The position numbers and the translations under genes are program-made. A stretch of 45,190 nucleotides of DNA from an uncultured Pseudomonadota bacterium (lineage in GTDB: Bacteria; Myxococcota_A; UBA796; SXON01), in contig CAIXRH010000174.1 of NCBI GenBank assembly GCA_903921785.1, positions 1 to 45,190 on the forward strand, written 5' to 3'. Positions 1-45,190 of the stretch are shown one piece after another. The notes beneath the pieces are model-generated. The model was not told the origin of the DNA and made no database searches. It worked only from the letters and a program-made list of their open reading frames with translations. Every line of letters begins with the position of its first letter. Position 1 is the stretch's first letter.

Positions 1-101
1 CGAGGCCGACCGCGCCGGAGCGCGCACGCGGGCCGCCGCCGCCGGTCGTATCCCCGCCTCCGCCCGCGCCGCCGCCCCCCGCTCCGGGAGGACCGGCCTG
101 A
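1..101 (+). CDS. 3' end of a proline-rich protein (partial)
   Basis: The third forward frame is open from the window edge to a TGA at 99-101. It ends in a proline-rich tail (PPPPVVSPPPPAPPPPAPGG then PA). Proline/alanine tails of this kind are common in high-GC envelope proteins, but the piece is too short to assign a family. The other forward frames are also open here, so the reading frame rests on composition alone. The body of the gene would lie upstream of the window. Confidence 0.35.
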   Translation, partial: RPTAPERARGPPPPVVSPPPPAPPPPAPGGPA

Positions 102-483
102 GCGAGGCGGTCGCCGGTGGCGCCCTCCGTCCCGCCGCTGGATCGTTCTTCTTCGGCGCTGTTCCCCGATCGTTCGCGGAGGCGCCCGCTCAACGCGGCG
201 TTGCCCAACCGGTTCTGGTCGCGCATTCCGCGCGCGGCGGGCCCGTGCTCCGGAGCGCTCGACTCCACCTCGGGAGACGAGGTTTCCACCTGGGTTGAGG
301 GGCGGCGGGCCCGATCCTGCTCATACACCGGCGGCATGGACGCCTCGCGATCAGAATCGCGTATCTCGCGCCACCACCGGCGCCAGGGATCGCGTGGCGG
401 ATCATGAAGTTGCCCCTGCTTCAGGCGGCCCCGGAAGGCACCGAGGACAACCCTGAGGCGCAGCGAGGCCCGCCCCCCTCCCA

Positions 484-507
484 CGCTGCCGCGGCGCCGC
501 GGCAGCG
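484..507. repeat. 24-base perfect palindrome
   Basis: Each 12-base half (CGCTGCCGCGGC) is the exact reverse complement of the other, with no spacer. It lies 69 bases past the peptidase stop codon. It may fold into a cruciform or RNA hairpin and act in termination, or be a dyad protein-binding site; the sequence does not decide. Confidence 0.6.
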
Positions 508-545
508 ATCGGACGGAGGACCGCAGGTCCGGAGGGAGAGCGCGG

Positions 546-566
546 TGCCGGGCCCCAGGCCCGGCA
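546..566 (-). terminator. Hairpin just downstream of the peptidase gene
   Basis: A 9-bp perfect stem (TGCCGGGCC / GGCCCGGCA) with a three-base loop starts ten bases beyond the peptidase stop on the minus strand. No U-tract follows, so it is not a canonical intrinsic terminator; it may still halt polymerase with Rho or protect the mRNA 3' end. Confidence 0.45.
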
Positions 567-575
567 GCCGCCGCC

Positions 576-2660
576 CTACTTCAGCTCCTTCCAGAGGAAC
601 GTGTAGCTCAAGGCCCACATCGTCGCGCGCTGGTCGCTGGTGGCCGCGCCTCCGTGACCGCCCTCGATGTCCTCCCAGAAGTAGACCGGCTTCTTGTGGT
701 CGAGAAGCTTGGCCGCCAGCTTGCGGGCGTGGCCGGGGTGGACCCGGTCGTCGCGGGTGGAGGTGAGGAACAGAACCGGGGGGTAGTCCTTGTCGGCGCT
801 CTCCAGCTGATAGGGGGAGAAGGTCTGGATGTACTTCCACTGCTCGGGATCGTCCGGGTTGCCGTACTCGTCCATCCACGAGGCGCCCGCGAGCAGGTGA
901 TTGTAGCGCTTCATGTCGAGCAGCGGGACCTGACAGACGATGGCGCCGAACAGCTCCGGGTACTGCGTGAGCATGTTGCCCATCAGGAGCCCGCCGTTGC
1001 TCCCGCCCATGGCGCCGAGGTGCTCGGCGCTGGTGACCTTGCGGGCCGAGAGCTCCTTCGCCACCGCGGAGAAGTCCTCATAGACCTTGTGACGGTTGGC
1101 CTTCGTGACGCTCGTGTGCCACGCGGGACCGAACTCACCGCCGCCGCGGATGTTCGCGAGCACGTACACCCCCCCCTGCTCGAGCCAGGCCGCGCCCATG
1201 AGGCTGTTGTAGCTCGGCAGCATCGACACCTCGAAGCCGCCGTACCCGTAGAGCAACGTGGGGTTCTTGCCATCGAGCTTCAACCCCTTCTTCGCCACCA
1301 TGAAGTAGGGGATCTTGGTGCCATCCAGCGAGGTGGCTTCGCCCTGGGTGATCTCGAGGCCCTTGGCGTTGTAGAGCGCCGGGAGCGTCTTGAGTTGGGT
1401 GGGCAGCTTCGCGCCCGGGGCCACGGAGCCGAGGGACAGCGTGGTGGGGGTGACGAAGTCGGCGGCGGTGATCCACACGTCGTCGCTCGCTTCGGCGTCC
1501 ACCGCGGAGACGCTGATCGTGCCAAACGAAGGCAGGCCGGCCATCGGCTCCATCGCCCAGCCCTTCTCGGCGTGGCGGGCGATGATCACCTTGGACTTCA
1601 CGTTGTCGAGCACGTTGAGCGTGACGGCGCCGGGGGTGGCGGTGAAGCCCTGGAGCGCGGTGGTCGACGTGGGGGTGAACAGCGCCTCGAAGGTGCGCGC
1701 GCCGCCCATGAACCCATCGAAGTCGGTGACCAGCAGCGAGCCCGCCGGCCAGGTCTTCCCGCCCACGGTCCAGTCGGTGCGGAGCTCCACGAAGAGCCAC
1801 TGGCGGTAGACGCTCGCGTTGGCGTCCTCAGGGACGCCGATGCGGGTAAAAACGCCCTTCCAGGCCACGAACGTCCGGTTGGTGAAGAACGTGGGGGATT
1901 CGTTGACGAACTGCCGCTCGTACCCCTTGTCGTGGTCGGTCCACGCGTTGACCGCCACGTCGGTGGCGGCGCCGCGGAACAACACCGGCGCCTCTTCGAG
2001 CTTGGTGCCGCGCTCCCAAGCGCGGACCTCGCGAGGGTAGCCGGAGGTGGTGAGCGAGTCGGGGCCGGTGTCGGTGCCCACCCAAAGCCGGTCGGCGGTG
2101 ATCCAACTGACCTCGCTCTTGGCCTCCGGGACGTAGAACCCGTCCTTCACCCAGGCGCGGGACTTCAGGTCGTACTCCCGCTTCACGTCGGCGTCGGAGC
2201 CGCCGCGGCTGAGCGAGATGAGGCAGTGCTGGTACTCGGGCTCAAGGCAGTTCGCGCCGTGCCAGACCCACTGGGTGTTCTCGGCGGCGTCGAGCGCGTC
2301 GAGGTCGATCACCACGTCCCACGTCGGGTTCGGCTTCTGGAACTCGGCCAGGGTGGTGCGGCGCCAGACTCCGCGGACGTGGTCGGCGTCCTGCCAGAAG
2401 TTGTAGTAGAACTCGCCCATCTTGCCGACGTAGGGGATGCGGGCGTTGGAATCGAGGATCGACTTGAGGCGACCCTTGAGCTTCTTGTACCCGCCGACCT
2501 CCAGCGTCCCCTCCGACTCGCCGTTGCGCGCCTTGACCCACTCCAGGCTCTTGGCGCCTTCGACCTCCTCGAGCCAGCCGTACGGATCGTCCTTCGGAGG
2601 GGCGGCGAGCGGATCGTCGGCGTGGGCGAAGGAGACGGACAGGGCGAGGGAGAAGATCAT
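576..2660 (-). CDS. Secreted prolyl oligopeptidase (family S9A)
   Basis: A serine peptidase of 694 residues, the usual length for S9A enzymes, which cut short peptides after proline. The N-terminus (MIFSLALSVSFAHA, then DDP) is a signal peptide, so it probably acts in the periplasm or outside the cell. The DPYGWLEEVEG segment is the typical family N-terminus, followed by the beta-propeller region. The C-terminal alpha/beta-hydrolase domain has GGSNGG with the nucleophile at about Ser554, DDRVHP with the acid at about Asp637-638, and EGGHGG with His669. The frame stays open far upstream of 2660, but that stretch overlaps the divergent lipoprotein gene and looks non-coding; the signal peptide fixes the start. 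The intergenic region is shared with the gene at 2778. Confidence 0.93.
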   Translation of the reverse strand: MIFSLALSVSFAHADDPLAAPPKDDPYGWLEEVEGAKSLEWVKARNGESEGTLEVGGYKKLKGRLKSILDSNARIPYVGKMGEFYYNFWQDADHVRGVWRRTTLAEFQKPNPTWDVVIDLDALDAAENTQWVWHGANCLEPEYQHCLISLSRGGSDADVKREYDLKSRAWVKDGFYVPEAKSEVSWITADRLWVGTDTGPDSLTTSGYPREVRAWERGTKLEEAPVLFRGAATDVAVNAWTDHDKGYERQFVNESPTFFTNRTFVAWKGVFTRIGVPEDANASVYRQWLFVELRTDWTVGGKTWPAGSLLVTDFDGFMGGARTFEALFTPTSTTALQGFTATPGAVTLNVLDNVKSKVIIARHAEKGWAMEPMAGLPSFGTISVSAVDAEASDDVWITAADFVTPTTLSLGSVAPGAKLPTQLKTLPALYNAKGLEITQGEATSLDGTKIPYFMVAKKGLKLDGKNPTLLYGYGGFEVSMLPSYNSLMGAAWLEQGGVYVLANIRGGGEFGPAWHTSVTKANRHKVYEDFSAVAKELSARKVTSAEHLGAMGGSNGGLLMGNMLTQYPELFGAIVCQVPLLDMKRYNHLLAGASWMDEYGNPDDPEQWKYIQTFSPYQLESADKDYPPVLFLTSTRDDRVHPGHARKLAAKLLDHKKPVYFWEDIEGGHGGAATSDQRATMWALSYTFLWKELK

Positions 2661-2739
2661 GGACGCTCGGGGAGGCGCGGTCACGTAGCGGGCGGCGTCG
2701 CGCGGCGCACGCGCCGGTGCGTCGCGTGTCGTCGCTCCG

Positions 2740-2753
2740 TCACCGGACGGTGA
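2740..2753. promoter_or_regulatory. 14-base dyad between divergent genes
   Basis: TCACCG-GA-CGGTGA is a perfect hyphenated palindrome in the gap between the divergent peptidase (start 2660) and lipoprotein (start 2778) genes. Its size and place fit a dimeric-repressor operator; which regulator binds, if any, is unknown. Confidence 0.35.
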
Positions 2754-2777
2754 GCACGGCGGGGTACGCAGGGGGCT

Positions 2778-3605
2778 GTGGGTTATCGCCCTGTCGTGAC
2801 CTTGCTCCTCCTCCTCGGCTGCCTCGAACCCTTCCCCACCGATCGCCATGATCTGGTGGAGCTCCGCATCGCCGCCATGGGCGCCGCTGACGACGGCTCC
2901 CTCCGCGCCTACACCTGGGAGGGCACGGACGCGTGGAGCACCAACGCCCCCGTCCGCACCTGGGGCGGGGATGCCGCTTGCGACGCCGCGGGGCTCTGCA
3001 CGATGGCGGCGGCGGGCACCGCCACCCTCACGATCACCGGCGCCGACGGCGCCACCGAGTCCGGGGAGCTCACGATCTCCGACGGCGCGACCCACCCGGC
3101 GCTCGCGGGGTTCACCCGCACCCTCACCACGGACGGGGGAAGCCTGGACTTGGACGTACCCGACGCGCAGCGTGTGCACTTCATGGCGCCCGCAGGGGAG
3201 TTCGCCGAATCCGGTCCCGCGGCCACGGCCTTCACGGCGCCCGAGGACGGCATCTGGCCGGTCGTGGCCCTGTGGATGGACGGGCTGGGCGGCAACGGCT
3301 GGGGCACCTTCGACCTGCCGGTGGGCGTCGACGGTCCGTTCTTGGCGGTCGGTGGGCGGCTCTTTCCCGTGGAAACGACCGAGCCCGAGGGCGCGGTGAC
3401 CGTGCTCGCCACGATCACCGCCACCGACGACCTCACCGGGTTCTCCCTCACGGACGTGGCCCTCGACGACGGCACCGCCACCGCGGACGAGCCGTGCGGG
3501 ACCACCGCCGGCGTCTGGAACCCGGACTCGGTGATCGAGCGGGTGTGCGGACGGGACCAGGTGGCGGGTACGCGCGTGCGCCTCGTCGGGGAGGTGACGC
3601 CATGA
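2778..3605 (+). CDS. Predicted lipoprotein, partner of the TonB-dependent receptor
   Basis: A 275-residue protein with a lipoprotein signal (VTLLLLLGC; lipidated Cys15 from the GTG at 2778). A second GTG at 2796 would give a shorter signal without the Arg; I kept 2778 because it supplies a positive charge. The mature part is acidic and rich in beta-prone Gly/Thr/Asp stretches, and has cysteines near residues 69, 74, 244 and 258 that could pair. No family recognised. The stop overlaps the ATG of the next gene (ATGA), so it is probably co-translated with the TonB-dependent receptor. By analogy with other receptor-linked lipoproteins it may be a surface ligand-binding partner; that is inference from position only. 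Confidence 0.75.
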   Translation: MGYRPVVTLLLLLGCLEPFPTDRHDLVELRIAAMGAADDGSLRAYTWEGTDAWSTNAPVRTWGGDAACDAAGLCTMAAAGTATLTITGADGATESGELTISDGATHPALAGFTRTLTTDGGSLDLDVPDAQRVHFMAPAGEFAESGPAATAFTAPEDGIWPVVALWMDGLGGNGWGTFDLPVGVDGPFLAVGGRLFPVETTEPEGAVTVLATITATDDLTGFSLTDVALDDGTATADEPCGTTAGVWNPDSVIERVCGRDQVAGTRVRLVGEVTP

Positions 3606-5716
3606 TCCTGCTCTTCGCCGCCGCCTTCGCCGACGACCCGAGCCCCGCGCCTGCTCCCCCGGCCCCCGCAACCGAGCCCACCGCCTCGCCGGCGCCGCCG
3701 CCGGCCGACGCCCCGCCCACCGACGCGCTCGCCGAGCCCACCGACGGCGACGGAACCGGCACGGACGAAGACCCGCACGTGGTCGTCGTCGAAGCCCGTC
3801 GCGACGCGCCCGTCGTGTCCGAGCACACACTCGACCGCGAGCGGGTGCTGCTCACCCCGGGCACCTTCGAAGACGCCGTGCGCCTCGTCCAGGCGCTCCC
3901 CGGCGTCGCGCTCACCCCCGAGTACAGCCCCACCGCCGGCGATCTCGCGGTGCGCGGCAGCGACCCGGTGGAGACCCGCTACCTCCTCGACGGCATCGAG
4001 CTCCCCTACCTGTACCACTTCAACGGCTACAGCTCGGTCCTCCCCGCGCGGCTCATCGAGGAGCTGCAATTCCTGCCCTCGACCTTCGGCGCCGACCACG
4101 GCGATGCCACCGGTGCGATCGTGGACACCCGCAGCACCTGGGAGCGCCCCGAGCGGCCACGTGCCAGCGCCAACCTGAACTTCGTGATGGCAGGCGCCGA
4201 GGTGGCGGCGCCCAGCGGCGACGCCTGGACCGTCCGCGCGAGCGCCCGGCGCAGCTACCTGGACGTCGCGACCAAGAACGACCCACAGTACACCGCCTTC
4301 CCGATCTTCTCCGACTGGTACGCCCGGCTGGAGTACGCCCCGTCCGAGAGCGCCCGTTGGGCGATCACCGGGTTCGGCGCGGGAGACGCCTACACCCGCT
4401 ACGCCGGCGAGCCGACCCTGCTCGACCCGTACGAGAAGTCGGTCAACCCCGACCTGGTCTTCGACAAACACTTCAACATCGGCCAGATCACCCACCGACA
4501 CCTGCTCGGGACCAGCAAGTTCGAGGGGGCGTTGGCCGTGACGGGCTACGACCGCTCGGCGGCGCTGCCGAGCGCCCACGACACCCAGCAGCTCCTCCGG
4601 GTCCAGGCTCGCGAAGACGCGACGCTGCTCCTCGCCCCCTGGGCGGTCCTTGGCACGGGGATTGAGGGAAAGTACGAGGGCCTCAACCTCGACGTCCTCA
4701 CCGACCGGCCGTGGCCGGAGGTGGCCCGGGAGTCCGAGCTGCTCGAGCGCGGGGTCACCGCCAAGGAGCGCGTGGATCGGGTCATCGCCGGCGGCTACGT
4801 CGAGGGCCGACTGACCGCGGGCAAGTTCCGCTTCACGCCCGGCGTGCGAGTGGACGGCGACACCCTGAGCACCGCGGTGGCGGTGGACCCCCGCCTCAAC
4901 ATCCGCTGGAAGATCGGCGAGGACGAGGCGATCCGTGTCGCGGCCGGGCAGTACAGCCAGTTCCCGGAGCCCCAGTGGCTGGCTCCCGGCGTGGGCGACC
5001 CCACGCTCGGCCCCGCCGTTTCCCGGCAGGCCGCCATCGGCTTTGACTACGCCATCGCCCACCGACTGGAGCTGGCGATCGACGGCTGGGGCAAGCTCTC
5101 GGAGAACCTCGTCGAGGTGGCCCCCGGGCAGGCGCCTCGGGGTGGAGTCAGTGGAACCGCGTACGGCCTTGAGGTCGAGACCCGCTACCGCATCAAGGGG
5201 ATCATCTTCGCGTCCGCGGGGCTCACCCTCGGCCACTCCGAACACGACGGCCACCTGAGCGACTACGACGAACCCTGGGCCTTCAACCTGATGGGGAGCT
5301 GGACCTTCGCCCCCACCTGGAACGTCGGCCTCCGCTATCGCGCCGCCGCCGGCCTCCCGTACACCTCGATCGACGACGGCACCTACCTCGCCGCGGACGA
5401 CACTTACGCCCCGGTCTACGGCGCCACCAACGGGGCGCGCCTCCCCGACTTCCACAAGATCGACGTGCACATCCAGAAGGACATCCGCTTCCGCACCTGG
5501 AGCCTCGCGCTCTACTCAGAGCTGTGGATCGTGCCCCCCGGCGCCAACGTCATGTACGAAGCGTGGAATTACGACTACGACAGCGTGGGCGACGTGAAGG
5601 GCCCCGTGTTCATCCCGCTCCTCGGCGCGCGTGGCGAGTGGGGCCTGGACCCGGTCGAGGTGAAGAAGCGGGCCAAACCGGGGAAGCAGGCTCCTCCCCC
5701 GACCGGCACGTTCTGA
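3602..5716 (+). CDS. TonB-dependent outer-membrane receptor
   Basis: A 704-residue protein with a short signal peptide (MILLFAAAFA), then a Pro/Ala/Asp-rich stretch (about 12-58) that would span the periplasm. A plug domain follows (about 85-180): TPGTFEDAVRLVQALPGV, LAVRGSDPVETRYLLDGIEL and GADHGDATGAIVD match the TonB plug pattern. The rest is a beta-barrel with alternating aromatic strands. Such receptors use TonB-ExbBD energy to import siderophores, cobalamin, metals or glycans; the substrate is not evident. It overlaps the upstream lipoprotein gene by four bases. The C-terminus (GKQAPPPTGTF) ends in Phe, as is common for barrel proteins, but lacks a classic terminal strand. Confidence 0.9.
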   Translation: MILLFAAAFADDPSPAPAPPAPATEPTASPAPPPADAPPTDALAEPTDGDGTGTDEDPHVVVVEARRDAPVVSEHTLDRERVLLTPGTFEDAVRLVQALPGVALTPEYSPTAGDLAVRGSDPVETRYLLDGIELPYLYHFNGYSSVLPARLIEELQFLPSTFGADHGDATGAIVDTRSTWERPERPRASANLNFVMAGAEVAAPSGDAWTVRASARRSYLDVATKNDPQYTAFPIFSDWYARLEYAPSESARWAITGFGAGDAYTRYAGEPTLLDPYEKSVNPDLVFDKHFNIGQITHRHLLGTSKFEGALAVTGYDRSAALPSAHDTQQLLRVQAREDATLLLAPWAVLGTGIEGKYEGLNLDVLTDRPWPEVARESELLERGVTAKERVDRVIAGGYVEGRLTAGKFRFTPGVRVDGDTLSTAVAVDPRLNIRWKIGEDEAIRVAAGQYSQFPEPQWLAPGVGDPTLGPAVSRQAAIGFDYAIAHRLELAIDGWGKLSENLVEVAPGQAPRGGVSGTAYGLEVETRYRIKGIIFASAGLTLGHSEHDGHLSDYDEPWAFNLMGSWTFAPTWNVGLRYRAAAGLPYTSIDDGTYLAADDTYAPVYGATNGARLPDFHKIDVHIQKDIRFRTWSLALYSELWIVPPGANVMYEAWNYDYDSVGDVKGPVFIPLLGARGEWGLDPVEVKKRAKPGKQAPPPTGTF

Positions 5717-5724
5717 CGGCGAGG

Positions 5725-5815
5725 GTGTCAAGGGGCGGGTGGTCCTCCACCGCCCTTCCCCCCCGCCGCCGGCGGTGGTCGAGGAACCGCCGCGGCGAGA
5801 ATGGCGGGGCGAGCC
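5725..5815 (+). repeat. Dispersed intergenic repeat, family 1, copy A
   Basis: One of four related elements of about 85-90 bases in this window. The most conserved part is GGTCGAGGAnCCGCCGCGGC followed by GAGAATGGCG. Inside this copy CGGCGG pairs with CCGCCG around the TCGAGGA core, and GGCGGGTGG can pair with CCACCGCCC further left. It lies nine bases after the receptor stop codon. The other copies are at 28012-28101 (same orientation), 28647-28732 and 38782-38866 (opposite orientation). Confidence 0.6.
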
Positions 5816-5930
5816 GGGGGGGCCGTCGGGAGGCGCACGCGCAGGCCCGTCAGGAGTCGCTAGGGGTTCCCGCGACGAGCGTTTCCCGGGGAGTTTGCGG
5901 TCAGGTTACACGGCGGCCGGAGGTTTCTTC

Positions 5931-6443
5931 ATGCTGCTCCTGGCTCTCTCGCTCGCCCACGCCCAGACCGACATCGGCACCACCAAGAAGTTCGGCCTCG
6001 GCATCGGCACCGGCCCCACCACGATCGCGCTCACCGGAAAGTACTTCTTCAACGAGAAGTCCGGGCTCGCGTTCTTCGCGGGCACCAGCTTCGTGTCCCA
6101 CCAGGCCCGCGTGGCCTACCAGTCCAACATCCACTCCTGGGGCGACAACTGGTCCTGGGGCCAGCTCCCCCTCTACTGGCACGTGGACGTCGAAGGCGGC
6201 CTCGACGCGTACCCCGGCTACGCCGGCTACCCGCGCCTCGGCGTCGGCGGTGGCGTTGGGGTGGCGCTGCAGTTCAAGAAGGTGCCCATCGAGGTCTACG
6301 CCGACGTCGGCATCGGGGTCTACCCGGTGAACGGCTACTGCTCGGCGGTGGCCGCGGATGCGGCGGCGCTCACCGGCATCGACGTGTCCGCCGGCTGCTG
6401 GATCGGCGGCATGGGCGGCGGCGGGGCGCGGTGGTACTTCTAG
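5931..6443 (+). CDS. Small outer-membrane beta-barrel-like protein
   Basis: A 170-residue protein. The start is set by GGAGG at 5919-5923, seven bases before the ATG, and by the signal peptide MLLLALSLAHAQ directly after it; an in-frame upstream start would run through repeat family 1. The mature part has alternating hydrophobic/polar strands with Gly and aromatic residues (FGLGIGTGPTTIALTGKYFF; ends in WYF) as in small barrels. Two cysteines in the last third could form a disulfide. No specific family recognised; a role in the outer membrane is inferred. Confidence 0.8.
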   Translation: MLLLALSLAHAQTDIGTTKKFGLGIGTGPTTIALTGKYFFNEKSGLAFFAGTSFVSHQARVAYQSNIHSWGDNWSWGQLPLYWHVDVEGGLDAYPGYAGYPRLGVGGGVGVALQFKKVPIEVYADVGIGVYPVNGYCSAVAADAAALTGIDVSAGCWIGGMGGGGARWYF

Positions 6444-6458
6444 TCGGTCGGGCCCGGC

Positions 6459-7103
6459 TCACCAGAGCCCGGGGAGCAGGCGCCAACGCACCGCTCCCCG
6501 GTAGGCCTGGTACGCCGGGTCTTCGCCGAGGAGCCGCTCCTCGGCGAGCAGCCGGGGGACCTGGCAGAGCCAGCACGCCGCGTACAGCGCGAGGTTGGTA
6601 GACGCCGGGTTCATCCCGATCACCGCGAGGTGGGTGACGAGGTAGCCGAGGTACATCGGGTGCCGCACGAAGCGGTACGGCCCGCCGAGGACCAGCGCCC
6701 GGCGCGCGGCGACGAGCCCGAAGTTGCGCCCGAGCCAGAGCTTCGCCGACACCTGGATGACGAACCCCACCAGCCACAAGAACACCACCAGCGCCTTGGG
6801 GGCGTGAGCCTCCCCGAGGCCCCCCGTCGCCAGCAGCGGCAGCGTCGTGCCGGCGAAGGCCAACGCCCAGTCCTGCGGGCGCAGGCTGATCGAGGCCGCC
6901 GGCCGGCGGATGAGCAGGAAGACCACCAGCATCCCCTCGCTCAACAGCTGCAGCCAGCCGAAGGCGAGGCCGTCCCCGCCGACGAGGCGCACCACCAGCC
7001 ACACGTACAGGGCGAGGACGACGACGCGCTCGCCCCCGTCGAGGAGCCGCGCCCGCGTCAGGGCGCCCGCTCCACCCGCACCGTGCCCACGGTGTGCCGC
7101 CAC
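6459..7103 (-). CDS. Isoprenylcysteine carboxyl methyltransferase-like membrane protein
   Basis: A 214-residue membrane protein with about five hydrophobic segments. The C-terminal motif GPYRFVRHPMYLGY, followed by EERLLGEDPAYQAYR, is the S-adenosylmethionine-binding signature of the ICMT/phospholipid N-methyltransferase superfamily. In bacteria these enzymes methylate lipids or small molecules and the substrate is not predictable. The GTG start at 7103 overlaps the end of the upstream Ig-like gene by 46 bases, so the two are probably one transcript. The first 25 residues look poorly conserved, and a later start cannot be excluded. Confidence 0.8.
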   Translation of the reverse strand: MAAHRGHGAGGAGALTRARLLDGGERVVVLALYVWLVVRLVGGDGLAFGWLQLLSEGMLVVFLLIRRPAASISLRPQDWALAFAGTTLPLLATGGLGEAHAPKALVVFLWLVGFVIQVSAKLWLGRNFGLVAARRALVLGGPYRFVRHPMYLGYLVTHLAVIGMNPASTNLALYAACWLCQVPRLLAEERLLGEDPAYQAYRGAVRWRLLPGLW

Positions 7104-8923
7104 GCTTCCACCCAGGCGGCCTCCTGACGGCTGCCGGCGACCGGCACGTCCGGGAGCTTCGTCTCTTCCGGCGCCTGCCAGAGCGCGCCGACTGCGCGCA
7201 GCGTGAGGGTCTCCACCTGGAACTCCACGAGGCCCGCCGTGCGGCCGGGGGTGAAGTACACCTGCGCCACGCCCGACGCGTCGGTGGTCACCGACGACGG
7301 GATGCTTCCTTCACCCTTGGTGATCCTCACGTCGATGCTCACGCCGGGCACGGGGTAGCCGTACTCGTCCACGGCGGCGACGGTGACCAGGGTCGAGGAC
7401 AGGCCGTCGTTGAGCACGTGCGAGGTGGAGGGCACCACGAGCAGGCGGGCGACGGGGGCCCCGGTGACGGGCAGCGCCGCGGACGCGGACACCTCGACCG
7501 GCCCCTTGGCCTTCGGGGTGAGGTTCAGCAGGTACAACCCAGCGCCCTGGTCCTTCACCGGGTCTTTCCCCGGGGCGGCGCCGTTGGCCTTGAACGTGAC
7601 GGGGCGCCCAGGGATCCCCTCCCCGTTGGGCCCGCTGAGCTTCGCCGTGACGGCGAGGGCGGTCGCGGCGGCGGGCAGCGGCGACGGCGTGGCCGTGAGC
7701 TCCACCTTCTCCGGACGCACCGCGACGAGGTTCAGCGGCGCGGTGGCCTTCTGGGTGGGGCTATCGGAGAGCGCGGCGGTGATCGTCGCGACGACGGGCG
7801 TCGGGCTGGTCGGCGGGGTGTAGGTCGCGGCGTAGACGCCGTTGCCCAGGTGGCGCGTGCCGCCCATGTTCCCGACCGTGGCCGAGAAGAGGACCGGCGC
7901 GGCGGTGTCGGGGCGGCCGTCCGGCGTCACGATGGCGCAGAAAACGTCGACCGGGACGCGGGCGTCGGCGGGGACGCCGGCGGACATCGGCACCAGGGCG
8001 ATGCGCCGGGCTTCGGGGAGCTTGAGGTCGAGCGGCTCGCGGACGCTGGTGCCGTCGGCGGCGACGGTGAGCTTCTCGGCGGACATCACCCCCGGGGGCA
8101 CGAGGATCGGCACCTTGGCCTTGCCCTTCTTGTCCACGGGGACGGGGCCGAAGGAGGCCTCGCCGAGCTTCACCACCACCTGGGTGTTCGGGGCGGCGGT
8201 GACGGGGAGGTCCATCTTCGCGGCGAGCGGGATCGCCAGGGCGCCGAGGCTGTGGCCGGGGTCGCGCCTGTCGGCGATGGTCAGCAGCGCGACGGCGGCG
8301 TTGGGCTCCTTCGGCGGGGTGTAGAGCGCGCTGAACTGGCCGTTGCCGAGGTCGATGAGGTTGTCGACCGTGCCGACGGTGGCGTTGACCGCGAGCTGCA
8401 CGCCGCCGCTGCCACCCCGATCGCCGGTGGCGAGGTTGATCGAGATCGAGGCGGTCTTGTCGACGCCGAGCGTGAGCCGCGCGGGGTTGGAGCCGACCGA
8501 GAACTGGTGGGTGCGGGACGGCACCACGTCGAACGTCCAGGTGCCGGTGACCGCCTCTTTGCCGATCTTCCCGCGGAGGGTGAGCTCGGCGGTGACCCGC
8601 GCGTCCACCTTCGGGGGGGTGTACTCCATCTTCCACAGCCCGCCGCCGACCTCGGTGAGCGGGCCGGCGCCGCCGGTGTTCAGGATCGTCTTGAACTGCA
8701 GGCCGGTCAGCGGGGTACCGTCGGGCGCGAGGGCGAAGAAGAAGAGGTCGGCCTTGGTGGCGCCGTCGCCGACGATGCCGGTGGCCGGCACCATCTCCAG
8801 GAGGCGGGGACCCGCGAAGAGCGGGCCGGCGGGCTCATCGCCGGCGCGCGCCGGGGTGGGCGCCACGGTGACGAGGAGCGCAGCGAGCGCGGCGAACCGG
8901 ACGAGGGCAGACCAGGGGGACAT
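7058..8923 (-). CDS. Secreted multi-domain bacterial Ig-like (invasin-type) protein
   Basis: A 621-residue protein with a signal peptide (MSPWSALVRFAALAALLVTV, then APTPARA). GGAG about seven bases upstream supports the start at 8923 over an ATG 13 codons earlier. At least four repeats carry a G(N)G-(L/V/Q)-(W/Y/F)-x-x-x-(Y/L)-TP signature (GGGLWKMEYTPP, LGNGQFSALYTPP, LGNGVYAATYTPP, GAGLYLLNLTP). The C-terminal domain (VLNDGLSSTLVTVAAVDEYG, VTTDASGVAQVYFTPG) is a Big_1/invasin-like Ig fold. Such proteins are extracellular stalks or adhesins. It lies 35 bases after the phosphodiester glycosidase gene, likely in the same operon. Confidence 0.85.
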   Translation of the reverse strand: MSPWSALVRFAALAALLVTVAPTPARAGDEPAGPLFAGPRLLEMVPATGIVGDGATKADLFFFALAPDGTPLTGLQFKTILNTGGAGPLTEVGGGLWKMEYTPPKVDARVTAELTLRGKIGKEAVTGTWTFDVVPSRTHQFSVGSNPARLTLGVDKTASISINLATGDRGGSGGVQLAVNATVGTVDNLIDLGNGQFSALYTPPKEPNAAVALLTIADRRDPGHSLGALAIPLAAKMDLPVTAAPNTQVVVKLGEASFGPVPVDKKGKAKVPILVPPGVMSAEKLTVAADGTSVREPLDLKLPEARRIALVPMSAGVPADARVPVDVFCAIVTPDGRPDTAAPVLFSATVGNMGGTRHLGNGVYAATYTPPTSPTPVVATITAALSDSPTQKATAPLNLVAVRPEKVELTATPSPLPAAATALAVTAKLSGPNGEGIPGRPVTFKANGAAPGKDPVKDQGAGLYLLNLTPKAKGPVEVSASAALPVTGAPVARLLVVPSTSHVLNDGLSSTLVTVAAVDEYGYPVPGVSIDVRITKGEGSIPSSVTTDASGVAQVYFTPGRTAGLVEFQVETLTLRAVGALWQAPEETKLPDVPVAGSRQEAAWVEAWRHTVGTVRVERAP

Positions 8924-8958
8924 CGAGGCTCCGCGGGGGGCTGCGCCAAGGTACGGCG

Positions 8959-10737
8959 TCACGCCGGGATGTCAACTCGCGACCGGGCGCGGACCTGCCG
9001 CCGAGCGGTCCCGCCGGGCGCGCCGATCATCCCCGCCGGGGGGCGCCGGGCCACCGCCGCCAGCCCCAGCAGCACGGCCACAAGCCCGCTGCCGCGGGGG
9101 GAGGTCGCGCCGCACTCGCAGCCAAGGCTGGACAGCAGCGTCGCAGCGCCCGGGGGGCCGGGGTCCTCCGCCGCCGCGCCCGAGTCGGCGCCGAGGCCCG
9201 GGTCGCCGCCGGGCGCTTCGTCCACCGCGCCGTCGCAGTCGTCGTCGAGGCCGTTGGCGGTGACCTCGTCGGTGACCGGGCAGTCGGCGCAGACACAGCG
9301 TTCGCCGTCCGCGCAGGTGCCGTCGCCGCACCAGTCGCCGACGCGGCGGAGCTGGATCGCGTCCGCGGTGATGTGCTGGTCGCTGCCGGGGTCCTTGGTC
9401 TCGTCGTCGTACTGGGCGACCCACTGCTCCCCGCCCGCGGCGAAGGGGTAGGTGCCGAGGACCACCCAGCCGTCGGCGTCGGAGGGGTCGATCTCCAGGG
9501 TCTGCGTGGCGCCGGCGGCGTGCACCGCCAGGTTCACGTCGTCGTGCACCGAGTAGGTCGGGTCGGCCCAGTAGCTGACCTCGTACTCCCCGGCCTCCGC
9601 GAGGTTCACCTGGTACCACGCCCAGTTGTCGGGCTGGCTCGACTTGAACGCGTTGGTCCACCGCAGCGAGCCGCCGTAGCCGGTGGTGCTCACCGGCCGC
9701 CAATAGTCCTGGTCGCCGAAGCCGCGGAAGCAGGGGCCGGCGTCGTCGAGGACGCCGCCTTCGGCCGGGAGCACCGCGCAGGCCGGCGCGGAGGAACAAT
9801 GGCCAGGGCGGTCGGGGAGCCAGCTCCGGCCGCCGCCGTACACGCCCCAGTGGTTCGCCACCGCGCGCGTGGCGCTGCCGTAGTTGTTGCCCTCGGTGTC
9901 GTTGACGTAGCCGTCGCCGTCGGTCCACAGCTCGGAGCTGCCGCCGCCGTCGAGGTTGAAGGCGGTCCAGGCGCCGAGCTGGCCGAGGATCTCGGCGAGC
10001 TCGCTGCCGTAGAGCCCGTCGTTGGAGTTGGTGCGGCCGTCGGCCACGACGAGGAAGAGGGTTCCGCGATCCTGGGTCAGGCCCATGGCGGTGCGCGGAT
10101 GGCGGTCGCGCATGTCGCTGCGGTCGGGGAAACAGTCGTTCGCTTCAGGGTCGGCGCAGGTCATCACCTTGCCCTCGACGACCAGCTCGGGGAACCCGCT
10201 CACCAGCGCGAGCGTGCCCTCCGGCGGGTCGGGCTGGAGGTCGGCGTTCTCCCAACCTTCCGTGAGCCCCGAGACGTTCTCCTTCACCCACCCGGTGTGG
10301 TTCACCTCCACGCCGTCGTGGCGGAAGGCGATCCAGCCGTAGTTCTCCCACCACCACTCGCCCGCGACCGAGCTGTCGAGGCCGGTCTGCTCGATCGGCC
10401 AGCGCACGCCGCCGCCCACCGCGTCGCCGTACACGCGGACCGGGCCGGTCTTGTAGAAGTCGCCGTTGGTGGCCGCCGTCGCGTCGACCGTGCCGCCCCA
10501 CGAGCCCACCGTGGCGGTGTCATCGGGGGCGCGGGTGGCATCGACGTAGACGCCGTCGGCGCAGAGGTCCACGGTGAGGACCCACACGTCGGTGGAGGGC
10601 GACGACGCCCGGTACTTCGTGAGCACCACGCCCGGCTCGAGCGTCTCCTCCGACTTCTTCGCCAGCGACGTGGCCATCGCGGGCGCGCAGAGCACGGAGA
10701 GCGCGAGGAGGACGAGCAGCACGGGATAGCGTAGCAA
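8959..10737 (-). CDS. Secreted phosphodiester glycosidase (NAGPA/DUF2233 family) with metal-binding motif and MYXO-CTERM-like tail
   Basis: About 592 residues. I chose the TTG at 10737 because it gives a clean signal peptide (LLRYPVLLVLLALSVLCAPA); an ATG at 10827 adds 30 unlikely residues and sits in a hairpin loop, and a GTG at 10722 is also possible. The middle has the NAGPA signature RTAMGLTQDRGTLFLVVADG and FNLDGGGSSELW; the family cleaves phosphodiester-linked sugars, as in the mammalian uncovering enzyme. A beta-rich region that may bind carbohydrate follows, then a Cys-rich stretch (CGDGTCADGERCVCADC) and NGLDDDCDGAVDE, a putative metal-binding motif common in Myxococcota. Near the end GCECG, a hydrophobic helix and ARR resemble a MYXO-CTERM sorting signal, but 25 or so further residues follow. 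Confidence 0.85.
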   Translation of the reverse strand: MLRYPVLLVLLALSVLCAPAMATSLAKKSEETLEPGVVLTKYRASSPSTDVWVLTVDLCADGVYVDATRAPDDTATVGSWGGTVDATAATNGDFYKTGPVRVYGDAVGGGVRWPIEQTGLDSSVAGEWWWENYGWIAFRHDGVEVNHTGWVKENVSGLTEGWENADLQPDPPEGTLALVSGFPELVVEGKVMTCADPEANDCFPDRSDMRDRHPRTAMGLTQDRGTLFLVVADGRTNSNDGLYGSELAEILGQLGAWTAFNLDGGGSSELWTDGDGYVNDTEGNNYGSATRAVANHWGVYGGGRSWLPDRPGHCSSAPACAVLPAEGGVLDDAGPCFRGFGDQDYWRPVSTTGYGGSLRWTNAFKSSQPDNWAWYQVNLAEAGEYEVSYWADPTYSVHDDVNLAVHAAGATQTLEIDPSDADGWVVLGTYPFAAGGEQWVAQYDDETKDPGSDQHITADAIQLRRVGDWCGDGTCADGERCVCADCPVTDEVTANGLDDDCDGAVDEAPGGDPGLGADSGAAAEDPGPPGAATLLSSLGCECGATSPRGSGLVAVLLGLAAVARRPPAGMIGAPGGTARRQVRARSRVDIPA

Positions 10738-10787
10738 AGTCGGACCCAGCCGACCGGTGGATGACCCCCTGGCCGATCGGCTGAGCC

Positions 10788-10850
10788 GAAAAAGGAAGCA
10801 GCTCGGTGCGCAGCGGAGTGGACCCATGAAACGCCGCGCGCACCGAGCTG
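10788..10850 (-). terminator. Intrinsic-terminator-like hairpin upstream of the glycosidase gene
   Basis: Two 13-base arms (CAGCTCGGTGCGC at 10799-10811 and its exact complement at 10838-10850) enclose a 26-base loop. On the minus strand the second arm is followed by CTTCCTTTTT, the U-rich tail of a Rho-independent terminator. It lies before, not after, the glycosidase coding region, so it could be an attenuator in its leader, the end of a short minus-strand RNA, or a barrier to antisense transcription. Confidence 0.55.
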
Positions 10851-10863
10851 GCGGCAGTGCGCC

Positions 10864-10915
10864 CCGTTTGGCACCGCCTCACGCAGTCCTATAATGCAAC
10901 GCCCGTGCCAAACGG
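10864..10915 (+). promoter_or_regulatory. Consensus sigma70 promoter inside an inverted repeat (putative operator)
   Basis: TTGGCA (10868-10873), a 16-base spacer and a perfect TATAAT (10890-10895) form the best sigma70-type promoter I found, firing toward the dihydrofolate-reductase-family gene. An 11-bp perfect inverted repeat, CCGTTTGGCAC (10864-10874) and GTGCCAAACGG (10905-10915), brackets it: the left arm covers the -35 box, and the right arm starts about where transcription would begin. This is the arrangement of a repressor binding two half-operators. The transcript would have a leader of about 135 bases. Confidence 0.6.
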
Positions 10916-11024
10916 ACCAACGCCGGTTTTGTCACGATCACCCCCGCGGGGCTCCCCGGGGGGCGTGAGAATCTCCCCAGATCGCTGTTGCGTCTGGCAC
11001 ACCGTAACGATCCCGGGGGGCCGC

Positions 11025-11038
11025 GTTAGGGAAGGGCC
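11025..11038 (+). promoter_or_regulatory. Leaderless-type -10 element before the reductase gene
   Basis: GTTAG at 11025-11029 is followed by nine bases and the ATG at 11039, which puts TA at -12/-11 from the start codon. The intervening GGAAGGG could also serve as a ribosome binding site, so both leadered and leaderless mRNAs are possible here. Confidence 0.4.
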
Positions 11039-11593
11039 ATGCCGACTCCCCGCGTCGCCGTGTTCATCGCCACGAGCCTCGACGGCTGCATCGCTCGCAC
11101 CGATGGCAGCCTCGACTGGTTGGACCTCGTGAAAAACGACGGCGAGGACTACGGCTACGCCGAGTTCATGCAGGGCCTCGACACGGTCCTGATGGGCCGC
11201 GCCACCTGGGACGTGGTGCGGGGGTTCGACCCCTGGCCCTACGAGGGCAAGCGGGTGGTGGTGCTCACCCACCGCCCCGAGTCCGTGGAGCACGGGGAGG
11301 AGCTCGCCTCCGGCCCCATCGACCACGTGCTGGAGCAGCTCGGCGCCACCGGCTCCTCCTGGGTGTACATCGACGGGGGCGTGGTGATCCGGCAGGCGCT
11401 CCAAGCCGGCATGGTCGATGAGCTCATCCTCTCGATCGTCCCCGTGATCCTGGGGGATGGACCAAAACTCTTCGGCCCGGACCTCCCCGAGCGTACGCTG
11501 CGGCTGGTCTCCTCGCAGGTGTGGCCGAGCGGCCTGGTGCAGCTCCGCTACTCGGTGGGCAGCTCCCCGGCGCCGCGGCCCGGCGCGGCCTGA
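11039..11593 (+). CDS. Dihydrofolate reductase-family protein (RibD C-terminal type)
   Basis: A 184-residue protein of the dihydrofolate reductase/RibD C-terminal fold: VAVFIATSLDGCIARTDGSL at the N-terminus, LMGRATWDVV, KRVVVLTHRP, VYIDGGVVIRQAL and ELILSIVPVILGDGPKLFG are the expected landmarks. Members reduce a pyrimidine or pterin-like substrate with NADPH; many, like the YyaP/YwjB group, have no known substrate, so true folate activity should not be assumed. It is followed after five bases by a lipoprotein hydrolase gene on the same strand. Two candidate promoters lie upstream. Confidence 0.88.
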   Translation: MPTPRVAVFIATSLDGCIARTDGSLDWLDLVKNDGEDYGYAEFMQGLDTVLMGRATWDVVRGFDPWPYEGKRVVVLTHRPESVEHGEELASGPIDHVLEQLGATGSSWVYIDGGVVIRQALQAGMVDELILSIVPVILGDGPKLFGPDLPERTLRLVSSQVWPSGLVQLRYSVGSSPAPRPGAA

Positions 11594-11598
11594 GCGGG

Positions 11599-12459
11599 AT
11601 GCATCCCGGGCGCACGGCGTCCGCCCGCGCGGGGCTCGCCCGTGCGGCGGTCGTCCCCGTCGTCCTGGTGTCCACCCTCGGCGGCTGCGCCTCCCCGAGC
11701 GCCACCAGCGGCCGCTGCACCGCCGACGGCGACACGCTCACCTGCGCCCACCAGACCACCGTCCTCTCCGACGGCGCCGCGGACCGTGAGGTGCACTGGC
11801 AGCTCCCCGAGGGCGACCCGCCCGAGAGCGGCTGGCCGGTGGCCTTCGGCTTCCAGGGCAGCCTCGCCAGCGCCGAGCTCAACTGGAGCGCCAAGGCCGG
11901 GGATCCGCTCGGGGCGCTCTACCAGGTGGAGGTGACCGATCGCCTCCTCGCCGCCGGCTTCGCGGTGATCACCCCCGAGGCGGCCGGCGACGGCCTCCTC
12001 GCCTGGGACACCAACGTGCCGCCCTACGCCGGAGACTGGCCCGGCTGCCCGGACGACGTGCTCCTCCAGGCGCTCTTCGCCGGCGTTGCTGAAGGCGACT
12101 TCGGCCCCTTGGACACCACGGACCAGGTCGCCTACGGCATCTCCAGCGGCGGCTACATGACCAGCCGGATGGCCTTGTCCTACCCGGGCACGATGCGCCG
12201 GCTGGTGATCGTGAGCGCGAGCTGGGCGACCTGCGTCGGCATCGCCTGCGCCCTCCCCGAGGCGCTCCCGGCCGATCACCCGCCCACCCTCTTCCTCCAC
12301 GGCGGCTCGGACGAGATCGTCCCGGCGTTCACCATGCAGGCCTACGCGGACCGCCTCGCCGCGGACGGGGTGGAGGTCGACACGTTGGTCCTGCCCTTCG
12401 TGGGGCACGAGTGGTTCGCGGAGGCGCCGGATCGGCTGGTGGAGTGGATGGGGGAGTAG
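11599..12459 (+). CDS. Lipoprotein alpha/beta-hydrolase (esterase/depolymerase-like)
   Basis: A 286-residue protein with a lipobox (VSTLGGC, Cys30), so probably membrane-anchored. The hydrolase domain has GISSGG (G-x-S-x-G, nucleophile Ser182), LFLHGGSDEIVP (Asp238) and VGHEWF (His270), in the order of polyhydroxybutyrate-depolymerase/feruloyl-esterase-like enzymes. The N-terminal mature part has a likely disulfide pair (Cys40, Cys49). The substrate is unknown. It starts five bases after the reductase stop codon and is probably co-transcribed; the functional link between a cytosolic reductase and an exported esterase is unclear. Confidence 0.83.
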   Translation: MHPGRTASARAGLARAAVVPVVLVSTLGGCASPSATSGRCTADGDTLTCAHQTTVLSDGAADREVHWQLPEGDPPESGWPVAFGFQGSLASAELNWSAKAGDPLGALYQVEVTDRLLAAGFAVITPEAAGDGLLAWDTNVPPYAGDWPGCPDDVLLQALFAGVAEGDFGPLDTTDQVAYGISSGGYMTSRMALSYPGTMRRLVIVSASWATCVGIACALPEALPADHPPTLFLHGGSDEIVPAFTMQAYADRLAADGVEVDTLVLPFVGHEWFAEAPDRLVEWMGE

Positions 12460-12576
12460 GCGGCGGCGCCGCGGGGACGGTGCGCCTCAGGAGGCCGGGG
12501 TCGGCGCCCCACCAGCCACGACCTCGGGGGAGCGGGAGCGACCGGTAGGGGGTCGTGTGCCCGGACCCCGCATCCC

Positions 12577-15096
12577 TCAATCGTGATCGTCTTCCTCGGC
12601 CTCCTCCGCCGCCGCCTCCCGCTTCCACTGCGGCGGCGCCCGCCGGGTGATGTGGTCCGCCACGCCGGGGTGCAGGCCGCGCCAGGCCTCGAAGCGGGCC
12701 CAGGCGGCCTCGTAGGCGTCGCCGTCGCCGTCCGGGTCGCCGTCGCCGTTGAGCCGGGCGCAGTCGGTGACGCCCTGGGCGAGGAGCGAGCCGGGGCGGG
12801 GGTGACCGTGACGCCGCCACCAGAGGAGCTCGCCGAGGAGCGGGTTCTTGTCCGGCCCGGAGAAGTCGAGGCACTTCGCCGCCTCTTCCTCCGGCGCGCT
12901 GCGGCGCTGGTTGTTCTCCTCCGGCCACGTGCGCGGCATGAACCGGTAGGGCGTGAAGTCGGGCTCGGAGGTGAACGCGTCCCAGAGCGGGGTGGCCTCG
13001 GCGTCGTGACGCGAGAGCGGCGGAACCCCGAGGATCGCGAAGATCGTCCGGAAGAGACTGGGGTAGCTGGTGTGGACCGAGCTGGTGTGCTCTCGCTTCG
13101 CGTAGGGCGAGACGACGAGGAGGATGGAGCGGTGGGCGTCTACGTGGTCCGACTCACTCTGGGGGTCGTCCTCCACGATGAACACCACCGTACTTTCCCA
13201 GAACTCCGAGTGGGAGAGGGCGTCGATCACCATGCCCGTGCCAGCGTCGTTGTCGGCGACCATGCTCTCGGGGGTCTCTTCGCCGCTTCCGGTGCCGACG
13301 GTGTGGTCCCGGGGGAGGAGCATGAAGGTGAACGGGGCGAGCACGCCGTCCTCCACGCGCCCGGCGAAGTAGGCGGCGCGGTCCACGTCGGGGGTCTCCA
13401 GGGTGAAGAAGCCGCCGGGATACTTGAGGTCCACGAACTGGGCCATCGACTCGCCGTCCACCTCGTCGAACGCGCCGACGATCTCCCCGTAGTTGGTGAA
13501 GTCGACGTGGTTCCGGTAGAGGTGCATGAAGATCGTGCCGAACCCGGGGGTGCCGGAGCCGGTGGCGGAGTCGCCCGCGAGCTGGGTGACCCCGTGGTAC
13601 GCCTCGATCCACGCCCGCTCCATGTACTCGTTGACGAAAACGCCCGTCAGCGCGAGGTGGCCCTGCACGCTCGATTCGCTCGTGGCGTAGAAGTTGTCGT
13701 GGGAGGTGAACTGGTCGGCGAGCGCGTGGAGGTTGGGGGTGATCTCGGCCGGGTAGGTCTGCAAGCTGGGATCGCCGTCGGCGCGGTCGCCGAGGAGGGC
13801 GTCGTACGTCTTGTTCTCGCGGACGATGAGCACGACGTGCTTGATGGGGGTGCTGTCGCCGGGGGCGCGGGGGATCGGGAAGGTCCCCTCGCACGGGAAC
13901 GGGTAGAGCTCGGCGGGGTAAGCGGTGTTCTCGGCCACCTCGGCAGTCCACCCGGCGAGCTGGGCGTCGTCGAGCGGAACGATCGAGAGCGTGCCGGTCA
14001 TGCTGTCGGAGGCCGAGGTGCCGTCGGGGTTGGCGCCGGAGCCGATGCCCTTGCCGTTGGTCACGACCAGGGCGCCGTCCGCGACCTCCAGGGCGGTCGG
14101 GTACCAGGCGACCGGGATGCTCCCGAGGACCGCGAGCGTGGTGGCGTCGAGCACGTCGACCGCATTGTCCGCCGCGCGGGCGGCGTAGAGGCGATCGGTG
14201 GCGGGGTCGTAGGCGAGGGCGGACGGGCTGGTGCCGGCGAGGGGCTCGCCGTCGGCGTCGGGGGTGTCGCCGCCGAGGCGCACACGGGCGGTCTCGGCGT
14301 GGGTGAGCGGATCGAGCGCCACGATCACGTCGTCGTCGGAGAGGCTGAGCCAGACCCGGCCGCCGGCGGGGTCGCGGAGGAGCTCGGCCGGGCTGCCGCC
14401 GATCTCGGGCGCGTCCACCTGGGCCGCGGCCGCGGCGTTCACCACCAGGAGGCGGCTGTCGCCGAACGCGGAGGCCCAGAGCTCGTCGGTCTCGGGGACG
14501 TAGACCAGCGAGTAGGGGCCGGCGTCCACGTCGACCTCCTGGAGCACGGTGCCGGCCTCCACGTCGATCTCGGCGAGCTGCCGGTCGAGGAACTCGGCCG
14601 CCCAAAGGTGGCCGGCGCCGTCGAACGTGAGGCCGGTGACGAAGCCGCCCACCTCGATGCTGGTGACGGCGGTGAGGGTGCCGTCGCCGCCGAGGTCGTA
14701 GACGTCCACCTGGTCGGCGTTGCCGCCGGCGGCGTAGATCCGGTTGCCCACGGCCACGAACCCGGGGAAGGCGTCATCGCGGGTGAGCTCCTGCACCAGG
14801 GCGCCGTCGGAGCGGCGGACGACCTGGAGCGAGCGCACGTCGCGGTGGGCGTTGGTGACGAGCGCGTAGTCGCCGACGACCAGCACGTCCGCCGGGAAGC
14901 CCCCGAGCTCCACCTGCTGGCCGGCCGGGGTGATCTTCCGGCCGTCGGGCAGCACGAAGACCCCGGCGTTGTCCCCGGTCGGGAAGAGCGCGGCGGCGGG
15001 CGGCTCGGGCGCCTCGCAGGTGGGCTCGGGGGCCTCGGTCGGGGTGGACTCGCAGGCGACCAGGGCGAGGAGGAGCAGCGCGCGCATGCGGCGCAT
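12577..15096 (-). CDS. Lipoprotein with beta-propeller and phosphoesterase domain
   Basis: An 839-residue lipoprotein (MRRMRALLLLALVAC, Cys15); GGAG six bases upstream of the ATG supports the start. Residues about 45-400 form a YVTN/YncE-like beta-propeller (repeats such as VDVYDLGGDGTLTAV and NAVDVLDATTLAVLGSIPV). Residues about 410-740 match the alkaline-phosphatase-superfamily phosphoesterase family (PF04185 type, with phospholipase C and acid phosphatases): KHVVLIVRENKTYD, YATSESSVQGHL, VVFIVEDDPQ, SDHVDAHRSILLVVSPYAKR. The Asn-Lys-Thr-Tyr-Asp motif carries the usual metal/nucleophile region. The C-terminus is very acidic (EEAEEDDHD). The same fusion occurs in other bacteria as a surface enzyme; its substrate is not known. 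Confidence 0.88.
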   Translation of the reverse strand: MRRMRALLLLALVACESTPTEAPEPTCEAPEPPAAALFPTGDNAGVFVLPDGRKITPAGQQVELGGFPADVLVVGDYALVTNAHRDVRSLQVVRRSDGALVQELTRDDAFPGFVAVGNRIYAAGGNADQVDVYDLGGDGTLTAVTSIEVGGFVTGLTFDGAGHLWAAEFLDRQLAEIDVEAGTVLQEVDVDAGPYSLVYVPETDELWASAFGDSRLLVVNAAAAAQVDAPEIGGSPAELLRDPAGGRVWLSLSDDDVIVALDPLTHAETARVRLGGDTPDADGEPLAGTSPSALAYDPATDRLYAARAADNAVDVLDATTLAVLGSIPVAWYPTALEVADGALVVTNGKGIGSGANPDGTSASDSMTGTLSIVPLDDAQLAGWTAEVAENTAYPAELYPFPCEGTFPIPRAPGDSTPIKHVVLIVRENKTYDALLGDRADGDPSLQTYPAEITPNLHALADQFTSHDNFYATSESSVQGHLALTGVFVNEYMERAWIEAYHGVTQLAGDSATGSGTPGFGTIFMHLYRNHVDFTNYGEIVGAFDEVDGESMAQFVDLKYPGGFFTLETPDVDRAAYFAGRVEDGVLAPFTFMLLPRDHTVGTGSGEETPESMVADNDAGTGMVIDALSHSEFWESTVVFIVEDDPQSESDHVDAHRSILLVVSPYAKREHTSSVHTSYPSLFRTIFAILGVPPLSRHDAEATPLWDAFTSEPDFTPYRFMPRTWPEENNQRRSAPEEEAAKCLDFSGPDKNPLLGELLWWRRHGHPRPGSLLAQGVTDCARLNGDGDPDGDGDAYEAAWARFEAWRGLHPGVADHITRRAPPQWKREAAAEEAEEDDHD

Positions 15097-15195
15097 TGTG
15101 CTCCGATGACGGGGGGATGGGTAGGGGTGGTGCGGGATCGTCACCGGCCGCGAAAGGCTTGACGATCCCCCCGCGTGTCCGCCCCGACTCCGCCG

Positions 15196-15209
15196 GTTAG
15201 CGGCCCGAC
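15196..15209 (+). promoter_or_regulatory. Leaderless-type -10 element before the aminotransferase
   Basis: GTTAG (15196-15200), nine bases, then GTG at 15210. No purine-rich ribosome binding site lies between. TTGACG occurs at 15159-15164 but is 33 bases away, too far to be its -35 partner. Confidence 0.45.
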
Positions 15210-16502
15210 GTGACCAAGCTCGACGCCTACCTCCCCGCCGATCCCCGCGCCCTCGCCCAGAAGGCGCTCACCCACAACGCCACGCAGATGCAGGGATCGA
15301 TGATCCTCGGCATCGCGGCGCAGGTCCGCGCGCTCGCGGCCTCCGGCCGGCCGATCGGGAACCTCACCGTGGGGGACTTCGATCCGGCCCAGTTCCCGGT
15401 GCCGCCCGAGCTCTCCGGCTGGGTCAAGGCCGCGCTGGAGCAGGGGCACACCAACTACCCGCCCGCCGAGGGGCTGCTGGAGCTGCGCAAGGCCATCGCC
15501 GCCTGGTACGCCCGCTCCTTCGGCTTCGAGGTCGGCCCGGAGTGGGTGGTGGTCGCCAGCGGCGCCCGCCCGGTGATGTACGCCACCTACCGGATGTTCC
15601 TCGAGCGGGGAGACACGCTCCTGTACTGCGTGCCGAGCTGGAACAACGGCTACTACGCCCAGCTCACCGACGCGGTGCAGGAGACGGTGCCGACGACCGC
15701 GGAGAACGACTTCATGCCCACGCCGGAGGAGCTCGCGGGGCCGTTCACCCGCGCCCGCCTCTTCGTGCTCAACTCTCCGCAGAACCCCACCGGCACCGTG
15801 ATCTCCCCCGAGCGCCTCGCCGGCATCGCCCGCCTGCTCGTCGCCGAGAACGAACGCCGCGCGGCGGACGGGCGGCGGCCGCTGCTCTGGATGTGGGACC
15901 AGGTGTACTGGACGCTCACCTTCGGCGACGCGCGGCACGCCCACCCCTGCGCGCTGGTGCCCGAGGTCGCGCCGTACCTCGTCACGATCGACGCGATCTC
16001 CAAGTCCTTCGCCGCCACCGGCCTCCGCGTCGGCTGGGCCGTGCTCCAGCCGGTCTTCGCCGAGCGGATGAAGGCGTTCGTGGGCCACGTGGGCGCCTGG
16101 GCCCCGAAGCCCGAGCAGACGGCCACCGCCGCCCTCCTCGCCGACGACACGGTGATGGCACGCTTCAACGGGGAGTTCCGCGCCGCCCTCGGCGAGCGCC
16201 TCACCATGCTCTCCGACGCGCTCACCGCCATGGGCGTGGAGCACCTCGTCCCCCAGGGCGCCATGTACCTCTCCGTGCGGTTCGCCCTGTTCGGCCGCCC
16301 GGGCGTGGACGGCGCGCCGATGACCACCAACGAGGACGTCCGGCGCTGGCTTTTGGAGCGTGCCGGGGTGGCGGTCATCCCCTTCCAGGCGTTCGACCTC
16401 CCCGGAGACACCGGCTGGTTCCGCATGTCCGTCGGCTCGATCAGCGTGGTGGCGCTCCAGGCCGCCATCGAGCGGCTCGCGGCCGCCCTCGCCTCGCCGT
16501 GA
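15210..16502 (+). CDS. PLP-dependent aminotransferase, class I/II
   Basis: A 430-residue cytosolic fold-type I aminotransferase. Visible landmarks are NSPQNPTG (Asn192), WDQVYW (Asp230, which contacts the pyridine nitrogen, and Tyr233), and AISKSFAATGLRVGW with the Schiff-base Lys265 and Arg273. TNYPPAEGLLELRKAIA is typical of the aspartate/aromatic group. The exact amino donor cannot be read from the sequence. The GTG start follows a leaderless-type -10 element, and no in-frame upstream start fits better. Its TGA overlaps the GTG of the glutamine amidotransferase gene, so the two proteins are translationally coupled and may act in one small-molecule pathway. Confidence 0.9.
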   Translation: MTKLDAYLPADPRALAQKALTHNATQMQGSMILGIAAQVRALAASGRPIGNLTVGDFDPAQFPVPPELSGWVKAALEQGHTNYPPAEGLLELRKAIAAWYARSFGFEVGPEWVVVASGARPVMYATYRMFLERGDTLLYCVPSWNNGYYAQLTDAVQETVPTTAENDFMPTPEELAGPFTRARLFVLNSPQNPTGTVISPERLAGIARLLVAENERRAADGRRPLLWMWDQVYWTLTFGDARHAHPCALVPEVAPYLVTIDAISKSFAATGLRVGWAVLQPVFAERMKAFVGHVGAWAPKPEQTATAALLADDTVMARFNGEFRAALGERLTMLSDALTAMGVEHLVPQGAMYLSVRFALFGRPGVDGAPMTTNEDVRRWLLERAGVAVIPFQAFDLPGDTGWFRMSVGSISVVALQAAIERLAAALASP

Positions 16503-17155
16503 AACGGGCGCCGCGCATCCTCTGGGTCTCGCAGATCGCCGACCCGGAGGCTCGCGTCGGGCGCTGCCTGCCCGACGAACACGAGACCGCGCCGCCCTCG
16601 CTCCCGGGGGCCGTGGTCACCGTGGTGGACGCGACGACCGAGCCCCTCCCCGACGCCGCCGGGTTCGACGGGGTGGTCCTCGGCGGGAGCATCGGCTGCG
16701 TACACGACGAGGAGCTCTGGCGCATCCGGCTCACCGCGTGGGCGGCCCGGCTGGGCGACCTCCCGTTCCTCGGCATCTGCGGCGGCCATCAGATGGTGGC
16801 GTTGGTGCACGGGGGCGCGGTTTCGCGCGGCGGGTACAAGCAGGTGGGGCTGTTCCCCCTGGTCGTGCCGGGGCTGCTCGACGGGCTGGTGATGCACGGC
16901 CACGAAGACGCGGTGACCAGCCTCCCCGCCAGCGCCACCCTCTGGGCTCGGGACGAGGTGTGCATCCAGGCGCTCCGCTACGGCCCCGCCCAGTGGACGT
17001 TCCAGTTCCACCCCGAGCCTCCCCGCCACGTCGCGCCGATGTTGTGGCGCAACGCCGGGATCGAGTACCCCGACGAGCGGGTGGACGGCGCGGTGAAGCT
17101 CGGCGGGCAGGTGATGGTGGCGTGGCTGGAGGCGGTGGTCGCCGCGACGAGCTGA
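16499..17155 (+). CDS. Class I glutamine amidotransferase (GMP synthase-like)
   Basis: A 218-residue stand-alone GATase1 domain. FLGICGGHQM carries the catalytic Cys94, and QFHPE supplies His171 and Glu173, completing the Cys-His-Glu triad that frees ammonia from glutamine. Members next to metabolic genes may be amidotransferase subunits or gamma-glutamyl peptidases. The GTG start overlaps the aminotransferase stop (GTGA), so this product is probably made with the aminotransferase. No synthetase partner domain is present, so the acceptor of the ammonia is unknown. Confidence 0.88.
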   Translation: MKRAPRILWVSQIADPEARVGRCLPDEHETAPPSLPGAVVTVVDATTEPLPDAAGFDGVVLGGSIGCVHDEELWRIRLTAWAARLGDLPFLGICGGHQMVALVHGGAVSRGGYKQVGLFPLVVPGLLDGLVMHGHEDAVTSLPASATLWARDEVCIQALRYGPAQWTFQFHPEPPRHVAPMLWRNAGIEYPDERVDGAVKLGGQVMVAWLEAVVAATS

Positions 17156-17271
17156 GCGCGCGGGTCGCGGAGGCCCGCGGCCGCACCAGGGTTTTCGAAG
17201 GGGGTTCCCCCTCCCGGCCCTCCTCCACCGTCGCGAGCCAGGACAGACGTCGGCGCGGGGGCGCGGGGCGA

Positions 17272-17772
17272 TCACTCCCGCGTCGGCGCCGCGTCGGGTG
17301 GCGCCGTTTTCGCGGCGCGGCGCGCCCGCTGCTTCTGGGACTCCGCCTTGAGGATCAACGCGCCGTTCGCGCCCGGATCGACCCGGACCCCCGCGAGCGT
17401 CAGCGCGGCCGCCATCAGCGCCTCGACCTCCGGACGCGCCAGGTCGGCGGCCGCCCCGACGGCGACGAACCGCACGGTTTTCGCCCTGCCCTGGAGGAGC
17501 TTCTGGGGGTCGGCCTTCGCGAGCTGCGCTCCCTGCGTGAAGTACAGGCTCACGCGGTCGGGGTACACCGCGAGGGAGCACACGCCCTCGTAGCCCTGGG
17601 CGCTGGGCGAGTAGGCGATCACCAACGAACCTTGGTTCTCGTAGACGTACACGATCTCCGACAGCCCGGGGAGCCGGGCCCGCAACTTCGCGCGGACGGC
17701 GAGGCCGAACTCGGCGATCGGCGGGGCGTACGCCGCGAAGAACGCGGCGAGCTGGGTTTCCTCAGGGGTCAT
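17272..17772 (-). CDS. DUF1801-like small protein
   Basis: A 166-residue protein without a signal peptide. LAAFFAAYAPPIAEFGLAVR, then SEIVYVYENQGSLVIAYSP and VSLYFTQGAQL follow the layout of DUF1801 (YdhG/YdeI-like) proteins, whose biochemical role is not established. The C-terminal 25 residues are basic and low-complexity (KAESQKQRARRAAKTAP). The ATG at 17772 is preceded by GGAG at about ten bases; an ATG 20 codons earlier is less likely. It is convergent with the amidotransferase gene and divergent from the FHA activator. Confidence 0.75.
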   Translation of the reverse strand: MTPEETQLAAFFAAYAPPIAEFGLAVRAKLRARLPGLSEIVYVYENQGSLVIAYSPSAQGYEGVCSLAVYPDRVSLYFTQGAQLAKADPQKLLQGRAKTVRFVAVGAAADLARPEVEALMAAALTLAGVRVDPGANGALILKAESQKQRARRAAKTAPPDAAPTRE

Positions 17773-17931
17773 CGACGCCGGCTCCAGGGTACCGCGTTCA
17801 CCGTAGTTGCTGGCGGCGGGGATGTCCATCGACGGAGGGTGACGCAGCGGGCCGCGCCGCGGCCGCTCCGCCCCGAACGAGACCGCTCCTCGGGTTGTCC
17901 GCCCGCGATCCCAAGACGCCGCTCCCCGTCG

Positions 17932-17947
17932 GATACACTGTCGGCGC
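17932..17947 (+). promoter_or_regulatory. Near-start -10 element of the FHA activator gene
   Basis: GATAC at 17932-17936 lies eleven bases before the ATG, and TACACT (17934-17939) fits a -10 hexamer eight bases from the start. There is no ribosome binding site in between, so a leaderless or near-leaderless mRNA is likely. Confidence 0.4.
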
Positions 17948-19342
<1,395 letters not shown>

Positions 19343-19418
19343 GCCGGCCGCGCGACCGCCCCGCGCCGCCGCCCGGTCACGGTGTGCTGCCCGCGCCGCC
19401 GCGCGTGGCGAAGCCGCC

Positions 19419-20993
19419 CTACCGCCCCACCGCCTCCGCGCCCGCGTTCTCCCCGGCCACCCGCCCGCCGAGCACCACCGCCGTGAGGGAGCCGGTGAAG
19501 CCGTAGTCCCCGACCATCGAGCCTCCCGCCATGCCGGACACCTCCCCGGCGGCGTACACCCCGGGGATCGGGTTGCCGTCGGTGTCGAGGACGCGGCCCT
19601 GGAGGTCCACATCCACGCCGCCGAACGCCTTGGCTGCCGATGCGGCGACGGGAACGGCGTAAAACGGCGCGTCGCGCACCGGCACCCCGGGGTCGGCGGC
19701 CGGGTCCCGGTAGGGGTCGGTCACCCGGCCGTCGGCGCTGTCGTTCCACTCGGCCACGGTGGTGCCGAGGGTGGTCGCGTCCAGGCCGACGGAGCCGGCG
19801 AGCGCGTCGAGGTCGTCGGCGCGGAGGGCGATCCCGGCGTTGACCAGCTCCTCCAGCGAGCGGAACCTCCCCGTGGCGGGGTTGAGGAATCGGGTGGCCT
19901 CGAAGTGGCGGTCCGCGACCAGCCAGGCCAGCCCGCCCGGCTGGTTGACCCGGGTTCGACCGACGATGAAGCTGTTCACCCCCGACTCGTCCACGAAGCG
20001 CTCGGCGGAGAGGTTCACCCAGGGGGCGCTGCTCATGTCCAGGGTCACCACCTCGCTGAGCGCGGTGTCCGGGTCGAGCGTCCCGTGGGCGTAGAACCCG
20101 ATCGCCTGGAGGTTCTGGGTGCGCGCGCCGAGCCCCTCCAGCATCGTGAGCCCGGCGCCGTCCGCGCCGACGAAGGAGCCGTAGGCGAGCTGGGTGTCGT
20201 CCAGCTCGGGGAAGAGCGCCCGCACCCGGTCGAGGTCGCGGAGGAAGCCGCCGGTGGCGACGATGACCGCGTCGGCGCCGAGGGTGTGCTCGCCAGACGC
20301 GTCGGTCCAGCGGACGCCGGCCACGCGGCCGTCGTGCACCAGGAGCTCCTCGGCGGTGGACGCCAGGCGAAGGTCCAGGTCGGGCTGCTGGTCGAGCAGC
20401 GCCTGGACCAGCGCTTCCCCTTCCCCCTCCACCTCCTCCACCCGGTCGGTGACGCCGGACGAAGGATCCCCGCCGGGCACGGTCCAGCTCACGCCGAAGC
20501 CCTCCAGCCAGTCGTGGACCATCGCCACGTTGTTCTCGGCGAAGAACTGGAACCAGGGGTCGGTGACGTCGCCGCCGGTGAAGTCGGGCCACTCGGCGGC
20601 GAGCTGCTCCGGCGAGTCGACGATGCCCGCCGACGCCTGCTCCGGCGAGCCGGAGAACATCATCAGCCCGCCCGCCCACATCGCCGCGCCGCCCGCCTCG
20701 GGTTCGCGCTCGAGGATCACCACCGACGCGCCGGCTTCCCGCGCTTCGATCGCCGCGGAGAGCCCCGCGACCCCCGCGCCGATGATCACCACGTCCACCG
20801 CTTCGTCGACGACCCAGGGGTCCCCGGAGTCGCCGGTGTCGGCGCTGTCGCCCGAGTCGACACTGTCGGCGGTGTCCCCCGTGTCGCCGCTGTCGGCCGT
20901 GTCGCCGGTCACCGACGAGTCGACGGGACGGCGGTCGGGCGACGCAGAGTCGCCCGGCGTGGGGTCACACGCCGCGAGCAGCCAGAGGATCAT
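19419..20993 (-). CDS. FAD-dependent flavoprotein, fumarate-reductase-like, lipoprotein-anchored
   Basis: A 524-residue protein with a lipobox in its first nine residues (MILWLLAAC). Residues about 12-60 form a linker made almost only of Asp, Ser, Thr and Gly (DSGDTGDTADSVDSGDSADT). Then comes a Rossmann FAD site (VVIIGAGVAGLSAAIEAREA), the EREPEAGGAAMWAGGLM segment, ADAVIVATGGF and a C-terminal GVYAAGEVSGMAGGSMVGDY, all typical of the FAD_binding_2 fumarate reductase/3-ketosteroid dehydrogenase group. It would face the periplasm or surface on a flexible tether. The electron donor and substrate are unknown; there is no heme motif. The ATG overlaps the TGA of the HMA chaperone gene (ATGA). Confidence 0.87.
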   Translation of the reverse strand: MILWLLAACDPTPGDSASPDRRPVDSSVTGDTADSGDTGDTADSVDSGDSADTGDSGDPWVVDEAVDVVIIGAGVAGLSAAIEAREAGASVVILEREPEAGGAAMWAGGLMMFSGSPEQASAGIVDSPEQLAAEWPDFTGGDVTDPWFQFFAENNVAMVHDWLEGFGVSWTVPGGDPSSGVTDRVEEVEGEGEALVQALLDQQPDLDLRLASTAEELLVHDGRVAGVRWTDASGEHTLGADAVIVATGGFLRDLDRVRALFPELDDTQLAYGSFVGADGAGLTMLEGLGARTQNLQAIGFYAHGTLDPDTALSEVVTLDMSSAPWVNLSAERFVDESGVNSFIVGRTRVNQPGGLAWLVADRHFEATRFLNPATGRFRSLEELVNAGIALRADDLDALAGSVGLDATTLGTTVAEWNDSADGRVTDPYRDPAADPGVPVRDAPFYAVPVAASAAKAFGGVDVDLQGRVLDTDGNPIPGVYAAGEVSGMAGGSMVGDYGFTGSLTAVVLGGRVAGENAGAEAVGR

Positions 20994-21202
20994 CCACGGA
21001 CATCATACCCGGCATCCTGCACGACGCGCACCAACGTGTCGCGGCGGAGCCCTTCGCCGGTGACCGCGGCCTTGCCGCTTTTGAGGTCGACCTTCACGTC
21101 CTTCACCCCGGAGACGTTGCGCAGCGCCTTGTCCACCGAGGCGACGCAGCCGCCGCAGCTCATCCCGTCCACCACCAGCTCGATTGAGTTCGTGTTGTCC
21201 AT
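20990..21202 (-). CDS. Heavy-metal-associated (CopZ-like) chaperone
   Basis: A 70-residue HMA-domain protein: VDGMSCGGCVASVDKAL holds the metal-binding CxxC, and VSGVKDVKVDLKSGKAAV and LVRVVQDAGYDV complete the beta-alpha-beta-beta-alpha-beta fold. Such proteins carry Cu(I) or related soft metals to P-type ATPases. No ATPase is in the window; instead the gene is translationally coupled to the FAD lipoprotein. AGGA lies about six bases before the ATG, and GATAG at nine bases suggests a promoter directly at the start codon. Confidence 0.92.
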   Translation of the reverse strand: MDNTNSIELVVDGMSCGGCVASVDKALRNVSGVKDVKVDLKSGKAAVTGEGLRRDTLVRVVQDAGYDVRG

Positions 21203-21232
21203 GGTCGCTTCCTATCCGGTTAGGCTGCCGCC
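21203..21232. promoter_or_regulatory. Shared divergent promoter/operator palindrome
   Basis: The 30-base gap between the chaperone gene (minus) and the 29-residue peptide gene (plus) holds CCTATCCGGTTAGG (21211-21224), palindromic but for its two middle A/T positions. On the plus strand GTTAG (21219-21223) is nine bases before GTG 21233. On the minus strand GATAG (complement of 21212-21216) is nine bases before ATG 21202. One dyad thus supplies two back-to-back -10 elements and would suit a regulator that controls both. Confidence 0.5.
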
Positions 21233-21322
21233 GTGAGCTTCGCCCTCTTCGTCGGCCTCGGATCCGTGCTCGCGGTCATCGCCATCGCCGTATGGCTCAT
21301 CCAGCTCGCGCCCGACGCATGA
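21233..21322 (+). CDS. 29-residue single-pass membrane peptide
   Basis: A GTG-started frame encodes a peptide that is one transmembrane helix (FALFVGLGSVLAVIAIAVWL) with a short tail (IQLAPDA). Its TGA overlaps the ATG of the next gene (ATGA at 21319-21322), and a -10 element lies exactly nine bases before the GTG; both support real translation. It is too short for family assignment. The position next to a copper-type chaperone recalls small oxidase-assembly peptides, but the resemblance is only in hydrophobicity. Confidence 0.55.
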   Translation: MSFALFVGLGSVLAVIAIAVWLIQLAPDA

Positions 21323-21633
21323 CCTTCGCCTCCCACTACGACGAAGCGGCGTTCCACCACGGCCCCCCCGCGCTGTTCCTGCCCGACCCGCGCGGCAACC
21401 TTCGGGTCGACCCCGAGCGCACCCGCGAGCTCTGGCTGGAGCTCCCCGAGCCCACCGGCCACGAGGCGGTGGTGTACGTCGCCACCGACCGCATCACCGG
21501 GGTGAAGATGGTCATCGCCACCAATTGCCCGGCGTTGGCGGCGGTGCTCCCGCGTGTCACGCTGGCGCGGGCGGCCGACTACGCCACGGCGAAGGCCGAG
21601 GTCGCCGGCCAATGGGGCATCGCGGCGGGCTGA
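21319..21633 (+). CDS. Conserved-looking small cytosolic protein, unknown function
   Basis: A 104-residue protein without signal or membrane segment. PALFLPDPRGNLRVDPERTR and VVYVATDRITGVKMVIATN suggest a compact alpha/beta domain; no family recognised. The ATG overlaps the stop of the membrane peptide, giving a two-gene unit transcribed away from the chaperone operon. Codon use is like that of its neighbours. Confidence 0.7.
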   Translation: MTFASHYDEAAFHHGPPALFLPDPRGNLRVDPERTRELWLELPEPTGHEAVVYVATDRITGVKMVIATNCPALAAVLPRVTLARAADYATAKAEVAGQWGIAAG

Positions 21634-21751
21634 GCGGCGGGGCTGGCGGTTTGTAGGGTGTTTTTCTTGGGGCAGGGGGGCTGACGCCCCCCCTGGCCGC
21701 CGCGGCGCCCGAGGGTGCGCGACGCGCCGGACCGCCGGGGCGGGCACAGCG

Positions 21752-21828
21752 CCCGGCGAGCCGACTCCCGGCGAGCCGACTCCCGGCGAGCCGACTCCCG
21801 GCGAGCCGACTCCCGGCGAGCCAGATTC
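21752..21828 (+). repeat. 15-base tandem repeat, about five copies
   Basis: Four exact units of CCCGGCGAGCCGACT (21752-21766, 21767-21781, 21782-21796, 21797-21811) are followed by a degenerate fifth. The unit length is a multiple of three, so every frame reads as a pentapeptide repeat (for example PGEPT or RRADS), but no start or coding context supports translation. It lies 31 bases before the start of the dioxygenase gene and may vary in copy number by replication slippage. Confidence 0.8.
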
Positions 21829-21837
21829 CGGGGCGTT

Positions 21838-21855
21838 ACGGGGCGGGAGCCCCGT
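21838..21855 (+). promoter_or_regulatory. 5' hairpin at the dioxygenase start
   Basis: ACGGGGC-GGGA-GCCCCGT is a perfect 7-bp stem with a four-base loop that ends four bases before the tandem ATG ATG. The GGGAG that could bind the ribosome is inside the loop and stem, so the hairpin could limit translation initiation. Confidence 0.45.
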
Positions 21856-21858
21856 CCC

Positions 21859-22827
21859 ATGATGACCCCCCTCGCTCCGCGTCACCCGCCCGACCGTACG
21901 GGTGAGCCGCCGCCCGCGCCGCTCGACGAGTCGGCCTGGCTCCACCTCGATCCTGCCGAAGCCGCCGCCAAGGCTGCCGGCCTGCCGCTGGGGCAGCGCT
22001 TCCGGCTCGGTCCCGAGATCACCCCCGTCCAACACGCGTTCCTCGACCGCCACGGCTACGTCGTGTTCGACGCCGTCGCCGCGCCCGCCGAGGTGGACAC
22101 CCTCCTCGCCGAGATCGACCGGGTGGAGGCGGAGCTCCTCGCGGCCGGGCAGCAGAAGGTGCACGGCGTGCCGCTGTGGTTCGGCCCCGACCCCGACGGC
22201 AACGAGTACCTGTACCGGATGGGCTTCTCCTCGGTTCGCAGCCCGTACCTCTCGAACTTCGTGCGCGACGCGCGCTTCGAGCCCATCCGCCGGCTCATCG
22301 GCGACGACGCCCGCATCGGCGAGCGCGAGAAGGACGGCGTGGTCTTCAACCGGTACGTGAACGCGCCGGGGAGCCTGCGGCCGAACCTCGCCTGGCACAC
22401 CGACGCGCTGCGGGACGTCTTCTACAATTGGCGCATGCCCGGGCCGATGCTCAACGTGGGCCTGCACTTCGACCGCATCCGCCCCGCCGACGGCGGCCTC
22501 CGCGTGCTCCCCGGCACCCACACCCAGGGGGCGTTCTCCACGTTGTTCCGGAAGATCCACTTCGTCACGCAGGCGCCCGACCCGCGCGAGGTGGCGGTGG
22601 AGACCTGGCCCGGGGACCTCACGGTGCACGACGGGCGGATGTGGCACAAGGTGGACACCAGCCCCCGTCAAGGCTGGCCATCCCTCCGGCGAAGCATGTA
22701 CGTCCCCTACGTGCGGGACGCGGTGCTGGAGAAGGACGAGAACAGCCCCACCCCCGCCTACCTCCGCCTGTTCGACACCATCGTGAAGTGGCGGGCGGCG
22801 CGCGCGCGGAAGCGGATCAAGGGGTAG
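21859..22827 (+). CDS. Phytanoyl-CoA dioxygenase (PhyH)-family Fe(II)/2-oxoglutarate oxygenase
   Basis: A 322-residue cytosolic protein of the double-stranded beta-helix fold. NLAWHTDALRD gives the HxD pair (His180, Asp182), HDGRMWHKVD a distal histidine (likely His263), and PSLRRSMYVPY the arginine (277/278) that would hold 2-oxoglutarate. DGGLRVLPGTHTQG is the usual PhyH loop. Members hydroxylate lipids, amino acids or secondary metabolites; the substrate is unknown. Two adjacent ATGs (21859, 21862) could both start it. The frame is open upstream through the 15-base repeat, but that stretch looks non-coding. Confidence 0.85.
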   Translation: MMTPLAPRHPPDRTGEPPPAPLDESAWLHLDPAEAAAKAAGLPLGQRFRLGPEITPVQHAFLDRHGYVVFDAVAAPAEVDTLLAEIDRVEAELLAAGQQKVHGVPLWFGPDPDGNEYLYRMGFSSVRSPYLSNFVRDARFEPIRRLIGDDARIGEREKDGVVFNRYVNAPGSLRPNLAWHTDALRDVFYNWRMPGPMLNVGLHFDRIRPADGGLRVLPGTHTQGAFSTLFRKIHFVTQAPDPREVAVETWPGDLTVHDGRMWHKVDTSPRQGWPSLRRSMYVPYVRDAVLEKDENSPTPAYLRLFDTIVKWRAARARKRIKG

Positions 22828-22832
22828 GGCGC

Positions 22833-22935
22833 GGGCCCTCCGCCTCCGCCGGCCCTACAGCGATCGGGGGTCCGTCAGCTTCCCGGTGACCGCGCTGGCC
22901 GCGGCGACGGCGGGAGAGACCAGGTAAACAGGGCC
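22833..22935 (-). pseudogene. Decayed copy of the 3' end of the aconitase-superfamily gene
   Basis: This 103-base stretch aligns without gaps to 23027-23129, exactly 194 bases away and in the same orientation. The coding part (22855-22935) encodes GPVYLVSPAVAAASAVTGKL then TDPRSL and a stop; the intact gene differs only by Phe for Tyr. About 15 of 81 coding bases differ, all but one synonymous, including TCT against AGC for serine. The homology continues 22 bases past the stop. It has no start or upstream gene body, so it looks like the tail of a lost paralogue. Confidence 0.75.
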
Positions 22936-23048
22936 GGCACCCTCCGCGCCGGCGGTGCGGCGCTCCGGGCCGGCTCCGGGCCCCTCGCGGCCTTGTCGGC
23001 CGCGTGCCTCGAATGACTCGGCACCGGGGCCCTCCGCGTCGGCGGGGC

Positions 23049-24962
23049 CTACAGCGACCGAGGGTCCGTCAGCTTCCCGGTGACGGCGCTGGCCGCTGCA
23101 ACCGCGGGGCTCACGAGGAACACTGGCCCCGCCGACCCCATTCGCCGGTCGAAGTTGCGGTTCGTGGTGCTCGCCGTGGTCTCGCCGGGGAGCGGGATGC
23201 CCGGGCCGTTGCCGATGCAGCTCCCGCAGCCCGGGGGCGACACGACCGCGCCGAGGTCCTTGAACAGGGCGAGGAGCCCCTCCTTCTCGGCCGCCGCGGC
23301 GACGTCGAAGCTGGAGGGGGTGACGGTGACCCGGACCCCCGGGCCGATCTTGCGGCCGCGGAGCACGTCGGCGGCGGCGCGGAGGTCGGCCAGGGAGCCG
23401 CCGGTGCAGGAAGCGATGACCACGTTGTGGATCGCCACGTCGGTCATGTCGGAGAGGGAGGCGCGGTTGCGGCTGTCCCCAGGGGTGGCGACGGTGAGCG
23501 GCACATCGTCGAGGTTGACCTCGATGACGCGCTCGTAGGTGGCGCCCTCGTCGGGGTGCACGAGGTCGGCCGTGCAGTCGACGCCGCGGCGGGCCTTCAC
23601 GAAGTCCACGATCGGCTTGCAGGGCTCGACCACGCCGGTCATCAAGCCGCCTTCCACCGTCATGTTGGTGAGGACGGAGAGCTCGTCCACGCTCCAGTGG
23701 TCGAGCGCGGGGCCGCCGAGCTGGATCACGCAGGTGTCCGTCGGCGAAGAGCGCCAGTGCTCCTCGCGGAAGTACGGATCCCCGATGATGTGGAGGATGA
23801 GGTCCTTCGGGGAGAGGACGCCCTTCGGATCGCCCGAGACCACGATGCGGACGACCTTCGGCACCGTGACCGGGATGAGCCCGGTGCGGAACGCGAAGGC
23901 CATGGCGGTGCTGCCGACGCCGAACGCGAAGGCGTTCATCACGCCCGCGGTGGGGGTGTGGCTGTCGGTGAGGACGATCACGTCCCCCGGACGGGCATAA
24001 TCTTCCACCACGAGGCGGTGGCAGACGCCGGGCTTGAACGGACGCCCCGGCCCGTGGAGGCGGATGCCGTACTCTTCGCACGCATCCACCATCTCGGCGG
24101 TGAGCTGCTTCGCGGGGGCGAGGCGGGCCTTCTTCACGTTGTCGGGGACGGTGGGCTCGTCGATGAGCACGAAGTGGTCTTCGAAGGCGGCGATGAGATC
24201 GGGCTCGACCATCGGCGCGGCGCCGAACGCTTCGCGGTAGAGCGAGACGACCATGCCGGCCGTGTACTCGTGCACGCCGCGGAAGCCGGTGCGGCAGAGC
24301 ACCTGATGGCCGGGCGCCACCGCCGCGATGCCGTGATCGGTGCCGCCGACCCAGGTCTTCCGGGCGATGATCTTCTCCACCGCGTTGAGCGGCCGGGCGG
24401 GCACCGCCACGTCGTACGTGGGCTGCACTTCCCCCGCGAGGAGCCGCTTGCCGTACTCCAGGAGGCCGCCCCCCTCGGCGACGGCGCGAAAGAAGTCCGG
24501 AAGGTCCTCGAAGAACTTCCGAGTGTCCACCTCTTCGCCGCCCTGGAGCCGGTCGATCACCGAGAAGTCGGTGGTGAACGGCATGCCGCCGTAGACCATG
24601 TTCTCCTGGAAGATGCGCTGGAAGCTCCGCGCCACCACGAGCTCGATGCCCGCGCCTTCGTGGGCCACCACCGCCACCTCTCGCGAGGAGCCGGAGCCGT
24701 AGGCGTCGCCGCCGACGATGACCTGGAAGCCGCCGGACTGCACCGAGTCCTTGCGCACGACCTCCTTGAAGTTCTCCAAGAACCAGGGGCCGAGCACCGC
24801 GGGGGTGTACCCGAGCGTGCAGGCCGCGCCCGAGATCATCAGGTCGGTGTTGACGCCATAGTGCAGCGGTTGGCCGGCCCAGGCGAGGTTCTCCCCTTGA
24901 AGCTGGGAGTTCACCAGGGCGGGGTCGTCCGCCAGGAACAGGATGCGGCCAGTGAGCTTCAT
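23049..24962 (-). CDS. Aconitase/isopropylmalate-dehydratase superfamily protein, swivel domain first
   Basis: A 637-residue [4Fe-4S] hydro-lyase. The small swivel domain comes first (about 1-190, with YGSGSSRE at 88-95 and ARSFQRIFQENMVYGGMPF), followed by the catalytic domains. The cluster ligands are Cys519 (ASCTGGS) and Cys579/Cys582 (GCGSC). VLTDSHTPTAGVMNAFAFGV is the substrate-domain signature. The order is that of AcnB without its HEAT domain, and the reverse of AcnA or a LeuC-LeuD fusion. It interconverts a hydroxy-acid such as citrate, homocitrate or isopropylmalate; which one is not clear. GATAG lies ten bases before the ATG. A duplicate of its last 27 codons lies downstream. Confidence 0.87.
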   Translation of the reverse strand: MKLTGRILFLADDPALVNSQLQGENLAWAGQPLHYGVNTDLMISGAACTLGYTPAVLGPWFLENFKEVVRKDSVQSGGFQVIVGGDAYGSGSSREVAVVAHEGAGIELVVARSFQRIFQENMVYGGMPFTTDFSVIDRLQGGEEVDTRKFFEDLPDFFRAVAEGGGLLEYGKRLLAGEVQPTYDVAVPARPLNAVEKIIARKTWVGGTDHGIAAVAPGHQVLCRTGFRGVHEYTAGMVVSLYREAFGAAPMVEPDLIAAFEDHFVLIDEPTVPDNVKKARLAPAKQLTAEMVDACEEYGIRLHGPGRPFKPGVCHRLVVEDYARPGDVIVLTDSHTPTAGVMNAFAFGVGSTAMAFAFRTGLIPVTVPKVVRIVVSGDPKGVLSPKDLILHIIGDPYFREEHWRSSPTDTCVIQLGGPALDHWSVDELSVLTNMTVEGGLMTGVVEPCKPIVDFVKARRGVDCTADLVHPDEGATYERVIEVNLDDVPLTVATPGDSRNRASLSDMTDVAIHNVVIASCTGGSLADLRAAADVLRGRKIGPGVRVTVTPSSFDVAAAAEKEGLLALFKDLGAVVSPPGCGSCIGNGPGIPLPGETTASTTNRNFDRRMGSAGPVFLVSPAVAAASAVTGKLTDPRSL

Positions 24963-24977
24963 GGGGGGGCTTCTATC
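24963..24977 (-). promoter_or_regulatory. Near-start -10 element of the aconitase-like gene
   Basis: On the minus strand GATAG is separated from the ATG at 24962 by ten bases (AAG and seven C). No purine-rich ribosome binding site is present in that stretch, as expected for a leaderless or very short leader. Confidence 0.4.
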
Positions 24978-25077
24978 CGCGAACCCCTCCGCCGGCCCGT
25001 CGTGATACTCGAACCGGGATGGGCACGCGCGTCAGCCCCAACGTCGGGACCGCGCCACGTATGGCGACGCCCGCCGT

Positions 25078-26253
25078 ATGACCCCGGCAGACCCGACCGG
25101 GAGCAACCCGGGGCCCGCGTCCACCGAGGTCACCTTCGACCCAGCCGCTGTGGTGGCCGACGTCGTGGCCCGCCTGGCGCCCCTGGCGCACCTGCACGGG
25201 GCGGAGCTGAGCGTGGTCTGGAGCGGCGACCTCCCGGGGGCCGTGCGCGGGGACGTCGAGCACGTGCGCTGCACCGTCACCGCGGCGTTGGAGCCCCGCA
25301 TCCGTTCCGCCGGCGCGGTCCGGCTCGCGGTGGGATGGAGCGAGGACGCCGAGCTGGCGGTCACGCTCGGGGGCGAAGCCTCGGGCGCGGCGACCGACCC
25401 CGCCCCGGCGACACAGCCGGAAGTTCTCCGCCTCCGCTTCCCCGTGAGCGTGGCCGCCCGCGCGCTGCCGCGGCCCGGCCGCGCCGTGCTGGTCGCCGAC
25501 GCGTCGACGCCCGTCCACGCCGCGGTCGCCTCGTTGACCACCGGGCGGGTCACCGCGGTCACCAACGCCGCGGCGCTCCGCGAGGCCCTCGCGTCCAGCC
25601 CTTTCCCCCTCGCCTTCGTGGACGTGGAGCTGCTCGACCCGCCCACGTTCTCTGCCCTCGCCGCCGCGCGGGCGGGCGGCATGGTCGTGGTGGCGATGGT
25701 CCGCCTCGCGGGCGGCCAGGCGCCCCGGGTCGAAGAGTTCGACCTCGACGGGCTCGTGGAGAAGCCGCTCCGCCGCGACGCCGTACGCGCCTTCCTCACC
25801 GCGCGGAAAGCCAAGGAGAAGGCGGCCGCCGACGCCCTCGTCCCGCCCCCCCTCCCCGGTCCCGCGAAACCCAAGCTGGCCGACCTCGCCGCCCTCGAAG
25901 ACGCCGTCGGGCACCTTGCCCACGACGTCGGCGCCCTCGCGGCGGCTGAGCTCCTCGACGGCTGGGTCGCGGACACCACGCTCCGCGTCGCGGCCATGCC
26001 CTACCTCGCGGGGCTCGTCTCGCGGGACGGGAGGCCCTCCCGGCTGCACCGGGCGGCCCACACCCTCAAGGGCAATTGCCTGCTCTTCGGGCTCCGGCGA
26101 CTCAACGCGCTGAGCACCGCGCTCGCCGTGCGCACGCTCGACGCCACCCTCCCCGCGGACGACCCCACCCTCGCCGAGCTCTGGGCCCACTTCACGGGGG
26201 TCCGCCCTGCGTTGCACGCCATCTCCGCCCGGCTGAGGGCCTCCGTCCTCTGA
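25078..26253 (+). CDS. Degenerate HATPase-receiver-Hpt signalling protein
   Basis: A 391-residue protein in three parts. Residues about 18-125 resemble a histidine-kinase ATP-binding domain (FDPAAVVADVVARLAPLAHL, DLPGAVRGDVEHVR), but the Asn box is replaced by AALEPRIRSAG, and no G boxes or HisKA helix are seen, so it is probably inactive. Residues about 135-240 are a receiver domain with phosphoacceptor Asp182 (FVDVELLD), acidic Asp141 and KP at 229-230. Residues about 265-391 are an Hpt domain with RAAHTLKGN (phospho-histidine His328). It probably relays phosphate from an unlinked kinase, or has lost kinase activity after being a hybrid kinase. No soluble partner is encoded nearby. Confidence 0.78.
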   Translation: MTPADPTGSNPGPASTEVTFDPAAVVADVVARLAPLAHLHGAELSVVWSGDLPGAVRGDVEHVRCTVTAALEPRIRSAGAVRLAVGWSEDAELAVTLGGEASGAATDPAPATQPEVLRLRFPVSVAARALPRPGRAVLVADASTPVHAAVASLTTGRVTAVTNAAALREALASSPFPLAFVDVELLDPPTFSALAAARAGGMVVVAMVRLAGGQAPRVEEFDLDGLVEKPLRRDAVRAFLTARKAKEKAAADALVPPPLPGPAKPKLADLAALEDAVGHLAHDVGALAAAELLDGWVADTTLRVAAMPYLAGLVSRDGRPSRLHRAAHTLKGNCLLFGLRRLNALSTALAVRTLDATLPADDPTLAELWAHFTGVRPALHAISARLRASVL

Positions 26254-26318
26254 CCGATCGCGGCGGGGGCGCCGGGGGGCGCGAAGCCCGTTAGACTCGC
26301 GCGCCCTTCGGAGCGCCC

Positions 26319-27986
26319 GTGTACCACGACTTCCTCATCCTCGGCGGCGCCGGTCTCGTCGGCCTGCAAGTCTGCCGGCAGATCGTCGCGAACCTCAAGC
26401 CGCGGCGCATCGTCGTGGCCTCGCTCTTGGAGTCCGAGGCCGTCCACGCCTGCGGGCGCCTCGAGCGCGAGTTCGGGGACAGCGTGGCCTTCGTCCCCGC
26501 CTGGGGCAACCTCTTCGTGCCGAAGGAGATGGCGTTCCTCACCCGCGGCGCCATCCTCCACGACGTGCCGCTGCGGCGCAAGCTGCTCAACGCGGTGTAC
26601 GACGACTACGAGGCTGCCTACCTCGGCAACCACATGGTCAACCTGATCCGGACCCACCGTCCCGAGGTCATCGTCGACTGTGTGAACACCGCCACCGGCT
26701 TCTCCTACCAGGACGTGTTCGACGGCGCGGCCAAGGTGCGCACCTGGATCGGGAAGGACGGATACGACGCCAAGGGCGTGGACGATCTGGAGACCTTCCT
26801 GCTCTCCCAGAGCGTGCCCCAGCTCATCCGCCACGTGCGGTTCCTCCACCAGGCCACCTCCGAGTACGCCACGCAGGTGTACGTCAAGGTCGGGACCACC
26901 GGCACGGGCGGCATGGGGCTCAACATCCCGTACACCCACTCCGAGGACAAGCCGAGCAAGAAGCTCCTCGCCAAGAACGAGGCCGCCTTCGGCCACACCG
27001 GCCTGCTCTTCCTCCTCGCCCGCACCCCGAACGCGCCGATCGTGAAAGAAGTGAAGCCGGCCGCGATGATCGGCTACCGCGCCGTTCAGGTGATGGAAGC
27101 CCGGGACAAGCACGACAACAGCGACCTCTACGAGGTGCGCGAGATCGCCTGCGAAGGCGCCCTGGAGCTCCGGGAGGACCCGAAGGGCTACGCCAACGCG
27201 GGCCGCCTGCGCGTCCCGGTGGTCGACACCGGCGAGAACGGCGTCTTCACCCGCGGCGAGTTCGCGGCCATCACCGCGCTCGGGCAGATGGAGTACGTCA
27301 CCCCCGAAGAGATCGCCACCACGGTCGTCCTGGAGATCCGCGGGGCCAACACCGGCAACGACGCGATCAGCGCCATGGACGGCGCGGTGATGGCGCCGTC
27401 GTACAAGGCGGGCCTGGTGCGCAACGTCGCCATCAAGGACCTCGACGCGGCGGAGAAGGAGAGCCACATCCCCTCGGTGGCCCTCGGCCGCCTCGGGCCG
27501 CCGGAGCTCTCCAAGCTGCTCTTCGAAGCCGAGCTCCTCCGCCACGCCTTCGGTACGATCGAAGCGGTCGCCGCCGCGGAGACCCCCGCCGAAATCTCCA
27601 CCCGCTGTGAAGCGGCGCTCCTGCCCTCCGGCACGCAGAAGACGGCGCCGTCCATCGGCATCCCCATCCTCCGCCCCGACGGCAAGCACCTCCTCCGCGG
27701 CCCGCGCATCAACGTGCCCGAGCTGGAGGGCCACAACTCCTCCGTGCGCCTCGACGACCCCAAGAAGGTCGACGCGTGGGCCGCCAAGGGCTGGATCGAC
27801 CTCCGCCCCGGCAACATGGAGCTCTGGCGCGCCCGCTGCCGCAAGATGCTCGCCGCCCGCGCCGTGCTCCGCGACGAAGGCTCCGCCGCCGCCAGCACCC
27901 AGAGCTTCATGGCCACCGAGTTCGAGATCGGCGAGCTGGTCGCCTGGATCTTCAACAACGAGATGGGCGGGTATCGGGTGAAGTAG
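26319..27986 (+). CDS. Rossmann-fold NAD(P)-binding protein, unknown substrate
   Basis: A 555-residue cytosolic protein. The N-terminus (FLILGGAGLVGLQVCRQIVA) is a GGxGxxG dinucleotide-binding site, and VIVDCVNTATGFSYQDV and QVYVKVGTTGTGGMGLNIPY follow it as in extended short-chain dehydrogenase/epimerase folds. The C-terminal third (FATEFEIG-like region, LVAWIFNNEMGGYRVK) is of unknown type. I do not recognise a characterised family. The GTG start fits the Rossmann strand directly. TTAGACT about 20 bases upstream may be a -10 box. It stands alone between a signalling gene and an intergenic repeat. Confidence 0.75.
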   Translation: MYHDFLILGGAGLVGLQVCRQIVANLKPRRIVVASLLESEAVHACGRLEREFGDSVAFVPAWGNLFVPKEMAFLTRGAILHDVPLRRKLLNAVYDDYEAAYLGNHMVNLIRTHRPEVIVDCVNTATGFSYQDVFDGAAKVRTWIGKDGYDAKGVDDLETFLLSQSVPQLIRHVRFLHQATSEYATQVYVKVGTTGTGGMGLNIPYTHSEDKPSKKLLAKNEAAFGHTGLLFLLARTPNAPIVKEVKPAAMIGYRAVQVMEARDKHDNSDLYEVREIACEGALELREDPKGYANAGRLRVPVVDTGENGVFTRGEFAAITALGQMEYVTPEEIATTVVLEIRGANTGNDAISAMDGAVMAPSYKAGLVRNVAIKDLDAAEKESHIPSVALGRLGPPELSKLLFEAELLRHAFGTIEAVAAAETPAEISTRCEAALLPSGTQKTAPSIGIPILRPDGKHLLRGPRINVPELEGHNSSVRLDDPKKVDAWAAKGWIDLRPGNMELWRARCRKMLAARAVLRDEGSAAASTQSFMATEFEIGELVAWIFNNEMGGYRVK

Positions 27987-28011
27987 CCCTCGCGCGCTCC
28001 GGACGACGAGC

Positions 28012-28101
28012 GGGTCGAGGGGCGGGTGGCGCCCCACCGGCTTGCCGTCCGGACCCGTCGGCGGTCGAGGAGCGAGCGGCAGCGAGAAGGGCGGGGCGGG
28101 C
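28012..28101 (+). repeat. Dispersed intergenic repeat, family 1, copy B
   Basis: This is the most diverged copy: it keeps GGTCGAGGGGCGGGTGG, CCGTCCGGACCCGTCGGCGG and TCGAGGAGCGAGCGGCAGCG. It starts 26 bases after the Rossmann-fold gene stop. Relative to copy A both hairpin cores (GGTGG/CCACC and CGGCGG) can be traced, with the right arm of the second lost. Confidence 0.5.
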
Positions 28102-28115
28102 GACGGTGCCCACCC

Positions 28116-28153
28116 GGGAGCGCGCGAGCGCGGCGGGAGCGCGCGAGCGCGGC
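28116..28153. repeat. Two perfect tandem 19-base units
   Basis: GGGAGCGCGCGAGCGCGGC occurs at 28116-28134 and again, without change or spacer, at 28135-28153. It follows repeat family 1 copy B in the same intergenic stretch. No coding or regulatory role is evident. Confidence 0.7.
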
Positions 28154-28200
28154 GGCCGCGCGGGCGAAGGCACCGGGCGCCACGCTCCGTAGATGCGTCG

Positions 28201-28617
28201 CTACGGTTGGTCGCGGACCCGGCCCGGGCCGCGCACAGCCACGGCGGCCGCGACGAGCGCGCCGAGGAGCGCAGTGCCCGCGATGGCGTGGAAGGCCGGC
28301 GGCGGCGTGTAGCCGCAGCCGCCGTCGCAATCGTTGTGGAAGCGGTCGTCCTCAGCCCGCAACCGCATGGTCTGATCCGCGAGCAGAAGGAGACCCAGGG
28401 CGAGGAGCGATGCCCGAAATCGACGACCCCCAGCGCCGAAGGGCCAGGCCCCGGCGAGGAGCAGACACGCCGCCAAAGCCCCCTCCACGAAGGCGAGCGG
28501 AACGTTCGTGCGGTGCGTCAGGACTCCCCAGGTCGGGAGGCCCTGGTGCCGGAGGACGAGCAGCGCGTACGCGAGGTGGAGGAGGGCATAGGCGGAGACG
28601 GCGAAGCGGCGGGGCAT
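28201..28617 (-). CDS. Small integral membrane protein, unknown function
   Basis: A 138-residue protein with about four hydrophobic helices (FAVSAYALLHLAYALLVL, FVEGALAACLLLAGAW, ASLLALGLLLLADQ, GTALLGALVAAAVAV). A short loop has two closely spaced cysteines (DCDGGCGY). A ribosome-binding-like GAGG lies eight bases before the ATG. I recognise no family. Repeat family 1 copies lie on both sides. Confidence 0.65.
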   Translation of the reverse strand: MPRRFAVSAYALLHLAYALLVLRHQGLPTWGVLTHRTNVPLAFVEGALAACLLLAGAWPFGAGGRRFRASLLALGLLLLADQTMRLRAEDDRFHNDCDGGCGYTPPPAFHAIAGTALLGALVAAAVAVRGPGRVRDQP

Positions 28618-28646
28618 GCCCGGGCCTCTGCAAGGTCCAGGCCGCC

Positions 28647-28732
28647 CGTCCCGCCATTCTCACCGCGGCGGCTCCTCGACCGCGGCGCCTCCCGTTGGGC
28701 AGGTCGGTGGAGCACCTCCAGCCCGTCGACAC
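28647..28732 (-). repeat. Dispersed intergenic repeat, family 1, copy C
   Basis: On the minus strand it reads GGTCGAGGAGCCGCCGCGGT then GAGAATGGCGGGACG at one end, and GTGTCGACGGGCTGG at the other, in the same order and spacing as copy D. It lies in the 222-base gap between the divergent membrane-protein genes. Confidence 0.6.
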
Positions 28733-28839
28733 CCCGCGCGTCGGATTCCTCAGAAATTCTCCGCCCCCCGCGCAACCGGCGCCCGCGGTTCCGGATGGGG
28801 GGGTGACGGGCCACCGCCCGCCTCACCCCAGGACCCCAG

Positions 28840-29313
28840 ATGAACCCGACGATCACCAACGCCGCCCTCACCGGCCTCCCCGACCTCACCCTCTACGCCT
28901 ACGGCGCCTACCTCGCCGTCACCGTGCCGCTCACCGTGTGGGTCGGGCGTACGCTGGTGAAGAACGGCCGGATCTTCCTGCTCGATGCCTTCGCCCAGAA
29001 CGCCGACCTCGCCGACGCGGTGAACAAGCTCCTCGCGGTCGGCTTCTACCTCATCAACCTCGGGATGGTCGCCCGCAACGTCAACTCCTACGAGACCCTC
29101 GAGACCTGGCCGGCCGTCGTGCGCTACGCCGCCGACAACATCGGCTGGGCGATGTTGGTCATCGGCGGGATGCACTTCTTCAACCTCTTCGTGCTCTCCC
29201 GGATGCGCAAGAACGGCCTGCGGCAGATCGCGCCTCCGCCCGTGCTGCCCAACGCCTACCTCCCGCCCCGCCCCGCCACCGCGCACCCCGTGAGCCCGGC
29301 GAGCGCCACGTGA
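28840..29313 (+). CDS. Conserved-type membrane protein, partner of DUF393 protein
   Basis: A 157-residue protein with three likely membrane helices (LTLYAYGAYLAVTVPLTVWV, LLAVGFYLINLGMVA, AMLVIGGMHFFNLFVL) and a Pro-rich cytosolic tail. Polar segments with conserved-looking RNVNSYETLETWP lie between the helices. Its TGA overlaps the GTG of the DUF393 gene (GTGA), so the two proteins are co-translated and probably work together at the membrane. The function is unknown. Confidence 0.75.
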   Translation: MNPTITNAALTGLPDLTLYAYGAYLAVTVPLTVWVGRTLVKNGRIFLLDAFAQNADLADAVNKLLAVGFYLINLGMVARNVNSYETLETWPAVVRYAADNIGWAMLVIGGMHFFNLFVLSRMRKNGLRQIAPPPVLPNAYLPPRPATAHPVSPASAT

Positions 29314-29759
29314 TCCGCCAGCTCTGGGTGCTCTACGACGCGGAGTGCGGCTTCTGCTGCAACTGCGCGCGGTGGTTGGCGGCTCAGCCCCACGCCGTCG
29401 CCGTGCAGCTCCTCCCGCAGGGCGACCCGCGGCTCGCCGAGCTCTTCCCCGGGCTCCCGCCGCCGCCCCGGGCCGAGCTGACCGTGGTCGACGACCGCGG
29501 CGGCGTCTACTTCGGCGACAACGCCTGGCTGATGGCGATGTGGGCGCTCCGGGACTGGCGCCCGTGGTCGGTCCGCTTCGCCACCCCCACGCTGCGACCG
29601 ATGGCGCGGCAGGCGTTCGAGCTCATCTCCGCGAGCCGCCACGGCATCAACCTGCTGTTCGGCCTCCGCGGCGACGCCCAGATCGCCGCGACCCTGCACC
29701 AGATGGAGCCCGCCGGCGACCACAGCCGCTGCGGCGACGGGCGGTGCTCGGTGGCGTGA
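29310..29759 (+). CDS. DUF393 (DCC-type) thiol-disulfide oxidoreductase-like protein
   Basis: A 149-residue protein starting at a GTG that overlaps the upstream stop codon. VLYDAECGFCCNCARWLA carries the Asp-x-x-Cys-x-x-Cys signature of the DCC family (YuxK-like), a predicted thioredoxin-fold redox protein; an extra CxC follows in this member. Further cysteines occur at the C-terminus (SRCGDGRCSVA). Partners in this family often sit next to membrane proteins, as here. The redox substrate is unknown. Confidence 0.83.
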   Translation: MIRQLWVLYDAECGFCCNCARWLAAQPHAVAVQLLPQGDPRLAELFPGLPPPPRAELTVVDDRGGVYFGDNAWLMAMWALRDWRPWSVRFATPTLRPMARQAFELISASRHGINLLFGLRGDAQIAATLHQMEPAGDHSRCGDGRCSVA

Positions 29760-29785
29760 CGGGGGCCGAGGGGGCGCCTCCCCGG

Positions 29786-29799
29786 GATACGGTCCGACG
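29786..29799 (+). promoter_or_regulatory. Leaderless-type -10 element of the SulP gene
   Basis: GATAC (29786-29790), nine bases, GTG at 29800; TACGGT (29788-29793) also fits the TANNNT leaderless pattern. The upstream gene ends at 29759, so this is a separate start of transcription. Confidence 0.5.
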
Positions 29800-31545
29800 G
29801 TGATCGCCTGGCTGCGACGATTCCCCCCGAGCGACCTCGCCGCCTGGCGAACGGCCGACCTCTGGCCGGACGTCGGGGCCGCCGCCGCCGTCACCGTGCT
29901 ATCCATCCCGCAGGGCCTCGCCTACGCGATGCTCGCGGGGCTGCCGCCGGCGATGGGGCTGTACGCCTCGATCCTCCCGGCGATCCTCGGCGGGCTCTTC
30001 CGCTCCTCGCGGCACGTCGTCGCCGGTCCGACCAACGCGCTGTCGCTGCTCGTGGGCACGGCAGTGGCCGGAGCCGCGGCGCGCACCGGCGCGTCGCCCG
30101 TCGAGCTGGCCGCCACCCTCGCGCTCGTCGTCGGCGTCATCCAGATGGCGGCGGGCGCCCTCCGCCTCGGCGCCCTCGTCGACTACCTCAGCAACGCCGT
30201 GGTGCTCGGCTACATCACCGGCGCCGCGGTGCTCATCGCCGTCGGGCAGCTCCAGTACGTCACCAACACCCCGATGGCCGGGGTGGACGTCTTCCACCGC
30301 CTCGCCTCGTGGCTTCGCGGCCTCGACCACGCCGATCCCCGGGCGCTCGCCCTCTCGATCGGCACCGTGGCCGGCATCCTGGCGCTGCGGAGGGTGTCCA
30401 AGCGGATTCCCGGAGCGCTGGTCGCGATCGTGGTCGGCGTCGGATTGTGCATGGTGTTCGACCTGCACGCCAAGGGCATCCGCACGATCGCGGACATCGC
30501 CCCGGTCCCGGCCACGCTCCCCGGGTTCACCCTGCCGTCGCTGGAGTGGGTGTCGTTGCTTCTGCCCGCGGCCGTCGCCACGACGGTGCTCTCGCTGGTG
30601 GAGTCCGGCGCGGTCGCCCGGTCCATCGCGAGCCGTACGGGGGACCGCATCGACCCCTCGATGGAGTTCATCGGCCAGGGGTTGGCAAACGTCGCGGCGG
30701 CGGTCAACGGCGGGTACCCGGTCTCCGGCAGCCTGGGCCGGTCGATGGCCAACTGGCGTTCGGGCGCGCGGACCCGACTGGCCGGCCCGATCGGCGGCGT
30801 CTTTGTGGCGCTGGTGGTGCTGGTCGCGGGCCCGTTGGTCGACCACACGCCGCTCGCCTCCCTGGCGGGGATCCTGCTGGTCCTGGCAGGAGACCTCGTG
30901 GAGGTCCCGCGGATCCGGCTCACGATGAAGTCCGGCGGCGGGGACATCGCCGCGTTCCTCGTCACGTTGGTGGGCGCGTGGGTCTTCGAGTTGGACAAGG
31001 CGATCTACCTGGGGGTCGTGGTGAGCCTCGTGCTCTTCCTCCGCCGCGCCCGCCTCATCACGGTGGTCCCGCTCGTGGTCGACGCCGACCATCACCTCCG
31101 GGAAGCCGCGGAGGATGGCGCCCCCACCCGCACGTGCTCCGCGGTACGAATCCTCCACGTGGAGGGCAGCCTGTTCTTCGGGGCCGCCTCGGAGCTCCAG
31201 GAGGACCTCGACGAGGTCCTCGTCGACACCTCCGTCCGCGTGCTGATCCTCCGCCTCAAACGTTGCCAGGGCCTCGACGTCACCACCGCCGAGGTGCTCC
31301 GCTCGGTGCTCGAGGCGATGCGCCGGGACGGACGGCACCTCGTGCTCGTCGGCATGCGGCCGCCGGTCATGGCGCGGATGGAGGCGCTCGGGCTGGTCGA
31401 GGCGTTCGGCCGGGAGAACCTCTTCCCCACCGAGCCGGGCTGGTTCGTGGCGATGGACCGCGCGGTGCACCACGCGCTGGGGCTCGTCGGCGACCACGAG
31501 GCCGACTGTCCGCTCCACGGCTACCTCGCCGAACGAAGGGAATAG
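29800..31545 (+). CDS. SulP-family anion transporter with STAS domain
   Basis: A 581-residue secondary transporter. The N-terminal membrane domain has the SulP signature (VTVLSIPQGLAYAMLAGLPP, MGLYASILPAILGGLF, VVAGPTNALSLLVG) and about 10-12 helices, with NGGYPVSGSLGRSMAN in the second half. The C-terminal STAS domain (about 445-560; RILHVEGSLFFGAASELQE, LILRLKRCQGLDVTTAEVL) is cytosolic. SulP proteins move sulfate, bicarbonate or dicarboxylates, usually with Na+ or H+; the anion is not evident. The GTG start follows a -10 element at nine bases. Confidence 0.92.
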   Translation: MIAWLRRFPPSDLAAWRTADLWPDVGAAAAVTVLSIPQGLAYAMLAGLPPAMGLYASILPAILGGLFRSSRHVVAGPTNALSLLVGTAVAGAAARTGASPVELAATLALVVGVIQMAAGALRLGALVDYLSNAVVLGYITGAAVLIAVGQLQYVTNTPMAGVDVFHRLASWLRGLDHADPRALALSIGTVAGILALRRVSKRIPGALVAIVVGVGLCMVFDLHAKGIRTIADIAPVPATLPGFTLPSLEWVSLLLPAAVATTVLSLVESGAVARSIASRTGDRIDPSMEFIGQGLANVAAAVNGGYPVSGSLGRSMANWRSGARTRLAGPIGGVFVALVVLVAGPLVDHTPLASLAGILLVLAGDLVEVPRIRLTMKSGGGDIAAFLVTLVGAWVFELDKAIYLGVVVSLVLFLRRARLITVVPLVVDADHHLREAAEDGAPTRTCSAVRILHVEGSLFFGAASELQEDLDEVLVDTSVRVLILRLKRCQGLDVTTAEVLRSVLEAMRRDGRHLVLVGMRPPVMARMEALGLVEAFGRENLFPTEPGWFVAMDRAVHHALGLVGDHEADCPLHGYLAERRE

Positions 31546-31553
31546 CAGGAAGA

Positions 31554-31619
31554 AAGGGCCGAACGGCGGGCATGGCCACCCGGGAGGGCGGCGCCGGAGG
31601 CGCCTGCTCGGGGCGGGCG
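31554..31619 (+). repeat. 66-base intergenic repeat, family 2, copy 1
   Basis: This element matches 35249-35314 at 65 of 66 positions (C at 31614, T at 35309) in the same orientation, 3.7 kb away. It begins AAGGGCCGAACGGCGGGCAT and contains GGCGCC-GGA-GGCGCC, a perfect 6-bp hairpin. It starts nine bases after the SulP stop codon. Short in-frame ATGs inside it are not credible genes. Confidence 0.8.
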
Positions 31620-31681
31620 CGTCCCCACCGTTTGCCGGCCCCGTCCCTTGCGCTTACGAGGCCGACACTCCGCGGTGGTGG

Positions 31682-32398
31682 ATGTCCGCCTTGCTGGCTG
31701 CGCTCTTCGCCTGCACCCCCTCCGGTGCCACGGACACGTCGGGCGCCGGTCCGGACACCGGCGCCCCCGACACGGCGGACACGGCCGACACGGCGGAGAC
31801 CGGCGGGGACCCCGCGTCCTGCGGCGCCTACGCCGGCATCGTCGCTGGACGGGTGTGGACCTTCGCAGTGACCGACTCGACCGGCACCGTCGGCGAGCAG
31901 ACCTCGACTGTCGTCGACGACGACGCCGACCCCCTCACGTTCACGTTGGTCGAAGACCTCGCCTTCGACTACGGCGACTGGATCTGGAGCCGCCACCGGG
32001 AGTCCACCAGCGTGTGCACCACCGCAGGCTGGACGCAGACCCAGACCGACGACCTCCTCGACGACGGCGGCGCCCGTCCCACCCCCTCCACCCAGGCCTA
32101 CGACCCGGCGGTGCGCCCCGTCCCCGCGGTGCTCGCCGCGGGCGACAGCTGGAGCGTCGCCACCGAGCTCACCTACCAGGTGGGCAAAGAGCAGCCGATC
32201 TCCGGGGCGTTCACCTACAGCTACGCGGCCACCGACGGCGGCCCGGTCGACACGCCGGACGGCGCCGTCCCCACGATCAAGGTGCGCACCACGCTCTCCG
32301 GTGGCTGGTGGGACACGTGGTACGCCGAGGGGCTCGGGCAGGTGAAGGGCGCGGACATCAACGGGTGGGCGTGGGCGCTGGTGTCGATCGAGGGGTGA
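31682..32398 (+). CDS. Predicted lipoprotein with Asp/Thr/Ala linker
   Basis: A 238-residue lipoprotein (MSALLAALFAC, Cys11). The first 30 mature residues are a low-complexity tether (GAPDTADTADTAETGGDP). The following domain is beta-rich, with VWTFAVTDSTGTVGEQTSTV, DSWSVATELTYQV, and a Trp-rich end (GWWDTWYAEGLGQVKG); the pattern resembles extracytoplasmic lipoproteins that report total quantity or bind hydrophobic ligands, but no family is recognised. Its TGA is adjacent to the left arm of a 17-base inverted repeat. Confidence 0.75.
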   Translation: MSALLAALFACTPSGATDTSGAGPDTGAPDTADTADTAETGGDPASCGAYAGIVAGRVWTFAVTDSTGTVGEQTSTVVDDDADPLTFTLVEDLAFDYGDWIWSRHRESTSVCTTAGWTQTQTDDLLDDGGARPTPSTQAYDPAVRPVPAVLAAGDSWSVATELTYQVGKEQPISGAFTYSYAATDGGPVDTPDGAVPTIKVRTTLSGGWWDTWYAEGLGQVKGADINGWAWALVSIEG

Positions 32399-32514
32399 TA
32401 CGGTCTGACCCTGATTTCCGCTCGCCCGGCGAGGACGCGGCGCCGGGGGGGGGCGGGATTCCCGTCGTTGGGAGTCGCGACGAGCGAACGGTCTCCATCA
32501 GGGTCAAACCGTAT
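32398..32514. repeat. 17-base inverted repeat between convergent lipoprotein genes
   Basis: ATACGGTCTGACCCTGA (32398-32414) is matched at 16 of 17 positions by the complement of 32498-32514, 83 bases apart. The inner flanks also share GCTCG/CGAGC complementarity. The element fills the gap between two convergent genes, so it may be a bidirectional terminator. The trinucleotide TGA flanks both outer ends (the left one is the upstream gene's stop codon), which would also fit a small non-autonomous mobile element. Confidence 0.65.
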
Positions 32515-32523
32515 GAGCGGCCC

Positions 32524-33333
32524 TCACCCCCCGCAGACGTCCACGGTCGCCGACCCAAGCGTGGGCCGGTAGCTCCATCCCGCGCTCGACACGACGTTGC
32601 GGAGCGCCCCGCCCGGCGCAGACTGGCCATCCGCCAGCGTGAGGACACAGGGCGCGCACCCCGATGCGGGCGGTGAGGCGGCCACGTGCACGGTGAGCAA
32701 CTTCGCCGTGTCCGCGGAGGCGGGCGCCGCGGCGTCGCCCTTCCAGCCGAGCGCCACGCCGGACCACGCGCCGTCCTTCGTGGTGCCCGACTCCGCGAAC
32801 CCCTCGCGGCGGAGCCCGCCGTCCGTGGTGTAGGCGGCGATCGTCCCCGAGAGGTCCACGGCGCTCACGGAGCAGCCGGTGGCCGTCAGGGAGAGCTGCC
32901 AGCCCTGCACGTCGAGGCCGGGGCTGGTGAGGGTGATCGAGGCGTCGAAGGCGCCGATCGCCTTCGCCGGTGCGCTCACCGCGAGGGCCACCGGCGCGCA
33001 CACCTCGGGCGGAGCCGGGCTGCGGACCGACGCGCACGCACCCTCGGCGAGGGCGGGGAGCGGGAAGGTGCCGGCGTAGAGGCTTCGGAACACCGAGACG
33101 CCGTCCGCCGCGTCGACCACGCCATCGCCGAGCACGTCCGCCGCGGCGTCGCACACCGGCGCCGCGCCGCCCGCGAAGAGGCTCCGCCCGAGGAAGAGCC
33201 CATCGGAGACGTCGACCGCGCCGTCGCCGTTGGCGTCGCCCATTCCCGGCGCACTCGCGACCACGGGCTCCACGCAGACATCCGGACCGGCGCACCCGGC
33301 CAACAAAAGGACCAACCCGCTCAACCTGGACAT
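32524..33333 (-). CDS. Lipoprotein with dockerin-type calcium repeats
   Basis: A 269-residue lipoprotein (VLLLAGC, Cys14). Residues about 30-90 contain two dockerin/EF-hand-like repeats (GDANGDGAVDVSDGLFLGRS and LGDGVVDAADGVSVFRSLYA), each with the D-x-N/L-x-D-G-x-V-D-x-x-D calcium pattern; in dockerins these bind cohesins. The C-terminal half (SAPAKAIGAFDASITLTSPG, WQLSLTATGC) is beta-rich and resembles cohesin-like or other Ig-like surface domains. No cohesin scaffold is seen here. The start lies 24 bases from the divergent lipoprotein gene at 33358, with a -10 element (GTTAA) nine bases before the ATG. Confidence 0.83.
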   Translation of the reverse strand: MSRLSGLVLLLAGCAGPDVCVEPVVASAPGMGDANGDGAVDVSDGLFLGRSLFAGGAAPVCDAAADVLGDGVVDAADGVSVFRSLYAGTFPLPALAEGACASVRSPAPPEVCAPVALAVSAPAKAIGAFDASITLTSPGLDVQGWQLSLTATGCSVSAVDLSGTIAAYTTDGGLRREGFAESGTTKDGAWSGVALGWKGDAAAPASADTAKLLTVHVAASPPASGCAPCVLTLADGQSAPGGALRNVVSSAGWSYRPTLGSATVDVCGG

Positions 33334-33357
33334 GCGGACTCGTTAACTCTGTGGAGG
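33334..33357. promoter_or_regulatory. 24-base divergent promoter centred on GTTAAC
   Basis: The whole gap between two divergent lipoprotein start codons is 24 bases. GTTAAC (33342-33347) is a palindrome: on the minus strand GTTAA is nine bases before ATG 33333, on the plus strand eleven before ATG 33358. GGAGG (33353-33357) abuts the plus-strand ATG with no spacer, too close for a usual ribosome binding site. One palindrome seems to provide -10 elements for both genes. Confidence 0.5.
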
Positions 33358-35217
33358 ATGACCCTGCCGCTCCTCGCCCTCCTCGGGTGCCTCCCCGAGC
33401 CCGAAGCCCCGCGCCCCGTGCACACCATCTACGACGGCGAGCCCGCCGCGTGGGCCGCACAGTCGCCCGCCAACGGGATGGCCGCGGCCGTCGCGCGGTG
33501 GGAGGCGCAGGCCCCCGGCGGTCTCCCGTCCGCCGTCGGGCCGGCCACCTTCGCCGGCGGCACCCTCGGTGGCAGCGGGGCGGCGGGACCCCCGGGAAAC
33601 ACCGGCGGAGCCGGCCCCTCCGGCCCCGACTGGCTCCCCGAGCGCGTCGTCGCCGACAAGGTCGGCGCGCTCGCGCTTCCGCGCGCCACCCGGGACGAAG
33701 ATCGCGGCGCCGCCCTTCAGGCCGCGATCGACGAGGTCCCGACGTACCGGCTGAACCAGTACGGGCTGGGCGCGCTCACCCCCGAGCAGCTGTTCGGCAC
33801 CGAGACCGAGCCCGGGCTCTGCGAGATGCCCGGGATCGAAGCGCCGGTCGACGGCCCCGATGGCGCCTACACCGCCCGACTTGCCGTGTACCCGTACACC
33901 GCGCTGGTCAACGACCCGGAGCCGATGTTGGTGAGCATCAGCGAGGGGTGCGCGGAGGGCGTGGCCGGCACCGGCGGCGATGTCGACGCCGCCGTGGAGA
34001 GCGGCGCCTGCGCCGACGACGAAGCGCACACCTTCTTCGCCGAAGACTCGGCCTGTCGCACCTGCGTGGAGGGCAACGGCGGCGACTACGCCGCGTGCCA
34101 GGCCGACGATACCTGCCCCCAAGAGGCCGCGCTCGCCGTGTGGGTCGCCAACCCCGACGGGGACGTGGTGTGGTTCCGCTCCATCGCCGCCCAGGTGTGG
34201 GCCTGCGCGCCCGACTGGATCATGCCGTTCTACCTGCTCGCGGAGACCGGCGAAGACGGCGACCTCCCCGACACCTACGACCACAACCGGTGGGCGTTCG
34301 CCTGCACCCCGTTCTGGGACGAGGCGAACAACACGAGCAACATGAGCTGCATGGGCGGCTTCGAACCCGGCGACCGGGGGGTGCTCGCCGAGGGGCTCTT
34401 CGGCTTCGTGGAGGGCATCGCCCCCAAGGGCGACGACACCGAGGGCTGGCGCGGTCGAGAATACTACGTAGACAGCGTCAGCTTCACCGATGGCGCCGAG
34501 CTGCGGTGGTGGTGGGCCTCGATGCCGGGGCTCGGCGCGTTGTCGGCCCCGAACGTCATCGCGGACACCGACGGGGATGGGCGGGTGGGCCCCGGCGACG
34601 AAGACTACGGCTTCGGCAGCGGCGGCTTCGGCCTCGACCCCCACGACACCCGGCCGGACGGAGAGTCCCTGGCCCGCGACTGGCTCGCGACGATGACCAT
34701 GAAGGTCTCCACCACCATCGACGGCCTCCCGATCGTCGTGGCCCAGCGCAGCCGCTGCGCGGATGACGCCTGGAGCGGCCCGGACGAAGCGGGCAGCTAC
34801 CGGTGCGGAACGATGGACGCCCCCGAAGGCGGCTGGCTCAACGACGGCTACGTGACGTGGGCCGACACCGACAAGACCCGCGCGGGCGCCTACCCGGTGC
34901 TCACCCTGGGCTCCACGGGCCTCCTGGACCCCGACGTGCCCGGCGGCATCGTGGTTCACCTCGCGAGCTCCACTTCCCTCGCCGCTCCCGAGTGGGACGC
35001 CTGCGAGCTCCCCCACACCTTCGCCCCCGACCTCGCCCCCCTGGTGGACCGCCCGATGGACTACGCCGGCCCCGCGGGCCTCGACGGCGAGACCTGGCGC
35101 TTCGGCGCCCCCGGCCGCGACGACTTCCGCGTCGTCCTCGGCACCAACCGCGCGCGGGGGTGGTGCGGCGGCGACGCCGACGGCGGCGGGCGGAGCGCCC
35201 TGGACTTCCTGGAGTAG
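33358..35217 (+). CDS. Large predicted lipoprotein, unknown function
   Basis: A 619-residue lipoprotein: MTLPLLALLGC gives Cys11 as the lipid-modified residue, which fixes the start. A Gly/Pro-rich stretch (LGGSGAAGPPGNTGGAGPSG) around residues 75-95 probably separates a short N-terminal region from the main domain. The main domain has at least 14 cysteines (such as ADDEAHTFF, SACRTCVEG, ADDTCPQ, FACTPFWD), suggesting several disulfides, and a DTDGDGRVGPGDEDYGFGSG segment of calcium-binding type. No catalytic motif or family was recognised. It is divergent from the dockerin lipoprotein and followed by repeat family 2 copy 2. Confidence 0.78.
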   Translation: MTLPLLALLGCLPEPEAPRPVHTIYDGEPAAWAAQSPANGMAAAVARWEAQAPGGLPSAVGPATFAGGTLGGSGAAGPPGNTGGAGPSGPDWLPERVVADKVGALALPRATRDEDRGAALQAAIDEVPTYRLNQYGLGALTPEQLFGTETEPGLCEMPGIEAPVDGPDGAYTARLAVYPYTALVNDPEPMLVSISEGCAEGVAGTGGDVDAAVESGACADDEAHTFFAEDSACRTCVEGNGGDYAACQADDTCPQEAALAVWVANPDGDVVWFRSIAAQVWACAPDWIMPFYLLAETGEDGDLPDTYDHNRWAFACTPFWDEANNTSNMSCMGGFEPGDRGVLAEGLFGFVEGIAPKGDDTEGWRGREYYVDSVSFTDGAELRWWWASMPGLGALSAPNVIADTDGDGRVGPGDEDYGFGSGGFGLDPHDTRPDGESLARDWLATMTMKVSTTIDGLPIVVAQRSRCADDAWSGPDEAGSYRCGTMDAPEGGWLNDGYVTWADTDKTRAGAYPVLTLGSTGLLDPDVPGGIVVHLASSTSLAAPEWDACELPHTFAPDLAPLVDRPMDYAGPAGLDGETWRFGAPGRDDFRVVLGTNRARGWCGGDADGGGRSALDFLE

Positions 35218-35248
35218 CCCCACACCAGAGAGGTCGTAGAAGGCGAGG

Positions 35249-35314
35249 AAGGGCCGAACGGCGGGCATGGCCACCCGGGAGGGCGGCGCCGGAGGCGCCT
35301 GCTCGGGGTGGGCG
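35249..35314 (+). repeat. 66-base intergenic repeat, family 2, copy 2
   Basis: It matches 31554-31619 at 65 of 66 positions. This copy is 31 bases after a lipoprotein stop codon and 15 bases before the end of the convergent DTGK lipoprotein gene, again at the 3' end of a plus-strand gene. The GGCGCC-GGA-GGCGCC hairpin is unchanged. Confidence 0.8.
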
Positions 35315-35329
35315 GAGGCCCGCATCCGC

Positions 35330-35806
35330 CTACAGCTTGAGGCAGGCCCCGGAGGCTTCGTCACAGCCACACGTGGTGGTGTCCAGCTCGGGGCACTCCT
35401 GCACCGCGCAGCCGAGGAGGCAGGGGTTCGCGTCGGCCCAGGACTGCTTCACACACTGGATGTCCGCGGACGTGCAGGCGCCGCAGTAGCAGGCGTACAC
35501 CACGCAGGGGTCGCTGTCGGGGCAGCGGTCGGCCGCGGTGTCGGTTCCGGTGTCCTTCCCGGTATCCGTTCCGGTGTCCTTCCCCGTGTCCGCGCCGGTG
35601 TCCTTGCCGGTGTCGCCCGTGTCTTTCCCGGTGTCCTTCGCCGTGTCGCCGGAGTCCTTGCCGGTGTCGGTTCCCGTGTCGGTCCCGGTGTCCTTCCCGC
35701 TGTCCCCAGCGGTGTCGGCGGGGTTCGGAGACGTGCCGGTGTCCACCGGCGCGGGTGAGCTGGCGCAGCCAGCGAGCACCGAGAGCACGAGGATGAGGCT
35801 TCGCAT
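35330..35806 (-). CDS. Cys-rich lipoprotein on a long DTGK-repeat tether
   Basis: A 158-residue lipoprotein (LSVLAGC, Cys14). Residues about 22-92 consist almost only of Asp, Thr, Gly, Lys and Ser in DTGK/DTGT repeats (35531-35743). The C-terminal 65 residues hold twelve cysteines (95, 101, 106, 108, 111, 118, 129, 133, 138, 146, 148, 155), enough for six disulfides, in a small knottin-like module (CVVYACYCGACTSADIQC). The repeat may serve as a rigid spacer through the peptidoglycan or outside the membrane. GCTAT nine bases before the ATG suggests a leaderless promoter. The function is unknown. Confidence 0.82.
   Translation of the reverse strand: MRSLILVLSVLAGCASSPAPVDTGTSPNPADTAGDSGKDTGTDTGTDTGKDSGDTAKDTGKDTGDTGKDTGADTGKDTGTDTGKDTGTDTAADRCPDSDPCVVYACYCGACTSADIQCVKQSWADANPCLLGCAVQECPELDTTTCGCDEASGACLKL
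35531..35743 (-). repeat. In-frame DTGK/DTGT-encoding low-complexity repeat
   Basis: About 71 codons encode repeated Asp-Thr-Gly-Lys or Asp-Thr-Gly-Thr units, mostly with GACACCGG(N) codon runs and synonymous variation. The variation at third positions means this is a maintained coding repeat, not recent slippage alone, though slippage could change its length. It is part of the lipoprotein coding region. Confidence 0.8.
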
Positions 35807-35820
35807 GAAGACTTCATAGC
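35807..35820 (-). promoter_or_regulatory. Leaderless-type -10 element of the DTGK lipoprotein
   Basis: On the minus strand GCTAT is followed by nine bases and the ATG at 35806. The T-A pair again falls at -12/-11 from the start codon. The 80-base gap to the divergent AAA+ gene holds a similar element for the other strand at 35871-35875. Confidence 0.4.
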
Positions 35821-35870
35821 CCAGGACGCGCGCGTCCGCGCGCCCGCCCCGTCCCCGAAGCCCGCGCCTT

Positions 35871-35886
35871 GATACCTGCCTCCGCG
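35871..35886 (+). promoter_or_regulatory. Near-start -10 element of the AAA+ ATPase gene
   Basis: GATAC (35871-35875) is eleven bases upstream of ATG 35887. No ribosome binding site follows it. A TTG at 35869 would be upstream of this element, which speaks against it as the start. Confidence 0.35.
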
Positions 35887-37977
35887 ATGAGCAACGTCTT
35901 CGACGAACTCGCCCGCCGCCTGCGCCGCACCGACCTGCTCTTGCTGCGCGCCGTGCGTCGGCAGCGTTCCCGCCCGGCGATGCGGGCGAAAGGGCAGTTC
36001 TGGGGCTCCGTCATCACCGACGACGAGGTGGACGCGCTGCTCCGCGCCCACGGCGAGATCGACTACCCCGCCGGGCCCGACGGGCTGGAGGAGGCGGTGC
36101 TCGCCTCCACCGCGCTGCGCGACGCCCCCGGCGGCCGCTTCTCCCGCTTCCGAGAGGCCTTCTCCCTCGATGGCGACGACGCCGACCTCGTGCTGCTCGC
36201 CCTCGCCCCCGAGATCAGCGCCGGGTACGGCAAGATCTTCGCCTACCTCAACGACAACCTGAACCAGGCCTACCTCACGGTGGACATGTCCACCCGCGTG
36301 CTGCGCCCGGGCCGTCGTGAACGTCTGGCGTTGCAGGCGCGTCTCCTCCCCGGCGGCCCGCTCATCCGCAACCGCCTGCTCCTGCTCAACCCCCCCGACG
36401 GGTTCGAGACCCACACCAGCCGCCGCCTCCACCCCACTCCGCGGTTGGTGCGCTGGTTCCTCGAAGAAGAAGAGCTGCCGAGCGCGGTGGGCTTCACCCC
36501 CATCGATACCTCGGTCGAGCCGTTCATCCCCGCCCCCACGCGAAAGCGCATCGCCGACCTGGGCGACACGCTCAAGGGCGCGGTCACGGTGGCGGTGGTG
36601 GGCAGCACCGTGGGCCTCCGCGAGGGCGTCGCGCAGTCGCTCGCGCGCTTCATGGGCCGGCCGCTGGTGCGCATCGACCTGGAGCGGGCGAAGCAGTACC
36701 TCGAAGAACCGTGGGACCTCATCCGCGAGCTGCGGCTGAGCGAGGCGCTCCCCTACGTGATCAACGTGGCGCCCGCCCAGGAAGATCCGGCGCTTCGCAA
36801 CGGCTTGATGGCCCTGGGCAGCGCGCTCTCCACGCTGCCGTACCCGGTGCTCGTCTCCGGCAGCGACCGCAGGGCCATCTCCGGGCTCCTCGGCAGCGAT
36901 CGTCCCAGCGTCACCGTGCAGGTCGGGCGCACCACGCTGGAGGAGCGCACCGAGGCGTGGACCGTGCAGTTGGAGCGCAAGGGCTGGTCCTCGGCGCTCG
37001 CGGCCGACATCTCCGAGCGCTTCTACAGCGTCGGCGGCACCACGATCCCGCGGGTCATCGAGCGGGCCGAGGCCGAGTCGGGCGGCAAGGAGCCCCCGAT
37101 CGAGACCATCTGGGCCGCCGCCCGCGAGATGAGCCGACCCGAATTCCGTGGCCTCGCCCAGCACGTGATCCCACAATTCAAGATGGACGACCTCATCATC
37201 ACCGAGAAGGTGAAGGGGCAGCTCATCCACCTCACGCACTACCTGTCCGAACAGGAGAACGTGTACCACCGCTGGGGCGCCAACAAGATCCGCGCCCGCG
37301 GCTACGGCATCAAGGCGCTGTTCTCTGGCGGTCCGGGCACCGGAAAGACCATGGCCGCCGAGGTCATCGCCGGCTCCCTGGGCCTCGACCTCTTCCGGGT
37401 GGACCTCAGCTCCGTCATCAGCCGGTGGGTCGGCGAGACGGAGAAGAACCTCCGCGAGATCTTCGACGCCGCGGAAGGCGGAACGGCCGTCATCCTCTTC
37501 GACGAAGCCGACGCCCTCTTCGGCTCCCGCGGCGAGGTCAAGCAGGCGCAGGACCGCTTCGCCAACCAGGAAGTGAGCTTCTTGCTGCAGCGCCTCGAAG
37601 TGTTCGAAGGCTGCGCCATCCTCACCACCAACCTCCAGGAGAACATCGACGAAGCGTTCCTCCGTCGTTTCGGCGCCGTCGTCGAGTTCCCCATGCCCAC
37701 GCCCGAGATGCGCCGGAAGCTCTGGGAGCGGGCCATCCCGCCCTACGCCCCCCGCGGCGACGACCTCGACCTCGGCTACCTCTCCAACCAGTTCGTCCTC
37801 GCCGGCGGTGGCATCGTCAACAGCGCGATCAACGCCTGCATCTTGGCGAGCGCGCGGCGCGAGCCGGTGTGTATGCGCCACGCCGTGGAGGCGGTGGCCC
37901 GCGAGATGATCAAGATGGGCAAGCAGGTGAACCGCGTCCACTTCGCGGACTACTTCGAGTTCGTGAAGGACCTGTAG
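35887..37977 (+). CDS. AAA+ ATPase with degenerate first AAA module (contractile-injection-type)
   Basis: A 696-residue cytosolic ATPase. The N-terminal region (MSNVFDELARRLRRTDLLLL; then DADLVLLALAPEISAGYGKI) matches the helical N-domain of ATPases associated with extracellular contractile injection systems (Afp15/Pvc15-like). Residues about 232-350 form a degenerate AAA module (AVVGSTVGLREG replaces Walker A). The second module is complete: Walker A GGPGTGKT (481-488), Walker B VILFDEADALFG (Asp539, Glu540), TTNLQ sensor and FLRRF arginine finger (593-594). No sheath, tube, spike or baseplate genes are present, so it may be an orphan member with another chaperone role. The ATG is chosen because the N-domain begins directly after it. 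Confidence 0.88.
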   Translation: MSNVFDELARRLRRTDLLLLRAVRRQRSRPAMRAKGQFWGSVITDDEVDALLRAHGEIDYPAGPDGLEEAVLASTALRDAPGGRFSRFREAFSLDGDDADLVLLALAPEISAGYGKIFAYLNDNLNQAYLTVDMSTRVLRPGRRERLALQARLLPGGPLIRNRLLLLNPPDGFETHTSRRLHPTPRLVRWFLEEEELPSAVGFTPIDTSVEPFIPAPTRKRIADLGDTLKGAVTVAVVGSTVGLREGVAQSLARFMGRPLVRIDLERAKQYLEEPWDLIRELRLSEALPYVINVAPAQEDPALRNGLMALGSALSTLPYPVLVSGSDRRAISGLLGSDRPSVTVQVGRTTLEERTEAWTVQLERKGWSSALAADISERFYSVGGTTIPRVIERAEAESGGKEPPIETIWAAAREMSRPEFRGLAQHVIPQFKMDDLIITEKVKGQLIHLTHYLSEQENVYHRWGANKIRARGYGIKALFSGGPGTGKTMAAEVIAGSLGLDLFRVDLSSVISRWVGETEKNLREIFDAAEGGTAVILFDEADALFGSRGEVKQAQDRFANQEVSFLLQRLEVFEGCAILTTNLQENIDEAFLRRFGAVVEFPMPTPEMRRKLWERAIPPYAPRGDDLDLGYLSNQFVLAGGGIVNSAINACILASARREPVCMRHAVEAVAREMIKMGKQVNRVHFADYFEFVKDL

Positions 37978-37980
37978 GCG

Positions 37981-38769
37981 CTACTCCCGCGCGGGGTGGT
38001 CCTCCCAGAACGCGAACATCGCGTCCCGCCCGGTCCACCCCGGCCCGGGCGTGTGGCCGGTGTCGGGCCAGACCGTGAGCTGGGTGTCGAAGCCGGCGGC
38101 GGTGAGGTCGTCCTGGGCCTCCTGCATCGCGCCGAGCCAGTCGGGGTCCAGCTCGCCGGCGGAGTTGTGGAACGCGAGGCCGGTGAAGTCGCTCGCGTTG
38201 AAGTCCCGGAAGTAGGCCGGGGCGCCGGTGATGGTGACGAAGCGGTCCGCGAGGTCGGGGCCCACGACGTTGTAGGCGAGGTACCCGCCGTTGCTGTGGC
38301 CGGCGAGGTGCACGTGCGAGGCGTCGCCGCCGAAGCAGGTGAGCACCTCCTCCAGGATCGCCTCCACCGGGGGCACCACGTCGGTGGGGTAGCCCTTCTC
38401 GGTCACGTAGGGGACCACGAGGCGGAACCCGCGAGGGTCTTCGTCGAAGAAGGCGGTCCAGGTGTTCGACGCCGAGCCGCGGTCGCCGGGGCCGCCGGGG
38501 AGGAAGATCACCAGCGGAGCGTCCACGGCCTCGGGGTGGGTGATGAAGTAGGGGCTGGCCGGAGTGTCCAGCACCTCTTGCCGACCCGCGTCGGGGGCGG
38601 GACACCACTCGGGCGGGGTGAACGGGCCGGTGTCAGCGGTGTCCGCCGCGTCCGCGGTGTCGCCGACGCCGCTGTCCGCGGAGTCGGTCGGGCCGGCGGA
38701 AGCCGCCGAGTCGGCCGCGGGGGAGTCGCTCGCGCCGGAGGTGCACGCCACGAGGAAGAGGAGCGTCAT
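37981..38769 (-). CDS. Lipoprotein alpha/beta-hydrolase with low-complexity tether
   Basis: A 262-residue lipoprotein (MTLLFLVAC, Cys9). Residues about 12-50 are an Asp/Ser/Ala/Thr tether (DSGVGDTADAADTADTG). The hydrolase domain has an FLPGGPGDRGS oxyanion-hole region, AGHSNGG (nucleophile Ser159) and DTGHTPGP (His239); the acid is probably Asp208 or Asp210. This resembles esterase/depolymerase-like enzymes. Frame extension upstream runs into repeat family 1 and is not coding; the ATG is preceded at nine bases by GCTAC. It is convergent with the AAA+ gene, separated by three bases. Confidence 0.82.
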   Translation of the reverse strand: MTLLFLVACTSGASDSPAADSAASAGPTDSADSGVGDTADAADTADTGPFTPPEWCPAPDAGRQEVLDTPASPYFITHPEAVDAPLVIFLPGGPGDRGSASNTWTAFFDEDPRGFRLVVPYVTEKGYPTDVVPPVEAILEEVLTCFGGDASHVHLAGHSNGGYLAYNVVGPDLADRFVTITGAPAYFRDFNASDFTGLAFHNSAGELDPDWLGAMQEAQDDLTAAGFDTQLTVWPDTGHTPGPGWTGRDAMFAFWEDHPARE

Positions 38770-38783
38770 CGCGCCATTGTAGC
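38770..38783 (-). promoter_or_regulatory. Leaderless-type -10 element of the hydrolase lipoprotein
   Basis: On the minus strand GCTAC precedes the ATG at 38769 by nine bases, and TACAAT (complement of 38776-38781) is a good -10 hexamer. The element directly abuts repeat family 1 copy D, whose last bases are just upstream. Confidence 0.45.
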
Positions 38784-38866
38784 CTCGCCATTCTCGCCCC
38801 GGCGGCTCCTCGACCGCCGACGCGTCCGGGCGGCAGGTCGGTGAAGGAGCGCCAGCCCCTCGACAT
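38782..38866 (-). repeat. Dispersed intergenic repeat, family 1, copy D
   Basis: The best-conserved copy. On the minus strand it starts ATGTCGAGGGGCTGGCGCTC, continues with ACCTGCCGCCCGGACGCGTC, and ends GGTCGAGGAGCCGCCGGGGC plus GAGAATGGCGAGGC. CGGCGG-TCGAGGAG-CCGCCG forms a 6-bp hairpin. It lies just upstream of the hydrolase lipoprotein gene. Confidence 0.65.
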
Positions 38867-38915
38867 CCCGGGCTTCCCCTGGACACCCGCGCCGAATCCG
38901 CCCCTCGCCCCCCGC

Positions 38916-39248
38916 TCACGCCTTCCGCGCCGACACCAGCCGCTTCGGCGCCTTGGTCGCCCACGCCTCCTCGATCCACCCCTCAACCGCCGCGCGGTCC
39001 TGCACCGGCAGCTCCACCCGCAGCCCGCAGACCTTCGCCCCCCAGTAGAGCAGCGCGCACGCGTCCGGACGCGCCGTCGCCAGCTCGCGGGCGCGCGTTT
39101 CGGTCACGAAGAGGTGCACCCGGGAGCCGTCCGGGGGCCAGGTGAGGAAGATCTTACCGGACACCCGCAGCGACATCATCTGGTGGTGGGGCTCCTCGGT
39201 CACCCCGGGCAATGCCGCGCCAAACTTGCGTACTTCGCCGAGCTCCAT
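38916..39248 (-). CDS. MmcQ/YjbR-family protein
   Basis: A 110-residue cytosolic protein of the MmcQ/YjbR (DUF419) family: FGAALPGVTEEPHHQMMSLR, SGKIFLTWPPDG, HLFVTETRARELATA, and LPVQDRAAVEGWIEEAWATK follow the cyanobacterial/proteobacterial pattern. The fold resembles CyaY-like double-wing domains and has been proposed to bind DNA. It starts four bases after the retropepsin-like gene stop, so they are likely one operon, transcribed right to left with the retropepsin gene first. Confidence 0.85.
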   Translation of the reverse strand: MELGEVRKFGAALPGVTEEPHHQMMSLRVSGKIFLTWPPDGSRVHLFVTETRARELATARPDACALLYWGAKVCGLRVELPVQDRAAVEGWIEEAWATKAPKRLVSARKA

Positions 39249-39252
39249 GTTC

Positions 39253-40353
39253 TCACCAGTAGGCGTGTTCGAGGGTGACCCGGTACTCGCCGCAGTCCGA
39301 GCCGGCGGGGAGGCGCGTCTGGGTCGTGGCGGTGGCCCCGGGGGTGATGTCCTTGAGCGTGGCCTGGAAGCTGTCGGCGCCGCAGTGGATGCCGACCACG
39401 GCCTCGCTGACCGTGCGGGACGCGGCGTTGTCCGCCACGACCTCCACGTCTACCCGCTCGTCCGGCCACATGCGCGCGGTGGCGTGCACCTTGAGCCAGG
39501 GGCCGATGTCCACCACGCGGTCCTGCCGGCCCTCGCGCGCCTGGAAGACCACCTCCTTGCGCACGGTGTCCACCGTCACCAGGAACTGCCCGGACACGTT
39601 GAGCCCGAGCAGTCCGGACACCTTCTCGTCGGCACACTCGTCGCACACGCCCACGGTCACCCCGTCCACCGGGAGGCCGCCGACCCACACCCGGGGCATG
39701 AGGAGGAGCTGCGCGGTGCGGTCGCCGTTGGCGGTGTGCAGGGTGATCTCCGGGGCGTCGCCGGGGATGCGCACGCCGAGGGTGCGGAGCGCGTCGTGGC
39801 TGAGCGTGGTGACAGTGGCCCCGGTGTCGAAGAGCATCGGCACGTCGGTGTCGCCGAATTGCACGCCGAGGGCCATGCTGTGGCCCTGGCCCTCATAGGG
39901 CAGCGCGACCTGGTCGGAGGCGAGCGCGGTGGCGGTGGGCACGCAGGGCTCGGGCACCCGCTCGGCCAACGGCGCGGGCGCCGTTCCCGCCGCCGAAGGG
40001 AGGTCGAGCTTGCGGCCGAAGCGGGCGGCGGAGGCGGTGGCGTCGGGCCCGCCGAGGGCCACGATCACCCCGAACCCGGCGCCGATCGCCTCCTGGAGCT
40101 CGCCCGGGAAGTAGCCGGGGAGCCCGAGGAGGAGCGCCCCGGACCACAGGAGGATTGCGGCGCCCAGTCCGCCCTCACGACGCCCCATCAACGCGTACAA
40201 CCCCATGACCGGCAGGCCGATGAGGCAGCCGGCGACCAGGGCGATCTGCCCCGCGGGCAGCGTGCGCATCACCCCGAGGCCCACGACGGCCGCGAAGGCG
40301 ATGACCCCGGGTACCAGACCCAGGAGCAACAAGAGGCTCGACATCAGCTTCAC
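39253..40353 (-). CDS. Membrane-anchored retropepsin-like aspartic protease
   Basis: A 366-residue protein. The first 100 residues hold three hydrophobic segments (LLLLLGLVPGVIAFAAVVGL, IALVAGCLIGLPVMGLYAL, AILLWSGALLLGLPGY). The soluble domain has VPMLFDTGATVTTLS, with the catalytic Asp176-Thr-Gly, and GLLGLNVSGQFLVTVD, the second hallmark of bacterial retropepsin-like proteases, which act as dimers. A CDEC pair (238, 240 region) could bind a metal or form a disulfide. The C-terminal region is a separate beta-rich domain. GTG 40353 follows a GGGAGG Shine-Dalgarno. It is divergent from the exonuclease operon. Confidence 0.83.
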   Translation of the reverse strand: MKLMSSLLLLLGLVPGVIAFAAVVGLGVMRTLPAGQIALVAGCLIGLPVMGLYALMGRREGGLGAAILLWSGALLLGLPGYFPGELQEAIGAGFGVIVALGGPDATASAARFGRKLDLPSAAGTAPAPLAERVPEPCVPTATALASDQVALPYEGQGHSMALGVQFGDTDVPMLFDTGATVTTLSHDALRTLGVRIPGDAPEITLHTANGDRTAQLLLMPRVWVGGLPVDGVTVGVCDECADEKVSGLLGLNVSGQFLVTVDTVRKEVVFQAREGRQDRVVDIGPWLKVHATARMWPDERVDVEVVADNAASRTVSEAVVGIHCGADSFQATLKDITPGATATTQTRLPAGSDCGEYRVTLEHAYW

Positions 40354-40374
40354 GCCCCTCCCTTAGCGCCGCGG

Positions 40375-40388
40375 GTTAGCCGCCGGCC
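40375..40388 (+). promoter_or_regulatory. Leaderless-type -10 element of the exonuclease-purF operon
   Basis: GTTAG (40375-40379), nine bases, ATG at 40389. The divergent retropepsin gene starts at 40353, so the promoter lies in a 35-base gap. No ribosome binding site lies in the nine bases. Confidence 0.45.
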
Positions 40389-40958
40389 ATGGCTGAGACC
40401 CGCGCCACGTACTTCTGTATCGACATCGAGTGTTCCGGCCCGGTGCCGGCGCTCTACGACATGATCTCGCTCGGCGCGGTGGCGGTCGCCCCCGATGACG
40501 ACGGGAAGTTGCACCTCGGGGCCACCCATTACGTGGAGCTTCGTCCGGAGGCGCCGCGCGTGGATCCGGGCGCGATGAAGGTCAACGGGCTGGACATCGA
40601 GCAGCTTCGCGCCCACGGCGTCCCGCGTCGGCAGGCGCTCGAAGCGCTCACGGCGTGGACCAAGGCCCACACGAAGCCGGGCACCAAGCCGGTCTTCGTG
40701 GGCCACAACGCCCCGTTCGACTGGTCGTTCGTGAGCTGGGCTTACGCCGCCGAGGACCTGCCGAACCCCTACGGCTACAAGGCGCTCGACACCAAGGCGT
40801 TGGCCACCGGAAAGCTCAACCTCCACTGGTTCGACAGCAGCAAGGAGGTCCTCGCCGAGCGGCTGAACCTCCCCGCGGAAGATCTGGTCCAAAAGCACCG
40901 CGCCGATTACGACGCACAATACCAGGCGGAGCTCCTCATCAAGCTCCTGGAGTACTGA
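40389..40958 (+). CDS. DEDDh 3'-5' exonuclease (RNase T/DnaQ-like)
   Basis: A 189-residue nuclease. Exo I FCIDIECSG gives Asp12 and Glu14, Exo II VGHNAPFDWSF gives Asp111, and Exo III KHRADYDAQYQA gives His170 and Asp175 with the four-residue spacing typical of DEDDh enzymes. Two Mg2+ ions would bind these acids to hydrolyse RNA or DNA ends. It could be an RNase T-like tRNA-processing or an oligoribonuclease-like enzyme. It is the first gene of an operon in which purF follows after one base. Confidence 0.88.
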   Translation: MAETRATYFCIDIECSGPVPALYDMISLGAVAVAPDDDGKLHLGATHYVELRPEAPRVDPGAMKVNGLDIEQLRAHGVPRRQALEALTAWTKAHTKPGTKPVFVGHNAPFDWSFVSWAYAAEDLPNPYGYKALDTKALATGKLNLHWFDSSKEVLAERLNLPAEDLVQKHRADYDAQYQAELLIKLLEY

Positions 40959-40959
40959 C

Positions 40960-42369
40960 ATGTGCGGCTTCGTCGGACTCATCGGGGTGGAGAACGCGGC
41001 CGCCGGCGCGATGATGGCGCTCCAGGCGCTTCAGCATCGTGGGCAGGACGCGTGCGGCATCGGCACCGTCACCCGGGGCCGGGCGCACGTCTTCAAGGAC
41101 CTCGGGATGGTCTCCCAGGTCTTCACCATGGGCACGATCGCGTCGTTGCCCGGGCAGTCGGCGATCGGCCACGTTCGGTACCCCACGGTGGGAGCGGGCG
41201 TGCGGGAGGACGCGCAGCCGTTCCACACCCGCCGTCCGGGCGTGCTCATGGCCCACAACGGCAACGTCACCAACGTGCCCCAGATCGAAGCGTGGCTCGC
41301 CCGCCGCGGCATCCGCGTGCAGTCCAACTGCGACGTGGAGCCGATCATGCTCGTCTTCGCGGAGGGCCTCCGCGGCACCGCGTTCGAGAACGTCAAGGAC
41401 GCCGTGCGCGACGTTTTCGACCAGGTCCGTGGCGCCTACACCTGCGCGGCGATCACCGAGGTGGAAGGCGAGGACACCCTGGTGGCGTTCCGCGATCCGC
41501 ACGGGGTCCGTCCCGGCGTGTATGGCCGCAACTCCGTCGGCGCCTGGGCGGTGGCCAGCGAGTCCGTCGCGCTCGACGCCCTCGGGTTTGAGATGATCGG
41601 GGAGATCCCCCCCGGCTCGGTGATGTTGCTCCGGCCGAACCAGGCGCCCCGCGTGGCGCAGGTCCGCACCGCGGTGACGCACCGCTGCCTCTTCGAGCGC
41701 ATCTACTTCGCCCGGCCCGACAGCTTGATGGAGGACGGCCGGGTCTTCCAGGTGCGCTGGGACCTCGGCCAGCGCCTCGGCGAAGAATTCCGCGCCAAGG
41801 GCCTCACGGCCGACGTGGTGGTGCCGGTGCCCGACACCTCCCGCCCCGCCGCCCAGGCCATGGCGGAGACGTTGGGGCTCCCGTTCCGCGAGGGGTTCAT
41901 CAAGAACCGCTACAGCGGGCGCACCTTCATCATGCCCGACGCCCGCACCCGCCAGTCGGCGCTGCGGCTCAAGCTCAACCCGATCCCCGAGATCATGGAG
42001 GGCAAGCGCGTCATCCTGGTGGACGACAGCGTCGTCCGCGGCACCACCGTGAAGCGCCTCGCGGAGCTGGTGCGGGAGGTGAAGCCCAAGGAGGTGCACC
42101 TCGCGGTCTTCTCCCCGCCGGTGAAGAACCCGTGCTTCTACGGGATCGACATGCCCTCGAAGGATGAGCTGGTCGCCGCGCGGGTGCCCGAGGCCGAGTG
42201 GGCCCGCACCTTCGGGGTGGACACGGTGACCTTCCTCAGCGTGGAGGGCCTCCGCGCCACCGCGAAGACCCCGGCGTGCATGGCCTGCTTCGACGGCAAG
42301 TACCCCATCGAGGTGAGCCACGACGAGGTGGCCGCCATCGTGGCCGACCGGCGGGGCGGCGGGACATGA
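40960..42369 (+). CDS. purF: Amidophosphoribosyltransferase
   Basis: A 469-residue enzyme that makes phosphoribosylamine from PRPP and glutamine, the first step of de novo purine synthesis. Cys2 directly after the start Met is the N-terminal nucleophile of the glutaminase domain (MCGFVGLIG), so no propeptide needs to be removed. The phosphoribosyltransferase domain carries the PRPP loop VILVDDSVVRGTT (351-363). Cys243, Cys392, Cys440 and Cys443 (HRC, NPCFYG, ACMAC) match the [4Fe-4S] ligands of the Bacillus-type enzyme. It is one base after the exonuclease gene and overlaps the next by four bases. Confidence 0.96.
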   Translation: MCGFVGLIGVENAAAGAMMALQALQHRGQDACGIGTVTRGRAHVFKDLGMVSQVFTMGTIASLPGQSAIGHVRYPTVGAGVREDAQPFHTRRPGVLMAHNGNVTNVPQIEAWLARRGIRVQSNCDVEPIMLVFAEGLRGTAFENVKDAVRDVFDQVRGAYTCAAITEVEGEDTLVAFRDPHGVRPGVYGRNSVGAWAVASESVALDALGFEMIGEIPPGSVMLLRPNQAPRVAQVRTAVTHRCLFERIYFARPDSLMEDGRVFQVRWDLGQRLGEEFRAKGLTADVVVPVPDTSRPAAQAMAETLGLPFREGFIKNRYSGRTFIMPDARTRQSALRLKLNPIPEIMEGKRVILVDDSVVRGTTVKRLAELVREVKPKEVHLAVFSPPVKNPCFYGIDMPSKDELVAARVPEAEWARTFGVDTVTFLSVEGLRATAKTPACMACFDGKYPIEVSHDEVAAIVADRRGGGT

Positions 42370-43223
42370 GCCCCCCGCGCGACGCGCACTTCCTCCACGC
42401 CCAACGGGCGCTGGAGCCGGTGCTCGCCGCGCCGATCGAGGCGCCGCGGGCGATGACCTGGGTGCCTCGACGCGAAGAGCTGCTCGTGGCGAGCGCCAGC
42501 GGCGCCGTCACCTGCGTGGAGCCGTCGTTCGGCAGCCGCGTGCTCTGGACCGGCGTGCCCGATCCCTCCAGCCTCGACGCGAGCGCGGAGCTCGTGGCGG
42601 TGCTCGGCACGACCGGTACGTTGGAGGTCTGGAACCGCGCCACCCGTCAGCGGGAGCGCCTCCTTGAGACCGGCCTCAACGGGGACGCCGAGGTGCACCT
42701 GGTCGGCGATCGGGTGCTCGTCATCGGCGACGGTCGCGGCGGGCGGCGCGTGCGCGTCTACGCCGGGGACTCCCTGGAGATGGACGCCAGCGTGCCCTCG
42801 GGCACGGCCGCCGGCGACGTAGAGGGCATCCGCGTCGCCCGGAGCCTGATCACCGGGGTGGTCACCGTGCCGCTCGGCTACCCGCTGCCCGAAGAGCCCG
42901 CGACCGGCCACAGCATCCGCTTCGTCGGCCCGCGCCTGCTCGGCGTGGCGGTCGGTGGGGCCACGGTGTGGGAGAACGGCTCCCCGCTGAGCTTCCGCCT
43001 GCTCGACACGAGCGCCGCCGCCCTCACCGCGGACGGCCAGTTCGTGGCCCTCGGCACGTTCGGCGGGTTGGTGGCGATTTGTGGCGTGGGCGCGGCGCCG
43101 AAGGACCGGGCGCACCCGCCGCGGGTGAGCGCCCACGAGGGCGTGGTGCGCGCCTTGGCGTTCTCCGACCGCGGGCGATGGCTGGCCACCGTCGGGGAGA
43201 ATTGCCGGATCTGGGCGTACTGA
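42366..43223 (+). CDS. WD40-like beta-propeller protein
   Basis: A 285-residue cytosolic protein, with no signal peptide. Repeats such as EAPRAMTWVPRREELLVASA, GTLEVWNRATRQRER and VSAHEGVVRALAFSDRGRWL, the last followed by ATVGENCRIWAY, have the WD40-type GH-to-WD layout. Its ATG overlaps the purF stop (ATGA). Such propellers are protein-interaction platforms. Its role in the purF operon is unknown. Confidence 0.75.
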   Translation: MSPPRDAHFLHAQRALEPVLAAPIEAPRAMTWVPRREELLVASASGAVTCVEPSFGSRVLWTGVPDPSSLDASAELVAVLGTTGTLEVWNRATRQRERLLETGLNGDAEVHLVGDRVLVIGDGRGGRRVRVYAGDSLEMDASVPSGTAAGDVEGIRVARSLITGVVTVPLGYPLPEEPATGHSIRFVGPRLLGVAVGGATVWENGSPLSFRLLDTSAAALTADGQFVALGTFGGLVAICGVGAAPKDRAHPPRVSAHEGVVRALAFSDRGRWLATVGENCRIWAY

Positions 43224-43226
43224 GCC

Positions 43227-43727
43227 GTGGCCGATCCCGGGCCGGCGGCCGCGCTCGAGTACGTCCGGCGGCTGCACGCGGTGGTCGACGAGCTCGTCGC
43301 GCCGCTCACCGCCCGCCACGGGCCTCGCCTCGCGTGTCGCGCCGGCTGCGCGGGCTGCTGCGTGGACGAGCTCACGGTCTTCGAGGTGGAAGCGGCGCGA
43401 ATCCGGGCCGAATTCCCCGACGTGCTCGCGTCGGCGCCGGGGCCGGCGGGGCGCTGCGCCTTCCTCGACGAAGCCAGCCGCTGTCGGGTGTACGCCGCCC
43501 GGCCGTACGTCTGCCGCACCCAGGGGCTCCCGCTGCGGTGGGCGGAGGCCGGCGTCGAACGCCGCGACATCTGCCCGGAGAACGAGGCGGTCGGCCCGGT
43601 GGAGGCGCTCGACGCCGCCGCGTGCTGGACGCTCGGGCCGTTCGAACAGCGCCTCGCGGCCGTACAGTCCGCGCGGGACGGGGGCGTGGGTCGCCGGGTC
43701 GCGCTGCGCGCGCTCTTTGGCGGTTGA
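43227..43727 (+). CDS. YkgJ-family Cys-cluster protein (zinc/iron-chelating)
   Basis: A 166-residue cytosolic protein. CRAGCAGCC (Cys37, 41, 44, 45) with GRCAFLDEASRCRVYAARPY and CRTQG (Cys77, 86, 96) is the YkgJ/CxxCxxCC signature; the family is predicted to bind zinc or an iron-sulfur cluster. The GTG start is four bases after the propeller stop. It is the last gene of the operon; the function is unknown. Confidence 0.83.
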   Translation: MADPGPAAALEYVRRLHAVVDELVAPLTARHGPRLACRAGCAGCCVDELTVFEVEAARIRAEFPDVLASAPGPAGRCAFLDEASRCRVYAARPYVCRTQGLPLRWAEAGVERRDICPENEAVGPVEALDAAACWTLGPFEQRLAAVQSARDGGVGRRVALRALFGG

Positions 43728-43842
43728 CCGTCCGTTTGGGTGCGCATCCCCACCCTCAGCGCTTCGATCCACCGACAACGAGCGCACGGTCGCGCTTCAA
43801 CCCACGCTCAGCGCTCCTTTTGGCGGGCGACGCCGGGGCGCC

Positions 43843-44628
43843 TCAGCCCGGCTCGGCCAGCCGGTACGCCTCCGGGCGACGGTCCCGGAGCGCCGGGAAC
43901 GCGGCCCGGGCGGCGGTGATCGCCGCGGGGTCGAGGTCGGCCACCAGCACGGTCTCCTGCTCGGCGGCGCCGGAGAGCGCTTCGCCCCAGGGCGAGACGA
44001 TGGCGGAGTCGCCGGCGTAGTGGAGCCCGTCGCCGTCGCCGACGCGGTTGCAGCCCACGACGAAGGCCTGGTTCTCGATGGCGCGGGCGCGCAGGAGCGT
44101 CTGCCAGTGGGCGCGCCGCCGCTCGGGCCAGTTCGCCACGACCACGAAGAGGTCGGTGCGCGTGGCGGCGAGCCGGAAGGGCTCCGCGAAGCGCAGGTCG
44201 TAGCAGACCAGCGGCGTGATCCGCAGCCCGCCCACCTCCCACGTGTGCACCTCATCGGAGAAGGCGTAGTGTTCGTGCTCCCCCGCGAACGAGAAAGGGT
44301 GCAGCTTTCCGGCGCGGCGAACACCGCCGTCGGGCGCGACGAGCACCGCGCAGTTCCGGGGCGCGCCCGCGTCGAGCCGCAGCGGCACCCCGGCGAGGAC
44401 GTGCACGCCCAGCCCGCCCGCCACCTCGGCCAGGAAGGCTTCGGTGGGGCCGCCGGGCACCTCGGCCACGCGGTCGGGGCGCATCGAGAAGCCGCAGGCG
44501 AACATTTCGGGGAGGATCACCAGCCCCGCGCCGAGCGCGGCGGCCTCCTGGATCCGCTTCTCCGCCCGCCGGTAGTTCGCCGGCGGGTCCTCCCACACCA
44601 CATCGAGCTGGATCGCGGCGACGCGCAT
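43843..44628 (-). CDS. Carbon-nitrogen hydrolase (nitrilase/omega-amidase-like)
   Basis: A 261-residue amidase with the Glu-Lys-Cys triad: ILPEMFACGF (Glu41), RAGKLHPFSF (Lys108) and LVCYDLRFAEP (Cys142). GCNRVGDGDGLHYAGDS and SPWGEAL are typical of the YafV/NIT2 omega-amidase branch, which hydrolyses alpha-keto acid amides such as alpha-ketoglutaramate; the exact branch is inference. There is no signal peptide. The ATG overlaps the TGA of the upstream Cys-rich gene (TGATG), so the two are translationally coupled. Confidence 0.9.
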   Translation of the reverse strand: MRVAAIQLDVVWEDPPANYRRAEKRIQEAAALGAGLVILPEMFACGFSMRPDRVAEVPGGPTEAFLAEVAGGLGVHVLAGVPLRLDAGAPRNCAVLVAPDGGVRRAGKLHPFSFAGEHEHYAFSDEVHTWEVGGLRITPLVCYDLRFAEPFRLAATRTDLFVVVANWPERRRAHWQTLLRARAIENQAFVVGCNRVGDGDGLHYAGDSAIVSPWGEALSGAAEQETVLVADLDPAAITAARAAFPALRDRRPEAYRLAEPG

Positions 44629-45190
44629 CAGTGATCGCCTCCCGAGGTGGGGTCTTCGAAGGGCACCAGCCGCTTGGAGCTGTTCGGCTCTACCGAAGGG
44701 CAGACCTGCCCTTCGTCCATGCACACGCCGGCGCACTTGAGGTGCTGCGGGCAGTCGGTACGCGCGCTCGCCGGCAGCTTCGCCGACTCGCCCTGGCCGA
44801 GGCGGTACCACGCGAGGCACTCGGTCTGCCGCGCCATCTCGGCGTTGCCCGAGCTGCACCACGGCGGCGCCCCCTCCCGCACCCCCGGCGGCACCGCGCC
44901 GTTGAGCCGCGGCAGCGCCATCATCTGCGCGCCCGCCGACGCGTCGCTCACCGGGCGGGGCGGGAGCACGATCGACGAAGAGCCCCCGGGGGCATCCCCC
45001 GGGGCCGGCGCGGGCACCGCCACCGGCGGCGCGTAGCCGAGGCTGTCCGCGAGGCCGTGGCTGCACACCTCGGTCCAGGCGATGCAGCGGTCACCGCAGG
45101 CCTGGCCGCTGGGGCAGACGAGCGCGGGGACGGCGGGGGCCGGCGCGGCGGGAGCAGCCGCCGGCGCGACGGCGGCGGGCGCGAGCGGCG
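44628..45190 (-). CDS. Cys-rich protein with Ala/Pro-rich segments (5' end outside window)
   Basis: The minus-strand frame stays open from the TGA at 44628-44630 to the window edge, giving at least 187 residues. Near the edge it is Ala/Pro-rich (PAAPAPAVPAL), then VCPSGQACGDRCIAWTEVCS and, 90 residues later, DCPQHLKCAGVCMDEGQVCP form two short Cys-rich modules. A Pro/Ala-rich linker (PVAVPAPAPGDAPGG) and a mixed domain with further cysteines lie between them. The cysteine spacing suggests an extracytoplasmic protein. It ends overlapping the nitrilase start; the link of an exported protein to a cytosolic amidase is unexplained. A GTG at 45068 is in-frame but internal. Confidence 0.72.
   Translation of the reverse strand, partial: PLAPAAVAPAAAPAAPAPAVPALVCPSGQACGDRCIAWTEVCSHGLADSLGYAPPVAVPAPAPGDAPGGSSSIVLPPRPVSDASAGAQMMALPRLNGAVPPGVREGAPPWCSSGNAEMARQTECLAWYRLGQGESAKLPASARTDCPQHLKCAGVCMDEGQVCPSVEPNSSKRLVPFEDPTSGGDH

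Follow-up and report, generated by a model that had tools for sequence, protein, structure and literature searches.

A short structured element at duplicated gene ends, including an aconitase tail, in a family of uncultured bacteria

Introduction

Small palindromic repeats are usually thought to be intergenic because insertions into coding sequence are harmful. An insertion strategy that spares the target gene is, to our knowledge, so far known from integrase-bearing islands. In ICEs and islands the direct repeats can consist of the exact gene end and nothing more (PMC4701971); integrative elements can also replace the 5' end of a gene with their own (PMC4482086). At the level of DNA, template switching can give rise to hairpin stems and keep them paired through changes that look compensatory, and covariation alone cannot separate an RNA structure from such DNA-level template switching (PMC8794818).

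The window analysed here, i.e. the whole stretch of 45,190 nucleotides, carries an aconitase-like gene whose 3' end is present twice, and between the two copies lies an element of about 100 nt, here called E. Genomes, contigs and loci are numbered with G, C and L respectively, the genome of the window being G000.

The duplicated end of the aconitase gene

The gene belongs to the aconitase/3-isopropylmalate-dehydratase superfamily (Table 1), with a swivel (LeuD-like) N-terminal domain followed by a C-terminal catalytic domain. It is conserved through most of the order at 64-87% identity, passes none of the NCBIfam equivalog cut-offs and possibly represents an unnamed subfamily. As the preliminary description of this DNA had stated, its last 27 codons recur without gaps exactly 194 nt downstream; the living end (T1) and the second copy (T2) lie on the same minus strand. 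Over the 27 codons and the stop there are 16 nucleotide differences, distributed over the three codon positions as 1, 2 and 13, so that 13 codons differ synonymously (including one AGC/TCT pair) and a single one non-synonymously (Phe/Tyr). The silent bias that had been pointed out was upheld by a formal check: the probability of 13 or more third-position differences out of 16 is 1.2e-4, and none of 200,000 neutral simulations was as silent, i.e. showed one amino-acid change or fewer. The reading of T2 as a tail that was recently functional or has been renewed from a functional one is likewise upheld. The differences are unevenly spread, the 5' half being more diverged than the 3' half. Since most relatives have Tyr at the Phe/Tyr site, T2 is the more ancestral of the two at this residue. 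Furthermore, T1 and T2 differ at 15 of 78 nt, a distance similar to that between species of the genus, whose tails mostly differ at 15-24. The duplication is unlikely to be an assembly artefact, because both tails lie in one contig and are 19% different, and because relatives assembled elsewhere display the same layout.

Table 1. Features of the aconitase locus, in coordinates of the window.
Feature	Position	Strand	Remark
Aconitase/3-isopropylmalate-dehydratase-superfamily gene	23049..24962	-	637 aa
T1, living 3' end of the gene	23049..23132	-	27 codons and stop
T2, second copy of the 3' end	22855..22938	-	
X1	23125..23136	-	GTCGGCGGGGCC; within the gene, where the duplication begins
X'	23038..23049	-	GGCCCCGCCGAC; exact reverse complement of X1, immediately 5' of E
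E, complete copy	22940..23037	-	three-way junction, then third hairpin; 3' end degenerate
Hairpin 1 (H1) of E	23004..23024	-	GTGCCGAGTCATTCGAGGCAC
Hairpin 2 (H2) of E	22987..23003	-	loop GACAA
X'2	22848..22855	-	GGGCCGGC; complement of the first bases of T2 (GCCGGCCC)
Remnant of the 5' start of a second E	22833..22847	-	GGAGGCGGAGGGCCC; putative

Similarity past the two stop codons is present as claimed, but it is not ordinary flanking sequence: it consists of two versions of an antisense arm, X', and of the start of E. The complete E stands downstream of T1 and the remnant downstream of T2. The preliminary description had thus overlooked three things: E itself in the spacer, its antisense arm, and the remnant past the second tail. 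The same layout with a second-E remnant is found past the duplicated groEL tail at L277 (G016). In the closest relative, G006, the aconitase gene has its own matching X1/X' pair (GGTCGGCC/GGCCGACC) and an E remnant at the same place, with neither a tail copy nor a paralogue.

Elsewhere in the window, a 15-bp tandem repeat (CCCGGCGAGCCGACT) at 21752-21831 lies just upstream of a convergent PhyH-like gene and overlaps its possible start, and 9-bp repeats at 20821-20902 encode an Asp/Ser/Gly/Thr-rich linker in a flavoprotein-like gene.

Structure and distribution of E

When the window region was searched against its own genome by BLAST, before any model existed, the matches fell on the spacer and not on the aconitase tail. 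Related copies were found on contigs C171 (twice, 194 nt apart), C210, C199 and C125, and the C210/C171 copy follows the ftsK stop codon and precedes a second ftsK tail, a layout like that at aconitase. The 21-nt hairpin 1 is identical in five contig copies of G000 (the end of C210 and the start of C171 probably overlap) and in two copies of G006, and a compensatory change is seen in G007. In a first alignment of six copies, 94% of cells were paired and covariation was 0.557 against 0.121 after shuffling. A model built from these six copies retrieved dozens more, and among 50 distinct copies 93.4% of cells pair, double changes occur in 16 of 17 pairs, and covariation reaches 0.649, compared with 0.137 after shuffling and no more than 0.08 after sliding. 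The 50-copy alignment was guided by the covariance model (CM) and hence fitted to the structure, so that the six-row one, which was not, is the cleaner covariation test; the larger one was used for the pair counts since a MAFFT alignment of full E was poor around H1. Single-sequence folding of the window spacer is unremarkable (z -1.46), and the structure is visible only in comparative data.

E is about 100 nt long. It begins with GCGGAG and a stem A that closes H1 and H2, continues with a stem B carrying H3, and ends in GTGA, which gives the covarying family signature GCGGAG-stem A(H1,H2)-GNAGCC-stem B[CGGAG-H3-GTGA]. Stem A, H1, H2 and H3 are all present in the window copy, which scores 92.2 bits with CM R1, a model built partly from that very copy, and 81.4 bits with R2. 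Rfam gave no match at the window up to an E-value of 1 and only scattered sub-gathering matches at seven other E loci; in these covariance-model comparisons, which include HEARO and group I/II introns, E matches no family convincingly.

E is present in 16 of the 22 genomes of the window's family (uncultured 'Deltaproteobacteria') and, marginally, in one of 41 other genomes of the order. A DNA pattern of its 3' part was found in none of the viral contigs searched; in GTDB genomes it was found in 13 stretches, ten of them with a model match below an E-value of 0.01, all in MAGs fitting the window's family. The named records of these hosts are uncultured 'Deltaproteobacteria'/'Proteobacteria' MAGs, some of them mislabelled. 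Indeed, two E-carrying records titled Bifidobacterium breve and Klebsiella pneumoniae (CALQBK020000065.1, L129, and CAMAWH010000062.1, L130) match genomes of the window's family (G016:C65 and G012:C62 respectively), and their titles look wrong. E is dispersed, and it is recently amplified in one genome, G020, which has at least 30 copies, many of them at contig ends. E is a previously undescribed family of structured, dispersed elements.

Several further settings of E were observed. In G020 it is found inside a longer palindromic mosaic (about -200 to +129); at L246 and other loci of this genome the mosaic of palindromic modules around E is recently amplified and spans some 330 nt and contains additional hairpins that covary, e.g. 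CACGTTCG..CGAACGTG vs CACGAACC..GGTTCGTG. Copies are also found inside rhs/YD-repeat genes (L099 in G007:C85, L092, L096, L101, L104 and L086), mostly in frame and up to three in one gene, and, by eye, within IS91-like transposase genes (L091, L087, L097 and L134). At L121 (G000:C125) a tandem 121-bp repeat (GGGGTCAGAGCGATCGCGATCGC...), 97% identical, lies 118-370 downstream of E.

Duplicated ends at other genes

The aconitase arrangement is shared by other genes, the order being gene body, X1, tail, stop, linker, X' (antisense of X1), E and second tail. Tails are duplicated with E at a sulfatase-like gene (61 bp at 98% in G006, 59 bp at 100% in G010), at rpsR (G008 and G010), at ftsK (G000, G007 and G008, in tandem), at an 'NPVLW' gene (G007), at groEL (G012 and G016), at a DsbA-like gene (G012) and at a thiolase gene (G018), where tail copies accompany a four-unit E array. 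Gene starts are affected as well, namely that of a deaminase-like gene including its ATG (G007, G008 and G010) and that of trpS (G012), whose start codon is kept in both copies (TTG/GTG). Several of these gene names are our assumption from the end peptides rather than the outcome of a database search. The groEL tails of G012 repeat the aconitase pattern, reading GGC GAC GAT TAG vs GGA GAT GAC TAA, all silent. T2 usually keeps its stop codon. In the rpsR gene of G008 it has no silent and four replacement changes, and in the DsbA-like gene one silent and three; these amino-acid changes represent neutral decay. Some duplications end within 1-2 bases of the stop or start codon though otherwise identical (TA|A vs TA|G in the sulfatase-like gene of G010, T|GA vs T|AG in the NPVLW gene), and no simple target-site duplication explains an edge at the stop in duplications that are 100% identical.

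As a control, 85 orthologous ends of the aconitase, rpsR, ftsK and sulfatase-like genes were scored, a tail copy being called at an ungapped score of at least 19.5 (all others reached 13 at most) and an E match below 1e-4. A downstream tail copy was found at six of the seven ends with E and at none of the 78 without (hand-calculated Fisher test, about 2e-8). At the seventh, the sulfatase-like end of G000, E and X' are kept and T2 has decayed, and weak E remnants without a tail copy were seen at ftsK of G009 and at the aconitase gene of G006. Orthologous ends thus differ in whether they carry E, and tail duplications accompany it.

The antisense arm

X' abuts E on its 5' side and is the reverse complement of the sequence with which the duplicated stretch begins. 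It matches X1 at 12 of 12 positions for aconitase, 20 of 20 for the sulfatase-like gene of G000 and 13 of 13 for trpS. For ten gene-end copies, all mismatched pairings, or all except about 0.1%, fit less well than X' with its own upstream gene; the fit is weaker for the remaining copies and less clear for short arms. The match follows the living gene, as shown by the different aconitase pairs of G000 and G006, and likewise by the NPVLW gene in G005 and G007.

Away from gene ends, E copies have a short-loop hairpin in place of X'. The gene-end form and the short-loop form appear to be interconvertible, since one unit of the thiolase array lost its tail from that loop. At rpsR the arm may predate E, because the E-less G007 has an X'-like sequence past the stop. 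In G008 (L095, C125), E lies directly downstream of a tRNA-Arg(CCT) gene, and its arm resembles the complement of the tRNA 3' end.

Origin of the duplicated ends

The extra aconitase tail is very probably the product of a gene-end insertion by E, a non-autonomous structured element restricted to this family. The proposed entry point of E is X, within the gene end. The incoming unit, made up of X1, tail, stop, linker, X' and E, would supply a complete gene end and leave the previous end, T2, downstream; because a complete end is supplied, insertion into an essential gene would be harmless. One copy may subsequently be renewed from a functional one by recombination, either with the other copy or with an incoming allele of the gene, so that T1 and T2 would differ like two living alleles, almost only synonymously. 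For the aconitase gene, the E remnant with its own matching X'2 past T2 suggests that T2 was once the living end with an older E, until a T1-X'-E unit from a diverged allele would have arrived upstream; which copy is the original is judged here from this remnant and the sister species, and not from an empty-site strain. In the sulfatase-like gene of G010 the copy beyond E continues into sequence that matches the native downstream region of the E-less G008, hence the distal copy is the old, native end and the proximal one arrived with E. Upkeep is illustrated by the deaminase-like gene, where G007, G008 and G010 share insert, linker and outer flank: the copies are 0-1 nt apart within a species and 2-5 nt between the three species and thus, on small numbers, show concerted evolution, in agreement with the gene conversion proposed earlier.

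One of the two readings offered for the almost purely synonymous differences had been a second complete gene that lost its body. We reject such a deleted tandem paralogue as extremely improbable, as no tandem paralogue of the aconitase gene was found in any of 58 genomes, the spacer is filled by E, the same arrangement recurs at many unrelated genes, the tail duplication is absent from every other aconitase orthologue examined, and G006 has an E remnant at the same site and no paralogue. The aconitase observation is real and is explained in kind, and not by a lost paralogue. A local replication error, with E as a passive palindromic hotspot at which template switching copies the coding end forwards (T2) and backwards (X') in situ, needs no mobility at these sites and seems rather unlikely. 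In its favour, inverted and direct copies around a hairpin are its expected footprint, and a near-perfect foldback closed by a short loop is seen at the NPVLW gene. Nevertheless, E must arrive, given its presence and absence among orthologous ends, and a fresh local copy does not yield the silent divergence of T1 and T2.

Two other explanations were considered. If E were a small self-splicing intron, X' would be an internal guide on the 5' exon, T1 an intronic alternative end and T2 the 3' exon, with both tails translated and selected. The silent differences, the resemblance of X1:X' pairing to P1 of group I introns and the stop codon usually retained in T2 would all suit this, but we know of no self-splicing intron core as small as E, T2 decays in some species, and E copies in essential genes always leave the gene complete. 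An intron is also disfavoured by the antisense copies at gene starts (L090 and L145), where the mRNA would thus lack E, and by the rhs-like genes, in which seven of nine E copies keep the frame (p=0.008, our own reading) as if translated through; we regard it as highly improbable. It is also very unlikely, if slightly less so, that the tails are attachment sites remaining from an integrase-driven island which once sat in the gene end and has since been lost. Islands and ICEs do target the ends of housekeeping genes, but here one and the same E is the insert whatever the species or gene, att sites do not include an antisense arm, and E, which measures about 100 nt (some 200 nt if the tail is counted), has no room for an integrase gene; none was seen beside the window copy.

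No mobilising enzyme was found for the preferred gene-end insertion by E, which also has against it the duplication edges at the stop codon, the X'-like sequence at rpsR of the E-less G007 and the decayed T2 copies. RAYT-like Y1 transposases occur in 10 of the 22 family genomes, all of them E-positive (p about 0.012), a co-occurrence confounded by MAG completeness. Their genes (L281-L292) are mostly one per genome, four in G000, and are flanked by other repeats; at the 12 Y1 loci there is no E below an E-value of 0.01 (best 19.5 bits, E-value 0.015). As putative mobilisers they are linked to E by correlation only. For the insertion reaction, synthesis primed at X could copy E, snap back over X to form the arm and return to the gene end, or E could home by recombination between alleles. 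We tentatively suggest, as a possible but doubtful reading, that E is a novel type of miniature mobile element in which the reaction itself, e.g. target-primed or snap-back synthesis from X, makes both the arm and the gene-end copy; essential genes would thus be colonised unbroken, and E would persist in concerted evolution with the host gene.

Comparison with known systems

E resembles the REPINs and REP elements moved by RAYT (Y1) transposases (PMC3116915) in being short, dispersed, hairpin-forming, vertically persisting and non-autonomous DNA, and candidate RAYT-like genes exist in several genomes of the window's family. However, a REPIN is an inverted REP doublet, an architecture that E does not share, since it combines a three-way junction with a third hairpin. 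Moreover, E duplicates gene ends and carries a gene-specific antisense arm, unlike REPINs, and the RAYT loci are not flanked by E whereas REPIN copies flank the RAYT gene. Rickettsia palindromic elements and intragenic MITE-like repeats are likewise small, structured and inside reading frames, as E is in the rhs-like genes, but elsewhere the effect of E is to rebuild or duplicate a gene end; as far as tested with Rfam, E and these elements are unrelated by sequence.

Integrative elements that re-supply a gene end, such as ICEs in rplL, guaA or ftsK and islands in dusA (PMC4701971, PMC4482086), also keep a conserved gene whole and leave the displaced end as a repeat. These, in contrast, are of kilobase size, bear an integrase and have one target each, while E has about 100 nt, no gene and many targets. 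Template-switch hairpins and quasipalindrome correction (PMC8794818) share with the E loci the inverted copies and the stems kept paired, but template switching alone does not spread a conserved 100-nt sequence through genomes.

In these bacteria a gene-free element of about 100 nt is found at the ends of ftsK, rpsR, groEL, trpS, aconitase and other genes, together with two copies of the gene end and an arm that is antisense to the host gene. This also serves as a warning against taking silent-only differences in a fragment of a gene as proof of a lost paralogue.
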